Positions 1-41,231 of a stretch of 41,231 nucleotides of DNA are shown here, piece after piece. The DNA lies in NCBI GenBank assembly GCA_016234365.1, contig JACRER010000045.1, positions 1 to 41,231 on the forward strand. Direction: 5' to 3'. How positions within the stretch are numbered: position 1 is the stretch's first letter; each line of letters opens with the position of its first letter. The notes under the pieces are model-generated. The model was not told the origin of the DNA and searched no databases. It saw only the letters and a list, made by a program, of their open reading frames with translations. The position numbers and the translations under genes are program-made. Source of the stretch: Elusimicrobiota bacterium (lineage in GTDB: Bacteria > Elusimicrobiota > Elusimicrobia > Elusimicrobiales > UBA9959).

Positions 1-1
1 C

Positions 2-295
2 GGCAACGGGGGCCTTATACAGACCTTCACGCATGGCCCTGGCATAGACGAGCCCTTGATAATGACCAAAGCGGAAGGGGCCAATTACTATTACCACGCG
101 GACGGGCTGGGCTCCATAACGGCGCTGACCGACGACAACGCCACGACGGTAGAAACATACACATACAAAGCCTATGGCCAGCCCACAATAAAGAGCGCCA
201 AAGGCGAACAATTATCCAGTTCCGCCATTGGCAACACTTATCTGTTCACGGCCCGTGAGCTCGAATTACTATTCTTATGTGAAGAATCGCCCTAG
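2..295 (+). pseudogene. RHS-repeat core protein, 3' part, 5' end cut by window edge, frame broken
   Basis: The frame is open from base 2. It carries a YD/RHS-type repeat (YYYHADGLGSITALTD, then YTYKAYGQP) and the start of the RHS-core signature (NTYLFTARE). In intact RHS proteins this signature continues through Y-rich repeats into a 'YSYVKNNP..DPSG' segment just before a variable toxin tip. Here the frame runs off into a short tail (LELLFLCEESP) and stops at 295. The expected YSYVKNRPSG..DPSG segment is present immediately afterwards but in the +1-shifted frame from about base 261, so roughly 20-25 codons appear deleted out of frame near bases 257-264. Family role (known): secreted or surface polymorphic toxin delivering a C-terminal toxin domain. 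Whether the break is biological or a repeat-collapse assembly error cannot be told here. Confidence 0.8.
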
Positions 296-740
296 TGGTG
301 TGGTTGACCCGTCAGGGAAAGTGGGCTGGATAGTTGCTGGAGCACTAATCTCTGGTGGAATAGACTTTGCGGTGCAGTATAGCCAAACAGGAAATCTTTC
401 TGACATAAAATGGGGATCTGTGTTTATTAGTGCCGGAACTGGCGCGCTTGGAGTTGGGGTTAGTGGGAAAATTGCAAAAATTGGCGTTACGGCTGTTTCT
501 CGGGTGGTTTTGAATACGGGCGCGGCGGCGGCGATTAGTGGATACTCCCAAATCTTGAAAAATAGCATGTATGGAAGTCCATTAACGAGCAATCTCGATT
601 CTGCGGTCGCAACAAGCATTATGTTTTCATCCCTTGGTTCTTCATTGGAAGAAGTCTCTACATTGGGGATATTGAAGAGCCGTGAATTGTTGTATGACTC
701 TCTTCCATTGGAAGAACGCCTTTTTTTCTTATGGGGGTAG
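261..740 (+). CDS. RHS protein C-terminal tip (candidate toxin domain), frame-shifted from the core
   Basis: Reading from about base 261, this frame holds SNYYSYVKNRPSG followed by VVDPSG, the pre-toxin end of RHS proteins, then about 140 residues unrelated to the repeats. The tip has two or three hydrophobic, Gly/Ala-rich stretches (VGWIVAGALISGGIDFAV; GTGALGVGVSGK; GAAAAISGYS) and no catalytic motif I recognise. Base composition is clearly lower in GC than the genes from 1041 on, as expected for horizontally exchanged tips. An ATG at 228 in this frame lies inside the core-encoding frame and is unlikely to be a real start. It overlaps the next small ORF by 10 bases, the usual toxin-immunity spacing. 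Function of the tip is unknown; pore formation or a membrane-translocation segment would fit the hydrophobicity but is inference. Confidence 0.55.
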   Translation, partial: SNYYSYVKNRPSGVVDPSGKVGWIVAGALISGGIDFAVQYSQTGNLSDIKWGSVFISAGTGALGVGVSGKIAKIGVTAVSRVVLNTGAAAAISGYSQILKNSMYGSPLTSNLDSAVATSIMFSSLGSSLEEVSTLGILKSRELLYDSLPLEERLFFLWG

Positions 741-919
741 TCGCTGTTATTCTCTACCATGCTCTCAGTTTTTTGGGAGTTCCCCCTGTAAAGCGCAATG
801 TGGCAATGTATGCTTTGGGATTTATATTAATGCTCAATATTGTGGCATATGGCTTTAGGCTTTACAGGGAAAGCAAGGGCGTCTTGAAAAGGAATGTGGA
901 AAACAGGAATAAGTTTTGA
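731..919 (+). CDS. Small membrane protein, candidate immunity protein of the RHS tip
   Basis: This 62-residue ORF starts inside the last codons of the RHS tip (10-base overlap). It has two hydrophobic segments (about residues 3-18, VVAVILYHALSFLGVP, and 24-41, VAMYALGFILMLNIVAYG) and a basic C-terminal tail (RLYRESKGVLKRNVENRN), so it should be an inner-membrane protein with a positively charged cytoplasmic end. Like the tip, it is AT-rich relative to the neighbourhood. I do not recognise a family. Its position directly after a polymorphic-toxin tip is the classic place for a cognate immunity gene, and membrane immunity proteins are common for membrane-acting toxins. The assignment rests on position only. 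Confidence 0.45.
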   Translation: MGVVAVILYHALSFLGVPPVKRNVAMYALGFILMLNIVAYGFRLYRESKGVLKRNVENRNKF

Positions 920-1040
920 GGCTTGATAAGTGGGATTTCATTAGGCACAGTGCCTACACCTACGACGCGCTGATGACCTCCCCCCCGAAAACCAGACCGG
1001 TTGAAAGTTGTTATGATCGCTAATTTTTGAAGAGATATAA

Positions 1041-2150
1041 ATGAAGTTCAGGATAAGTGCGGCAATTGTTTTTGTCTTTACTGCGCTCGCGGGGGCGGCG
1101 GAGCCGCCGCATGGGTGCAGCGCCGTGCTGCTGCTCGGGCCTGACGCGACGGCGGCGCAGCGCGCGGCCGCGCAGATGCTCAAGGCCGACCTGGCCGCCG
1201 AAGGCGTGCGGGCGATGGAGATACCGGCGGAGGAAGCTGATGCGTTTGGCCAGGCTGGCATTTTAAGCGAAGGCGGCCTGGTGGTGGAGGCGCAAGGCGG
1301 TGATGCCGGCCTGAAGATATCTGACGGCGCCTCCGGTAAGGCTGTGAAGAATTACGGTGTGCGTCCTCCGGCGGCGGAGAAGATCTCGCCCGCTCCGGTG
1401 GCTCCCGTGAAAAAAAAGAAAACGCTTAAGCCGGCAGCGGTTTTGGGCGAGCGCGGCTCAGATAAAAAGAACCATATCGGATTAACTTTGGGCTATTCAA
1501 GCCTGTTCGCCCGCAATAAGGACAGCTTCGACGCGCTGCCCGCCGGCTACCCCGGGGGCTCCGTGGCCTATGACCCCAACCGCGGTCGTTTCCGGCTATT
1601 CTATGAGAGGGTTTTGTCGGAGAAATACTCCAAAGGGATTGCGGCCGGGAAAGAGCTGGGCGGTTCCGTGGAATACGAAAAGGGAGATTCCCCGCTTAGC
1701 CTGGAGCCGGAGAGGAACACCGCCACCCTTTACGTGATCCGTAGGATCACGCGGGGCTTCGGCCTTTTCGCCGGGGCAGGCGCCGACATGTACTCGTACA
1801 CTATTTCGGACCCGGTAGTGTTCAGCGGCAACAACGCCGTGCACAGCACGTTCCAGGGAGAGGCCTCGGGGGCGCATGCGGAGGCCGGGATCCTGCTGGG
1901 CGCGGGCAATTTCTCCCTGCGGCTGGGTCTCAAGCAGATCCTGTTCGGCGACCCTGGCGATATAACCTCTAATTTCACCGGTGGAGGCCCCTATGCCCCC
2001 GGCAAATACCGGCTTATACTGAAGAACGGCCAGACGCTGGATTTTAAGGCAGCCGGCCAGCCGCTGGCATCCAATGAAAAGCCGTTCAAGCCCGACTTGG
2101 GCGGCAAGGCCGTTACTATTTCTCTGGCCTACGCTTTTTCCAACTGGTAG
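1041..2150 (+). CDS. Secreted / outer-membrane beta-barrel-like protein, function unknown
   Basis: The 369-residue product starts with a signal peptide (MKFRISAAIVFVFTALAGAA). Residues about 20-100 form a small globular, Ala-rich part, followed by a Pro/Lys linker (PVAPVKKKKTLKPA). From about residue 145 there are alternating amphipathic strands separated by Gly/Asn/Asp turns (HIGLTLGYSS, GRFRLFYERV, ATLYVIRR, GFGLFAGAGADMYSY, NFSLRLGLKQ), and the protein ends in ...AVTISLAYAFSNW. A terminal aromatic residue on a final amphipathic strand is the usual BAM-recognised end of outer-membrane barrels. I do not recognise the family. A weak purine-rich ribosome site (GAAGAG) precedes the ATG at 1041. 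The 120-base spacer before it holds no gene. Confidence 0.65.
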   Translation: MKFRISAAIVFVFTALAGAAEPPHGCSAVLLLGPDATAAQRAAAQMLKADLAAEGVRAMEIPAEEADAFGQAGILSEGGLVVEAQGGDAGLKISDGASGKAVKNYGVRPPAAEKISPAPVAPVKKKKTLKPAAVLGERGSDKKNHIGLTLGYSSLFARNKDSFDALPAGYPGGSVAYDPNRGRFRLFYERVLSEKYSKGIAAGKELGGSVEYEKGDSPLSLEPERNTATLYVIRRITRGFGLFAGAGADMYSYTISDPVVFSGNNAVHSTFQGEASGAHAEAGILLGAGNFSLRLGLKQILFGDPGDITSNFTGGGPYAPGKYRLILKNGQTLDFKAAGQPLASNEKPFKPDLGGKAVTISLAYAFSNW

Positions 2151-2188
2151 TGCTTCCTCTTGTGCCCATTTGGCTATTTGGCGCGTCA

Positions 2189-2218
2189 TTGCCCCTTTAC
2201 CCCACCATTTAGTATTAT
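2189..2218 (+). promoter_or_regulatory. Possible sigma-70-type promoter for ppdK
   Basis: TTGCCC (2189-2194) and TATTAT (2213-2218) are separated by 18 bases in the otherwise GC-rich spacer before ppdK. The leader that would follow holds two small hairpins: CCCC-TAA-GGGG near 2231-2242 and CCCGC-ACCC-GCGGG near 2247-2260. Only sequence resemblance supports this. Confidence 0.35.
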
Positions 2219-2288
2219 TAAGGAAAGCCCCCCTAAGGGGCCCCGCCCGCACCCGCGGGCCAGACAGAACAAGACAACAGGAGCACAT

Positions 2289-5075
<2,787 letters not shown>

Positions 5076-5711
5076 GTGCCCGGCCGCAAGTTCAAGTACT
5101 TCCCGATGGTCATTTCCGCCCCCTCAGGGGGCGGAAAGACCGTCGTGCGTTCCGGCCTGCTGAAGCTTAACAGGAAGTTCGCTTTCAGCGTGACCTGCAC
5201 TACGCGGACCCGGCGTCCCGGTGAAGTGGACGGCAAGGATTATTATTTCGTGACGGAGGCGCAGTTCCTGAAGCTGCGCAAAGAGGGCAAACTGCTGGAG
5301 TGGGCCCTGGTGCACGGCAACTACTACGGCACCCCGGTGCGGTCCGTGATGACGGTCCTGGAGAAGGGCCGCATCCCGGTAATGACGATAGACGTGAAAG
5401 GCGCGCGCTCGGTAAAGCGCCTGTTCCCAGAGGCGGTGACGGTGTTCCTGCTGCCGCCGGACCTGAAGACGCTGGTACAGCGCCTGCGCGGCCGCGGCGA
5501 GAAGCCGGAGAACGTGGCCGTACGGCTGGAGACGGCGCGTTCCGAGATAAAGGTGGCGGCCACCTTCGACTACCTGGTCATCAACGACAGGCTGCCGGAG
5601 ACGGTGCGCGAAGTGGCTGCGATAGCCGAGCTGGAGACGCGCAAAATAGGCCGCAACCTGGACAAAGTCCGGGAGTTCGGCTCGCAGCTGGCGAAGAAGA
5701 AGAAGTTCTAA
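5076..5711 (+). CDS. gmk: Guanylate kinase
   Basis: Phosphorylates GMP to GDP with ATP in the cytoplasm. The 211-residue protein has the P-loop SAPSGGGKT (residues 14-22), the GMP-binding segment TTRTRRPGEVDGKDYYFVT, the lid/second GMP segment (LLEWALVHGNYYGTP) and the DVKGARSVK segment corresponding to the family's 'DIDVQGA' strand. Length fits the family. The start is GTG immediately abutting the ppdK stop; translation is probably coupled. The following gene is rpoZ, so the common bacterial gmk-rpoZ pair is kept. Confidence 0.95.
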   Translation: MPGRKFKYFPMVISAPSGGGKTVVRSGLLKLNRKFAFSVTCTTRTRRPGEVDGKDYYFVTEAQFLKLRKEGKLLEWALVHGNYYGTPVRSVMTVLEKGRIPVMTIDVKGARSVKRLFPEAVTVFLLPPDLKTLVQRLRGRGEKPENVAVRLETARSEIKVAATFDYLVINDRLPETVREVAAIAELETRKIGRNLDKVREFGSQLAKKKKF

Positions 5712-5724
5712 CGGAGGCTCAAAA

Positions 5725-6048
5725 ATGACGACTGCAAAGGCTGAAAAGAAACAGGACGACCTGGAGAAACTTATTTCCGACTACGGCCCGTCCAAGTACC
5801 AGGATATAGTGCGCGCCATGCAGTGGGCCCGGCACCTGCGCCGCCAGGAGGAGTTCCGCAACGTCCCGATGGCCGAGCTGATAGACCGCTCGCTGCTCGA
5901 CGTGGTCAGCGGCAAGATCAAAGTGGCCGAGATCGAAGAGGCCGTGAAGGTGGACCAGGAGATAGAAGAAAAACTGGCCTCCAAGCGCCCCGACGATTCC
6001 AAGCGGCTGCGCAAAGATTCCGAGAAGCCGGCTAAAGAAGCCGCTTAA
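5725..6048 (+). CDS. rpoZ: DNA-directed RNA polymerase omega subunit
   Basis: A 107-residue protein whose middle (SKYQDIVRAMQWARHLRR, then DRSLLDVVSGKIKVAEIEEA) matches the omega pattern: a helix starting with the '(N/S)KYE.V..AA.RAR.L' motif, then a short segment, then 'AL.E(I/V)..GKI'. Omega binds the beta' C-terminus and helps polymerase assembly. The position directly after gmk (13-base gap, GGAGG-like ribosome site) is the classic one. The charged C-terminal tail (about residues 80-107) is longer than in many omegas and looks disordered. Confidence 0.88.
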   Translation: MTTAKAEKKQDDLEKLISDYGPSKYQDIVRAMQWARHLRRQEEFRNVPMAELIDRSLLDVVSGKIKVAEIEEAVKVDQEIEEKLASKRPDDSKRLRKDSEKPAKEAA

Positions 6049-6057
6049 GCCGCGCAC

Positions 6058-6855
6058 ATGAAGCGCGAACTCGCCGGCGCGGCCAAAGACCTGGCCGCTT
6101 ATCTGAAATCGCAGGACGAGGACCTCGCGGAAGTTCCGCGCGGCGCCGCTGCGCGCCCCGCCGGCAAGTCCCCCGCCACGAAGGCGGCCAGTCCCGCCAG
6201 ACCCATTCCGGCGCCCGCGCCGGCGCATGTCCCTGTGGAGCCCGCCGATATGGATTCCCTCTCCGAAAAAGTCAGGAACTGCCGCAAGTGCGGCCTTGGC
6301 CACGCGCGGCTCAACGCCGTGTTCGGCGTGGGGTCGCCCAAGGCGAAGGTGGTTTTTGTGGGCGAGGGCCCCGGCTTCCAGGAAGACCATAAGGGCGAGC
6401 CCTTTGTGGGCCGCTCGGGCCAGCTGCTGGACAAGATCCTGGAAACGGTGCTCGGGCTCAAGCGCTCCGAAGTGTACATCGCCAATATCGTAAAGTGCCA
6501 CCCCATGAAGAACCCGGAGACTCCGGAAGCGCACGGCAACGACCGGCCGCCCACTCCGGAAGAGATCTCCGCCTGCCGCCCCTACCTGGACGAGCAGCTG
6601 CGCGCCATCCGCCCCGCCTGCATAGTTACGCTGGGTTCGGTAGCCACCAAGGTGCTGCTCGGTACCGATAAGGGCATTTCGCTGGTGCGCGGCCGCGCCT
6701 ACGATTATCCCGTGGAACTTTTCGGCCCCGGCCACCCTATAAAGGTCATTCCGACCTACCACCCGGCGGCCTTGCTGCGCAATCCCAACCTGAAGCGCGA
6801 CACCTGGGAAGACATGAAATTGCTGAAATCTTTCCTGGAAACCGGTAAGATCTGA
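6058..6855 (+). CDS. Family 4 (Fe-S) uracil-DNA glycosylase
   Basis: Removes uracil from DNA as the first step of base-excision repair. The 265-residue protein has a poorly conserved Ala/Pro-rich N-terminal region (to about residue 65), then the family-4 core: GEGPGFQED (about 103-110), PFVGRSGQLLDKIL, and the C-terminal TYHPAALLRN containing the conserved His. Four cysteines at 75, 78 (CRKC), 147 (VKCHP) and 173 (SACRP) have the spacing of the [4Fe-4S] ligands of family 4. The N-terminal Ala/Pro linker resembles that of SPO1 DNA-polymerase-related UDG proteins found in many bacteria. It begins 9 bases after the rpoZ stop and is followed by priA after 10 bases, so it is part of the same operon. 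Confidence 0.9.
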   Translation: MKRELAGAAKDLAAYLKSQDEDLAEVPRGAAARPAGKSPATKAASPARPIPAPAPAHVPVEPADMDSLSEKVRNCRKCGLGHARLNAVFGVGSPKAKVVFVGEGPGFQEDHKGEPFVGRSGQLLDKILETVLGLKRSEVYIANIVKCHPMKNPETPEAHGNDRPPTPEEISACRPYLDEQLRAIRPACIVTLGSVATKVLLGTDKGISLVRGRAYDYPVELFGPGHPIKVIPTYHPAALLRNPNLKRDTWEDMKLLKSFLETGKI

Positions 6856-6865
6856 ACCGGCCGTT

Positions 6866-8839
6866 ATGCTGGCCGAGATCTCCTTCCCCATTCCGCTGAG
6901 GCGGACCTTCTATTATTCGCTGCCCGACGAGCTGGAACTGCAGGCCGCCCCGGGCTTGCGAGTGCAGGCGCCATTAGGGCCGCGCGCCGCCGCCGTGGGC
7001 GTGATCCTGCGCGTCCTGCCCGAGAAGGACGCCGACCTGACCGGCTTTAAAGAACTTAAATCCGTTACCGCCCTGCTCGACGAAACCCCGCTGTTCCCGG
7101 AGGACGCGCTGGAACTTTCGGAGTGGATGGCCGGGCGCTGGGGCTCGCCTCCCGGTCTTTGCCTTGGCGCTTTTTACGCGCACGCCCCTGCCGCGCGCCC
7201 GGCGGCCGCCCCGGCCCCGGCGGCTTTGGCCGCCCTTCCCCCGCCCCGGCCGCCTGAGATAGCGAAACTGCTGGAGAAACTTTCCTCCGGCCCCGCCGCC
7301 TGCCTGCTGCGCCTGGCGCCGCTGGAAAAACGCGAAGCCCTTTACCCGGCTATCTTCGCCGCGGCGCTGGCGCGGGAAGGTGCTCAGGGGCTGCTGCTGG
7401 TGCCGGACCTTGGGTTCATCCCGCCGCTGGCGGCCGCGCTGGAACCTTTTTTCCCCGGCCGCGTGGGAGTCTGGCATGCGCGTCTTACCCCTAAAAAAAG
7501 GGCCGAAGCCTGGACCGGCGCCGCTGACGGCCGCTTCGGCATCATGATCGCAACGCGCACCGGCGTCTTCCTTCCTTTCAAAGACCTGCGCTTTTCGCTG
7601 ATGGACGGGGAGCACGAGGAAGTTTACCGGCAGGAGGAGGCTGAGCCTTTCTATCACGCGCGCGAAGTGCTGCAGCGGCGCATGAAGAAGCTCGGTGGTT
7701 CCGTGCTGCTGGCGAGCCCCTGCCCGTCCATAGAGACGTGGGGCGCGGCCGTTTCGGGCGAGCTTGAGCGCTTTGACGCCGTTGCGCCTGCGGCACCCAA
7801 AGGCCCCGGCGCCGACGTGACGGTGCTGGACATGGAAAAGTACCCTGGCGAGATGCTGGCCCGGCCGTTGGCCGACGGGCTGCGCGCCGCCGCCGCCGCC
7901 GGCAAGCAGGCGCTTATAATATCCGGGCGTAAAGGCTACGCTTCCCGCCTGTTCTGCGCCAACTGCAGCTGGATGCTGCGCTGCGCGGATTGCGGGCCCG
8001 GGCTGACGCTGCTTAAGACCCCCGAGGCCGGGCGCGTGCTGCTGTGCCGCCGCTGCGGCAAGAAGACCCCCCCGCCGGCCGCATGCCCCAAGTGCGGCGG
8101 CAAGGTTTTCAGGGATTACGGTACCGGCACGCAGAAAGTGCAGGAGGCCGCTGCCCGGCTGCTGCCTGGCGCGAAGATAGCCCGTTTCGACGGGGACGTG
8201 CTGCGCGGTTCGCTTAAGACCATGCGCGCCGCCCTCGATAGTTTTTCCTCGGGAGAAGCGGACGTGCTGGTAGGTACCCGCATAGCCCTGCGCGAGCTGG
8301 GCGCGCCGAGGCTTGGCCTGGTGGCCTTTATAGACGCGGACTCCGAACTGGCCAGCGCCGATTTCCGCGCTTCGGAAAAAGCCTACCGCTCTTTCTACGG
8401 CGCCTGGCGGCTGCTGCCGCCGGAAGGCCGGCTGTTCATCCAGACGCGAGAGAGCGGTCACTATGTGTTTTCACGGCTGGCGGAGATGGATTTCCCCTCC
8501 TTCGCCGACGGAGAACTGGCCGCCCGCAAGGACTTTTTCTACCCGCCCTTCTGTCACATCGTCAAGGTGCGCTTTGCGGCCCATGACCGCGCGGCCCTGG
8601 ACGCCGCCGCGGCCGCTTTCCTTAAGACCCTTTCTTTCCTGGACGGGGACGAAACGAGCGAGATACTGGGCCCGGTCACGCCTCCCGGAGAGGAGCGCCG
8701 GAAATTCCACACCGAGTATTACCTGGTGAAGGCCGCTTCCGAAAAGACCGCCGCCCGCTGCCTGGCCGCCGCCCAGGCGCTGCCGCCCAGGGCCGGGGTG
8801 AAGTATTTCATCGAGGCGGACCCGTACGGGCAGCATTGA
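6866..8839 (+). CDS. priA: PriA-like primosomal protein N' with degenerate helicase motifs
   Basis: Homologous end to end to PriA, which loads the replicative helicase at stalled forks. The N-terminal 3'-DNA-end-binding domain is recognisable (residues 1-100, FPIPLRRTFYYSLP). All eight zinc cysteines of the PriA insertion are present (364, 367, 373, 376, 394, 397, 407, 410). The helicase core is changed at every motif: the Walker A segment expected as GVTGSGKT reads RLAPLEKRE (149-157), motif II DEEH reads DGEH (247-250), motif III GSATP reads ASPCP (283-287), and the QVAGRAGR motif VI region reads as YGAWRLLP (about 511-518). Motif Ia (LLVPDLGFIPP) and the RYHARD-like segment (FYHAREV) survive. 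At 657 residues it is slightly shorter than typical. I infer that ATP hydrolysis is lost while DNA and partner binding may remain. Frame is intact, so this is not a simple pseudogene. Confidence 0.85.
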   Translation: MLAEISFPIPLRRTFYYSLPDELELQAAPGLRVQAPLGPRAAAVGVILRVLPEKDADLTGFKELKSVTALLDETPLFPEDALELSEWMAGRWGSPPGLCLGAFYAHAPAARPAAAPAPAALAALPPPRPPEIAKLLEKLSSGPAACLLRLAPLEKREALYPAIFAAALAREGAQGLLLVPDLGFIPPLAAALEPFFPGRVGVWHARLTPKKRAEAWTGAADGRFGIMIATRTGVFLPFKDLRFSLMDGEHEEVYRQEEAEPFYHAREVLQRRMKKLGGSVLLASPCPSIETWGAAVSGELERFDAVAPAAPKGPGADVTVLDMEKYPGEMLARPLADGLRAAAAAGKQALIISGRKGYASRLFCANCSWMLRCADCGPGLTLLKTPEAGRVLLCRRCGKKTPPPAACPKCGGKVFRDYGTGTQKVQEAAARLLPGAKIARFDGDVLRGSLKTMRAALDSFSSGEADVLVGTRIALRELGAPRLGLVAFIDADSELASADFRASEKAYRSFYGAWRLLPPEGRLFIQTRESGHYVFSRLAEMDFPSFADGELAARKDFFYPPFCHIVKVRFAAHDRAALDAAAAAFLKTLSFLDGDETSEILGPVTPPGEERRKFHTEYYLVKAASEKTAARCLAAAQALPPRAGVKYFIEADPYGQH

Positions 8840-8869
8840 GCCCCCTCGCGCGCGCGAACGCAAAAATAA

Positions 8870-8875
8870 TACAAT
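8870..8875 (+). promoter_or_regulatory. Possible -10 element of a leaderless tyrS transcript
   Basis: TACAAT ends 8 bases before the tyrS ATG (8884) inside an AT-rich patch (8861-8883) surrounded by GC-rich DNA. No Shine-Dalgarno sequence precedes the ATG. A transcription start 7-8 bases after this element would fall on or next to the A of ATG, which fits a leaderless mRNA. No convincing -35 box was found. Confidence 0.35.
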
Positions 8876-8883
8876 TAACCGTT

Positions 8884-10056
8884 ATGAACACAGAAGAGTC
8901 GCTTAAAGAGATACTGCGCGGCGTGGTGGACGTGGTCAGCCGCGAAGAACTCATAAAAAAACTTTCCTCCGGCAAGAAACTGCGCGTGAAACTGGGCGTG
9001 GACCCCACCAGCCGGGACCTGCACCTGGGTCACGGCGTAGTGCTGGATAAGCTGCGCAAGTTCCAGGACCTGGGCCACACCGCCGTGCTGATCATAGGCG
9101 ATTTCACCGCCCAGGTTGGCGACCCGTCGGGCAAGGACTCCACCCGCCCCGTGCTGGACCACGACACCGTTTCCGCCAACGCCAAGACCTATACCGAGCA
9201 GGCTTTCAAACTGCTGGACCCGGATAAGACCGAGGTCCGCTTTAATACCGAATGGTTGAAGCCGTTCTTCGCCAGCCCCGCCTCCGGCATTTCCGATTTC
9301 ATCAACACCGCCAAAGGCGTCACTATCTCCCGCCTGCTCGAGCGCGAGGATTTTAAGGCCCGCATGAAGGCCGGCACGCCCATAAGCCTGCTGGAGATCC
9401 TCTACCCGCTGCTGCAGGGTTACGACTCCGTGGCCGTGAAGGCCGACGTGGAACTGGGCGGCCAGGACCAGATCTTCAACCTGCTGGTGGGCCGCGACCT
9501 GCAGAAGGCCAACGGCCAGGAAGCGCAGGTGGTGATGACCGTGCCGCTGCTGGTGGGAACCGACGGCGAGAAGAAGATGTCCAAGTCCTACGGCAATTAC
9601 GTGGCGTTCAACGACCACCCGAACGACATGTTCGGCAAACTGATGTCCCTGTCCGACGCGCTGATGTATTCCTACTACGAACTGCTAACGCTGGAAGACC
9701 TGGCCGCCGTGAAGGCCGAACACCCGATGGAGGCCAAAAAGCGCCTGGCGGGGATAGTCACCGCCCGGTTCCACGGCGCCGAGCAGGCTGCGGCCGCGCG
9801 GGGCCATTTCGAGCAGGTCTTCTCCCGCAAGGAACTGCCCTCCGAAATGGAGGTCTTCCGCGCCGAGAAGCCGGGCAAACTTTCCTACCTGATGGTGGCG
9901 GCCGGCCTGGCCAAGGGCATGAACGAGGCGCGCCGCCTGATAACCCAGGGCGCCGTGCGCCTGGACGGGGAGAAGGTGGCCGACGATATAGTTTTCGAGC
10001 CGCGGGAGTGCGTGCTGCAGGTGGGGCGCCGCCAGTTCCGCAAGATAGAGAAATAG
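8884..10056 (+). CDS. tyrS: Tyrosyl-tRNA synthetase
   Basis: Charges tRNA-Tyr. The 390-residue class I synthetase has the HIGH-type motif HLGH (residues 47-50), the GDFTAQVGDPSG segment, the tyrosine-binding strand QGYDSVAVKADVELGGQDQ and KMSKS (231-235). An S4 RNA-binding domain closes the protein (about 330-390: AAGLAKGMNEARRLITQGAVRLDG). Length and motif style are those of the TyrRS type often called TyrZ. I chose ATG 8884; a TTG at 8836 in the same frame would add 16 residues overlapping the priA end without any family similarity. It is followed after 8 bases by a FecR-domain gene with GGGGCAGG just before its ATG. Confidence 0.95.
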   Translation: MNTEESLKEILRGVVDVVSREELIKKLSSGKKLRVKLGVDPTSRDLHLGHGVVLDKLRKFQDLGHTAVLIIGDFTAQVGDPSGKDSTRPVLDHDTVSANAKTYTEQAFKLLDPDKTEVRFNTEWLKPFFASPASGISDFINTAKGVTISRLLEREDFKARMKAGTPISLLEILYPLLQGYDSVAVKADVELGGQDQIFNLLVGRDLQKANGQEAQVVMTVPLLVGTDGEKKMSKSYGNYVAFNDHPNDMFGKLMSLSDALMYSYYELLTLEDLAAVKAEHPMEAKKRLAGIVTARFHGAEQAAAARGHFEQVFSRKELPSEMEVFRAEKPGKLSYLMVAAGLAKGMNEARRLITQGAVRLDGEKVADDIVFEPRECVLQVGRRQFRKIEK

Positions 10057-10064
10057 GGGGCAGG

Positions 10065-10985
10065 ATGTTCAAACTCAAGACGGCAGTTTTTGTGCTTCTG
10101 GCGCTTTCGCTTTCCCCCGCCCTGCGCGCGCAGGACGAGGAAGGCGGGGACGGCCAGGATTACCGCAAGATGATGCAGGAGATGCTGAAGGCCAATGGTT
10201 CCAGCCAGGGGCAGAGCGAGAGCTGGGACGCGCGCCTGAAGGTGGTCTCCGGCACGGTGATGGTGAAGCCGGCCAATTCCGAGGAATGGTCCAAGATAAC
10301 CGGCGAGATCCCGCTGGAGTCCGACGACGCGGTAAAGACCGAATCCGACGGCGTGGCGGAACTGTACCTGGACGACAAGGGCGCCATCGCCCTGGGCCGC
10401 AATACGCAGGTGGATATGACCTCGCTGGAGCAGGGCGACTCGGTCTTCACCCTGAACTTCGGCTCGCTCACCGCCAAGATCAAAAAATTCCTCAACGAGA
10501 AATTCAAGATGCAGGTGCGCACGCCGTCCGCGGTCTGCGCCGTTCGCGGCACCGAGTTCGCGGTGGAATATTCCCAGATGGGGAAGGAGACCTCCGTAGC
10601 CGTTTACGATGAAGGCCGCGTGGCCGTAACGCCGGAAGGCGAAGGCGCCGGCTCCGCGCAGGAATACACCCTTGAAAAGAACACCGAGATCTCTTTCGGG
10701 CCGAACAATAAACGGTTCCGCCCGGTAGCCCTGGCCAAGATGGCGCGCTACCGGGGCGGCGTGGCCCAGATGCGCGGCCGGGTGGCCGCCTTCAAGAACT
10801 GGAAACCTCGTTCCCAGGCGCGCCGCGCCGCGCTGCGCGACCAGGCCCTCAAGCGCAAGATCATCCGCAGGCAGCTTAAGGACAGGAAGCAGGTAAAGGG
10901 CAAGGCCCGGCGTAAGGCGCGCGCCACCAGGCGCCAGGCCCCGCCTCCGGAGCAGGAAGGAGAAATAGAGGACCCGGGGCAGTAA
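10065..10985 (+). CDS. Secreted FecR-domain protein with basic C-terminal tail
   Basis: The 306-residue protein has a signal peptide (MFKLKTAVFVLLALSLSPALRAQ) and a FecR domain (about residues 50-190: KVVSGTVMVKP, GVAELYLDDKGAIALGRNT, FKMQVRTPSAVCAVRGTEFAV). FecR domains of this exported type lack the transmembrane signalling helix of true FecR and are thought to bind polymers or act in envelope structure. After residue 240 the sequence is strongly basic (KRKIIRRQLKDRK, KARRKARATRR) and ends acidic (EGEIEDPGQ). ATG 10065 is chosen because the signal peptide starts there; an upstream in-frame start lies within tyrS. Its TAA stop overlaps the thpR start (TAATG). No sigma factor or TonB receptor is adjacent, so a classical FecIR role is unlikely. 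Confidence 0.75.
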   Translation: MFKLKTAVFVLLALSLSPALRAQDEEGGDGQDYRKMMQEMLKANGSSQGQSESWDARLKVVSGTVMVKPANSEEWSKITGEIPLESDDAVKTESDGVAELYLDDKGAIALGRNTQVDMTSLEQGDSVFTLNFGSLTAKIKKFLNEKFKMQVRTPSAVCAVRGTEFAVEYSQMGKETSVAVYDEGRVAVTPEGEGAGSAQEYTLEKNTEISFGPNNKRFRPVALAKMARYRGGVAQMRGRVAAFKNWKPRSQARRAALRDQALKRKIIRRQLKDRKQVKGKARRKARATRRQAPPPEQEGEIEDPGQ

Positions 10986-11542
10986 TGCGCCTTTTCCTTG
11001 CTTCTGCCTTCAGCCCGGAATTCACGCTCAACCTGAAGGCGATAGCGGATTATGCCCGCGACAATTCCGGGCGAGACAACGTGAAGTGGGTGTCCCCGGA
11101 AAATTTCCATATCACCTACGCTTTCTTGGGGGAGCTGGACAAGGCGGGAGCGGCTGCCGCGGTGAAGGCCCTGGACGAGGGTCTCTCTGGAATTAAGCCG
11201 TTCAGGGCGGTTTCGGGCGGTCTCGGGGTGTTCCCTTCCGCGCGCCGGCCTTCGGTACTGTGGGTGGGCATCGGCGAAGGAGCGGCGGAACTCAGGGAAA
11301 CGGCGCGCCGTCTGGGGCAAGGGCTTAAGGCCGCGAGCCTTCCTTTCGAGGACCGGTTCGAACCGCACGTTACGATAGGCCGGGTAAAGCGGGAATTGCC
11401 GGAAGATTTTTTCAGGCGCGTGGGCGATTATTCTTCGGCCCGGCGGGCGGAGACGGTTATAACTTCGGTCGAATTGATGGAGAGCCGCCTGACCCAGGAC
11501 GGGCCGGCCTACAAAAGCGTGTATTCCAGTCGGTTGATCTAA
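10985..11542 (+). CDS. thpR: RNA 2',3'-cyclic phosphodiesterase (LigT/ThpR family)
   Basis: 2H-phosphoesterase that opens 2',3'-cyclic phosphates at RNA ends. Both catalytic H-x-T/S-x motifs are visible: HITYAFLG (about residue 40) and HVTIGRVK (about 127). The start RLFLASAFSPE and the segment NVKWVSPENFHIT are typical of the family, as is the length of 185 residues. It overlaps the preceding gene by one base (TAATG), so translation is probably coupled. Confidence 0.92.
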   Translation: MRLFLASAFSPEFTLNLKAIADYARDNSGRDNVKWVSPENFHITYAFLGELDKAGAAAAVKALDEGLSGIKPFRAVSGGLGVFPSARRPSVLWVGIGEGAAELRETARRLGQGLKAASLPFEDRFEPHVTIGRVKRELPEDFFRRVGDYSSARRAETVITSVELMESRLTQDGPAYKSVYSSRLI

Positions 11543-11547
11543 AGAGC

Positions 11548-12486
11548 ATGAAAAAAATTTCCATTCTGATCTCGCTGGCGGTCCTGTTGGCGCTTTATTT
11601 TTGTTGGCCCGGCGCGCCGGTGAAGGTAGTGATCCCTGAAGGTTCCGGCGCGGGTCAGGCCGCTTCCGTTCTCAAGCGGGAAGGCGTGCTGCTCAGTTCC
11701 ACCTGGTTCAAGCTTATCGTGAAGGTAACCGGCACGGGCCGGCGCCTGATGCCCGGCGAGTATACCCTGCGGCGCGGCATGTCCGCCGAGGAGGCGCTCT
11801 GGCGCCTTACGCACAGCACCTATATCAGCAGCGTTCGCGTGGTTATCCCGGAGGGCTGGCGCATGGAGCAGATAGCCGACCGCCTGGAAGCCAACGGTAT
11901 CCTGAAAGGGGGCGACTTCCTGAAGTTGGCCCGCGAACAGAAGCTGGAGGGCTACCTGTTCCCCTCCACTTACAACCTGAAAAAAAATACCCCTCCGCAG
12001 GAAGTCCTAAATTTGCTAAAATCTGAATTTGACAGGCAGATAAGGCCTCTGTTCTCTAAAAATTTCCCCGAAAAGATGGATGAGCGCAAGGCGCTCATCA
12101 TAGCCTCCATAGTGGAGCGCGAAGCCGTGGACGACAGCGAACGCCCCCTGATAGCGGCGGTTTATGTGAACCGCTACCGCAAAGGGATGCCGCTGGAAGC
12201 GGACCCGACCACGCAGTACGCGCTGGGCTACTGGAAGAAGGCGCTGACCTACAAGGACCTGAAGTTCAAGTCCCCGTACAACACGTACGTGGTAGGCGGC
12301 CTCCCTCCCGGCCCGATCTGCAACCCCGGTTACAGTTCGGTGGCCGCGGCGATGGAACCGGCGAATCTGGACGCGCTGTACTTTGTGGCGGACAGGAAGG
12401 GAAAGCATATTTTCAACGCCAGCTTTAAGGAGCACCTGAAGGCCAAGCGGCGCGTTGAGCAGGCAGCAAGGTCCGAGCAGAAATAG
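11548..12486 (+). CDS. mltG: Endolytic murein transglycosylase MltG (YceG-like)
   Basis: Cleaves nascent glycan strands in the periplasm and sets peptidoglycan chain length. One N-terminal membrane helix (residues 5-20, ISILISLAVLLALYFC) is followed by a LysM-like region (VVIPEGSGAGQAASVLKREGV; VVIPEGWRMEQIADRLEANG) and the YceG catalytic domain: EGYLFPSTYNL, ASIVEREAVDDSERPLIAAVYVNR with the likely catalytic Glu at residue 190, PLEADPTTQYALG, SPYNTYVVGGLPPGPICNPG and ALYFVADRKGKHIFN. Length 312 is typical. It is the last protein gene before tRNA-Ala. Confidence 0.95.
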   Translation: MKKISILISLAVLLALYFCWPGAPVKVVIPEGSGAGQAASVLKREGVLLSSTWFKLIVKVTGTGRRLMPGEYTLRRGMSAEEALWRLTHSTYISSVRVVIPEGWRMEQIADRLEANGILKGGDFLKLAREQKLEGYLFPSTYNLKKNTPPQEVLNLLKSEFDRQIRPLFSKNFPEKMDERKALIIASIVEREAVDDSERPLIAAVYVNRYRKGMPLEADPTTQYALGYWKKALTYKDLKFKSPYNTYVVGGLPPGPICNPGYSSVAAAMEPANLDALYFVADRKGKHIFNASFKEHLKAKRRVEQAARSEQK

Positions 12487-12490
12487 ATTT

Positions 12491-12566
12491 GGGCGTGTAG
12501 CTCAGTTGGGAGAGCGCCTCGTTCGCAACGAGGAGGTCGCAGGTTCGATCCCTGTCACGTCCACCA
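12491..12566 (+). tRNA. tRNA-Ala (anticodon CGC), CCA encoded
   Basis: A complete 76-base cloverleaf. The acceptor arms GGGCGTG and CACGTCC pair with G3:U70, the alanine identity element. The D arm is GCTC-AGTTGGGA-GAGC, the anticodon stem CCTCG/CGAGG encloses loop TTCGCAA (anticodon CGC, reads GCG), and the T arm is GCAGG-TTCGATC-CCTGT. Discriminator A (12563) is followed by an encoded CCA. It lies 4 bases after the mltG stop. Confidence 0.97.
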
Positions 12567-12599
12567 AATTAGAACCCCCGCAAGGGGGTTTCTAATTTG
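12567..12599 (+). terminator. Terminator after tRNA-Ala
   Basis: Near-perfect inverted repeat directly after the tRNA: AAATTAGAAACCCCC-type arm (12567-12579), loop GCAA, and GGGGG-TTTCTAATTT arm (12584-12599). The 5-bp GC core followed by TTTCTAATTT fits an intrinsic terminator that works mainly for the plus strand. Confidence 0.75.
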
Positions 12600-12675
12600 G
12601 TGGAGGGTTTGGATAAGACTGTGGATCTTCGTTGCGAACGAGGCGCAGGAGCCAGCAGGCTCCGAGCACGAGCGA

Positions 12676-12739
12676 GCAACGAGGAGGTCGCAGGTTCGAT
12701 CCCTGTCACGTCCACCAAATTAGAACCCCCGCAAGGGGG
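12676..12739 (+). repeat. 64-bp direct repeat of the tRNA-Ala 3' half plus terminator
   Basis: Bases 12676-12739 repeat 12525-12588 exactly: the 3' side of the anticodon arm, variable loop, T arm, acceptor 3' strand with CCA, and the GC core of the terminator. The 5' half of the tRNA is not repeated; instead a reverse-complement copy of the anticodon arm (TCGTTGCGAACGAGGCGC) lies at about 12630-12647, followed by the hairpin GGAGCC-AGCA-GGCTCC. The copy therefore cannot fold as a normal tRNA. Duplicated tRNA 3' ends typically mark attachment sites of integrating elements, but only about 90 unrelated bases separate the copies here. Confidence 0.9.
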
Positions 12740-12751
12740 GTTTTGATTTGT

Positions 12752-12825
12752 GCGGGCAGGCGGCGGGCTATTCTGCTCGCCCTGACTGCAGGGAACCCTT
12801 GCGTGGTTCCCCCCCGCCTGCCCGC
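12752..12825. repeat. Nested inverted repeat between tRNA copy and next gene
   Basis: A perfect 12-bp inverted repeat (GCGGGCAGGCGG at 12752-12763, CCGCCTGCCCGC at 12814-12825) encloses 50 bases that contain a second hairpin, GGGAACC-CTTGCGT-GGTTCCC (12791-12807). No ORF is convincing here. It could be a small dispersed palindromic element or a structured RNA; nothing in the window repeats it. Confidence 0.7.
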
Positions 12826-12860
12826 CAACGCCTTACGGCCCAGTTGCTTGTGTTCCACCC

Positions 12861-12866
12861 TATAAT
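12861..12866 (+). promoter_or_regulatory. Consensus -10 box upstream of the 12915 gene
   Basis: Perfect TATAAT in an AT-rich patch 49 bases before the ATG at 12915, which itself has AGGAG 6 bases upstream. No good -35 hexamer sits at 16-18 bases. Confidence 0.45.
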
Positions 12867-12914
12867 TTGTAAAAATCTATTAGTGGAAAGGCCGGCAGCG
12901 GCACAGGAGAAACT

Positions 12915-13442
12915 ATGGCAGACTATTTCCCCCTTAAAGAGAAGACCCGCTACGAGTACAAGTTCACCAGCACGGAATTTGAAGGCATAGCCAAGGTTTT
13001 CATAGACATCCTTTCCCTGGGTAAAAAGGCCGGCAAGATAGTGGCGCAGGCCCGGATGATATTCGAGTTGCGCGACTCCCACACCACCCAGTTCACCATA
13101 ACCCGCGACGCCAAGTGGGTGACCACCGCCGACGGAGTCGTTATAGGCGGCCGCCGCGAGTTCCCCCTGCCCGTCAAAGAGGGCGCCAAGTGGGAAGAAC
13201 CCCCGGATTCCAGCGAAGTAGTTTCGCTCTCCGACAAGGTTTCCATTAAGGCCGGAAAATTCGCCAAGTGCATGAAGATAGTCACCATGCTGGCCGGCGG
13301 CGACGCCGGCAAGTCGGTGCGCTACTACGCCCCTGGCACCGGCCTTATCCTTGAGGAGTACAACGGCGAGGATAAGACCTGCGAACTGGAACTGGTAGCG
13401 ATCCTGAAGGTGCCGGAAGAGAAGAAGAAGACCAGGAAATAG
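12915..13442 (+). CDS. Conserved hypothetical protein (TapB-like fold guess)
   Basis: A 175-residue protein without signal peptide or membrane segment. It starts YFPLKEKTRYEYKFTSTEFEG and later has KAGKFAKCMKIVTML and VRYYAPGTGLILEEYNGEDKTCELELV. This layout ('YFPL..G..W.Y', then 'AG.F..C..V', then 'YYAPG.GLV..EY') recalls a group of bacterial beta-sheet proteins of unknown function around DUF3108/TapB-like families, in which the last motif is well conserved. AGGAG precedes the ATG at good distance. A -10 box upstream suggests its own promoter; asnS follows 24 bases after its stop and may be cotranscribed. Function unknown. Confidence 0.7.
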   Translation: MADYFPLKEKTRYEYKFTSTEFEGIAKVFIDILSLGKKAGKIVAQARMIFELRDSHTTQFTITRDAKWVTTADGVVIGGRREFPLPVKEGAKWEEPPDSSEVVSLSDKVSIKAGKFAKCMKIVTMLAGGDAGKSVRYYAPGTGLILEEYNGEDKTCELELVAILKVPEEKKKTRK

Positions 13443-13466
13443 GCCGTCTCAGGCCGCAAAGCAACT

Positions 13467-14867
13467 ATGCCTCTGCCCTCTATCAAAGAATTACTCAACG
13501 CCTCCGCCCCCGCCGCCGGAGTGACCGCGCGCGGCTGGATAAAGACGCGCCGCGACTCCAAGACGCATTCCTTCGCCGAGCTTAACGACGGTTCCTGCCG
13601 CGCGAACCTGCAGGTGATATTCTCCCCCGAGAACGGGAACTTCGCCGCGTTGCTGCCGCAGCTGGTTACCGGCGCTTCGGTAGAGATAAAGGGCGACCTG
13701 GTGGCCTCCCCCGCCGCCGGTCAGAAGTTCGAACTGGCCGCCCGCGAGGTGAAGCTGCACGGCGGGTGCGACCCCGAGAGCTACCCGATCCAGAAAAAAA
13801 GGACTTCCGACGAATTCCTGCGCACCGTGGCGCACCTGCGCCCGCGCACCAATAAATACGCGGCCATGCTGCGCATCCGCGCCGAGCTGGCTTACGCGGT
13901 ACATTCCTATTTCCGCAACAACGGGTTCACCTACGTGCATACTCCCATCTTCACGGCTTCCGACGCCGAGGGCGCGGGCCAGATGTTCTCCGCAACCGCT
14001 TTCGACCTGACCAAGCTGGCCGGCATCCCCAAAACCGAGGCCGGGGAGATAGATTTCTCCAAGGACCTGTTCGGCAAGAAAGTGGGGCTGACGGTCTCGG
14101 GCCAGATGGAGGGCGAGGCGCTGGCCCTGGGTTTAGGCAAGATCTATACCTTCGGCCCCACGTTCCGCGCCGAAAATTCCAACACCTACCGCCACTGCGC
14201 GGAGTTCTGGCAGATAGAGCCGGAGATGGCTTTCTATGAGCTGGCGGACGATATGGAGCTGGCTGAGGACTTTATCAAGTCCATCACCCGGGCCGTGCTG
14301 GAGAACTGCCCTGCCGACATGGAACTTTTTGCCAAGTTCGTGGAACCGGCGCTGATGGGCAACCTGCAGAACATCACGGGCAACAAGTTCGAGCGGCTGC
14401 AGTATTCCGACGCCGTAAAGATCCTCGAGCCGGAGAACGCCCGCTTCGAACTGAAGGTTAAATGGGGCGTGGACCTGGCCAGCGAACACGAGCGCTTCCT
14501 GGTGGAACAGCATTTCAAGAAACCCGTCATCCTGTACAACAAGCCCAAAGAAGTGGCCTCGTTCTACATGAAACTCAACGACGACGGGCGCACCGTGCGC
14601 GGCATGGACGTGCTGGTGCCCCGCATCGGCGAACTCGTGGGCGGCAGTGAGCGCGAGAACCGGCTGGACGTGCTGGAAGGCCGCATGCGCGACCTCAAGA
14701 TGAAGGTGGACGATTACCAGTGGTTCCTGGACCTGCGCCGCTTCGGTTCCGTGCCCCACTCCGGCTTCGGGCTGGGTTTCGAGCGGATGATGATGCTGGT
14801 CACCGGCATCTCCAATATCCGCGACGTGACCGCCTTCCCCCGCGTGCCGGGCTACGCCGAGTTCTGA
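13467..14867 (+). CDS. asnS: Asparaginyl-tRNA synthetase
   Basis: Charges tRNA-Asn directly. The 466-residue class IIb synthetase has the N-terminal OB-fold anticodon-binding domain (about 15-105: VTARGWIKTRRDSKTHSFAEL), motif 1 region (FTYVHTPIFTASDAEGAGQMF), motif 2 (TFRAENSNTYRHCAEFWQIEPEMAF) and motif 3 (GFGLGFERMMMLVTG, then NIRDVTAFPR). The motif 2 segment with RH.AEF is of the AsnRS type and not AspRS, which is encoded separately at 25625-27421. A strong bidirectional terminator follows. Confidence 0.95.
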   Translation: MPLPSIKELLNASAPAAGVTARGWIKTRRDSKTHSFAELNDGSCRANLQVIFSPENGNFAALLPQLVTGASVEIKGDLVASPAAGQKFELAAREVKLHGGCDPESYPIQKKRTSDEFLRTVAHLRPRTNKYAAMLRIRAELAYAVHSYFRNNGFTYVHTPIFTASDAEGAGQMFSATAFDLTKLAGIPKTEAGEIDFSKDLFGKKVGLTVSGQMEGEALALGLGKIYTFGPTFRAENSNTYRHCAEFWQIEPEMAFYELADDMELAEDFIKSITRAVLENCPADMELFAKFVEPALMGNLQNITGNKFERLQYSDAVKILEPENARFELKVKWGVDLASEHERFLVEQHFKKPVILYNKPKEVASFYMKLNDDGRTVRGMDVLVPRIGELVGGSERENRLDVLEGRMRDLKMKVDDYQWFLDLRRFGSVPHSGFGLGFERMMMLVTGISNIRDVTAFPRVPGYAEF

Positions 14868-14888
14868 ACGGCTCCGCCCATAAAAGAG

Positions 14889-14924
14889 AAAGGCCGGGTA
14901 TGCACCCCGGCCTTCTTCTTTTTC
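14889..14924 (+). terminator. Intrinsic terminator after asnS, probably bidirectional
   Basis: GAAAGGCCGGG and CCCGGCCTTC form a 9-10 bp GC-rich stem around TATGCAC, with TTCTTCTTTTT after it on the plus strand and an A/T-rich run (reading TCTCTTTTA) on the minus strand. It separates asnS from the converging minus-strand gene ending at 14933. Confidence 0.85.
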
Positions 14925-14932
14925 CACGGGGT

Positions 14933-15475
14933 TTATTGGTGGTCCGCCGCTTTCAGGTAGTTCTCCGCGTCGAGTACCAGTTTGAGGTTCTTGCCGAAAT
15001 CCGCCATGGCCGCGGGGAGCGAGGGCCGGGCGGTGATGGTTACCACGGAACCTTCGCCGTCTTTGGCCACTTCGGCCTTTATGCCGCTGCCCAGGACGCG
15101 GAGCATCGAAGCCGGCACCCGCGCCTCCAGGCTCCCGGCCAACTGGTCACCGCCCAGCACGTCGAACCTCGCTACCTCCCGGAAATAATGGGAGACCATA
15201 TGGAAGACGCGGTCGGAGGGCAGGGAGAGCTTTATCTGACGGGTCTGCACCGGCGAGTAGATGTCTCCCTGCGCGTTAGCCCCGGCGACCTGCCGGGAGC
15301 GGCGGGCATTCAACGTCCCCACGGCTGCCGAGGCCGCTACCCCGAAGAGGAGGGCGCCGACAAAACCCTCGATGATGGAACTCATCCCCTCCATCATGTT
15401 CAGGTTGGCAACAAGGGTTCCAATGAAGAAGAACAGGGTCATCCAAAAAAATATCCGGAAATAGGACTTGAGCAT
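14933..15475 (-). CDS. Small inner-membrane protein with cytoplasmic domain, unknown function
   Basis: The 180-residue product has two hydrophobic helices near the N-terminus (about residues 5-22, YFRIFFWMTLFFFIGTLV, and 33-54, IIEGFVGALLFGVAASAAVG) and a soluble domain of about 115 residues (IKLSLPSDRVFHMVSHYFRE, GDQLAGSLEARVPAS, GEGSVVTITARPSLP). The soluble part alternates short strands and helices, somewhat like SRPBCC/polyketide-cyclase proteins, but I cannot assign it. I chose the ATG at 15475 because AGGGAGGG sits 4 bases upstream and the first membrane helix follows; a start at 15550 would add 25 residues with no support. A TAGAAT -10-like element lies at 15502-15507 on the minus strand. 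Confidence 0.7.
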   Translation of the reverse strand: MLKSYFRIFFWMTLFFFIGTLVANLNMMEGMSSIIEGFVGALLFGVAASAAVGTLNARRSRQVAGANAQGDIYSPVQTRQIKLSLPSDRVFHMVSHYFREVARFDVLGGDQLAGSLEARVPASMLRVLGSGIKAEVAKDGEGSVVTITARPSLPAAMADFGKNLKLVLDAENYLKAADHQ

Positions 15476-15560
15476 TTTCCCTCCCTCTGACTCTCGTCTG
15501 TATTCTATAAAAAAATCACCGCCTGCGCACTTCGCGTTCAGGCCGGCCATGCGGATATTC

Positions 15561-15566
15561 TATAAT
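15561..15566 (+). promoter_or_regulatory. Consensus -10 box upstream of the HD-domain gene
   Basis: Perfect TATAAT 37 bases before the ATG at 15603. The leader holds a short palindrome (GCCCGG-A-CCGGGC, about 15574-15587) and the ribosome site GGAGGAGAG. No clear -35 hexamer is seen. Confidence 0.4.
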
Positions 15567-15602
15567 TCTCACAGGCCCGGACCGGGCGCAACGGAGGAGA
15601 GT

Positions 15603-16160
15603 ATGCAAAGGGAAAAAGCGCTGGAACTGCTGAAGACCCACGTAAAGAACGAGAGCCTGGTGAAGCATTGTCTCGCCTCGGAAGCCGTTATGCGGGCCCT
15701 GGCCCCCCGCCTTGGCGGTGACCCGGAACTTTGGGGGCTGGCGGGCCTGCTGCACGACATCGACGTGGTACTGACCGGAGGCGACCTCTCCCGGCATACC
15801 CTTGAGGCCGAGAAGATACTTTCCGGCCAGAACCTGCCCCCCGAACTGATAGACGCGGTAAAGATGCACAACGAGGCCGCCCACGGCGGCCGACGGCGCG
15901 ACCAGGCCTTTCAGAAGGCGTTAGCCGCGGGAGAGACCGTAACGGGCCTGATAACCGCCATCGCCCTGGTATATCCGGACAAGCGGCTTGCCAGCGTCAA
16001 AGCCTCTTCTGTGGCCAAGCGCATGAAAGACAAGCGCTTCGCGGCTTCGGTGGACAGGGGTATTATAATGGAATGCGAGGGCCTCGGCATAAAACTGGAG
16101 GACTTTATCCAGCTTTCCCTGGACGCTATGCGCGGCATCGCCGGCGATTTGGGCCTCTAA
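15603..16160 (+). CDS. HD-domain (HDIG-type) protein, putative phosphohydrolase
   Basis: A 185-residue cytoplasmic protein with the HD dyad at residues 51-52 (WGLAGLLHDID), an upstream His (residue 22) and downstream His residues in DAVKMHNEAAHG. This pattern matches the HDIG subfamily of metal-dependent phosphohydrolases. Proteins of this size often open with 'R..ALELL..HV.NE.L.KH..A.EAVM.ALA', exactly the arrangement seen here. The substrate is unknown. ATG 15603 has a good ribosome site (GGAGGAG). The stop overlaps the end of the converging response-regulator gene by 4 bases. Confidence 0.85.
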   Translation: MQREKALELLKTHVKNESLVKHCLASEAVMRALAPRLGGDPELWGLAGLLHDIDVVLTGGDLSRHTLEAEKILSGQNLPPELIDAVKMHNEAAHGGRRRDQAFQKALAAGETVTGLITAIALVYPDKRLASVKASSVAKRMKDKRFAASVDRGIIMECEGLGIKLEDFIQLSLDAMRGIAGDLGL

Positions 16161-16564
16161 GGCGCTTGCGCCGGCGTTCCGGGGCCTTCCCCGGGGCCGG
16201 CGACCCCCAGAACCTTGTTTATCTTTTCCAGCAGTTCCGAGGTCTCGTACGGCTTCGCAATGAACTCCGCTATCTCCGCGCCCAGGTGCCGGCGGTGGAC
16301 CTCAAAAGCGTCCAGGCCGGTGAAGGCTATTATAGGCGTCTTTCGCGCCGTCGGGATGCCGCGCAGCTTTGTTATCAGTTCCGCGGAATTTATATCCGGC
16401 AGCATAAGGTCCAGCAGTATCAGGTCCGGCTTAAGTTTAAGCGCGGCGGCCAGCCCGTCGGCCCCGGTCTGGGCCACCAGAACCTCGAATCCCCGTATTT
16501 CCAGCCGGATCTTGGCCAGCAGTATGTGCTGGGCGTCGTCCTCTATCAGGAGGATCTTAGCCAT
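16157..16564 (-). CDS. Single-domain response regulator
   Basis: A 135-residue receiver domain only: acidic pocket LLIEDD (residues 5-10), phospho-acceptor Asp52 (LILLDLMLPD), conserved Thr (PIIAFTG) and Lys (EFIAKPY). A Pro/Gly-rich tail of about 14 residues ends it. There is no output domain, so it should act by protein-protein contact or as a phosphate shuttle. It overlaps the upstream hybrid kinase gene by 8 bases and is the last gene of the signalling operon that starts at 21715. Confidence 0.92.
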   Translation of the reverse strand: MAKILLIEDDAQHILLAKIRLEIRGFEVLVAQTGADGLAAALKLKPDLILLDLMLPDINSAELITKLRGIPTARKTPIIAFTGLDAFEVHRRHLGAEIAEFIAKPYETSELLEKINKVLGVAGPGEGPGTPAQAP

Positions 16565-18371
16565 TCAGTTTCTCCCGCCCGGCCGCCAGCTTGCGCAGCA
16601 GGGTTTCCTCGTCCCGGAAATCGCCCGGGAACGAGAGCAGGAAGGTCAGGTCGGAAACCGAGCCGGGGCCCAGCCCGGAGATGTCCGCCAGGCCTTTCTC
16701 TACGAAGGAGCAGGCGCGGCAGCCTTCGCGCGGGTCGGCGTTGGAGATCAGCAGCGTGAAGTCGCCCTCATCCCTCCTCAGGATCGCGTGCGCGTTGCGC
16801 ATGTCGCTCTTCAGGAACGCTTCCGCCCTGGCGCACAGCTCCTGCGCCCTGGGGTTGCCCTTCAGCAGCTTTCCGGAAAAGTTTATGTCTACCACGCAGA
16901 AACTGTAGTTGCGCGCCATTGCCAGTTCTATCTCCCTGCGCACCATGCCTTTCAAGGCCGCGTCGAAGGGCAGGACCGGCAGCAGTGCATAAAATTTGCT
17001 CCCCTTGCCGGGCTCGCTCTCCACCCAGATGCGTCCCCCGTGCAGTTCCACGATGCCCTTGCAGATGGCCAGCCCCAGGCCGGTCCCCTTTATTCCCGGC
17101 GGCCGCTTCCTGCCCACCTGGGCGAATTTGGCGAAGAGGCGCGGTATATCCTCCGCCTCTATCCCCGGGCCGGTATCCTCGACGCAGATGAGCGCCTCTC
17201 CTTCCCACGGGCGAAGTGAAATTACGATGGTCCCTCCGCCCGGTGTGAATTTGAGGGCGTTGGAGACCAGGTTTACCAGCACTTCCCTGACCTTTTCCTT
17301 GTCGCAGTAGGTGAAGAGCGGGGCTTTGGGCAGGTCCAGCCCGAGGTGTATACGGCGCTCGTCGGCGAGGCGGGAGTAATCCCGCTCCGTTTCCTGCAGC
17401 AGCAGGCCCAGGTCGGTCTTGCAGATGTCCATCGGCATTACGCCGGCCTCTATCTTGGTGATGTCGAGCAGGGCGTCTATCAGGCGGTTCAGCCTGTAGG
17501 CGTTGTCGATCCCTATTTTCAGGATCTCCTTCTGGCGTTCGGAAACCTCGCCTACGGACCCGTCGTAGATCAGGTCGAGGGACTCTTTTACCACGCTCAG
17601 CGGCGAGCGCAGCTCATGGGAGACCATGGAGATAAATTCGTCGCGGCTGCGCTGCAGGGCGCGCACCGGGGTAAGGTCGCGCAGCAGCACCAGCCGGCAG
17701 GGGCCGGAGTCCCAGGTGGTTTCCACGGCCCGGATCTCCAGCGGGATCTTTTTGCCGTCCAGGCGCCTCAGTTCCGTCTCCAGCATCTTGTCCGGGTTCG
17801 CTTCCAGGGTGAACGGATGTTTAAGGAGGTCCTCGCGTTTGCGGCCGAAGATCAATTCCGCCCCGTGATTGGCGAACAGCACCCGCCCGTCCTTGCGCGT
17901 GACCATGACGCCGTCCGGGCTCTTTTCCAGGATGTCCTCGAGCTTTGTTTCCTTCTGTTTCAGTTTGCGTTCTATCTTGGCGCGCTCTACCGAGTATTTC
18001 AGGGAGTAGGCCAGCCAGTCGCCGGTGATCTTGCCTTTTACCAGGTAGTCCTGCGCCCCCTTCTTTATCAGTTCCAGCCCCAGATGCTCCTCGTAAAAAC
18101 CGGTCATTACGATTATCGGCAACTCCGGGAACATGGCCTCCGCCCGGCCCAGCGTGTCGGGCCCGTACGAATCCGGGAGGTTGAGGTCCAGCAGCAGGAT
18201 GTCCGGCGCCGGGTTTGCTTTGGCGGCTACCCCAGCCTTTTCCAGCGTCTCGGCGAAGGAAAGCCGGAACGCGGCGCCGTTCTTTATATCGCGGAAAAGT
18301 TCCGTGATTATCTTGGCGTCGTACGGGTTATCCTCTACAATGAGGACGTTTATCCCCTGTTCATGCTCCAT
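16557..18371 (-). CDS. Hybrid histidine kinase: REC-PAS-HisKA-HATPase plus C-terminal extension
   Basis: A 604-residue cytoplasmic kinase with an N-terminal receiver (IVEDNP; acceptor Asp62 in LLLDLNLPD), a linking helix (about 118-145), a PAS domain (about 146-235: ILEKSPDGVMVTRKDGRVLFAN), HisKA with His252 (SMVSHELRSPLSVVKESL) and HATPase_c (NLVSNALKF, DTGPGIE, GTGLGLAICKGIVELHGG). After about residue 475 an extra region of some 125 residues follows the ATPase (VRREIELAMARNYSFCVVDINF; LLISNADPREGC); it resembles a degenerate nucleotide-cyclase/GGDEF-like fold but lacks a GGDEF motif. No membrane segment is present, so input must come through phosphorylation of the receiver by another kinase or from a ligand at the PAS domain. 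It overlaps its neighbours on both sides. Confidence 0.92.
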   Translation of the reverse strand: MEHEQGINVLIVEDNPYDAKIITELFRDIKNGAAFRLSFAETLEKAGVAAKANPAPDILLLDLNLPDSYGPDTLGRAEAMFPELPIIVMTGFYEEHLGLELIKKGAQDYLVKGKITGDWLAYSLKYSVERAKIERKLKQKETKLEDILEKSPDGVMVTRKDGRVLFANHGAELIFGRKREDLLKHPFTLEANPDKMLETELRRLDGKKIPLEIRAVETTWDSGPCRLVLLRDLTPVRALQRSRDEFISMVSHELRSPLSVVKESLDLIYDGSVGEVSERQKEILKIGIDNAYRLNRLIDALLDITKIEAGVMPMDICKTDLGLLLQETERDYSRLADERRIHLGLDLPKAPLFTYCDKEKVREVLVNLVSNALKFTPGGGTIVISLRPWEGEALICVEDTGPGIEAEDIPRLFAKFAQVGRKRPPGIKGTGLGLAICKGIVELHGGRIWVESEPGKGSKFYALLPVLPFDAALKGMVRREIELAMARNYSFCVVDINFSGKLLKGNPRAQELCARAEAFLKSDMRNAHAILRRDEGDFTLLISNADPREGCRACSFVEKGLADISGLGPGSVSDLTFLLSFPGDFRDEETLLRKLAAGREKLNG

Positions 18372-18864
18372 TATAGCCGTCCTTGCGCGCTGCCCCGCGC
18401 CGTCTGGGCCTGGCCGGGGCGGTTGGCACGGCCACCAGCGCCAGCCCGACGTTGTTCAGGCACGTGCCGGCCTTTATCAGCTGGGTCAGGTTCGCCGGCT
18501 TTACCAGATAGGAACTTGCCCCCAGGTCGTAACTGAGGCTGACGTCCTGCATAGCCGAGGAAGTGGTGAGCACGATGACCGGCAGTCCGCTGAGCAGCGG
18601 GTCCCTGCGTAGCTCTTCCAGTACCTTGCGCCCGTCCATGCCGGGCATGTTCAGGTCCAGCAGCACCAGGTCCGGCTTTACCGCGCCGGAGTATTCTCCC
18701 TCGCCGCGCAGGTATTTAAGGGCGGATTCCCCGTCCCGCATGGCCGTCACCCGGTTGGCCAGTCGGCCTTCCTTGAAGATCTCGGCCAGAAAACGCACGT
18801 CGGCCGGGTTGTCCTCCACTACCAGGATCTCCAGGAGCCTGGCGTTCTTGTGGGTTTTCCTCAT
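18361..18864 (-). CDS. Response regulator, Rcp1-like single receiver
   Basis: A 167-residue receiver domain: EILVVEDNPADVRFLAEIF, acceptor Asp70 (LVLLDLNMPGMDGRKVL), Thr/Lys switch residues (VIVLTTSS; YLVKPAN). The 'VEDNPAD..L..E' start and long beta4-alpha4 are typical of regulators paired with phytochrome-like kinases (Rcp1 type). The C-terminal 30 residues are Arg/Pro-rich. The ATGA overlap with the preceding kinase gene (18861-20435) strongly suggests they are a cognate pair; the acceptor of its phosphate could be the downstream REC-PAS kinase or the lone receiver. Confidence 0.92.
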   Translation of the reverse strand: MRKTHKNARLLEILVVEDNPADVRFLAEIFKEGRLANRVTAMRDGESALKYLRGEGEYSGAVKPDLVLLDLNMPGMDGRKVLEELRRDPLLSGLPVIVLTTSSAMQDVSLSYDLGASSYLVKPANLTQLIKAGTCLNNVGLALVAVPTAPARPRRRGAARKDGYNGA

Positions 18865-20435
18865 GACACCGCCTTTTTCCGCCCGTCCCCGCTTTCAGCC
18901 GGGACCGGTCCTGCCGCGCCCGTGGCCGGCAGCGCTACGAAGAACGCGCTGCCGGCGCCCGGGGTCGACTCCACCCAGATCCGGCCTGAGTGGTTCTCGG
19001 CTATCTTCTTGCAGAGCGCCAGTCCTATTCCGGCCCCGGGATACTTGTCCACCGTATGGAGCCGCTGGAAGATCAGGAAGATCCTCTCGGAGTGTTCCGG
19101 CGGTATACCGATGCCGTTGTCCGCGAACTTCAGCACCCATTCTCCGGCCCGTTTCGCGGCGGAGACCGTGATCTCCGGCGCGGGCGCCCCGTTGAACTTC
19201 AGCGCGTTGGAGACCAGGTTCTGGAAAAGCTGGATCAACTGGAACTCGTCGCCGGTGACCGCGGGGAGGCCTTCGCTTTTCACCACGGCCCGTTTCTCTT
19301 CTATGGAGATCTTAAGGTTGAAAAGCGCTTTCTGCAGGGCCGTGCCGCAATCCACCCGGGTGAAATCCCTGGAGGTGTACGTGACTTTGGAGTAGTTGAA
19401 CAGCGCGTTCACCAGTTCGGTGGCGCGCTGGGCGCCCTGGTCTATGTAGTTGATGAAATCCCGCGCGTCCCCGTCGAGCGTCTGGGCGTACCGTTTGGAG
19501 AGGAGCCCGCTGAAACTTGAAACTATCCGCAGCGGTTCCTTCAGGTCGTGGGAGGCTACGTAGGCGAACTGTTCCAGCTCCTTGTTGGAGCGGGCCAGCT
19601 TTTCGCTGGTGGTTTTCAGCGCCTTTTTTTCCCGCTGCAGTTCCAGCCGGGCCTCTTCAAGGTCTTCCACCAGGGTGATAACCTTCCGCCTGGTAAGCGC
19701 CAGTGTGCGCGTCTGCACCTTCATCCGGGCCAGCCGGAGGCCGGTTTCCCTGGCCAGGCGGATGCGCGCGAGCATGGAATTCTCCAGCGCTATATCCAGC
19801 GCTTCGGCCGCCAGGGCAAGTTCCTCCAGGTCGGTGCGGCCTTCTCCCGCCGGGTAGAATGGGGCGGCGGCGCACAGGAGTTTGTTCTTCAGCACCATGA
19901 AGTCTTTGAAGAACCTCCGGTTCAGTAAATAATGCTGCGCCATTTCCGCGGCGAACAAAAACAGCAGCGCGGTGAACGCGGCCAGGGCGGCGTTTACAAG
20001 CAGCAGGTTCCTTGCCTGCAGCGCCCGCCTTGCGGCGCCCAGCGCCACCGCGCTTATGGCCGCGGCTCCGGAGGCGGCGCTGCCGCGGGCGTAGTCTTTG
20101 CGCCCGGGCTCCGCTGCCGGCGATTCTTCCGCGGTCTGCAGCAGCCCGTAGTAAACGGCGCGGATCTCGTCTAGCGCCGGCCTGTTGGCGGCGGACACTT
20201 CGGTCCGTTCGGCGATGGCTTCTCCGAGCGCCAGGCCTCGTGCTCGGAAATCCCCGGTGTTCCTGTTGCCGGCGGCCGCCAGGCTGTCCGCCCTGGCCGC
20301 TATTGCCAGCGCGTACTCCTCCTCGCCCGCGAGCGCTTCGAAGCGGTCGTAGCCGGAATAAGCGCCCCCCAACGCGGCCAGTATCACCGCCGCCCTGAAA
20401 AGGGAGACTAGCATTGTCCTGGTCTCGAACCCCAT
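18861..20435 (-). CDS. Membrane sensor histidine kinase
   Basis: A 524-residue kinase. An N-terminal membrane helix (about 7-25) and a second at about 146-168 (NAALAAFTALLFLFAAEMA) flank an all-helical periplasmic region of about 115 residues of CHASE3-like character. A long coiled coil (about 225-290, ...EEARLELQREKKALK...) leads to HisKA with His296 (FAYVASHDLKEPLRIVSSFSGLL) and HATPase_c (NLVSNALKF, FADNGIGIPPEH, GAGIGLALCKKIAENHSGRIWVES). 'ASHDLKEPLR' is characteristic of phytochrome-type kinases that pair with Rcp1-like receivers, and such a receiver is the next gene. It begins 5 bases after the stop of the upstream sensor-like gene, so both are surely cotranscribed. Confidence 0.92.
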   Translation of the reverse strand: MGFETRTMLVSLFRAAVILAALGGAYSGYDRFEALAGEEEYALAIAARADSLAAAGNRNTGDFRARGLALGEAIAERTEVSAANRPALDEIRAVYYGLLQTAEESPAAEPGRKDYARGSAASGAAAISAVALGAARRALQARNLLLVNAALAAFTALLFLFAAEMAQHYLLNRRFFKDFMVLKNKLLCAAAPFYPAGEGRTDLEELALAAEALDIALENSMLARIRLARETGLRLARMKVQTRTLALTRRKVITLVEDLEEARLELQREKKALKTTSEKLARSNKELEQFAYVASHDLKEPLRIVSSFSGLLSKRYAQTLDGDARDFINYIDQGAQRATELVNALFNYSKVTYTSRDFTRVDCGTALQKALFNLKISIEEKRAVVKSEGLPAVTGDEFQLIQLFQNLVSNALKFNGAPAPEITVSAAKRAGEWVLKFADNGIGIPPEHSERIFLIFQRLHTVDKYPGAGIGLALCKKIAENHSGRIWVESTPGAGSAFFVALPATGAAGPVPAESGDGRKKAVS

Positions 20436-20440
20436 CGTTA

Positions 20441-21715
20441 TTACTGCGCCCCTCCGCCCACTTTCTCGCGCAGATCGGAGATCTCGCGCTTTAATTCGGA
20501 GATCTTTATCTCCCGCTCCATAAGGTATTTGTTAAGTTTCTCCAGTTCGTCGTTCTGGGATTTGAGGTCGGCTTCTTCTTCCCTGAGTTTTTCGGCTTCG
20601 GTTTCCAGGGCCAGGTCCCTCGAGGATTGTTTTTTCAGCATGGCGGCTGCCTCGCCTATGGCCCCGGCCAGGTGCTCCGGTTCCCGCAAGTCCAGGCTGC
20701 CCGCCGGCGGCGCCCCGCATTGTTCAAGCAAAGCGGCCGCCTGGCGTCCCGCTTCGGCCAGGGGCGCGCAAAGCAGCCCGGCCACCAGGAAGGCCGCGGC
20801 GGCTATAAGCGCGATGGCAAGGAGGGCCCTGGCCCTGGCCTTGGCCAGTAGCTTGGAGTAACTCTCCGAGAACGGCAGGAACTGCGCCCTGCCCGCGATG
20901 ACCCAGCCGGGAGTGTCGATGGGGCGCCAGCCGTAAATAGCCGCCCCGTCCTCCATCCGGGAAATGCCTTCGCTGCCGGAGAGGGCCGGGAGAAAGGGCG
21001 AGATCTCGGACGCTTTGACGCTGAATTCCCTTACTTTGCCGGGAGTTTCTGTGACTACCAGCCTTTGTCCGTTCTTCCGGGCTAAGGCGAGGGTGAACCC
21101 GGACGAGAGCAGGTCTCCCAGTGCTTTGCGCCCGGCAGGGCCCAGCTTGAAGGTGCAGCGAAGGGTCCCAAGAGGGGCCGTGCCATCTCCCGGGAGAGGC
21201 GGCACGGGGACGGTTATGTCGTAATTGAAAACCCCGTCTTCGGCGCGCGGGCCGCTGACCGGCTGGCCTTTCTGCAGGGATCTGGCGTCCGCCCCTGTAA
21301 TTTTTGTTTTGCCCTGCCCCGTGCCGATGGTGGCGGCTATTGCGCCGGAACGGCCGGCAAGCTGCAGCGCGCCTATCGAGCCGGAGGCGGTCGCGTCGGA
21401 CAGGAGTTTGCCCAGGTCTGCCTTCGCGGAAGGCAGGGAGGCTGAAGAGTTGTAGCGGCTTAAGAGTTCACGCAGGCCGGTACGGGCGGCGGTGAGGCGG
21501 GCCTGCTCCAGCGCGGAACTGACTTCCCCGTCTATTATGGCCGCCCCCAGGTCCAGTCGCGCCAGCAGGTATTTGCCTGCTGCCTCGTCGGAGTACGGCT
21601 TTAAGGCCCCGCGGAAACCGGCATAACTGAGCCAGGCCCCTGCGGCGCCGGCCGCCAGCAGGGCAAGCAGCAGCTTCAGCCTGTACGGCAGCTGTGTTCT
21701 GGTAGAAAAAGACAT
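20441..21715 (-). CDS. Membrane sensor-like protein: periplasmic Cache-like domain plus coiled coil, no kinase
   Basis: A 424-residue protein. A membrane helix (about 13-32, LKLLLALLAAGAAGAWLSYAG) precedes a large periplasmic region (about 33-275) that looks like a double-Cache sensor: helix, then GSIGALQLAGRSGAIAAT and AIYGWRPIDTPGWVIAGRA, the latter being the usual Cache end. A second helix (about 296-320, ALLAIALIAAAAFLVAGLL) leads into a long cytoplasmic coiled coil (about 365-418, EAEKLREEEADLKSQNDELEK). No HAMP, kinase, cyclase or methyl-accepting motif is present. Being first in the operon, it probably supplies a periplasmic input to the kinase encoded 5 bases downstream; that partnership is inference. 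Confidence 0.75.
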   Translation of the reverse strand: MSFSTRTQLPYRLKLLLALLAAGAAGAWLSYAGFRGALKPYSDEAAGKYLLARLDLGAAIIDGEVSSALEQARLTAARTGLRELLSRYNSSASLPSAKADLGKLLSDATASGSIGALQLAGRSGAIAATIGTGQGKTKITGADARSLQKGQPVSGPRAEDGVFNYDITVPVPPLPGDGTAPLGTLRCTFKLGPAGRKALGDLLSSGFTLALARKNGQRLVVTETPGKVREFSVKASEISPFLPALSGSEGISRMEDGAAIYGWRPIDTPGWVIAGRAQFLPFSESYSKLLAKARARALLAIALIAAAAFLVAGLLCAPLAEAGRQAAALLEQCGAPPAGSLDLREPEHLAGAIGEAAAMLKKQSSRDLALETEAEKLREEEADLKSQNDELEKLNKYLMEREIKISELKREISDLREKVGGGAQ

Positions 21716-21799
21716 AACCCCCCCAATTAACCCATTGGCGTGGATACGAATGTGCGACTGCGTTAACCTGATAACCCTAACCCCTTAGGATGTATCTAA

Positions 21800-21828
21800 A
21801 AGTTAATATATTTGGCGGAGCCTGTCAA
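21800..21828 (-). promoter_or_regulatory. Sigma-70-type promoter of the signalling operon
   Basis: On the minus strand a perfect TTGACA (21828-21823) and TAACTT (21805-21800) are separated by 17 bases, in a 200-base gene-free spacer with an AT-rich core. The operon's first ATG (21715) lies about 80 bases downstream, so there is a leader; AACCC/GGGTT repeats in it (reading GGGGTTAGGGTTATCAGGTTA) might be a binding site but this is speculative. Confidence 0.6.
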
Positions 21829-21860
21829 ACTTTTAAGTGTGACTTCCGATACATGAAAAA

Positions 21861-21884
21861 ACCCGCCGGGATTGCCCGGCGGGT
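21861..21884 (-). terminator. Intrinsic terminator of the 22770-21913 gene
   Basis: CCCGCCGGG (21862-21870), loop ATTG, CCCGGCGGG (21875-21883): a perfect 9-bp GC stem. In the minus-strand direction it is followed by six T (21861-21856), the classic intrinsic terminator layout, 29 bases after the stop of the secreted-protein gene. Confidence 0.9.
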
Positions 21885-21912
21885 CTTCTTTCGTGACGGC
21901 TGGCGGCGCGGT

Positions 21913-22770
21913 TTACTGGAAGAAGTAGATGTTGGCCGCGTAGTTGATCTTGCCGCCGGAGAACTCTATCGGGGTGTCCAGCTTGAACACGCGCGCGGCG
22001 ATGAAGTCCTTCTTGTTGTCGGCCAGGAACTTTTTGTAGTCCGCGACCTTGGTGTTGATGCCGGCCTCGTCCACGGAGAGCTTGGTCTTGAAACCGAGCT
22101 CGCGGCCGATGTAGGCGAGCGAGAAGGCGGCGTCCTTCTTGACGATGCTGACGGCCCCGGAGAGCAGGTCGAAGTCGATGTCGTCGCCGTTCATGAGCTG
22201 GCGCAGCTGGATCTCCTTCGCTTCGTCCGCTTCGGGCTTGGTAAGGTAGTAGACGTTAAAGGTCGGGCGCAGGGCGTCGTTCTTTATGGTGAACGAAGCG
22301 ATCGGCGTCATGCCGGCCTGTTCGAGCGGCTCCAGCATCTCGTGCTGCACCTTCCTCAGGTCGGCGGGGTCGATGGCGTTGTAGTGCAGTTTCTCGCCCA
22401 GGAACTCGCGCACGACGCGGCCGTCGGGAGATTCATACTTGAGGATGCCGAATTTGTTCTTGTACTCGGAGGAGACCACTTTCATGCCGAACTTTTCCAG
22501 GATCGGCTGCCACATGGCCTTGAACTCGTTGAACTGCGCCTCGGTGTCGGCGTAAGTGAAGAGCTGGCTCTTGTTGGCCTGCGCGAGCAGGTGCAGCTGG
22601 GTGATCTCTCCGGAGACGTGGCCGCACTTGGCGGCGTTGGTCCCGAGGACCGGGGTGGCGACTTCTATCCTTGAAGCTTTGACTTCGCCAGCGGTAACGT
22701 AGGCGAACTCCGCGGCGTTTACGGCGGAGACGGCGAACAGCATTACGGCGGCTATCGATAACTTTTTCAT
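21913..22770 (-). CDS. Secreted protein of unknown function
   Basis: A 285-residue product with a clear signal peptide (MKKLSIAAVMLFAVSAVNAAEFAYV). The mature part has no membrane segment and a mixed charge pattern; it contains two Cys-poor halves, with FNEFKAMWQPILEKFGMKVVSSEYKNKFGILKYESPDG in the first and FTIKNDALRPTFNVYYLTKPEADEAKEIQLRQLM in the second, and ends INYAANIYFFQ. I recognise no family. It has its own ribosome site (AGGAGGAT), a candidate promoter and a strong terminator, so it is a single-gene unit and likely well expressed; the clean signals suggest an abundant periplasmic or exported protein. Confidence 0.75.
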   Translation of the reverse strand: MKKLSIAAVMLFAVSAVNAAEFAYVTAGEVKASRIEVATPVLGTNAAKCGHVSGEITQLHLLAQANKSQLFTYADTEAQFNEFKAMWQPILEKFGMKVVSSEYKNKFGILKYESPDGRVVREFLGEKLHYNAIDPADLRKVQHEMLEPLEQAGMTPIASFTIKNDALRPTFNVYYLTKPEADEAKEIQLRQLMNGDDIDFDLLSGAVSIVKKDAAFSLAYIGRELGFKTKLSVDEAGINTKVADYKKFLADNKKDFIAARVFKLDTPIEFSGGKINYAANIYFFQ

Positions 22771-22804
22771 CAGTATCCTCCTGCTGACTCTTGCGACTGT
22801 TTAA

Positions 22805-22833
22805 ATTCTACACTTTTCTCCCGTCGGGCGTAA
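22805..22833 (-). promoter_or_regulatory. Possible promoter of the secreted-protein gene
   Basis: Minus-strand TTACGC (22833-22828), 17-base spacer, TAGAAT (22810-22805), 35 bases before the ATG at 22770 and followed by AGGAGG. The -10 is good and the -35 weak. Confidence 0.45.
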
Positions 22834-22882
22834 GTCCCAAAGGTCCCCCGCCGGGGCTGGGCCATAGGGCCTATGATATTGG

Positions 22883-24064
22883 TCAATCTTCCGCGGCCAG
22901 GCGGCGCTGCGCCCGCCATTTTCCGAAGGTCCTGCCCCTGGCTTCCATCTTCTTCAGGAAAGCCTCGGCCGTGCTGGTTATGCCGGGGCCCCGGGTCCCG
23001 GCCAGCGGGGTTCCCGGAAGCGGCATGAAGGCGTGCGTATGGATGATCGCTCCTTTGGCGGAAAGCTCCTCAATCAGCGCCTCCGTCTCTTTCTCGTCGG
23101 CGCGGGTTTCTCCGGGCAGGCCGAAGATGAAGTCGAAGTAGGGCGTCAGTTTGTGTTCCAGGCAGAGGTCGCAGGCTTGCCGGATGTGCTCCACCCCGTG
23201 CCCGCGGCGGACGGCCTTCAGCAGGCGCGCGCTGCCGGTCTGGGCGCCTATGATCAGGCGGCGGTTAGAGGCGTATCTTCGCGTAAGCGCCAGAGTTTCC
23301 GGCGTGACGTGCTCCGGGCGCACCTCGGAAGGGAAGGACCCGAAATATATCCGGCCGCCGTACCTGGACGAAAGCTTCCCGGCCCCTTCCAGCAGTTCCC
23401 GCACCGCTGTAAGGTTCAACTGCCGGCCGTCGGGAGAGCCGTAGCCGAAAGCGTCCGGGGTTATGAAGCGGGCGTCCTTTATGCCGGCGGCGAACATCGC
23501 CTTCATGTGGCCCAGGATGTCTTTTACCGGGCGGTGGCGGGGCCGCCCGCCGAAAAGGAAGGAGGTCTGGCAGTAGGCGCAGGCGAAAGGGCAGCCGCGG
23601 GTTATTTCTATCGGCCCGAAAAGCCCCAGCTTCTCCGGGAACGGCGGGAAATCCGCCAGCGGTGCCCGGCCGCCCTGTACCACGCCGGACGGCCTGTCTC
23701 CGGAGGCCAGCGCCTTCATCAGCGCGACTATAGCCTCTTCCCCTTCTCCAGTAACGGCGCAGTCGAACCCCATCGCCAGGGCCTCTTGCGGCTTCGCGCT
23801 GGTGTGCGGGCCGCCCGCGATCAGCGTGAGGCCGCGGCCGCGCAGGCGCGCCGCCAGTTCGGCCGCGGATCTTTTCTGGGAGGTGAAAAAGGAGACCGCG
23901 GCGGCGTCTCCGGGGCCGGCCGCCTGCGCTTCTTTAAGAAAGGCCTCTTCGGTGGCCGGGAAGCTCAGTTGCAGGCCTTTGACGTGAGAGGCCAGCAGGG
24001 CCGCCGCCAGGGCGTTCACGCTGCAACGGTTCTCGCGGGAATAGTAGAAGACCAGCTTAGGCAT
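22883..24064 (-). CDS. B12-binding-domain radical SAM protein (MJ_1487-like family)
   Basis: A 393-residue protein. Residues 1-130 form a Rossmann-like B12-binding domain lacking the DxHxxG cobalamin His (AAAVSFFTSQK; LTLIAGGPHTSAKPQEAL; CAVTGEGEEAI). The radical SAM domain has the cluster motif CPFACAYC (Cys158, 162, 165), then HRPVKDILGHMKAMFAAGIKDARFITPDAFGYGS and YFDFIFGLPGETRADEKETEALI. The pattern 'ITRGCP..C.YCQT' and 'RF.TPDAF.YG' matches the uncharacterised TIGR04013 group first seen in methanogens. The reaction is unknown. It overlaps the upstream membrane-protein gene by 8 bases, putting it at the end of the aspS-lipA operon. Confidence 0.88.
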   Translation of the reverse strand: MPKLVFYYSRENRCSVNALAAALLASHVKGLQLSFPATEEAFLKEAQAAGPGDAAAVSFFTSQKRSAAELAARLRGRGLTLIAGGPHTSAKPQEALAMGFDCAVTGEGEEAIVALMKALASGDRPSGVVQGGRAPLADFPPFPEKLGLFGPIEITRGCPFACAYCQTSFLFGGRPRHRPVKDILGHMKAMFAAGIKDARFITPDAFGYGSPDGRQLNLTAVRELLEGAGKLSSRYGGRIYFGSFPSEVRPEHVTPETLALTRRYASNRRLIIGAQTGSARLLKAVRRGHGVEHIRQACDLCLEHKLTPYFDFIFGLPGETRADEKETEALIEELSAKGAIIHTHAFMPLPGTPLAGTRGPGITSTAEAFLKKMEARGRTFGKWRAQRRLAAED

Positions 24065-24761
24065 TTTCGGGATCTTCCGCCGGACGCGGCGCCAGGAGGA
24101 AGTTGTATGCCCGCGCCATGGCCAGCCCCAGCCACGGCCCGAAGACCAGGGTCTTCAGGAGGTGCGAGGCGATAGTCCAGCGGCGCAGGTCCAGGGTTAC
24201 GTCGGGAGAACTGAAGGGGCCTGTTATCCGGAACATTTCCGGCGCCAGCAGGTTAAGCAGCGCCGCCAGCAGCGCTATCGGCATCAGGCGCAGCCGCCAG
24301 CCGTCGGTAAGGGCCCGGCTCAGGAGGAACGACTCCCTTACCCCGGTGCCCCGGGCTATGACGAGGTATTCGCTGAAACAGTAGGTCAGGTACAGGACGG
24401 CTCCGGGAATGACGAAAGCCAGCAGGCCGCCCACGGTCATCAGCCCCAGCGCCAGGCTGACGGCGAGCGCGCGCGGGTAGATGGGGAAGGCCGCAAAAAG
24501 GTCGGCCAGGCGTGCCCGGTCCCCGCGGGCGGTTTTTATGTAGACGAGCGTGCAGCCTACGCCCAGCGGCGTGATGACCAGCATGGAATAGACAGCGGCC
24601 GGCACCAGCGAGTGCCAGGCGCGCACCATCGGCAGGGCCGCCGCCGTGGCGGCCGCCTGCAGCAGGATGATAGGCAGCAGGCGGGGCAGGGCGCTGAGAT
24701 AATCGTCCCAGGCCGACGTGAACCAGGCTATGGCCGCCCTGTCCTTGTCAATTTCTTCCAT
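24057..24761 (-). CDS. Polytopic membrane protein, unknown function
   Basis: A 234-residue protein with about six hydrophobic segments (LPIILLQAAATAAAL, VPAAVYSMLVITPLGVG, ALAVSLALGLMTVGGLLAFVIPGAVLYLTYCF, LMPIALLAALLNLLAP, LLKTLVFGPWLGLAMA). The central 'FVIPG..LYL.Y.FS.YLV...G' segment followed by 'RESFLLSRALTDGW' is typical of small membrane proteins related to DUF975 / the membrane part of glycerophosphodiester phosphodiesterases. The start at 24761 is chosen because upstream sequence in this frame lies inside lipA in the wrong frame. It overlaps lipA by 14 bases and the radical SAM gene by 8. No substrate can be inferred. Confidence 0.75.
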   Translation of the reverse strand: MEEIDKDRAAIAWFTSAWDDYLSALPRLLPIILLQAAATAAALPMVRAWHSLVPAAVYSMLVITPLGVGCTLVYIKTARGDRARLADLFAAFPIYPRALAVSLALGLMTVGGLLAFVIPGAVLYLTYCFSEYLVIARGTGVRESFLLSRALTDGWRLRLMPIALLAALLNLLAPEMFRITGPFSSPDVTLDLRRWTIASHLLKTLVFGPWLGLAMARAYNFLLAPRPAEDPENA

Positions 24762-25623
24762 CGCGGTATAACTGCGCGGCCCTGTAGGAACTGCGCACCA
24801 GCGGCCCGGAAAGCACAGCTTTAAAACCCAGGGCCCGGGCCTTCTCCCCCCAGCGCGCGAATTCGGCTTCGGTATAGTACTTTGCCACCGGGCGGTGGGT
24901 TTTGGACGGGGCCAGGTATTGCCCCAGCGTAAGCAGGTCGCAGCCGTGCTCCGCCAGGTCGCCGAGAGCCGTTCGCAGCTCGGCGTCGGTCTCGCCGAGG
25001 CCCAGCATGATGCCGGATTTGGTGAGGATGTCCGGGCGCAGGCGCTTGGCGTTCCGTATAACGCCGAGAGAGCGTTCGTAGTCGGCGCCGGCCCTGGCGC
25101 CCGCGTAAAGGCCGGCAACCATCTCCAGGTTGTGCCCAATGACGTCCGGGCCCGAGGTCAGCACGGTTTCCAGCGCTTTAAGGTCGCCCTGGAAGTCGGG
25201 GATGAGCGGTTCCGTGCGGATGGCCGGAGAAAGTTCTTTGATCAGCCGGTTGGTGGCCGCAAAGTGCGCCGCCCCGCCGTCGGGCAGGTCGTCCCGGGTG
25301 GGCGAAGTGAAGACGACGTATTTAAGTTTCCACTCGGCGCAGAGTTCGGCGATACGGCGCGGTTCGCCCTGGTCCGGGGGCAGGGGCCGGTCCTTCTTCA
25401 CGGCGCAAAAGCCGCACTTGCGGGTGCAGATGTCTCCCAGGATCAGGAAGGTGGCTTCCCCTTCGGAGAAGCATTTGCCCTTGTTGGGGCAGCGGGCCTC
25501 GTCGCAGACGGTGTGCAGCGAGCGGGCTTTCAGCTCTCCGGCGGTGCCGGCCGCGGTACTGCCGCGCAGGTCCGCCTTGTTGCGGCGTACCTGCTCGACT
25601 ATCCACTCCGGGTAAAGGCCCAT
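24748..25623 (-). CDS. lipA: Lipoyl synthase
   Basis: Radical SAM enzyme that inserts two sulfurs into protein-bound octanoyl groups to make lipoate. In 291 residues it has both cluster motifs: auxiliary CDEARCPNKGKC (Cys40, 45, 51) and radical SAM CTRKCGFC (Cys66, 70, 73), plus the closing RSSYRA (about 278-283) whose Ser ligates the auxiliary cluster. The segments TFLILGDICTRKC, GHNLEMV, KSGIMLGLGE and LTLGQYLAPSKTHRPV are standard. It starts one base after the aspS stop. No lipB or lipoylated enzyme gene is in the window. Confidence 0.96.
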   Translation of the reverse strand: MGLYPEWIVEQVRRNKADLRGSTAAGTAGELKARSLHTVCDEARCPNKGKCFSEGEATFLILGDICTRKCGFCAVKKDRPLPPDQGEPRRIAELCAEWKLKYVVFTSPTRDDLPDGGAAHFAATNRLIKELSPAIRTEPLIPDFQGDLKALETVLTSGPDVIGHNLEMVAGLYAGARAGADYERSLGVIRNAKRLRPDILTKSGIMLGLGETDAELRTALGDLAEHGCDLLTLGQYLAPSKTHRPVAKYYTEAEFARWGEKARALGFKAVLSGPLVRSSYRAAQLYRDGRN

Positions 25624-25624
25624 G

Positions 25625-27421
25625 TTATTGCGTGATCTTGAGGTGCAGTTCTTTTAGCTGACCCTCGTCTATAACGGACGGGGCGTCGCTCATCAGGCAG
25701 GCGCCGCTGGTGGTCTTGGGGAAGGCTATGACGTCGCGGATGGAGTCGGTGCCGCAGATGATGCCGATCAGGCGGTCGTATCCCATGCCTATGCCGCCGT
25801 GCGGCGGCGCGCCGAAGTCCAGCGCATTGACTATCATGCCGAAACGCGCCTGGACCTGTTCTTTATCGTAGCCCATCAGGGCGAAGATCTTTTCCTGCAT
25901 GGCGCGCGTGTGGTTGCGCACCGAGCCCGAGCCCAGTTCCACGCCGTTGAGCACCAGGTCGTACTGGCACGAGCGGACATTGCCCGGGTCGGTGTCGAGC
26001 TTGTGTTCCTCTTCGGGCAGGGGCGCGGTGAACGGGTTATGCGTGAAGGTCCAGTTGCCGCTCTCGGCGTCCTTTTCCAGCAGCGGGAAGTGCCGCACCC
26101 ACAGGAAGGCCCATTTTTTTACGGGCGCGGGCTTAAGGCGGGCTATGAGTTCGTTGCGCAGTCCGCCAAGGCACTGGGCCGCCACGGCGGCCTTGTCCGC
26201 GGCTATAAAAACGGCGTCGCCGTCCTTTGCCGCAAGCCGGTCCTTGAGCGCGGCCTGTTCCTGTTCGCTTATGAACTTAAGCGTCGGGGAATCCCACTTG
26301 CCGTCCTTGAAGCGCAGCCAGACCAGGCCCTTGGCGCCCAGCTTCTTGGCGAGTTCGGTGAGTTTGTCCATGTCGCCGCGGCTGAAGGCTGCGGCGCCTT
26401 CGCCTTTTATGGCGCGCACCACGCCGCCTTCGGCTAGCGCACCGGAGAATACCTTGAAGCCCGAGGCTTTAAAAATATCGGAGCACTCCTTTATTTCCAG
26501 GGTGTAGCGCAGGTCCGGCTTGTCGGAACCGTACTTCAGCATTACGTCGGAGAATTCCATCTCCGGGAACGGGGCGGAGATCTCCTCGCCCAGGCTGGAG
26601 AAGACGGCTTTCATCATGCCTTCCACCACTTTGGCGATATCCTGTTCGTCCACGAAAGACATCTCCAGGTCTATCTGGGTGTGCTCGGGCTGGCGGTCGG
26701 AGCGGAGCTCCTCGTCGCGGAAGTTGCGGGCCAGCTGGAAGTACCGGTCCATGCCGCTCATCATCAGCACCTGCTTGAACTGCTGCGGGCTCTGGGGCAG
26801 GGCGTAGAACTCGCCGGGGTTGTTGCGCGAAGGCACTACGAAGTCGCGCGCGCCTTCCGGCGTGGAGCGGGTGAGCATCGGGGTCTCTATCTCGTTGAAG
26901 TCCAGGCCGTAGAGGTAGTTGCGCACGACCTGCGACAGGCGGCTCCTGAGCACCAGGTTCTTCGCCATTTTGGGGCGGCGCAGGTCGAGAAAGCGGTATT
27001 TGAGGCGGGTCTCTTCCGTGACGCCGGCGTGTTCGCCCAGGTCGAAGGGCAGCGGCTGCGAGATGTTGAGCACTTTTATCGCGGAGGCCTCCACTTCTAT
27101 CTCGCCGGTAGGCATGTTCTTGTTGGCGTTGGCGCCGGGGCGCAGCGTTACCTTGCCGGTGACCTGGAGGGCGTATTCGCTCTTGGCCTCTTCGGCGGTC
27201 TTAAAGACGGGGCTGTCCGGTTTTGCCACTACCTGCGTGACGCCGTAGAGGTCGCGCAGGTTGATGAAGAGGACGCCGCCGTGGTTGCGCTTGACGTCGT
27301 TCCAGCCGGTCAGGGTGAAGGTCTGGCCGGCGTGGGAGGCGTTGAGTTCGCCGCAGGTGTGCGTGCGCAGCGCGGTGGCTTTTGAGGTGGTGTTTTTTGT
27401 CATAGTCATGGTTTGCGTCAT
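25625..27421 (-). CDS. aspS: Aspartyl-tRNA synthetase
   Basis: Charges tRNA-Asp (598 residues, bacterial type). It has the N-terminal OB fold (TLTGWNDVKRNHGGVLFINLRDLYGVTQVV), motif 1 region (ETPMLTRSTPEGARDFVVPSR), motif 2 (FQLARNFRDEELRSDRQPEHTQIDLEM), the bacterial GAD insertion (about 290-420) and motif 3 (GIGMGYDRLIGIICG, then IRDVIAFPKT). Three possible ATGs cluster at 27421, 27409 and 27403; homologues start near the HTCGEL segment at residue 21, so the true start is uncertain. No Shine-Dalgarno precedes them. It lies 59 bases after the hisS stop. Confidence 0.95.
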   Translation of the reverse strand: MTQTMTMTKNTTSKATALRTHTCGELNASHAGQTFTLTGWNDVKRNHGGVLFINLRDLYGVTQVVAKPDSPVFKTAEEAKSEYALQVTGKVTLRPGANANKNMPTGEIEVEASAIKVLNISQPLPFDLGEHAGVTEETRLKYRFLDLRRPKMAKNLVLRSRLSQVVRNYLYGLDFNEIETPMLTRSTPEGARDFVVPSRNNPGEFYALPQSPQQFKQVLMMSGMDRYFQLARNFRDEELRSDRQPEHTQIDLEMSFVDEQDIAKVVEGMMKAVFSSLGEEISAPFPEMEFSDVMLKYGSDKPDLRYTLEIKECSDIFKASGFKVFSGALAEGGVVRAIKGEGAAAFSRGDMDKLTELAKKLGAKGLVWLRFKDGKWDSPTLKFISEQEQAALKDRLAAKDGDAVFIAADKAAVAAQCLGGLRNELIARLKPAPVKKWAFLWVRHFPLLEKDAESGNWTFTHNPFTAPLPEEEHKLDTDPGNVRSCQYDLVLNGVELGSGSVRNHTRAMQEKIFALMGYDKEQVQARFGMIVNALDFGAPPHGGIGMGYDRLIGIICGTDSIRDVIAFPKTTSGACLMSDAPSVIDEGQLKELHLKITQ

Positions 27422-27480
27422 AGATTATCAGTGTTTTGTTGCGGTGCGGCGAGGGTATGGGCCCGTCGGGCACGCTGGCG

Positions 27481-28737
27481 CTAAATGGCCGGTTTCAAAA
27501 AGCTCTTGAGCCTGGCCGGAGCTTCGGCGAAGGGGACGGCGGTCTGTTCCCCCTTCTCTTTCAGCGGCTTTATGGCCACGGTGCCGGCTTTCAGTTCGTC
27601 TTCGCCTATGAGCAGCGCGAACGCGGCGCCGCTCTTGTCGGCGGAGCGCATCTGCGATTTCAGGCTCAGGGTGAAATTGGAGGAATCGGCCGCTATGCCG
27701 GCGGCGCGCAAGGCCGCGAGCAGCCGGAAAGACTGGTCCTGCGCCGCTTCGGTGGCGGCCACCACGAAGACGGCCGGGGCCAGGTTTGGCGCCGGCTTGT
27801 CCTTGAGCAGCATGGCCAGGCGGTCCACGCCCATGGCCCAGCCTATGGCAGGCGCCGCCGGGCCGCCCATGGATTTTACCAGGTCGTCGTAGCGGCCTCC
27901 GCCGCACACGGCGTCCTGGCTGCCCAGCGCGGAACTGCGCACCTCGAATACGGTGCGCGTGTAATAGTCCAGGCCGCGCACCAGCCCGGGATTTACGTTG
28001 TGCGGCACCCCGGCGATCTTAAGCAGTTCCTGCGTGCGCGTGAAGTGCGCGGCGCAATCCGGGCAAAGGGTCAGTTTGGGCGCTTCGCCGGCCAGCCAGG
28101 GGCCGTCCAATTTGCAGTCCAGCGCGCGCAGCGGGTTGCGCTCTATGCGGCCGCGGCACGGCTCGCAGAGCCGGTCCGTTTTGCCGCGCAGGAAATCCAG
28201 CAGGGTCTGCCGGTAATTCCTGCGGCATTCGGCGCAGCCCAGGGAATTGAGTTCCACGGAGCAGCCGGGCAGGCCGGCCTTCTCCAGCAGGCGCACCAGC
28301 ATGGTGATGCTCTCCGCGTCGGCGAACGGCGACGCGTTGCCTATGTATTCCGCCCCGATCTGCTCGAATTCACGGAAGCGGCCCGCCTGGGGCCGCTCGG
28401 CGCGGAACATGTTGCCGATGTAGTAGAACTTGGCGTTGTGGCCGCTCTGGGAAAGGTTCTGTTCTATGTAGGCGCGCACCACCCCTGGCGTGCCTTCCGG
28501 CCGGACGGCCACTTCGCGGCCGCCGCCGTCGGTGAAGGCGTACATTTCCTTCTCCACTATATCCGTGGTCTCGCCGGTGGACTTAACAAAGAGCTCCTTG
28601 AGCTCTATGGTCGGGACGCGGAGTTCCTGGTAGCCGTACAGCGCGAATACCTCGCGCGCGGCGGCCTCTATGGCGGCGAAGCGCGCGGCGTCCTGCGGCA
28701 GCAGGTCCCTGAAACCCCTCAGCGAGTGCACGCTCAT
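27481..28737 (-). CDS. hisS: Histidyl-tRNA synthetase
   Basis: Charges tRNA-His (418 residues). Class II features: the N-terminal LRGFRDLLPQDAARF, motif 1 (LRVPTIELKELFVKSTGE), motif 2 (NMFRAERPQAGRFREFEQIGAEYIG), the histidine A motif (LVRGLDYYTRTVFEV), the GGGRYDDL segment and motif 3 (AIGWAMGVDRLAMLL), then the anticodon-binding domain. The insertion domain carries CAECRRNY, CEPCRGR and CPDC, as in many bacterial HisRS. ATG 28737 overlaps the stop of the Crp/Fnr gene (ATGA) and gives the family start MSVHSLRGFRD. Confidence 0.95.
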   Translation of the reverse strand: MSVHSLRGFRDLLPQDAARFAAIEAAAREVFALYGYQELRVPTIELKELFVKSTGETTDIVEKEMYAFTDGGGREVAVRPEGTPGVVRAYIEQNLSQSGHNAKFYYIGNMFRAERPQAGRFREFEQIGAEYIGNASPFADAESITMLVRLLEKAGLPGCSVELNSLGCAECRRNYRQTLLDFLRGKTDRLCEPCRGRIERNPLRALDCKLDGPWLAGEAPKLTLCPDCAAHFTRTQELLKIAGVPHNVNPGLVRGLDYYTRTVFEVRSSALGSQDAVCGGGRYDDLVKSMGGPAAPAIGWAMGVDRLAMLLKDKPAPNLAPAVFVVAATEAAQDQSFRLLAALRAAGIAADSSNFTLSLKSQMRSADKSGAAFALLIGEDELKAGTVAIKPLKEKGEQTAVPFAEAPARLKSFLKPAI

Positions 28738-29405
28738 TGCAGGTTCCCTGCTATGGACCTGAGTCTGGCCTGGTTCAGTATGACCAGCTCGCCGCGGCGG
28801 TAGTCTATCACGCCGCTGCGCTTGAGCGTGTTGATGGCGCGGCAGACCGGCACGCGCGTGGTGCCCAGGTATTGGGCCAGCTCGTTCTGGTCTATCGCCA
28901 TCTTCACCGGCTTGGTGTGCTTGTCCGCTGAAAGCTTGAGTATCGCTTCGGCGAGGCGCCCGAGGATGTTGTGGAACAGCATCGACTCGATCTCTTTGTC
29001 GCACTCGTTGAGGCGCTCCGCGAGCGTGTGCAGCAGCTTCAGCGTGAAATCGGCGTTCTCGAGGATCAGGCGCTTGAAGTTCTTCTTGGAGATCACGAAG
29101 AGCTCGCTTTCCTCTGCGGCCTGCGCCGAGGCCGAGCGGATGCGCCCGCCCAGCAGAGACATCTCGCCGAAAAAATCCCCTTTCTTGAGGAAGGCGAAGG
29201 TCTTCTTCTTATCCGCGCCCACGGTGGTGAAGATCTTGATGCGGCCGGTTTTGACTATGAAGAAAGTATTGCCCAGGTCCCGTTTGGCGAACACCATCTC
29301 GCCCGCGGCGTAGCGCCTCAGGACCGAGATGGACAGGATCTGTTTTAGCTCGCGCGGCGTCAGCCCGCGGAATAAAAGGACTTTTTTCAGGGCGTTGGCG
29401 ACCAT
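28734..29405 (-). CDS. Crp/Fnr-family transcriptional regulator
   Basis: A 223-residue regulator. The N-terminal cyclic-nucleotide-binding-type beta roll is about residues 15-120 (GEMVFAKRDLGNTFFIVKTGRIKIF; GDFFGEMSLLGG, corresponding to the 'GE.all' phosphate-binding cassette), followed by the dimer helix (about 125-150) and a C-terminal winged helix (DQNELAQYLGTTRVPVCRAINTLKRSGVIDYRRG). No N-terminal Cys cluster of the FNR Fe-S type is present. The effector is unknown. Unusually it abuts the end of the Cys-rich metal-binding protein gene upstream and overlaps hisS downstream, so it sits between metal resistance and tRNA charging in one transcriptional direction. Confidence 0.9.
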   Translation of the reverse strand: MVANALKKVLLFRGLTPRELKQILSISVLRRYAAGEMVFAKRDLGNTFFIVKTGRIKIFTTVGADKKKTFAFLKKGDFFGEMSLLGGRIRSASAQAAEESELFVISKKNFKRLILENADFTLKLLHTLAERLNECDKEIESMLFHNILGRLAEAILKLSADKHTKPVKMAIDQNELAQYLGTTRVPVCRAINTLKRSGVIDYRRGELVILNQARLRSIAGNLQ

Positions 29406-30029
29406 CTAATTTATCTCCCCCATCGGCATGCCGCACTTGGGGCACTTTCCGGGTTTCTCGGAGACTACGCACTTCATGGCGCAGGTGTATTTTTTCGAGG
29501 CCTTGGCTTCTTTTTTGCCCTCTTTGTGTTCGGGGCAGGCGGCGGCCTTGGCGTGCTCTTTGGCGGCCGCTTCCTGGATCTTCTTTATTGTCTCCGTCGT
29601 CTTGCCGGTCATGAGGACTTTGGCGCCGTCGGCGGTGTTCTCGAGCTTTATCTCCGCGCCTTCCACACGGCCGGGGCAGGCGGGGTCCATGGTAGCCTTG
29701 TTGCCGTAGTGCACAAGCGCCAGTTCCTGGAGCTTCGTCACGGTGTCCTTATCCTTGGCGGTCATGGTTACTTCCACGCCGTTGGGGACGTTCTTTGCCG
29801 TGGTAACCACGCCCGCTATCTTCTCGGGGCACATCTTGCCGGAGCACTTCTTGGCGCCGGCTTTCTTGTGCATGGGGCAATCGCCGCAGTCGTGATTTTT
29901 GCCGGGCTTGGCCTCGGCCGACTTGGCGGCCTCGGGTTTCTGGTCGCCGGGGCACTTGCCGCAATTGGCGTAAACCGCGCCGGCGCCTATGGCCAGTGTC
30001 AGAACCGCAAAAAATACCGTTTTCTTCAT
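29406..30029 (-). CDS. Secreted Cys-rich protein with C-terminal heavy-metal-binding domain
   Basis: A 207-residue product with a signal peptide (MKKTVFFAVLTLAIGAGAVYA). The mature N-terminus is Cys-rich (NCGKCPGD, DCGDCPMHKK, CSGKMCPEK). Two similar alpha/beta-like segments follow (VPNGVEVTMTAKDKDTVTKLQELA and DGAKVLMTGKTTETIKKIQEAA), an internal duplication each preceded or followed by a Cys/His cluster. The last 27 residues are a heavy-metal-binding domain (YTCAMKC...KPGKCPKCGMPMG). GGAGG lies 8 bases before the ATG, and a TATAAT box lies 44 bases upstream of it. A role in periplasmic copper/silver binding fits the neighbouring Cus-like efflux genes (inference). Confidence 0.8.
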   Translation of the reverse strand: MKKTVFFAVLTLAIGAGAVYANCGKCPGDQKPEAAKSAEAKPGKNHDCGDCPMHKKAGAKKCSGKMCPEKIAGVVTTAKNVPNGVEVTMTAKDKDTVTKLQELALVHYGNKATMDPACPGRVEGAEIKLENTADGAKVLMTGKTTETIKKIQEAAAKEHAKAAACPEHKEGKKEAKASKKYTCAMKCVVSEKPGKCPKCGMPMGEIN

Positions 30030-30072
30030 GATGCTTTCCTCCAGTCCTGCTGTGCTTGGAAATCCGCCTTCA

Positions 30073-30078
30073 ATTATA
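30073..30078 (-). promoter_or_regulatory. Consensus -10 box upstream of the Cys-rich secreted protein gene
   Basis: Minus-strand TATAAT inside an AT-rich patch (30069-30088) in the 150-base spacer between the YHS gene's stop and this gene's ATG. No good -35 is present at 17 bases, as might be expected for activator- or alternative-sigma-dependent control. The spacer holds nothing else I recognise. Confidence 0.45.
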
Positions 30079-30180
30079 TAATTTATCAAGGCCGGGTGGC
30101 ATCCGCTGGAAAGAGCCCCGGTGCTCATCCCGGTCTGTCGCCTTCGTCCGGGCCGCATCCGGCCGCCCCCGGAAATAGCT

Positions 30181-30639
30181 CTACTTCTTTTCCTGAAGGT
30201 TCATGCCGCATTTGGGACACTTTCCGGGCTTGTCTCCCTGGTAATCTCCCATGGGGCAGATGTATAGCCTGGCCTTTGGGGAGCTCTGTTTTGGCTTCTC
30301 CTTCACCGCGTACTTTTCCGGGTCCGCCTTGAAAAGCGTATCGCACTCGTTGCAGCAGAAATAGTAGATCCTGCCCTTGTACGTGACGGAGATAGTTTCA
30401 GGAGAGATCTTGACCTTGTCTCCCGTCACCGGACAGACGGCCTCCTTGCCGATTTCGTCCCTGCCCGGCTTGCGGGTCGTCGCCCTGGCTTTGCCCGCTT
30501 TTGGCGCGGCGGCCGGTTTGGCGGGCAGCATTTTTTCAGACCGGGCCCGTGCTGGCTGTGCCGGTTTTTTGTCTGCCGTGTCAGCCGCGAAGGCGGCGGT
30601 GCAGCCCAACAGTAACATCGCTATAAGCGGTATTTTCAT
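30181..30639 (-). CDS. Exported YHS-domain plus heavy-metal-binding-domain protein
   Basis: A 152-residue protein. The N-terminal signal (MKIPLIAMLLLGCTAAFA) contains LLGC at residues 10-13, so it may be a lipoprotein. After a Lys/Ala/Pro linker comes a YHS domain (about 65-112: AVCPVTGDKV, then YKGRIYYFCCNECDTLFKADPEKY; Cys69, 95, 96, 99) and then a heavy-metal-binding domain (about 126-148: YICPMGDY, KPGKCPKCGMNL; Cys128, 141, 144). Its ATG overlaps the cusA stop (ATGA), so it is translated as the last gene of the efflux operon. YHS domains are often found with copper-handling proteins; a periplasmic metal-buffer role is likely. Confidence 0.85.
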   Translation of the reverse strand: MKIPLIAMLLLGCTAAFAADTADKKPAQPARARSEKMLPAKPAAAPKAGKARATTRKPGRDEIGKEAVCPVTGDKVKISPETISVTYKGRIYYFCCNECDTLFKADPEKYAVKEKPKQSSPKARLYICPMGDYQGDKPGKCPKCGMNLQEKK

Positions 30640-33600
30640 AATTCTCCTCCGTTGTTCCGGTATTGCGCGGTATTTGCGGTCGAAGGCTCCATGCCGCGTT
30701 TCTTCCAAAGGTAGAAGACCACGGGGTAGACGAGGAGTTCCAGCGCGAAGCTGCTGAACAGGCCGCCTATCATCGGGGCCGCTATGCGCTTCATCACGTC
30801 GGAGCCGGTGCCGAGCGCCCACATGATGGGCACCAGGCCCATGAAGGCCGCCATCACCGTCATCATCTTAGGGCGTACGCGCTTAACCGCGCCGTGTATC
30901 ACGGCCTCTTCCAGGTCCCGCGGGGAATTCAGGCGGCCGGCTTTCTTCATGTCGTCGTAAGCGAGGTCCAGGTAGAGCAGCATGAACACGCCCGTCTCGG
31001 CGTCCAGGCCCATCAGGGCTATCATGCCCACCCAGACCGCTATGGACATGTTGTAGCCCAGCAGGTACACCAGCCACACCGCGCCGATGAGAGAGAAAGG
31101 CACCGCCAGCAGCACTATAGAGGTCTTCACCGCGGACTTGGTGTTCATGTAGATGAGCAGGAAGATCAGGAACAGCGTCAGCGGCAGCACGAACTTGAGC
31201 CGCTCGCGCACGCGCAGCATGTTCTCGTACTGCCCGCTCCACTGCAGGGTGTAGCCGGCGGGAAGTTTTATCTTTTCCCCCACCAGTTTCTTGGCCGCGT
31301 GCACGTAGCTGCCCACGTCCACGCCCTCGATGTCGACGTAAACGTAGCCGGAAAGCAGGCCGTTCTCGTCGCGGATCATCGCGGGGCCCTGGCGGAAGTC
31401 GATGTCGGCTATCTCGCCCAGCGGCACATTGACGCCGCCCTCCGAGGTCACCAGCACGCGCCGCAGTTTGTCCACGTTGTCGCGGAAGTCGCGGGCGTAG
31501 CGCACGTTGACCGAGTAGCGCTCGCGCCCTTCTACCGTGGTGGTCAGGTTCTGGCCGCCTATGGCGGTCATCAGCGCCATCTGCGCCTCTTTGACGGTGA
31601 GCCCGTAGCGGGCCAGCGCTTCGCGCTTCAGAGTGAAGTCAAGGAAGTAGCCGCCGGCGGTGCGCTCGGCGTAGACGCTGCGCGTGCCCTTCACCTGCCG
31701 CACTATCTTTTCTATCTCTATGCCGGTGTCCTCTATCTTCTTGAGGTCGGAGCCGAAGATCTTTATGCCTACCGGCGTGCGCACGCCGGTGGTGAGCATG
31801 TCTATGCGGGCCTTGATGGGCATGGTCCAGGCGTTGGACACGCCGGGGAACTGCATCTTGGAGTCGATGTCCGTGATGAGCTCGTCCCAGCTCAGGCGGT
31901 CGTGCCAGACATGGCGCAGCGGGCGCTGCAGCAGTTCCGGCAGCCAGGAAGAATACCAGCGGTCCTTCTTGCGCCACTGGTCCTGCGGCTTGAGCACCGC
32001 CACGGTCTCCATCATGGAGAACGGAGCCGGGTCGGTGGAGGTCTCGGCGCGGCCGGCCTTGCCGAACACGCGTTCCACCTCGGGGATGGACTTCAGCACG
32101 CGGTCCTGCGTTTCCAGCAGGCGCTGCGCCTCGGTTACAGAGATGCCGGGCAGGGTGGTGGGCATGTAGAGGATGGTGCCCTCGTTGAGCGGAGGCATGA
32201 ACTCGGAGCCGGTCTTTAAATAGACAGGTATCGTGGTTAAGATAAGGAACAGCGCGGCGGCAATGACCTTCCTGGGGTGCTCCAGCGTCCAGCGGCAGAC
32301 CGGCTCATATATTCTAAACAGGCGGCTGGAGATCGGGTGCTGCTCCTCCGGGTAGTATTTCCCGACGGTGACGGCGTTGAAGATATTGGACAGCCAGGCC
32401 GGTTTGAAATATTTGTAGTCCATGCGCGTGAACATCATGCGCAGAGCCGGGTCCAGCGTGATGGCCAGCAGCGCCGCCACGAACATGGTGAGGTTCTTGG
32501 TATAGGCGAGCGGCTTGAACAGCCGGCCTTCCTGGTCCACCAGCGTGAAGATAGGCATGAACGCCACCGCTATCACCAAGAGCGAGAAGAACACCGACGG
32601 GCCCACCTCCTGCAGCGCCTCCAGCCGCACCGCGTGGAAGTCCCCCTTCCTGCCTCCCGAATCCCAGTGCTCCAGCTTCTTATAGGCGTTCTCCACCTCC
32701 ACTATGGCGCCGTCCACCAGCACGCCAATAGAGATGGCTATGCCCGACAGCGACATGATATTGGAAGAGATGCCCATAAAATACATCGGGATGAAGGCCA
32801 GCAGCACGGAGACGGGAATAGTTACTATCGGGATGACCGCTGAAGGGATGTGCCACAGGAAGATCAGTATCACCAGGCTCACGATCAGCATTTCCTCGGT
32901 GAGCTGGCGCTTGAGCGTGGCTATGGCGCGCTTTATCAGGTCCGAGCGGTCGTAGGTAGTGATTATCTCCATGCCCTCTGGCAGGGAGGCCTTTATCTGC
33001 TCTATCCGCTCTTTGACGCGGTCTATCACCGTCAGCGCGTTCTCGCCGTGGCGCATCACCACTATGCCGCCCACGGCGTTGCCCTCGCCGTCGAGGTCGG
33101 ATACGCCGCGGCGCATCTCGGGCCCGGCCGTCACCGTGCCCAGGCTCTTCACCAGCACCGGCGTGCCGCCGGCGCCGCGGGCCACCACGATGTTCTCTAT
33201 GTCCGCGATGGACTTGGCGTAGCCCTTGCCGCGTATCATGTACTCCGCGCCGGAATATTCTATCAGGCGGGCGCCGGCCTCTTCGTTGCCGTCGCGAACG
33301 GCGTTTATGACTTTGTCGATGGAGATGCGGTAGGCGGCCAGCGAGTTGGGGTTCAGGTTCACCTGGTACTGCTTCTGGAAGCCGCCCACGGCGGCCACCT
33401 CGGCCACGCCGGGCACCGACTGCAGCTGGTAGCGCAGGTTCCAGTCCTGGAAGGAGCGCAGCTGCGCCAGGTCGTGCCTGCCGCTTTTGTCTACAAGGGC
33501 GTACTGGTAGACCCAGCCCACGCCGGTGGCGTCGGGGCCCAGCTCGGTCTTTACGCCTTCGGGCAGCTGCGGCAGGATCTTGCTCAGGTATTCCAGCACC

Positions 33601-33923
33601 CGGGCGCGGGCCCAGTAGATGTCCGTGCCGTCCTCAAAAATGACATAGACGTAGGAGAAGCCGAAATCCGAGAAGCCGCGTATGGTCTTTACTTTAGGCA
33701 GGCCGAGCAGGGAAGTGATGACAGGGTAGGTGACCTGGTCTTCGACGATGTCCGGAGAGCGGTCCCATTTAGAATAGACTATGACCTGCGTGTCGGAAAG
33801 GTCCGGGATGGCGTCGAGGTTGACGTTCTTCGCGGCGAAATAGCCGCCGGCCACGGCGGCCAGCGCGAAGATCAGGACGAGCGCCCGGTTATGAGCGGAA
33901 AAGGCGATTATCTTTTTGATCAT
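30636..33923 (-). CDS. cusA: Heavy-metal efflux RND transporter, CusA-like
   Basis: Inner-membrane proton antiporter, the pump of a CusCBA-type copper/silver efflux complex. In 1095 residues it has the HME-RND layout: TM1 (about 13-32), periplasmic porter domain, TM2-6 (LIVSLVILIFLWHIPSAVIPIV; SSNIMSLSGIAISIGVLVDGAIVEVENAYKKLE with the conserved Asp/Glu of TM4), a second porter domain and TM8-12. The methionines of LYMPTTLPG, MMETVAVLKP and RIDMLTTG fall where, as I recall, the Met triad of E. coli CusA lies, which favours Cu(I)/Ag(I) over divalent ions. It begins 3 bases after the cusB stop. Frame is intact and length normal. Confidence 0.94.
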   Translation of the reverse strand: MIKKIIAFSAHNRALVLIFALAAVAGGYFAAKNVNLDAIPDLSDTQVIVYSKWDRSPDIVEDQVTYPVITSLLGLPKVKTIRGFSDFGFSYVYVIFEDGTDIYWARARVLEYLSKILPQLPEGVKTELGPDATGVGWVYQYALVDKSGRHDLAQLRSFQDWNLRYQLQSVPGVAEVAAVGGFQKQYQVNLNPNSLAAYRISIDKVINAVRDGNEEAGARLIEYSGAEYMIRGKGYAKSIADIENIVVARGAGGTPVLVKSLGTVTAGPEMRRGVSDLDGEGNAVGGIVVMRHGENALTVIDRVKERIEQIKASLPEGMEIITTYDRSDLIKRAIATLKRQLTEEMLIVSLVILIFLWHIPSAVIPIVTIPVSVLLAFIPMYFMGISSNIMSLSGIAISIGVLVDGAIVEVENAYKKLEHWDSGGRKGDFHAVRLEALQEVGPSVFFSLLVIAVAFMPIFTLVDQEGRLFKPLAYTKNLTMFVAALLAITLDPALRMMFTRMDYKYFKPAWLSNIFNAVTVGKYYPEEQHPISSRLFRIYEPVCRWTLEHPRKVIAAALFLILTTIPVYLKTGSEFMPPLNEGTILYMPTTLPGISVTEAQRLLETQDRVLKSIPEVERVFGKAGRAETSTDPAPFSMMETVAVLKPQDQWRKKDRWYSSWLPELLQRPLRHVWHDRLSWDELITDIDSKMQFPGVSNAWTMPIKARIDMLTTGVRTPVGIKIFGSDLKKIEDTGIEIEKIVRQVKGTRSVYAERTAGGYFLDFTLKREALARYGLTVKEAQMALMTAIGGQNLTTTVEGRERYSVNVRYARDFRDNVDKLRRVLVTSEGGVNVPLGEIADIDFRQGPAMIRDENGLLSGYVYVDIEGVDVGSYVHAAKKLVGEKIKLPAGYTLQWSGQYENMLRVRERLKFVLPLTLFLIFLLIYMNTKSAVKTSIVLLAVPFSLIGAVWLVYLLGYNMSIAVWVGMIALMGLDAETGVFMLLYLDLAYDDMKKAGRLNSPRDLEEAVIHGAVKRVRPKMMTVMAAFMGLVPIMWALGTGSDVMKRIAAPMIGGLFSSFALELLVYPVVFYLWKKRGMEPSTANTAQYRNNGGEL

Positions 33924-33926
33924 AAC

Positions 33927-35078
33927 CTAGTCCCCGAGCGCCGCCTTCATCCTGGATTCGGAATCTATCATGAAGTTGGCCGAGATCACCACGTTCTCCC
34001 CCGCCCGCAGGCCGGAGACAACCTCGGCGTAATCCTCGCTGCGGCGGCCGGTCTTCACTTCGCGCGGAACGAAAGTTCCGGCGTCCTTCATCACGAAAAC
34101 TATTTCCTTCTCGCCGGTATTGAGCACCGCGGAAACCGGCACGGCCAGCGCGGTGCCTAGGTCGGCCTTTATCTGCGCCTCCACGTACATTTCCGAGCGC
34201 AGCTCGCGGCCCGGGTTAGCGGTCTCTATGCGGACGCGCAGCGTGCGGGTCTCCTCGGAGAAGATCGGGTCCAGCGAGCGCACTACGCCCGAGAACTCCC
34301 GGCCGGGATAGGCGCTGGAGGTTATAGCGGCCTTCTGCCCGGGCTTCACGGCGGCGGATTCGTATTCGTAGACCTGGGCGTACACCCAGACCTCGTCCTC
34401 CGGTAGCAGCAGGTTCTCGTAGCGGCCGGGGTTCTTCTCGGCGGCGGCTATCTGCTCCTCGCCGAAACCCATCTGCCGCAGTTTCATCTTCGAGGAGTCG
34501 GCCACGGCGCGGGCCCGCTCGGCGGCCTCGGGCCAGGAGCCGTTCTTTATCTTTTCATAGGCCTCGAGGGAGCCCCTGTATTCGCTGATGGCGCGGTAGA
34601 GGTCGGGGTCGTAGGCCACCTTGCCGGAAGCGCGCACCGTCCTGGTCAGCGTCCTGTACGCGGCTTTGCCGGTCTTAAGGCCTATCAGCTGCTGCTTCTC
34701 CGGGCTTATCTTCACCGTGCCGTGGCCGGCCACGGCGGGCCCCGCGGCGGAGTCCTCGTAGACCGGCACGTAGTCCATGCCCATCTCGTCCTTCATGGGG
34801 ACTCTGGACGTTACGGCGGGGTTCATGGGATTGCGGTAGAATTTAACTTTGCGCTCTGCCGGGGCCTGCTCCGGCGCGGCTTCGCGCTTTACCAGGTGCA
34901 TGCCGCAAATGGGGCAGTCGCCCATGTGGTCGGCGGTATAATCCGGGTGCATCGGGCAGTAGTAAACCTCAACCCTGGCCTGGGCGCTGTGCCCGGCGTG
35001 GAAATGGCGGTAAGCCGCGAAGCCTCCCCCGGAGAGGACTACGGCGAATATGCCGGCGATGATAGTATTCCTGGTCAT
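33927..35078 (-). CDS. cusB: Periplasmic adaptor (membrane fusion protein), CusB-like, with N-terminal metal-binding domain
   Basis: A 383-residue adaptor linking CusA to the TolC partner. An N-terminal anchor (about 5-22) is followed by a heavy-metal-binding domain (YYCPMHP...GDCPICGMHL; Cys41, 55, 58), then a degenerate second copy lacking Cys but keeping Met (FYRNPMNP, DEMGMDYVPVY), the latter typical of CusB. The core includes the barrel-sandwich (TRTVRASGKVAYD), alpha hairpin (about 170-215), beta barrel (VWVYAQVYEYESAAVKPGQKA) and C-terminal domain (FVPREVKTGRRSEDYAEVVSGLRAGENVV). It overlaps the TolC-like gene by 4 bases (ATGA). Confidence 0.93.
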   Translation of the reverse strand: MTRNTIIAGIFAVVLSGGGFAAYRHFHAGHSAQARVEVYYCPMHPDYTADHMGDCPICGMHLVKREAAPEQAPAERKVKFYRNPMNPAVTSRVPMKDEMGMDYVPVYEDSAAGPAVAGHGTVKISPEKQQLIGLKTGKAAYRTLTRTVRASGKVAYDPDLYRAISEYRGSLEAYEKIKNGSWPEAAERARAVADSSKMKLRQMGFGEEQIAAAEKNPGRYENLLLPEDEVWVYAQVYEYESAAVKPGQKAAITSSAYPGREFSGVVRSLDPIFSEETRTLRVRIETANPGRELRSEMYVEAQIKADLGTALAVPVSAVLNTGEKEIVFVMKDAGTFVPREVKTGRRSEDYAEVVSGLRAGENVVISANFMIDSESRMKAALGD

Positions 35079-36304
35079 AAACCTTCTCCTGTCAGGCTTT
35101 TGATGCGGCCCAGCCAGCCGGCGTAGCCCGCGCTGTATTCATAAAACTCGCGCCTGGTTTCCAGCAGCGTGCGGTTGGAGTCCACCAGGTCGAGGAAATC
35201 GGTCTTGCCCGCCTGGTAGCCGGCCTCGGCCGCCTTCAGCGACTGCTCGGCCTGCGGCAGCACCGTGCCGGAGTAAAGTTCAGTCAGCCGCGCGTAGTAG
35301 TTCAGCTTTACCGAGGCTTCCTTAAGCTCCAGCAGCAGCGCGTTCCTGGCCGCCGCGTATTCCGCCGCGGCCATGTCCCGCTCAGCCTTCGCCTCGCGGC
35401 CCATCGCCGAGGTCTTGCCGTACCAGAGCGGCACGGTGAGCCCGAGCGAGACGTCGTAGGTGCCGTCCATCGCCGGGTCGTCGGAGCCGCGGCGGCGCCA
35501 GCTCAGCATGAAGTCTGGCGCGTATTCCGCCTTGCCGAGCGAAACTCTCTTCTCGGCGGCCTTGACCCTGGCGGCCATGGCCGCCAGGTAAGGATTCTTC
35601 GCCAGCGCGGCGGCTTCCAAAGACTTGTAGTCGGCGGAAGAAGTCTTAACGACGGAATCTTCCGGCTCCGCCAGCTCGGTTTCCTGAGGCTTATTGCGCA
35701 GCGCGTTCAGGCGGGCCGCGGCCGTTTCTTTCTCCTGCTGCGCCGTAATGAGCAGGTTCAGCGCCTTGGAGAGTTCAACCTGCGCCTTGATCGCGTCGCC
35801 CTGCGTGCCCTGGTTCACGGCGTAGCGCGTCTCGGCTATGGTGGCGAACCGCTTGAGGAGGTCCAGGTTCTCGGCGTAGATCCGCTCCGTGCGCCAGAGC
35901 AGGGCGTAGTCGTAGTAGGCGGCCCTGGCTTCGGCTAAAACTTTGTTGGCCTTGTCGCCGCGCAGGGCGCCGTATGCTTCGCTCTCGGCTTTGGCCGCGC
36001 TTTTTTGCAGCTTATACTTGTAGGGGTTCCTGAATTCCTGCCGGATAAGGATATTGCGCTCGGCCGCGCCGGAGCCCAGCGCCCCGTCGGCGTACATGCG
36101 CTCGAACTCCACCACCGGGTCCATCGGGAGCCAGGCCTGCTTTACCTTTTCCGAGTAGGCGCCCGCCAGGGCCGCGGCGGCGGCTATCTCCGGGTTATTG
36201 GCCCGCACTTCGGCCAGGTACGAGTCCAGGCGCAGGCGCGGGGCCTCCTGCGCCGCCGCTAAAGCGGGCAGTGCGGCTATCAGGAGGAGCGTGAGCTTGT
36301 TCAT
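35075..36304 (-). CDS. TolC/CusC-family outer-membrane efflux protein
   Basis: A 409-residue protein with a signal peptide (MNKLTLLLIAALPALAAA) and two tandem TolC repeats of long Ala/Glu/Lys-rich helices. The repeat starts are visible as LRLDSYLAEVRANNPEIAAAA (about 24-44) and YKSLEAAALAKNPYLAAMAARVKAAEKRV (about 225-253). It supplies the outer-membrane channel for the CusBA pump encoded immediately downstream. No lipobox Cys is present, unlike E. coli CusC. A Gln/Glu-rich loop and the C-terminal segment QAGKTDFLDLVDSNRTLLETRREFYEY are typical of the family. Confidence 0.92.
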   Translation of the reverse strand: MNKLTLLLIAALPALAAAQEAPRLRLDSYLAEVRANNPEIAAAAALAGAYSEKVKQAWLPMDPVVEFERMYADGALGSGAAERNILIRQEFRNPYKYKLQKSAAKAESEAYGALRGDKANKVLAEARAAYYDYALLWRTERIYAENLDLLKRFATIAETRYAVNQGTQGDAIKAQVELSKALNLLITAQQEKETAAARLNALRNKPQETELAEPEDSVVKTSSADYKSLEAAALAKNPYLAAMAARVKAAEKRVSLGKAEYAPDFMLSWRRRGSDDPAMDGTYDVSLGLTVPLWYGKTSAMGREAKAERDMAAAEYAAARNALLLELKEASVKLNYYARLTELYSGTVLPQAEQSLKAAEAGYQAGKTDFLDLVDSNRTLLETRREFYEYSAGYAGWLGRIKSLTGEGL

Positions 36305-36312
36305 AAGACCTT

Positions 36313-36567
36313 CTATTTCGCCAGTTTAGCGGCGAGGTCGTTGAGCAGGGGCATGTGGAACAGGAACACGCCAGCCAGCACCAGCAGGTAGGCCAGCCCG
36401 GCCACTATCGCGGCCTTTGCGAGGCGCTGACCGGTCAGGGTTATCTCCGGGTCCTTCAGCGCCATCACGCCGAAGACCACCGCCAGGCCGGCTTTTTCCA
36501 CGCCGAACAGGTGTATGAACGACAGGACGCCCATCGCAAGGGCGGCCAGGGCAAGTTTAGTGGACAT
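36313..36567 (-). CDS. Small membrane protein in the metal-efflux operon
   Basis: An 84-residue protein with an N-terminal hydrophobic segment (about 5-38, with GVMALKD as a loop) and a second (about 52-72, AAIVAGLAYLLVLAGVFLFHMP). The arrangement of two helices with a small polar connection resembles DUF4190-like proteins. It overlaps the anti-sigma gene by 11 bases and is 8 bases from the TolC-like gene, so it belongs to the operon. The few His/Met residues are near the membrane face (SFIHLFGV; FLFHMPLL). Function unknown. Confidence 0.65.
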   Translation of the reverse strand: MSTKLALAALAMGVLSFIHLFGVEKAGLAVVFGVMALKDPEITLTGQRLAKAAIVAGLAYLLVLAGVFLFHMPLLNDLAAKLAK

Positions 36568-37138
36568 GGTTCTCTCCCTCCATCTTCATGCCGCCGCTGG
36601 CGGCCGGCATTTTATCCATCTCGCAATCTTTGCAGGGGCAGAGGCTCTTTTTCCCCGCCTCGTGCATGCATAGGCACAGGTACTTGGAGCATTCGCCGCA
36701 GAGGCGCGCCACCGCCACCGGGTTTATCAGGCTGGCCGGCCTGGCGAACTGCGCCACCACTTTGCGGGCCAGCTCGCGCCGCGGCCCGTTCTCCATGGCG
36801 TTGATGTTGAAAGCGAAGGTGAAGATATTGAAGATTATGAAGGCCGTCAGCGCGGCGGCGGCCGGCACAGGGAAGCGCAGGAAGCGGCGGAAGGGTCCGT
36901 GGTAGATCTGCCCGGCCCGCGCGGCTGCGGCTACTTTTGCCGCGAAGAAAGGCGAAGGTACGGTACCGGGCAGCAGCTTCAGCGCCGGGTCCACTTCGGA
37001 GATACGGCGGAGTTCTTCGGCACAGCCGGCGCAGGACGCCAGGTGGGACTTTACGGCTTCCTGGTCCTTCGGCGACAACTCCCCATCCTGGTAGGCGGAG
37101 AGCCTGCGTGTAATTTCCGTACAGGGGTTGAACAGCAT
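36557..37138 (-). CDS. Anti-sigma factor with zinc-finger domain and Cys/Met/His-rich periplasmic tail
   Basis: A 193-residue protein. The N-terminal anti-sigma domain (residues 1-50) has the ZAS pattern: LSAYQDGELSPKDQEAVKSHLASCAGC with His/Cys-x3-Cys/Cys. A single membrane helix follows (about 88-112, FPVPAAAALTAFIIFNIFTFAFN). The far-side tail has seven Cys (147, 150, 155, 157, 167, 169, 172) within 26 residues, then MDKMP, GGMKMEGENHVH. This tail looks like a thiol/methionine metal site. It lies 52 bases after the sigma-factor stop and before the efflux genes; I infer that copper or silver binding to the tail releases the sigma factor. Similar logic (metal-sensing anti-sigma such as CnrY/CnrX or CorE-type Cys-rich domains) is known in other bacteria. 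Confidence 0.8.
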   Translation of the reverse strand: MLFNPCTEITRRLSAYQDGELSPKDQEAVKSHLASCAGCAEELRRISEVDPALKLLPGTVPSPFFAAKVAAAARAGQIYHGPFRRFLRFPVPAAAALTAFIIFNIFTFAFNINAMENGPRRELARKVVAQFARPASLINPVAVARLCGECSKYLCLCMHEAGKKSLCPCKDCEMDKMPAASGGMKMEGENHVH

Positions 37139-37190
37139 AAGTTTATCCTCTTATACCGTTTAACGCAAAAGCCGCCCAAAACTTGCGGTC

Positions 37191-37766
37191 TTATTTTAAT
37201 TTTCTTGAGAGGGTCTGGCGGGCGCGGAAAAGCAGCGATTCTACCGAGGAAACCGAGACCACCATTATTTCGGCTATTTCGGCGTAGGAGCGGTCCTCGT
37301 ATACTTTGAGCATCAGGGCCAACTGTTGGGCGTCCGGCAGTTCGGCCAGCCGGCCGGCTATTTCCCCGCTTCTCTGGGCGGCTTCCAGGATGGCGTCAGG
37401 GGTTTCGGCCCGGCCAGCCGCCGGCTCCGTTCCCGCTGGCGCCGCGTCCAGGCTCTGCGTCGGGGCTCTTTCCGCGCGGCTTTTGCTCCTGCGGGCGTGG
37501 TCCACGGCCAAATTGCAGGCGATCTTGTAGATTATGGTTGAAAGCTTCGCCCCCGGCTTCAGGTCCGCGGCGGCTTTATAGAAGCGCAGGAAAGCTTCCT
37601 GCGCGATATCCTCGCTGGCGCCTCGGTCGCGCGTGTAGCGGTACAGGAAACTTATAAGCGGCCCGGAATGTTTTTCGACTATGCGGGTAAAAGCCTCCTC
37701 GCTGCCGGCGTTGAACTGCGCCAGCAGGTCGAAGTCTTCGGGTACGGCGGCCTTCTCTTCCCCCAT
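37191..37766 (-). CDS. ECF (sigma-70 family, group 4) RNA polymerase sigma factor
   Basis: A 191-residue sigma factor. Region 2 is at about 12-85 (LLAQFNAGSEEAFTRIVEKHSGPLISFLYRYTRDRGASEDIAQEAFLRFYKA). A linker of about 45 residues, Ala/Pro-rich, follows. Region 4 is at about 133-188 (LAELPDAQQLALMLKVYEDRSYAEIAEIMVVSVSSVESLLFRARQTLSRKL). Together with the adjacent anti-sigma factor it forms a standard ECF pair; the target is most likely the metal-efflux operon that follows. The start ATG lies 4 bases after the tcdA stop, so basal expression may come from the upstream tcdA/barrel transcription unit. Confidence 0.93.
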   Translation of the reverse strand: MGEEKAAVPEDFDLLAQFNAGSEEAFTRIVEKHSGPLISFLYRYTRDRGASEDIAQEAFLRFYKAAADLKPGAKLSTIIYKIACNLAVDHARRSKSRAERAPTQSLDAAPAGTEPAAGRAETPDAILEAAQRSGEIAGRLAELPDAQQLALMLKVYEDRSYAEIAEIMVVSVSSVESLLFRARQTLSRKLK

Positions 37767-37770
37767 AGGG

Positions 37771-38625
37771 TTATTCTACTTTATGTTCCTCGCTTCCGGT
37801 TTTAGGCGCGCCGGCGCCTATCAGGTGCCGCACCGCCGCGGAGGCGCAGGCCATGCCGAAGGCGCCGGTAACGAAACTTACGGTGCCGTTCACGATGGTC
37901 TTATTGATGCACTTCGTGAAATCGCCGCCGGAGCCCGGGCAGACGCAGCCGTCCTTGCATTCGTTCTTTCCCTCTATGCCGGCGGGTTTGAGCGGTTTCT
38001 CCAGGGAGCAAACGGCCCTGACGCCGAATTCCCCCTTGCGCGGAAAGCCGTACTTGGCGCGCAGGATCTGGCGGATGGCGCGGGCCAGCGGGTCCAGTTC
38101 GGTGCGGCCCAGGTCCGTGATCCGGATCTGGGTGGGGTCCATGCGCCCGCCGCTGCCGGTGGAGATGACGAACGGGATGGCGTTGGCGCGGCAGTGGCTG
38201 ATGAGGAAGCACTTGGAAGTGATATGGTCGATGGCGTCGATGACGAAATCCGGCCGGTCCTGCAACAGTTCCAGATGCGTCACCTCGCTGAACGGTCTGG
38301 CTATGGCGTCTACGCGGGCGGCCGGGTTTATCAGGCGCAGGCGTTCGGCCAGGACCTCCACTTTGGGCCGGCCCACCATGCCGCCTATGGCCTGGAGCTG
38401 CCGGTTGAAGTTGGTCGCGCAGACCGTGTCGTGGTCCACTATGGTGACGCGGCCCACCGCCGAGCGGGTCACCGTTTCCGCCGCCCAGGAGCCTACGCCG
38501 CCGCAGCCTATCACCATGACGTGGGCTTTCTGCAGCCGCTCGCTGCCTTCGGGGCCGAAGAGGCGCCGGATCCGGTCGAACCTGTGCCCGGGTTTTTCCG
38601 CTTTATGGTGGTCTTTGTCCGTCAT
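37771..38625 (-). CDS. tcdA: tRNA threonylcarbamoyladenosine dehydratase (ThiF/E1-like)
   Basis: Converts t6A37 of tRNAs to its cyclic form using ATP. The 284-residue protein has RIRRLFGPEGSERLQKAHVMVIGCGGVGSWAAE (nucleotide-binding GxGGVGS), VDHDTVCATNFNRQLQA, DAIDHITSK and a late Cys-rich loop (ECKDGCVCPGSGG, about 222-234), as found in many TcdA proteins; the C-terminus has TVSFVTGAFGMACASAAVRHL. Length and order match. It is 6 bases from the barrel gene upstream and 4 from the sigma-factor gene downstream. Confidence 0.92.
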   Translation of the reverse strand: MTDKDHHKAEKPGHRFDRIRRLFGPEGSERLQKAHVMVIGCGGVGSWAAETVTRSAVGRVTIVDHDTVCATNFNRQLQAIGGMVGRPKVEVLAERLRLINPAARVDAIARPFSEVTHLELLQDRPDFVIDAIDHITSKCFLISHCRANAIPFVISTGSGGRMDPTQIRITDLGRTELDPLARAIRQILRAKYGFPRKGEFGVRAVCSLEKPLKPAGIEGKNECKDGCVCPGSGGDFTKCINKTIVNGTVSFVTGAFGMACASAAVRHLIGAGAPKTGSEEHKVE

Positions 38626-38631
38626 GACGTT

Positions 38632-39930
38632 TTAGAAAGCTATCCCAGCCGTGGCCTGTATGCCGAACTTCGCCTTTGAGAAGGTGTACTCCCTGTCCCC
38701 CGGCCCGAGAAAGGTGTTGACCAGCAGGCCGGCGGAGAAGTCGTTCATGTTCTTGTAGGCGACGCCGGTGGTGAGCATGCCGGAGTCGTCTGCCAGGTTG
38801 CGGATATAGTTGGCGCTGAGCGTCATATCCTCGATGATGAAGCGGGTGACGCTGGTGAAGATAGCGCCGTAGTAGCGCGACAGGTAGTTGGGCTCGTAGA
38901 GGCCGTGGCCCAGCAGGAAATCCCGCTTGCTGCCTGAAGTCACGGGGACTATGGTGCCGGTCGGACCGAGGGCCGCCAGCGGCGAGCCGTAGTTATATAC
39001 GGAATGGTCGCGGAAGACGTTCTGCCGGTAGCCGGTCTGGTTGTAGAAGAACTCGCCGGTAACGGTGAGCCGGTCGTTGTAATTGCCCAGGCGGAAGCCC
39101 TTGGAGAAATTTATGGCGGCCTTCTGGGCCCATTCCGCCCGTTTGCGGACGATGTCGAGCGTGCCCGAGTCGTCCCGCAGGAAACGTGTGTTGTCGCGGC
39201 GGGCCGCGCTGTACTCGCCGGCTATGTCCACGTCGCCCAGGCGCGTGGAGAAGTCGTAGCCGAGAACGGGGCGGCGGTTGCGTTTGGCCCAGCCGGAGAA
39301 GGCCATCTCGGTGCGGCCGGTGAGGAACTCGAACTTGAGCGCCCCGCCCAGGTCGCTGTCGGTGGCGGCGTTGCCGGTGTCCAGGAACCCGTAGATGTTG
39401 TATTCGGCGCCGAAAGGGATGTGCATCTTAAGCCCGTAGGCCCCGTCCCGGTAGCCCAGCCGGCGTACGAAGGTGGCCTTCTCGATATTTATGAGGTCGG
39501 TGGGGTTCCACAGGTAGCAGCGGCCCCACTGCAGCACCTGCTTGCCGCCGCGGAAGTAGACCTTGTTCTTCACGTTGAAATCCAGGAACGCCTCGCGCAG
39601 GGCGGACTTGGTTTCCCGGGTGTCGGAGCGGTAGGTGGTCTCCATGTTGGCGAAGGCTTTTACGCCCTGTTTGAGCCGGGCGTCCAGGAAAAGGTTCCCT
39701 ACCAGGTACGAGGTGAGCGGATTTTTGGAGGAACTGCTGTAGATCACGTCGTTCTCCACCAGCAGCACCTCTCCGGAGAAGGCCACCGACCTCTTATCGG
39801 CCGGGGCCGGGGCCGTGTCCGCCGCCTGGGTAGCCACGTCGGGGCTGGAAAAAAGTTCCGCCTCGTCCACCTGGGCCCCGGACGGCGCGGCGCAAGCCAA
39901 AAACAGGAAAGATAAAAGAATATTCTTCAT
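38632..39930 (-). CDS. Outer-membrane beta-barrel protein (DUF1302/alginate-porin-like)
   Basis: A 432-residue product with signal peptide MKNILLSFLFLACAAPSGA. The mature protein is a run of amphipathic strands with aromatic girdles and Asp/Asn/Gly turns (FMETTYRS-like segments, KVYFRGGKQVLQWGR, YLWNPTDLINI, EYNIYGFLDTGN, LTVTGEFFYNQTGY, MTLSANYIRNL) and ends AGIAF, a typical BAM signal. 'GKQ...WG....NPTD..N' is typical of DUF1302-type outer-membrane proteins, which in many Gram-negatives lie next to a LolA-like lipoprotein-sorting protein and an RND/MMPL transporter. Its ATG overlaps by one base the stop of the Cas9::LolA-like ORF, so the LolA-like C-terminus is the native partner. Confidence 0.85.
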   Translation of the reverse strand: MKNILLSFLFLACAAPSGAQVDEAELFSSPDVATQAADTAPAPADKRSVAFSGEVLLVENDVIYSSSSKNPLTSYLVGNLFLDARLKQGVKAFANMETTYRSDTRETKSALREAFLDFNVKNKVYFRGGKQVLQWGRCYLWNPTDLINIEKATFVRRLGYRDGAYGLKMHIPFGAEYNIYGFLDTGNAATDSDLGGALKFEFLTGRTEMAFSGWAKRNRRPVLGYDFSTRLGDVDIAGEYSAARRDNTRFLRDDSGTLDIVRKRAEWAQKAAINFSKGFRLGNYNDRLTVTGEFFYNQTGYRQNVFRDHSVYNYGSPLAALGPTGTIVPVTSGSKRDFLLGHGLYEPNYLSRYYGAIFTSVTRFIIEDMTLSANYIRNLADDSGMLTTGVAYKNMNDFSAGLLVNTFLGPGDREYTFSKAKFGIQATAGIAF

Positions 39931-40706
39931 TATTTGCTCAGGTTCTCCAGGTAAGCCTTGGTAAAGATCCTGTCTTCCAGCTTGGTCGTGACTATGCTGG
40001 AGAGTTCCACGATGGTCTTGTTGCCTTTCTCGAATTCGTCTATGAACATCTCGCGGGCCGTCCAGCGGGCACGAATACGTTCTTTGACAGGATCAAGTTT
40101 CGAGAAGTGCTCGCCGAGTGTCCGCGCACCGGAGGTCTCCAGTTCTTCACGGAGTCTGCCAATGCCCTTCTTGACCTCTCCCTCCCGATCGTCTTTCTTT
40201 GGCACGGATTTACGATTTGAGAGAAACCCGCGTCGCTGGGCCAGATGGTAGAGTGCGCGGCCCAACTCGTGGATGGAGAGTTCCCGGTCCAATGCCTGGG
40301 CGCGAAGCAGGTAGGGGAGGACATGGGGGTTCGCTTTCCTCGCGGGCTCAGGGAAGATGGTCTTGTCAAGGTCCGCAAAGAACCGGACCCGGGCACCCCC
40401 TGTATTCAGGTCACCCTGAGGCAGTAGTCCGGCCTCCCGAAGGAGACCGGCCAGCCTTTTCAGCCTCCTGGAATGGCGATCGAGCATCCGGCGGCGGAGG
40501 CGCGACTCGCGACGCTTGATTGCCCGGGACGCATCCCGACCGGATTCGATATCGCCCTCAACTCCGGCGTCAAAGACCCGTACTCCTATCCGGACAAGAC
40601 CTTCTGGTTCACCAGTCTCGTTGGCGCTGAGCAATGCCCAGCCAACAGAGTTGGTGCCGATGTCTAGCCCGAGAATGTACTCATTCTGTGATAGCGTTGT
40701 TTGCAC
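39930..40706 (-). CDS. cas9: Chimeric ORF: N-terminal ~226 residues of type II-C-like Cas9 joined to the C-terminus of a LolA-like protein
   Basis: 258 residues from GTG 40706, with AAGGAG 7 bases upstream. Residues 12-23 are the RuvC-I motif (LGLDIGTNSVGW, catalytic Asp15); 57-90 are the Arg-rich bridge helix (RAIKRRESRLRRRMLDRHSR); 145-166 (IHELGRALYHLAQRRGFLSNRK) and 193-225 (GARTLGEHFSKLDP, ERIRARWTAREM) are the start of the REC lobe. Family members (1,000 or more residues) continue with an EFE-IW-type helix and later HNH and RuvC-II/III. Here, after EFEK (about codon 226-227, bases 40026-40031), the sequence becomes GNKTIVELSS...LEDRIFTKAYLENLSK, which matches the end of the LolA-like (outer-membrane lipoprotein-sorting) family: 'KGNKT.(V/L)E.S.....DS.FT.RYLE'. 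Neither half can work alone as Cas9. Fusion, deletion or assembly chimera are all possible. Confidence 0.85.
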   Translation of the reverse strand: MQTTLSQNEYILGLDIGTNSVGWALLSANETGEPEGLVRIGVRVFDAGVEGDIESGRDASRAIKRRESRLRRRMLDRHSRRLKRLAGLLREAGLLPQGDLNTGGARVRFFADLDKTIFPEPARKANPHVLPYLLRAQALDRELSIHELGRALYHLAQRRGFLSNRKSVPKKDDREGEVKKGIGRLREELETSGARTLGEHFSKLDPVKERIRARWTAREMFIDEFEKGNKTIVELSSIVTTKLEDRIFTKAYLENLSK

Positions 40707-40717
40707 GGTGTTTCTCC

Positions 40718-40747
40718 TTGACAGAAGGGGCGGTTTTCAGTTATCCA
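40718..40747 (+). promoter_or_regulatory. Promoter of the candidate tracrRNA
   Basis: Perfect TTGACA (40718-40723), 18-base spacer and TATCCA (40742-40747) on the plus strand, divergent from cas9 and overlapping its ribosome-binding region. The expected transcription start is about 40754, just before the predicted anti-repeat. Confidence 0.5.
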
Positions 40748-40753
40748 AAGGTA

Positions 40754-40860
40754 TACCTGAGCGGCGATTGTCCCGCAAGTTTCAGCAATGGGACTTTCGT
40801 TCCGCAGGCAACGCTCTACGGAGCGCCCTGAACGCCTCCCAGTGAGGCGTTCTCTATTTT
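40754..40860 (+). ncRNA. Candidate tracrRNA of the type II-C CRISPR-Cas9 locus
   Basis: A roughly 107-nt transcript predicted between the TTGACA promoter and a terminator. In order it shows: a putative anti-repeat (about 40762-40789, containing GTCCCGCAAGTTTCAGCAAT); a nexus-type hairpin GGGAC-TTTC-GTTCC (40790-40803); a second hairpin built from GCAGGC...GCGCTC-type arms (CAGG..GAGCG / CGCTC..CCTG, about 40805-40830) containing GCAACGCTCT, a string also found at the same place in the Neisseria tracrRNA as I recall it; and a terminal hairpin plus T-run. Length, architecture and position beside the cas9 start all fit. The matching CRISPR repeat (expected to begin like ATTGCTGAAACTTG) is not in the window, so the anti-repeat cannot be confirmed. 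Confidence 0.6.
40830..40860 (+). terminator. Intrinsic terminator of the candidate tracrRNA
   Basis: GAACGCCTC (40830-40838), loop CCAGT, GAGGCGTTC (40844-40852), then TCTATTTT (40853-40860): a perfect 9-bp stem with a T-rich tail on the plus strand only. Confidence 0.75.
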
Positions 40861-40940
40861 CAGCCTTATCTCCGTAACATGCCGGTGTGACAGATGGGGT
40901 CACAGTCCGCGATGTTTTTTTCACGGTCTGTCGCACGTCC

Positions 40941-41231
40941 ATGGTCGTAGCTTCTGATCCCGCACGATACCATCGCCGCCAAGCTCGAACCGACGCTTTT
41001 TCCGGTTATTCCGTTCAGGATCTTCGTTACATGCGGCAGTTCTATCTGGTGTATCCGGAACTGATGCGTTCGGCCGAGATTCGCCACGCACTGCGTGGCG
41101 AATCCGGTACGCCTATCGGGGCGGGGGATGAGGAGCGGGGCGGCGGGGCGCTACGCGACCTTCTTGAGAGGGGGGACCATTCGATGGCTTCGAAGGGAGT
41201 GCCACAGGTCGAAGTCGCGCTGGAGGTTGAG
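40941..41231 (+). CDS. Possible DUF1016/YhcG-type PDDEXK nuclease fragment, 3' end cut by window edge
   Basis: The frame is open from ATG 40941 to the window end (97 codons). Residues 20-54 read FSGYSVQDLRYMRQFYLVYPEL...IRHALRGES, which resembles the N-terminal DUF1016 segment 'GFS..NLRYMRQFYL.FP...' of YhcG-like proteins, a family often found in defence and mobile regions. The roughly 60 residues that normally precede this segment are not seen; the first 19 residues show no similarity, and residues after 60 are Gly/Glu-rich and do not show the expected LSW(S/T)HYR motif. I therefore suspect a decayed or rearranged copy. A 27-base perfect palindrome (41078-41104) lies inside the IRHALRGE codons. 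No ribosome site is convincing. Confidence 0.35.
   Translation, partial: MVVASDPARYHRRQARTDAFSGYSVQDLRYMRQFYLVYPELMRSAEIRHALRGESGTPIGAGDEERGGGALRDLLERGDHSMASKGVPQVEVALEVE

Follow-up and report, generated by a model that had tools for sequence, protein, structure and literature searches.

The window analysed here, a stretch of 41,231 nucleotides from an Elusimicrobiales bacterium, is contig C23 of a host genome of 2.72 Mb that is 96.5% complete. Its plus strand carries a gene run consisting of a guanylate kinase gene (gmk, 5076..5711), a 107-aa ORF (5725..6048), a gene for a family-4 uracil-DNA glycosylase (6058..6855) located directly upstream of priA, priA itself (6866..8839) and, downstream of it, the tyrosyl-tRNA synthetase gene tyrS (8881..10056). 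The 107-aa ORF is rpoZ-like by position and by eye alone and has no Pfam match. The same order of gmk, rpoZ-like ORF, glycosylase, priA and tyrS was present in relatives wherever the flanks allow, with the exception of locus L058, in which tyrS was not found. Elsewhere in the window, positions 30636-36304 of the minus strand hold an RND efflux operon (an AcrB-family pump, a membrane fusion protein that carries a heavy-metal-binding domain, and an outer-membrane efflux protein), which looks like a metal exporter, and an ORF at 228-740 of the plus strand resembles, by eye, the terminal portion of an RHS-repeat protein whose C-terminal part varies, and had no Pfam match at 0.001.

The glycosylase neighbour deserves some attention, since PriA might have acquired a role outside replication restart, such as uracil repair. 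The glycosylase gene precedes priA directly in 27 of 29 loci, that is, wherever the flank is present, as the remaining two loci start less than 70 bases from priA. However, the gene run also includes guanylate kinase and tyrS, which are unrelated to repair, neighbourhood is weak evidence in general and PriA retains its fork-binding parts, so that a repair role appears quite improbable.

The open frame of priA encodes 657 aa and matches PriA domain and family profiles. The 3'-DNA-end-binding domain (PF17764, 6878..7171) is kept, scoring 64.6 bits against a cut-off of 22.7, as is the PriA C-terminal domain (PF18074, residues 561-653, 8546..8824; 33.6 bits against 26.9); Helicase_C (PF00271) stays below its cut-off (16.8 against 23.5). 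The view of the initial annotation that the frame and the 3'-end-binding domain are intact was thus borne out. The closest named PriA relatives are those of Elusimicrobia bacterium GWA2_62_23 and of other Elusimicrobia MAGs, at 71-79% identity.

Alignment with E. coli PriA placed LAPLEKREA in the position of the Walker A sequence GVTGSGKTE, with R156 at the site of K230 (former motif I, residues 147-157, LLRLAPLEKRE, 7304..7336), and GAWRLLP in the position of QVAGRAGR, so that the former motif VI (residues 508-517, RSFYGAWRLL, 8387..8416) is without its arginine-finger pair. The initial annotation had considered both motifs lost, and the wider genus agrees: among 26 distinct proteins, neither Walker A nor GRxGR was found in any (0/26 each). 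A chance misalignment of motif I was ruled out by intermediates: GPPQSGKTQ, GPPQHGRYE and TPPGVEREK form a series that ends in LAPLERREL. For motifs II and III the claimed loss needs a small correction. In the former Walker B or motif II (residues 247-250, DGEH, 7604..7615) DEEHD has become DGEHE, E321 being replaced by G248, but the aspartate (D320, here D247) and the second glutamate (E249) are kept; the D-E pair occurs in 1 of the 26 genus members. Likewise, the former motif III (residues 283-287, ASPCP, 7712..7726) reads ASPCPS for GSATPA, but S284 and P287 are kept. The GTR of motif V is also kept. One member of the genus (L044:6001-7968) carries DEEH in motif II with motifs I and VI replaced, the residue having been either retained or restored.

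All eight zinc-ligand cysteines are present in the cysteine-rich region (C364-C410, 7955..8095), as had been claimed: C364, 367, 373, 376, 394, 397, 407 and 410 align with E. coli PriA C436-C479, and the eight are kept in 26/26 proteins of the genus. Residues 254-266 (YRQEEAEPFYHAR, 7625..7663) form a further kept element, the equivalent of the E. coli PriA loop for which we take "aromatic-rich loop" to be the name, following the title of a cited reference. Of the winged-helix region, only a short, variable stretch is left (residues ~106-145), with 1 of 40 sites invariant. In the 3' pocket Tyr replaces Asp17; damage to the pocket by this change was rejected, as Tyr is also found in 17/59 intact relatives (nine rows of the motif table are the same genes from two collections and are still counted in this tally and in those for Nitrospirota, whereas they are excluded from the distinct-protein motif counts and from dN/dS). 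An alignment of intact and eroded PriAs with 47 rows, corresponding to 46 distinct proteins given that L060 and L126 are the same gene, contains 17 invariant columns, which include all eight cysteines and no catalytic residue. With 296 bits the window PriA nevertheless exceeds the 230 cut-off of the TIGR00595 priA model, and the automatic name "replication restart helicase PriA" is therefore misleading for a protein that passes without catalytic residues.

Maintenance of the gene was examined through selection within the genus, a check that the initial annotation had proposed. The dN/dS was far below 1, with a median of 0.193 and a maximum of 0.321 over 313/325 pairs from 26 distinct genes (those in the usable dS range, for which dS is approximate), and the six closest gene pairs gave 0.12-0.24. 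Intact PriAs of family f21 gave 0.288 overall by the same method. PF17764 is present in all 46 relatives that are >=90% complete and <=5% contaminated. The median dN/dS, the conserved neighbours and this consistent presence led us to reject a pseudogene or an assembly error. A relic that is decaying towards loss would be in line with the stepwise erosion and with relatives that are very degenerate (f1g11, f19), but the same low dN/dS, the full-length frame throughout the genus, the conserved neighbours, PF17764 in 46/46 good-quality relatives and the eight cysteines in 76/77 proteins of the order make it extremely improbable. The window priA is not a broken gene: it is under purifying selection, lies in a conserved gene order and has a complete predicted PriA fold.

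Selection is unevenly distributed along the protein. Nonsynonymous change relative to the dS of the gene, with domain borders drawn by eye on the E. coli alignment, was lowest in HD2 (0.115), followed by the 3'-end domain (0.134), while HD1, the zinc region and the C-terminal domain were each near 0.20 and the linker reached 0.585; 71 of the 145 HD2 sites are invariant in the genus. The residues that replaced the former motifs are themselves nearly fixed, with R149 in 26/26, E154, R at 155 and R156 in 25/26 each, and A513, L516 and L517 in 26/26 each. Such strong conservation hints at a new use of the dead site. According to one alternative, ERRE (for the P-loop) and AWRLL (for motif VI) would lock the two RecA lobes in a single state or dock a partner, a mechanism absent from active PriA. 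The near-fixation of these residues and the constraint on HD2 speak for it; however, the replacements are quite different in other genera of the order, so there is no single shared new function, and we regard it as a tentative proposal whose odds are against it.

The predicted fold of the window protein is that of a complete PriA. The AlphaFold2 model, built from the 47-row alignment, has a pLDDT of 88.3 and a pTM of 0.86, and contains the strand-loop-helix that would carry the P-loop (E145-149, H156-167). Its solved structural relatives are PriA chains only: the top nine PDB matches of Foldseek are all PriA, the first being 8fak_H, the fork- and PriB-bound E. coli PriA (TM 0.79/0.81), and a second structural aligner matched 8fak_H with a Z of 29.4 over 626 residues, the best non-PriA chain being Mfd with 20.9. 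A second PriA was also sought, as the initial annotation had suggested, and the profile search of the host genome returned a single PF17764 match; the remaining TIGR00595 matches there fall in ORFs whose sizes are those of Mfd, RecG and UvrB. Neither a second canonical PriA nor relaxed selection, the two sequence findings by which the initial annotation would have been refuted, was therefore seen. Taken from its sequence, ORF 6866-8839 is best explained as a PriA orthologue, in an Elusimicrobiales bacterium, that turned into a pseudohelicase.

The initial annotation had also raised the possibility of a lineage-wide change, and our analysis revealed one larger than proposed, which extends through the entire order to two further lineages of Elusimicrobiota and to many Nitrospirota. 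TIGR00595 matches were found in 336/340 Elusimicrobiota genomes, with low scores in the window's order and high scores in other orders, and the PriAs for motif reading were taken from both sides. Rows L001, L023 (truncated), L026, L084, L145, L147, L149 and L161 were left out of the motif table, and L146, L148 and L150 had no PriA match. Among the distinct PriAs of Elusimicrobiales (families f1 and f2), motif I is retained in 25/77, the D-E of motif II in 11/77, motif VI in none of the 76 that could be read (L136 being cut off there) and the eight cysteines in 76/77. In the remaining Elusimicrobiota (f16-f19 and f26 being tallied separately), motifs I and II are present in 59/59 each, motif VI in 58/58 (one protein being unreadable at this motif) and the eight cysteines in 59/59. 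Erosion is also seen in families f16-f19 (10 proteins) and f26 (2), with motif VI in 0/12 and motif I in 0/12, although L139, one of the twelve, is a fragment that does not cover motif I. In genus f19g71 (L156, L157, L158) some zinc-ligand cysteines are also lost in 3/3; these proteins are very degenerate, and the decay of PriA seems to be continuing in this genus, zinc region included.

Partial motif sets within the order make the sequence of events readable. Genus f1g5 carries GPPQSGKTQ, DEEQD and EASGRISK, and genus f2g17 carries GDAMTGKSE, DEEQD and QAAGRLCG. Since motif VI is gone everywhere it could be read in the order, and Walker A or B still survives in scattered genera, the arginine-finger motif was lost first, and the phosphate-binding sites decayed later, and repeatedly. 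On an rpoB tree built with FastTree, in which G203 and G005 have no PriA states, there were four losses of motif VI, seven of Walker A and eight of Walker B if an intact root and no regain are assumed. The four motif VI losses fall once in Elusimicrobiales, in f16-f19, in f26 and in Nitrospira, and f26 counts as a loss of its own, distinct from f16-f19, because f26 is sister to the intact f20, f21 and f24. The PriA tree, obtained by a quick method with SH-aLRT only, joins the order to f10, f12 and f15 of the same class (supports 92-99) and agrees with the rpoB tree on vertical descent and repeated loss.

The intermediates also bear on a nucleotide-sensing scaffold, in which ATP would be bound, not hydrolysed, and would regulate PriA. 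GKT/S is retained in family f2 and in two f1 genera (the 25/77 distinct rows), where nucleotide binding may survive, and the window PriA itself keeps D247 and E249, but the P-loop Gly-Lys-Thr/Ser occurs in 0/26 proteins of the window genus, and we deem sensing of this type unlikely.

Among the loci matched by the window protein there was also the eroded PriA of a Nitrospira MAG (L064). We read 46 Nitrospirota proteins, chosen across the score range from the 148 genomes searched and thus not a random sample; 14 have all motifs and 32 are without motifs I, II and VI, with the eight cysteines kept in 32/32 eroded proteins. The eroded loci are L232-L253, L256, L258, L265-L271 and L064, and some lie on long single contigs, e.g., L265. 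This loss of the motor is possibly as notable as the Elusimicrobiales finding. A horizontal transfer of one dead PriA between the two groups was considered, given the look-alike replacements (APWEHRVN and DGEDD in one, APLEKREA and DGEHE in the other), and was rejected: the quick PriA tree separates the two, with the eroded Nitrospirota on one side of a branch of their own, the Elusimicrobiales likewise, and the latter grouped with their intact class-mates. The likeness of the replaced motifs is thus convergence and not transfer, so far as the tree shows.

With regard to the partners of PriA, the host genome encodes DnaB (533 bits) and has a dnaA-dnaN-dciA-gyrB run in which DciA lies between dnaN and gyrB. 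No DnaC-type loader was found in the host genome, the two PF01695 matches over the cut-off being DnaA and a 589-aa ORF. An SSB with the acidic tail EEVPF is encoded in an rpsF-rpsR-rplI-dnaB neighbourhood, the genes around ssb being named by eye. A second SSB-family protein (L273, own genome, C20:52498-52839) is without an acidic C-terminal tail and ends in basic residues.

We consider it probable, on sequence and by analogy, that the PriA pseudohelicase serves as a fork-recognition scaffold that hands DnaB, likely via DciA, to forks without unwinding them. Abandoned forks would be recognised through the 3'-end-binding domain, the fork-junction loop, the zinc region and the C-terminal domain; the protein would then act as an ATP-independent platform for loading DnaB, which DciA and not a DnaC-type loader would deliver, and trimming of the nascent lagging strand would be done by another helicase or be needless. 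For the window PriA itself, we infer from sequence and precedent the absence of ATPase activity, the binding of forks and the hand-over of DnaB with DciA. The "scaffold for primosome loading" of the initial annotation is likewise the best inference at hand, and two published precedents, the PriA of Deinococcus radiodurans and E. coli K230A, help by making the mechanism plausible. For Caulobacter, DciA has been proposed, without a test, to work together with PriA. A number of observations count against it. DciA was found in 55/61 relatives searched, hence not in all, and its scores are modest. The helicase lobes remain under constraint, with the lowest dN/dS in HD2, which is more than a plain platform would call for. 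The Tyr at Asp17 of the 3' pocket was also counted against the scaffold, though it is common in intact PriAs. A bolder version remains speculative in our opinion and is doubtful as a whole: it joins recurrent loss of the PriA motor (at least four entries in the sampled lineages, motif VI first where readable) to a genus-specific ERRE/AWRLL element that would lock or dock an ATP-independent DnaB loader working with DciA.

It is also conceivable, although we do not favour it, that another helicase took over the unwinding step and that PriA lost its motor as a consequence. The host genome does encode a UvrD/PcrA/Rep-type SF1 helicase (772 bits to TIGR01073, below the cut-off of 911) and an ORF of RecG size. 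However, such helicases are widespread (TIGR01073 in 12/14 control genomes) and also occur beside active PriA, so their presence alone explains nothing. In its main line, the initial interpretation of a PriA kept for a non-helicase role is supported by our results, which speak neither way on its suggestion of another restart helicase.

The motor was lost in a whole order, in two further Elusimicrobiota lineages and in many Nitrospirota, and the zinc cysteines were kept in nearly all. This suggests that what cells cannot do without is fork recognition and DnaB hand-over by PriA and not its unwinding. The graded series of proteins with all motifs, with only motif VI lost, with motif VI and Walker A lost and with all lost allows the need for the helicase to be tested across cells. 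In the literature searched for PriA together with Elusimicrobiota or Nitrospirota, no report of motor loss in either group was found. Judged by its motifs, the window PriA is a more deeply eroded and independently evolved PriA pseudohelicase, which is a known kind, and the new part is the breadth of the motor loss and the readable order of loss.

Among known systems, the actinobacterial PriA branch (PRK14873 models) is, to our knowledge, without recognisable helicase motifs according to database annotation. The window PriA is not of that branch, as it scores 328 bits to PRK05580 versus 137 to PRK14873. With the PriA of E. coli and Klebsiella (PDB 8fak, 6dcr, 4nl4, 4nl8) it shares the domain order, the fold and the eight zinc cysteines, but differs in having no catalytic residues and a shortened winged-helix region. 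The laboratory mutants K230A and K230R of E. coli PriA are ATPase-dead, and a 1992 paper by Zavitz and Marians is cited in this connection. These are engineered single changes, whereas the changes in the window PriA arose naturally, are ancient and affect every motif. K230A was used in DnaB reloading assays, and the ATPase-dead form still supports reloading in vitro (PMC10175261). The closest parallel in nature is D. radiodurans, whose PriA does not hydrolyse ATP and binds ssDNA, forks and DnaB; there too the Walker A and B boxes are degraded and PriA was kept by the lineage (PMC4504706). In its introduction and its figure legends, that 2015 paper presents Deinococcus-Thermus as an exception, PriA helicase motifs being otherwise well conserved (in a logo of 100 sequences from 18 phyla; PMC4504706). 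The Walker A lysine of D. radiodurans is an arginine within a poor match. In the window PriA, by contrast, the replacement extends to the entire P-loop, to motifs II and VI and to part of motif III, and the protein belongs to another phylum, with the intermediates of its erosion preserved in sister genera.

Follow-up and report, generated by a model that had tools for sequence, protein, structure and literature searches.

A Cas9 N-terminus joined in frame to the end of a LolA-like protein is very likely a chimeric contig end in a draft Elusimicrobiota genome

The stretch of DNA analysed here (the window; 41,231 nt) is the whole of contig C23 (GenBank accession number JACRER010000045.1) of the draft genome G000 from an Elusimicrobiota bacterium (assembly GCA_016234365.1), which consists of 2.72 Mb in 100 contigs and is 96.5% complete. 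The ORF list and translation include a 258 aa ORF with a GTG start and no internal stop on the minus strand (coordinates 40706 to 39930), and its product begins as a Cas9 N-terminus and ends, with the frame kept, as the C-terminal ~38 residues of a LolA-like protein. An earlier reading made from the sequence only had described a one-base TAATG overlap between the lolA-like end of this ORF and the barrel-like ORF that follows (38632–39930), and had placed the cas9/lolA join ~1.2 kb from the end of the window. Both statements were found to be right, and the end of the window is also the end of the contig. The features of the region are listed in Table 1.

Table 1. Features identified around the cas9/lolA join in contig C23
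Feature	Coordinates	Strand	Basis or remark
Barrel-like outer-membrane gene of the lolA operon	38632..39930	-	57–70% identity in 15 congeners
lolA-like gene, 3' end (last ~38 residues)	39930..40048	-	PF17131 match; congener comparison
Junction zone TGTTCATAGACGAATTCGAGAAA (FIDEFEK)	40026..40048	-	Base-by-base comparison
Type II cas9, 5' part, residues 1–226 (RuvC-I, bridge helix, early REC)	40029..40706	-	TIGR01865; relatives
tracrRNA-like element	40750..40862	+	Divergent from cas9; homology with five loci
Frame running off the contig end	40887..41231	+	Weak DUF1016_N match (E 0.0098); belongs to the foreign tail

Residues 10–227 of the ORF product match cas_Csn1 (TIGR01865; E 1.3e-44; positions 1–215 of the 1070 in the profile), and both the N-terminal RuvC-I Asp and the bridge helix are present. 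The intact Cas9 start noted earlier was therefore confirmed, with Asp15 located within ILGLDIGTNS. However, the ORF stops at 258 aa and includes neither HNH nor RuvC-II/III, and a continuation of Cas9 past residue ~226 was not found anywhere in the genome. The relatives of residues 1–226 are mostly from Planctomycetota, and the nearest shares 57% identity. Type II Cas9 proteins of this clade encoded at L031 (WGS accession number JAKLIR010000125.1), L030 and L035 align with residues 1–226 with up to 57% identity, but these relatives are full length (1057 aa in L031, where cas1 follows), whereas the Cas9 in C23 ends after the early REC region. Elsewhere in the phylum, the clade was detected in three of 340 other genomes (E≤1e-20), all in another family and with 50–53% identity. 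It was absent among 31 congeners, in which one match at 8e-4 was to a frame full of stops. The cas1 gene of this clade was not found in G000, whereas the same query identified it in five of five control genomes that carry a Cas9 of the clade. A native Cas9 of the genus was rejected as the source, as only G010 was positive among the 19 congeners scanned with a Cas9 profile, and the sole Cas9 found there (L058; G010:C28) belongs to a different clade.

The tracrRNA-like element located upstream of cas9 includes an anti-repeat (~40750–40785) and a terminator stem (40830–40852), and was found to have a fold z-score of -3.99 with a terminator-like site at its end. It was not reported by an Rfam gathering-threshold search of the window, and its assignment as a tracrRNA beside cas9 is solely by homology with five loci (L030, L031, L033, L034 and L035), in each of which the same element is found upstream of cas9 in the same place and orientation. 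These include the three loci, L031, L030 and L035, that encode the Cas9 relatives aligned above, where the element is likewise divergent from cas9, and the CRISPR repeats of L034 and L035 are similar to the anti-repeat in C23. The kinship of the Cas9 and the placement of the tracrRNA-like element, which is the same as in the five loci, indicate that the tail of C23 is the start of an ordinary type II CRISPR locus, most likely one from another organism. A DNA search for the donor of the tail gave no match in phages and plasmids, no relatives were found among viral contigs, and in searches of genome contigs and of the whole phylum, protein identity across the full length of the Cas9 piece did not exceed 57%. 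The tail is only mildly unusual in its tetranucleotide composition, as ~10% of C23 segments of the same size are equally far off, and its GC content is 59.6% and 57.9%, against 62.1%. A 27-base inverted repeat (41078–41104) lies in the frame that runs off the contig end.

At the other end of the ORF product, residues 209–255 match positions 137–184 of the 184 in the Pfam LolA_like profile (PF17131; E 1.9e-6). The score of 28.1 bits is just below the curated cut-off of 30, and the match is partial, with the remainder of the protein found on another contig, C46. When the LolA-like protein of a sister genome was used to query G000, it matched in two places, residues 1–204 at C46:3–617 (minus strand) and residues 210–254 on C23. 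The front part of the gene is 84% identical to the sister, contains no stops and is cut off by the end of C46 at base 3, and the piece on C23 is 73% identical and also free of stops. The native continuation of lolA is hence located in the same genome, at the end of a different contig. Alignments with G019 and G016 followed C46 down to base 4, then 32 nt, and then C23 from position 40051, indicating that C46 adjoins C23 by gene order and that lolA is split over the two contigs. C46 ends within lolA with no foreign sequence at its tip, and the two contigs do not overlap.

The lolA-like gene of G019 is full length, encoding 255 aa (LolA_like E 5.3e-35), and is preceded by two genes for FtsX-like permeases, and a lolA-like gene was found upstream of the barrel-like gene in the congeners with readable upstream sequence. 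The full-length lolA-like gene in sister genomes, which had been named earlier as evidence against a true fusion protein, is therefore present. The LolA_like proteins of G019, G016 and other congeners correspond to the ORF product over its last ~38 residues, and the barrel-like gene is directly downstream of their genes, but unlike them the ORF lacks the front of the protein, which sits on C46. The barrel-like gene is thus a native neighbour of lolA. A profile search, in which the sister protein was also examined, gave zero Pfam or NCBIfam matches for the barrel-like ORF, and its earlier description as a DUF1302-type barrel is not supported.

The join was compared base by base with 14 sister lolA genes and 15 related cas9 genes. 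The bases of the window agree with Cas9 down to ~40026–40030 and with lolA from ~40048 downwards, so that the DNA shared by the two is at most 23 bases (40048–40026). Identity with lolA starts at approximately the TTC at 40046 (FIDEFEKGNKT), and the GGCAA after the junction zone is found in lolA only. The switch after EFEK proposed in the sequence-only reading was therefore correct in that the sequence is of Cas9 type up to EFEK, but not in that the LolA-type sequence begins at GNKT. The shared stretch proposed there also differs from the one found, which is FIDEFEK. Among the Cas9 relatives, the peptide at this position is MFIDEFDAIW in L035, MYLDEFEKLW in L051 and MYEDEFEKIW in L044. At the same place, the congener lolA reads ...V(P/A)VKQLFIDEFEKGNKT..., and VKQLFIDEFEKGN is the reading in all congeners that have the join stretch. 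Both families thus carry (M/L)-F-I-D-E-F-E-K, or nearly so, and no sister shares an in-register run of more than 13 identical bases with any relative (TCGACGAATTCGA in L006 and L051). As the Cas9 and LolA peptides coincide here in the same frame, the frame is preserved automatically wherever in the shared stretch the join falls, and its preservation is therefore no evidence for a functional fusion.

It is very likely that the two parts were joined through short homology as an artefact of assembly or library preparation, and the earlier proposal that a short shared stretch close to the contig end had led to a misassembly is strongly supported by the finding of the genome's own lolA front at the tip of C46. 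Under this interpretation, the last ~1.2 kb of C23 (~40030–41231) would derive from the type II CRISPR-Cas9 locus of another organism, comprising the tracrRNA and the first 226 codons of cas9, and would have been joined to the lolA-barrel operon at a stretch of no more than 23 bases, FIDEFEK, shared by chance. The native path would run from the lolA 3' end on C23 through ~34 lost bases to C46, and the step that made the join may have been a path in a k-mer graph or a chimeric read. We infer that the join was made during library preparation or assembly and not in a cell. The ORF, although real as sequence, is very probably not a gene. Misassembly that leads to chimeric contigs has been described as a relatively rare error in MAGs (GUNC; PMC8201837), and k-mer graphs may hold paths that are present in no genome (Jorg; PMC8172020). 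As in chimeric MAG contigs of this kind (PMC8201837, PMC8172020), C23 combines two sources that meet at a short shared sequence close to a contig end, and the native continuation is left on a different contig of the bin. However, unlike in other such contigs, the join in C23 keeps the frame by chance, which gives it the appearance of a fusion gene. A chimeric contig end accounts for all of the observations, namely the split lolA, the tip of C46, a foreign cas9 without continuation, the closeness of the join to the contig end and the stretch common to both genes. The lack of overlap between C46 and C23 counts against it, as contigs that break at a simple fork in the graph are expected to overlap.

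It is improbable that a real and recent recombination or insertion, in one strain or part of the population, brought DNA with a truncated cas9 into lolA via microhomology and produced a useless in-frame stub and a broken lolA. The kept frame and the location of the join within a short homologous stretch, of the kind that would also serve illegitimate recombination, are compatible with such an event, as are the presence of the cas9 clade in a small number of other genomes of the phylum and the composition of the tail, which is not strongly alien. However, C46 ends at the same spot in lolA without foreign sequence, whereas a non-repetitive insert should assemble on both sides. In addition, the rest of the CRISPR locus is missing from the bin, and both lolA pieces are undamaged. 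As no donor was matched, the composition differs only mildly, the contigs do not overlap and the join is seen in the assembly alone, a small probability is retained for recombination, and there is only a slight chance that a short-homology event placed a truncated foreign CRISPR-Cas9 locus in the lolA gene of some cells and broke the operon. A functional Cas9-LolA fusion or a regulated Cas9 stub under selection is very improbable, as its sole support is the open frame of 258 codons, and it is absent from the 15 congeners with the barrel-like gene, where lolA is complete wherever upstream sequence is present, and would comprise a Cas9 part without HNH and RuvC-II/III and a LolA part of ~38 residues that lacks the signal peptide and the greater part of the fold. 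The Cas9-LolA fusion protein initially put forward is thus unsupported, given the complete lolA of the congeners and the lolA front on C46.

With the preferred reading of a chimeric contig end, a striking but false fusion gene is removed from consideration. C23 should be cut near 40026–40048 and the tail taken out of the bin, so that the genome is not annotated with Cas9. Searching other contig tips for the half that each partner lacks and comparing gene order in congeners provides a cheap check that requires no reads.

At the other end of C23, an ORF cut by the contig edge (2–295; plus strand) was judged by eye to resemble a YD/RHS-repeat protein, and nowhere in the contig is the composition more unusual than in the first 1.2 kb. 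The start of C23 is possibly a contig break caused by a repeat.
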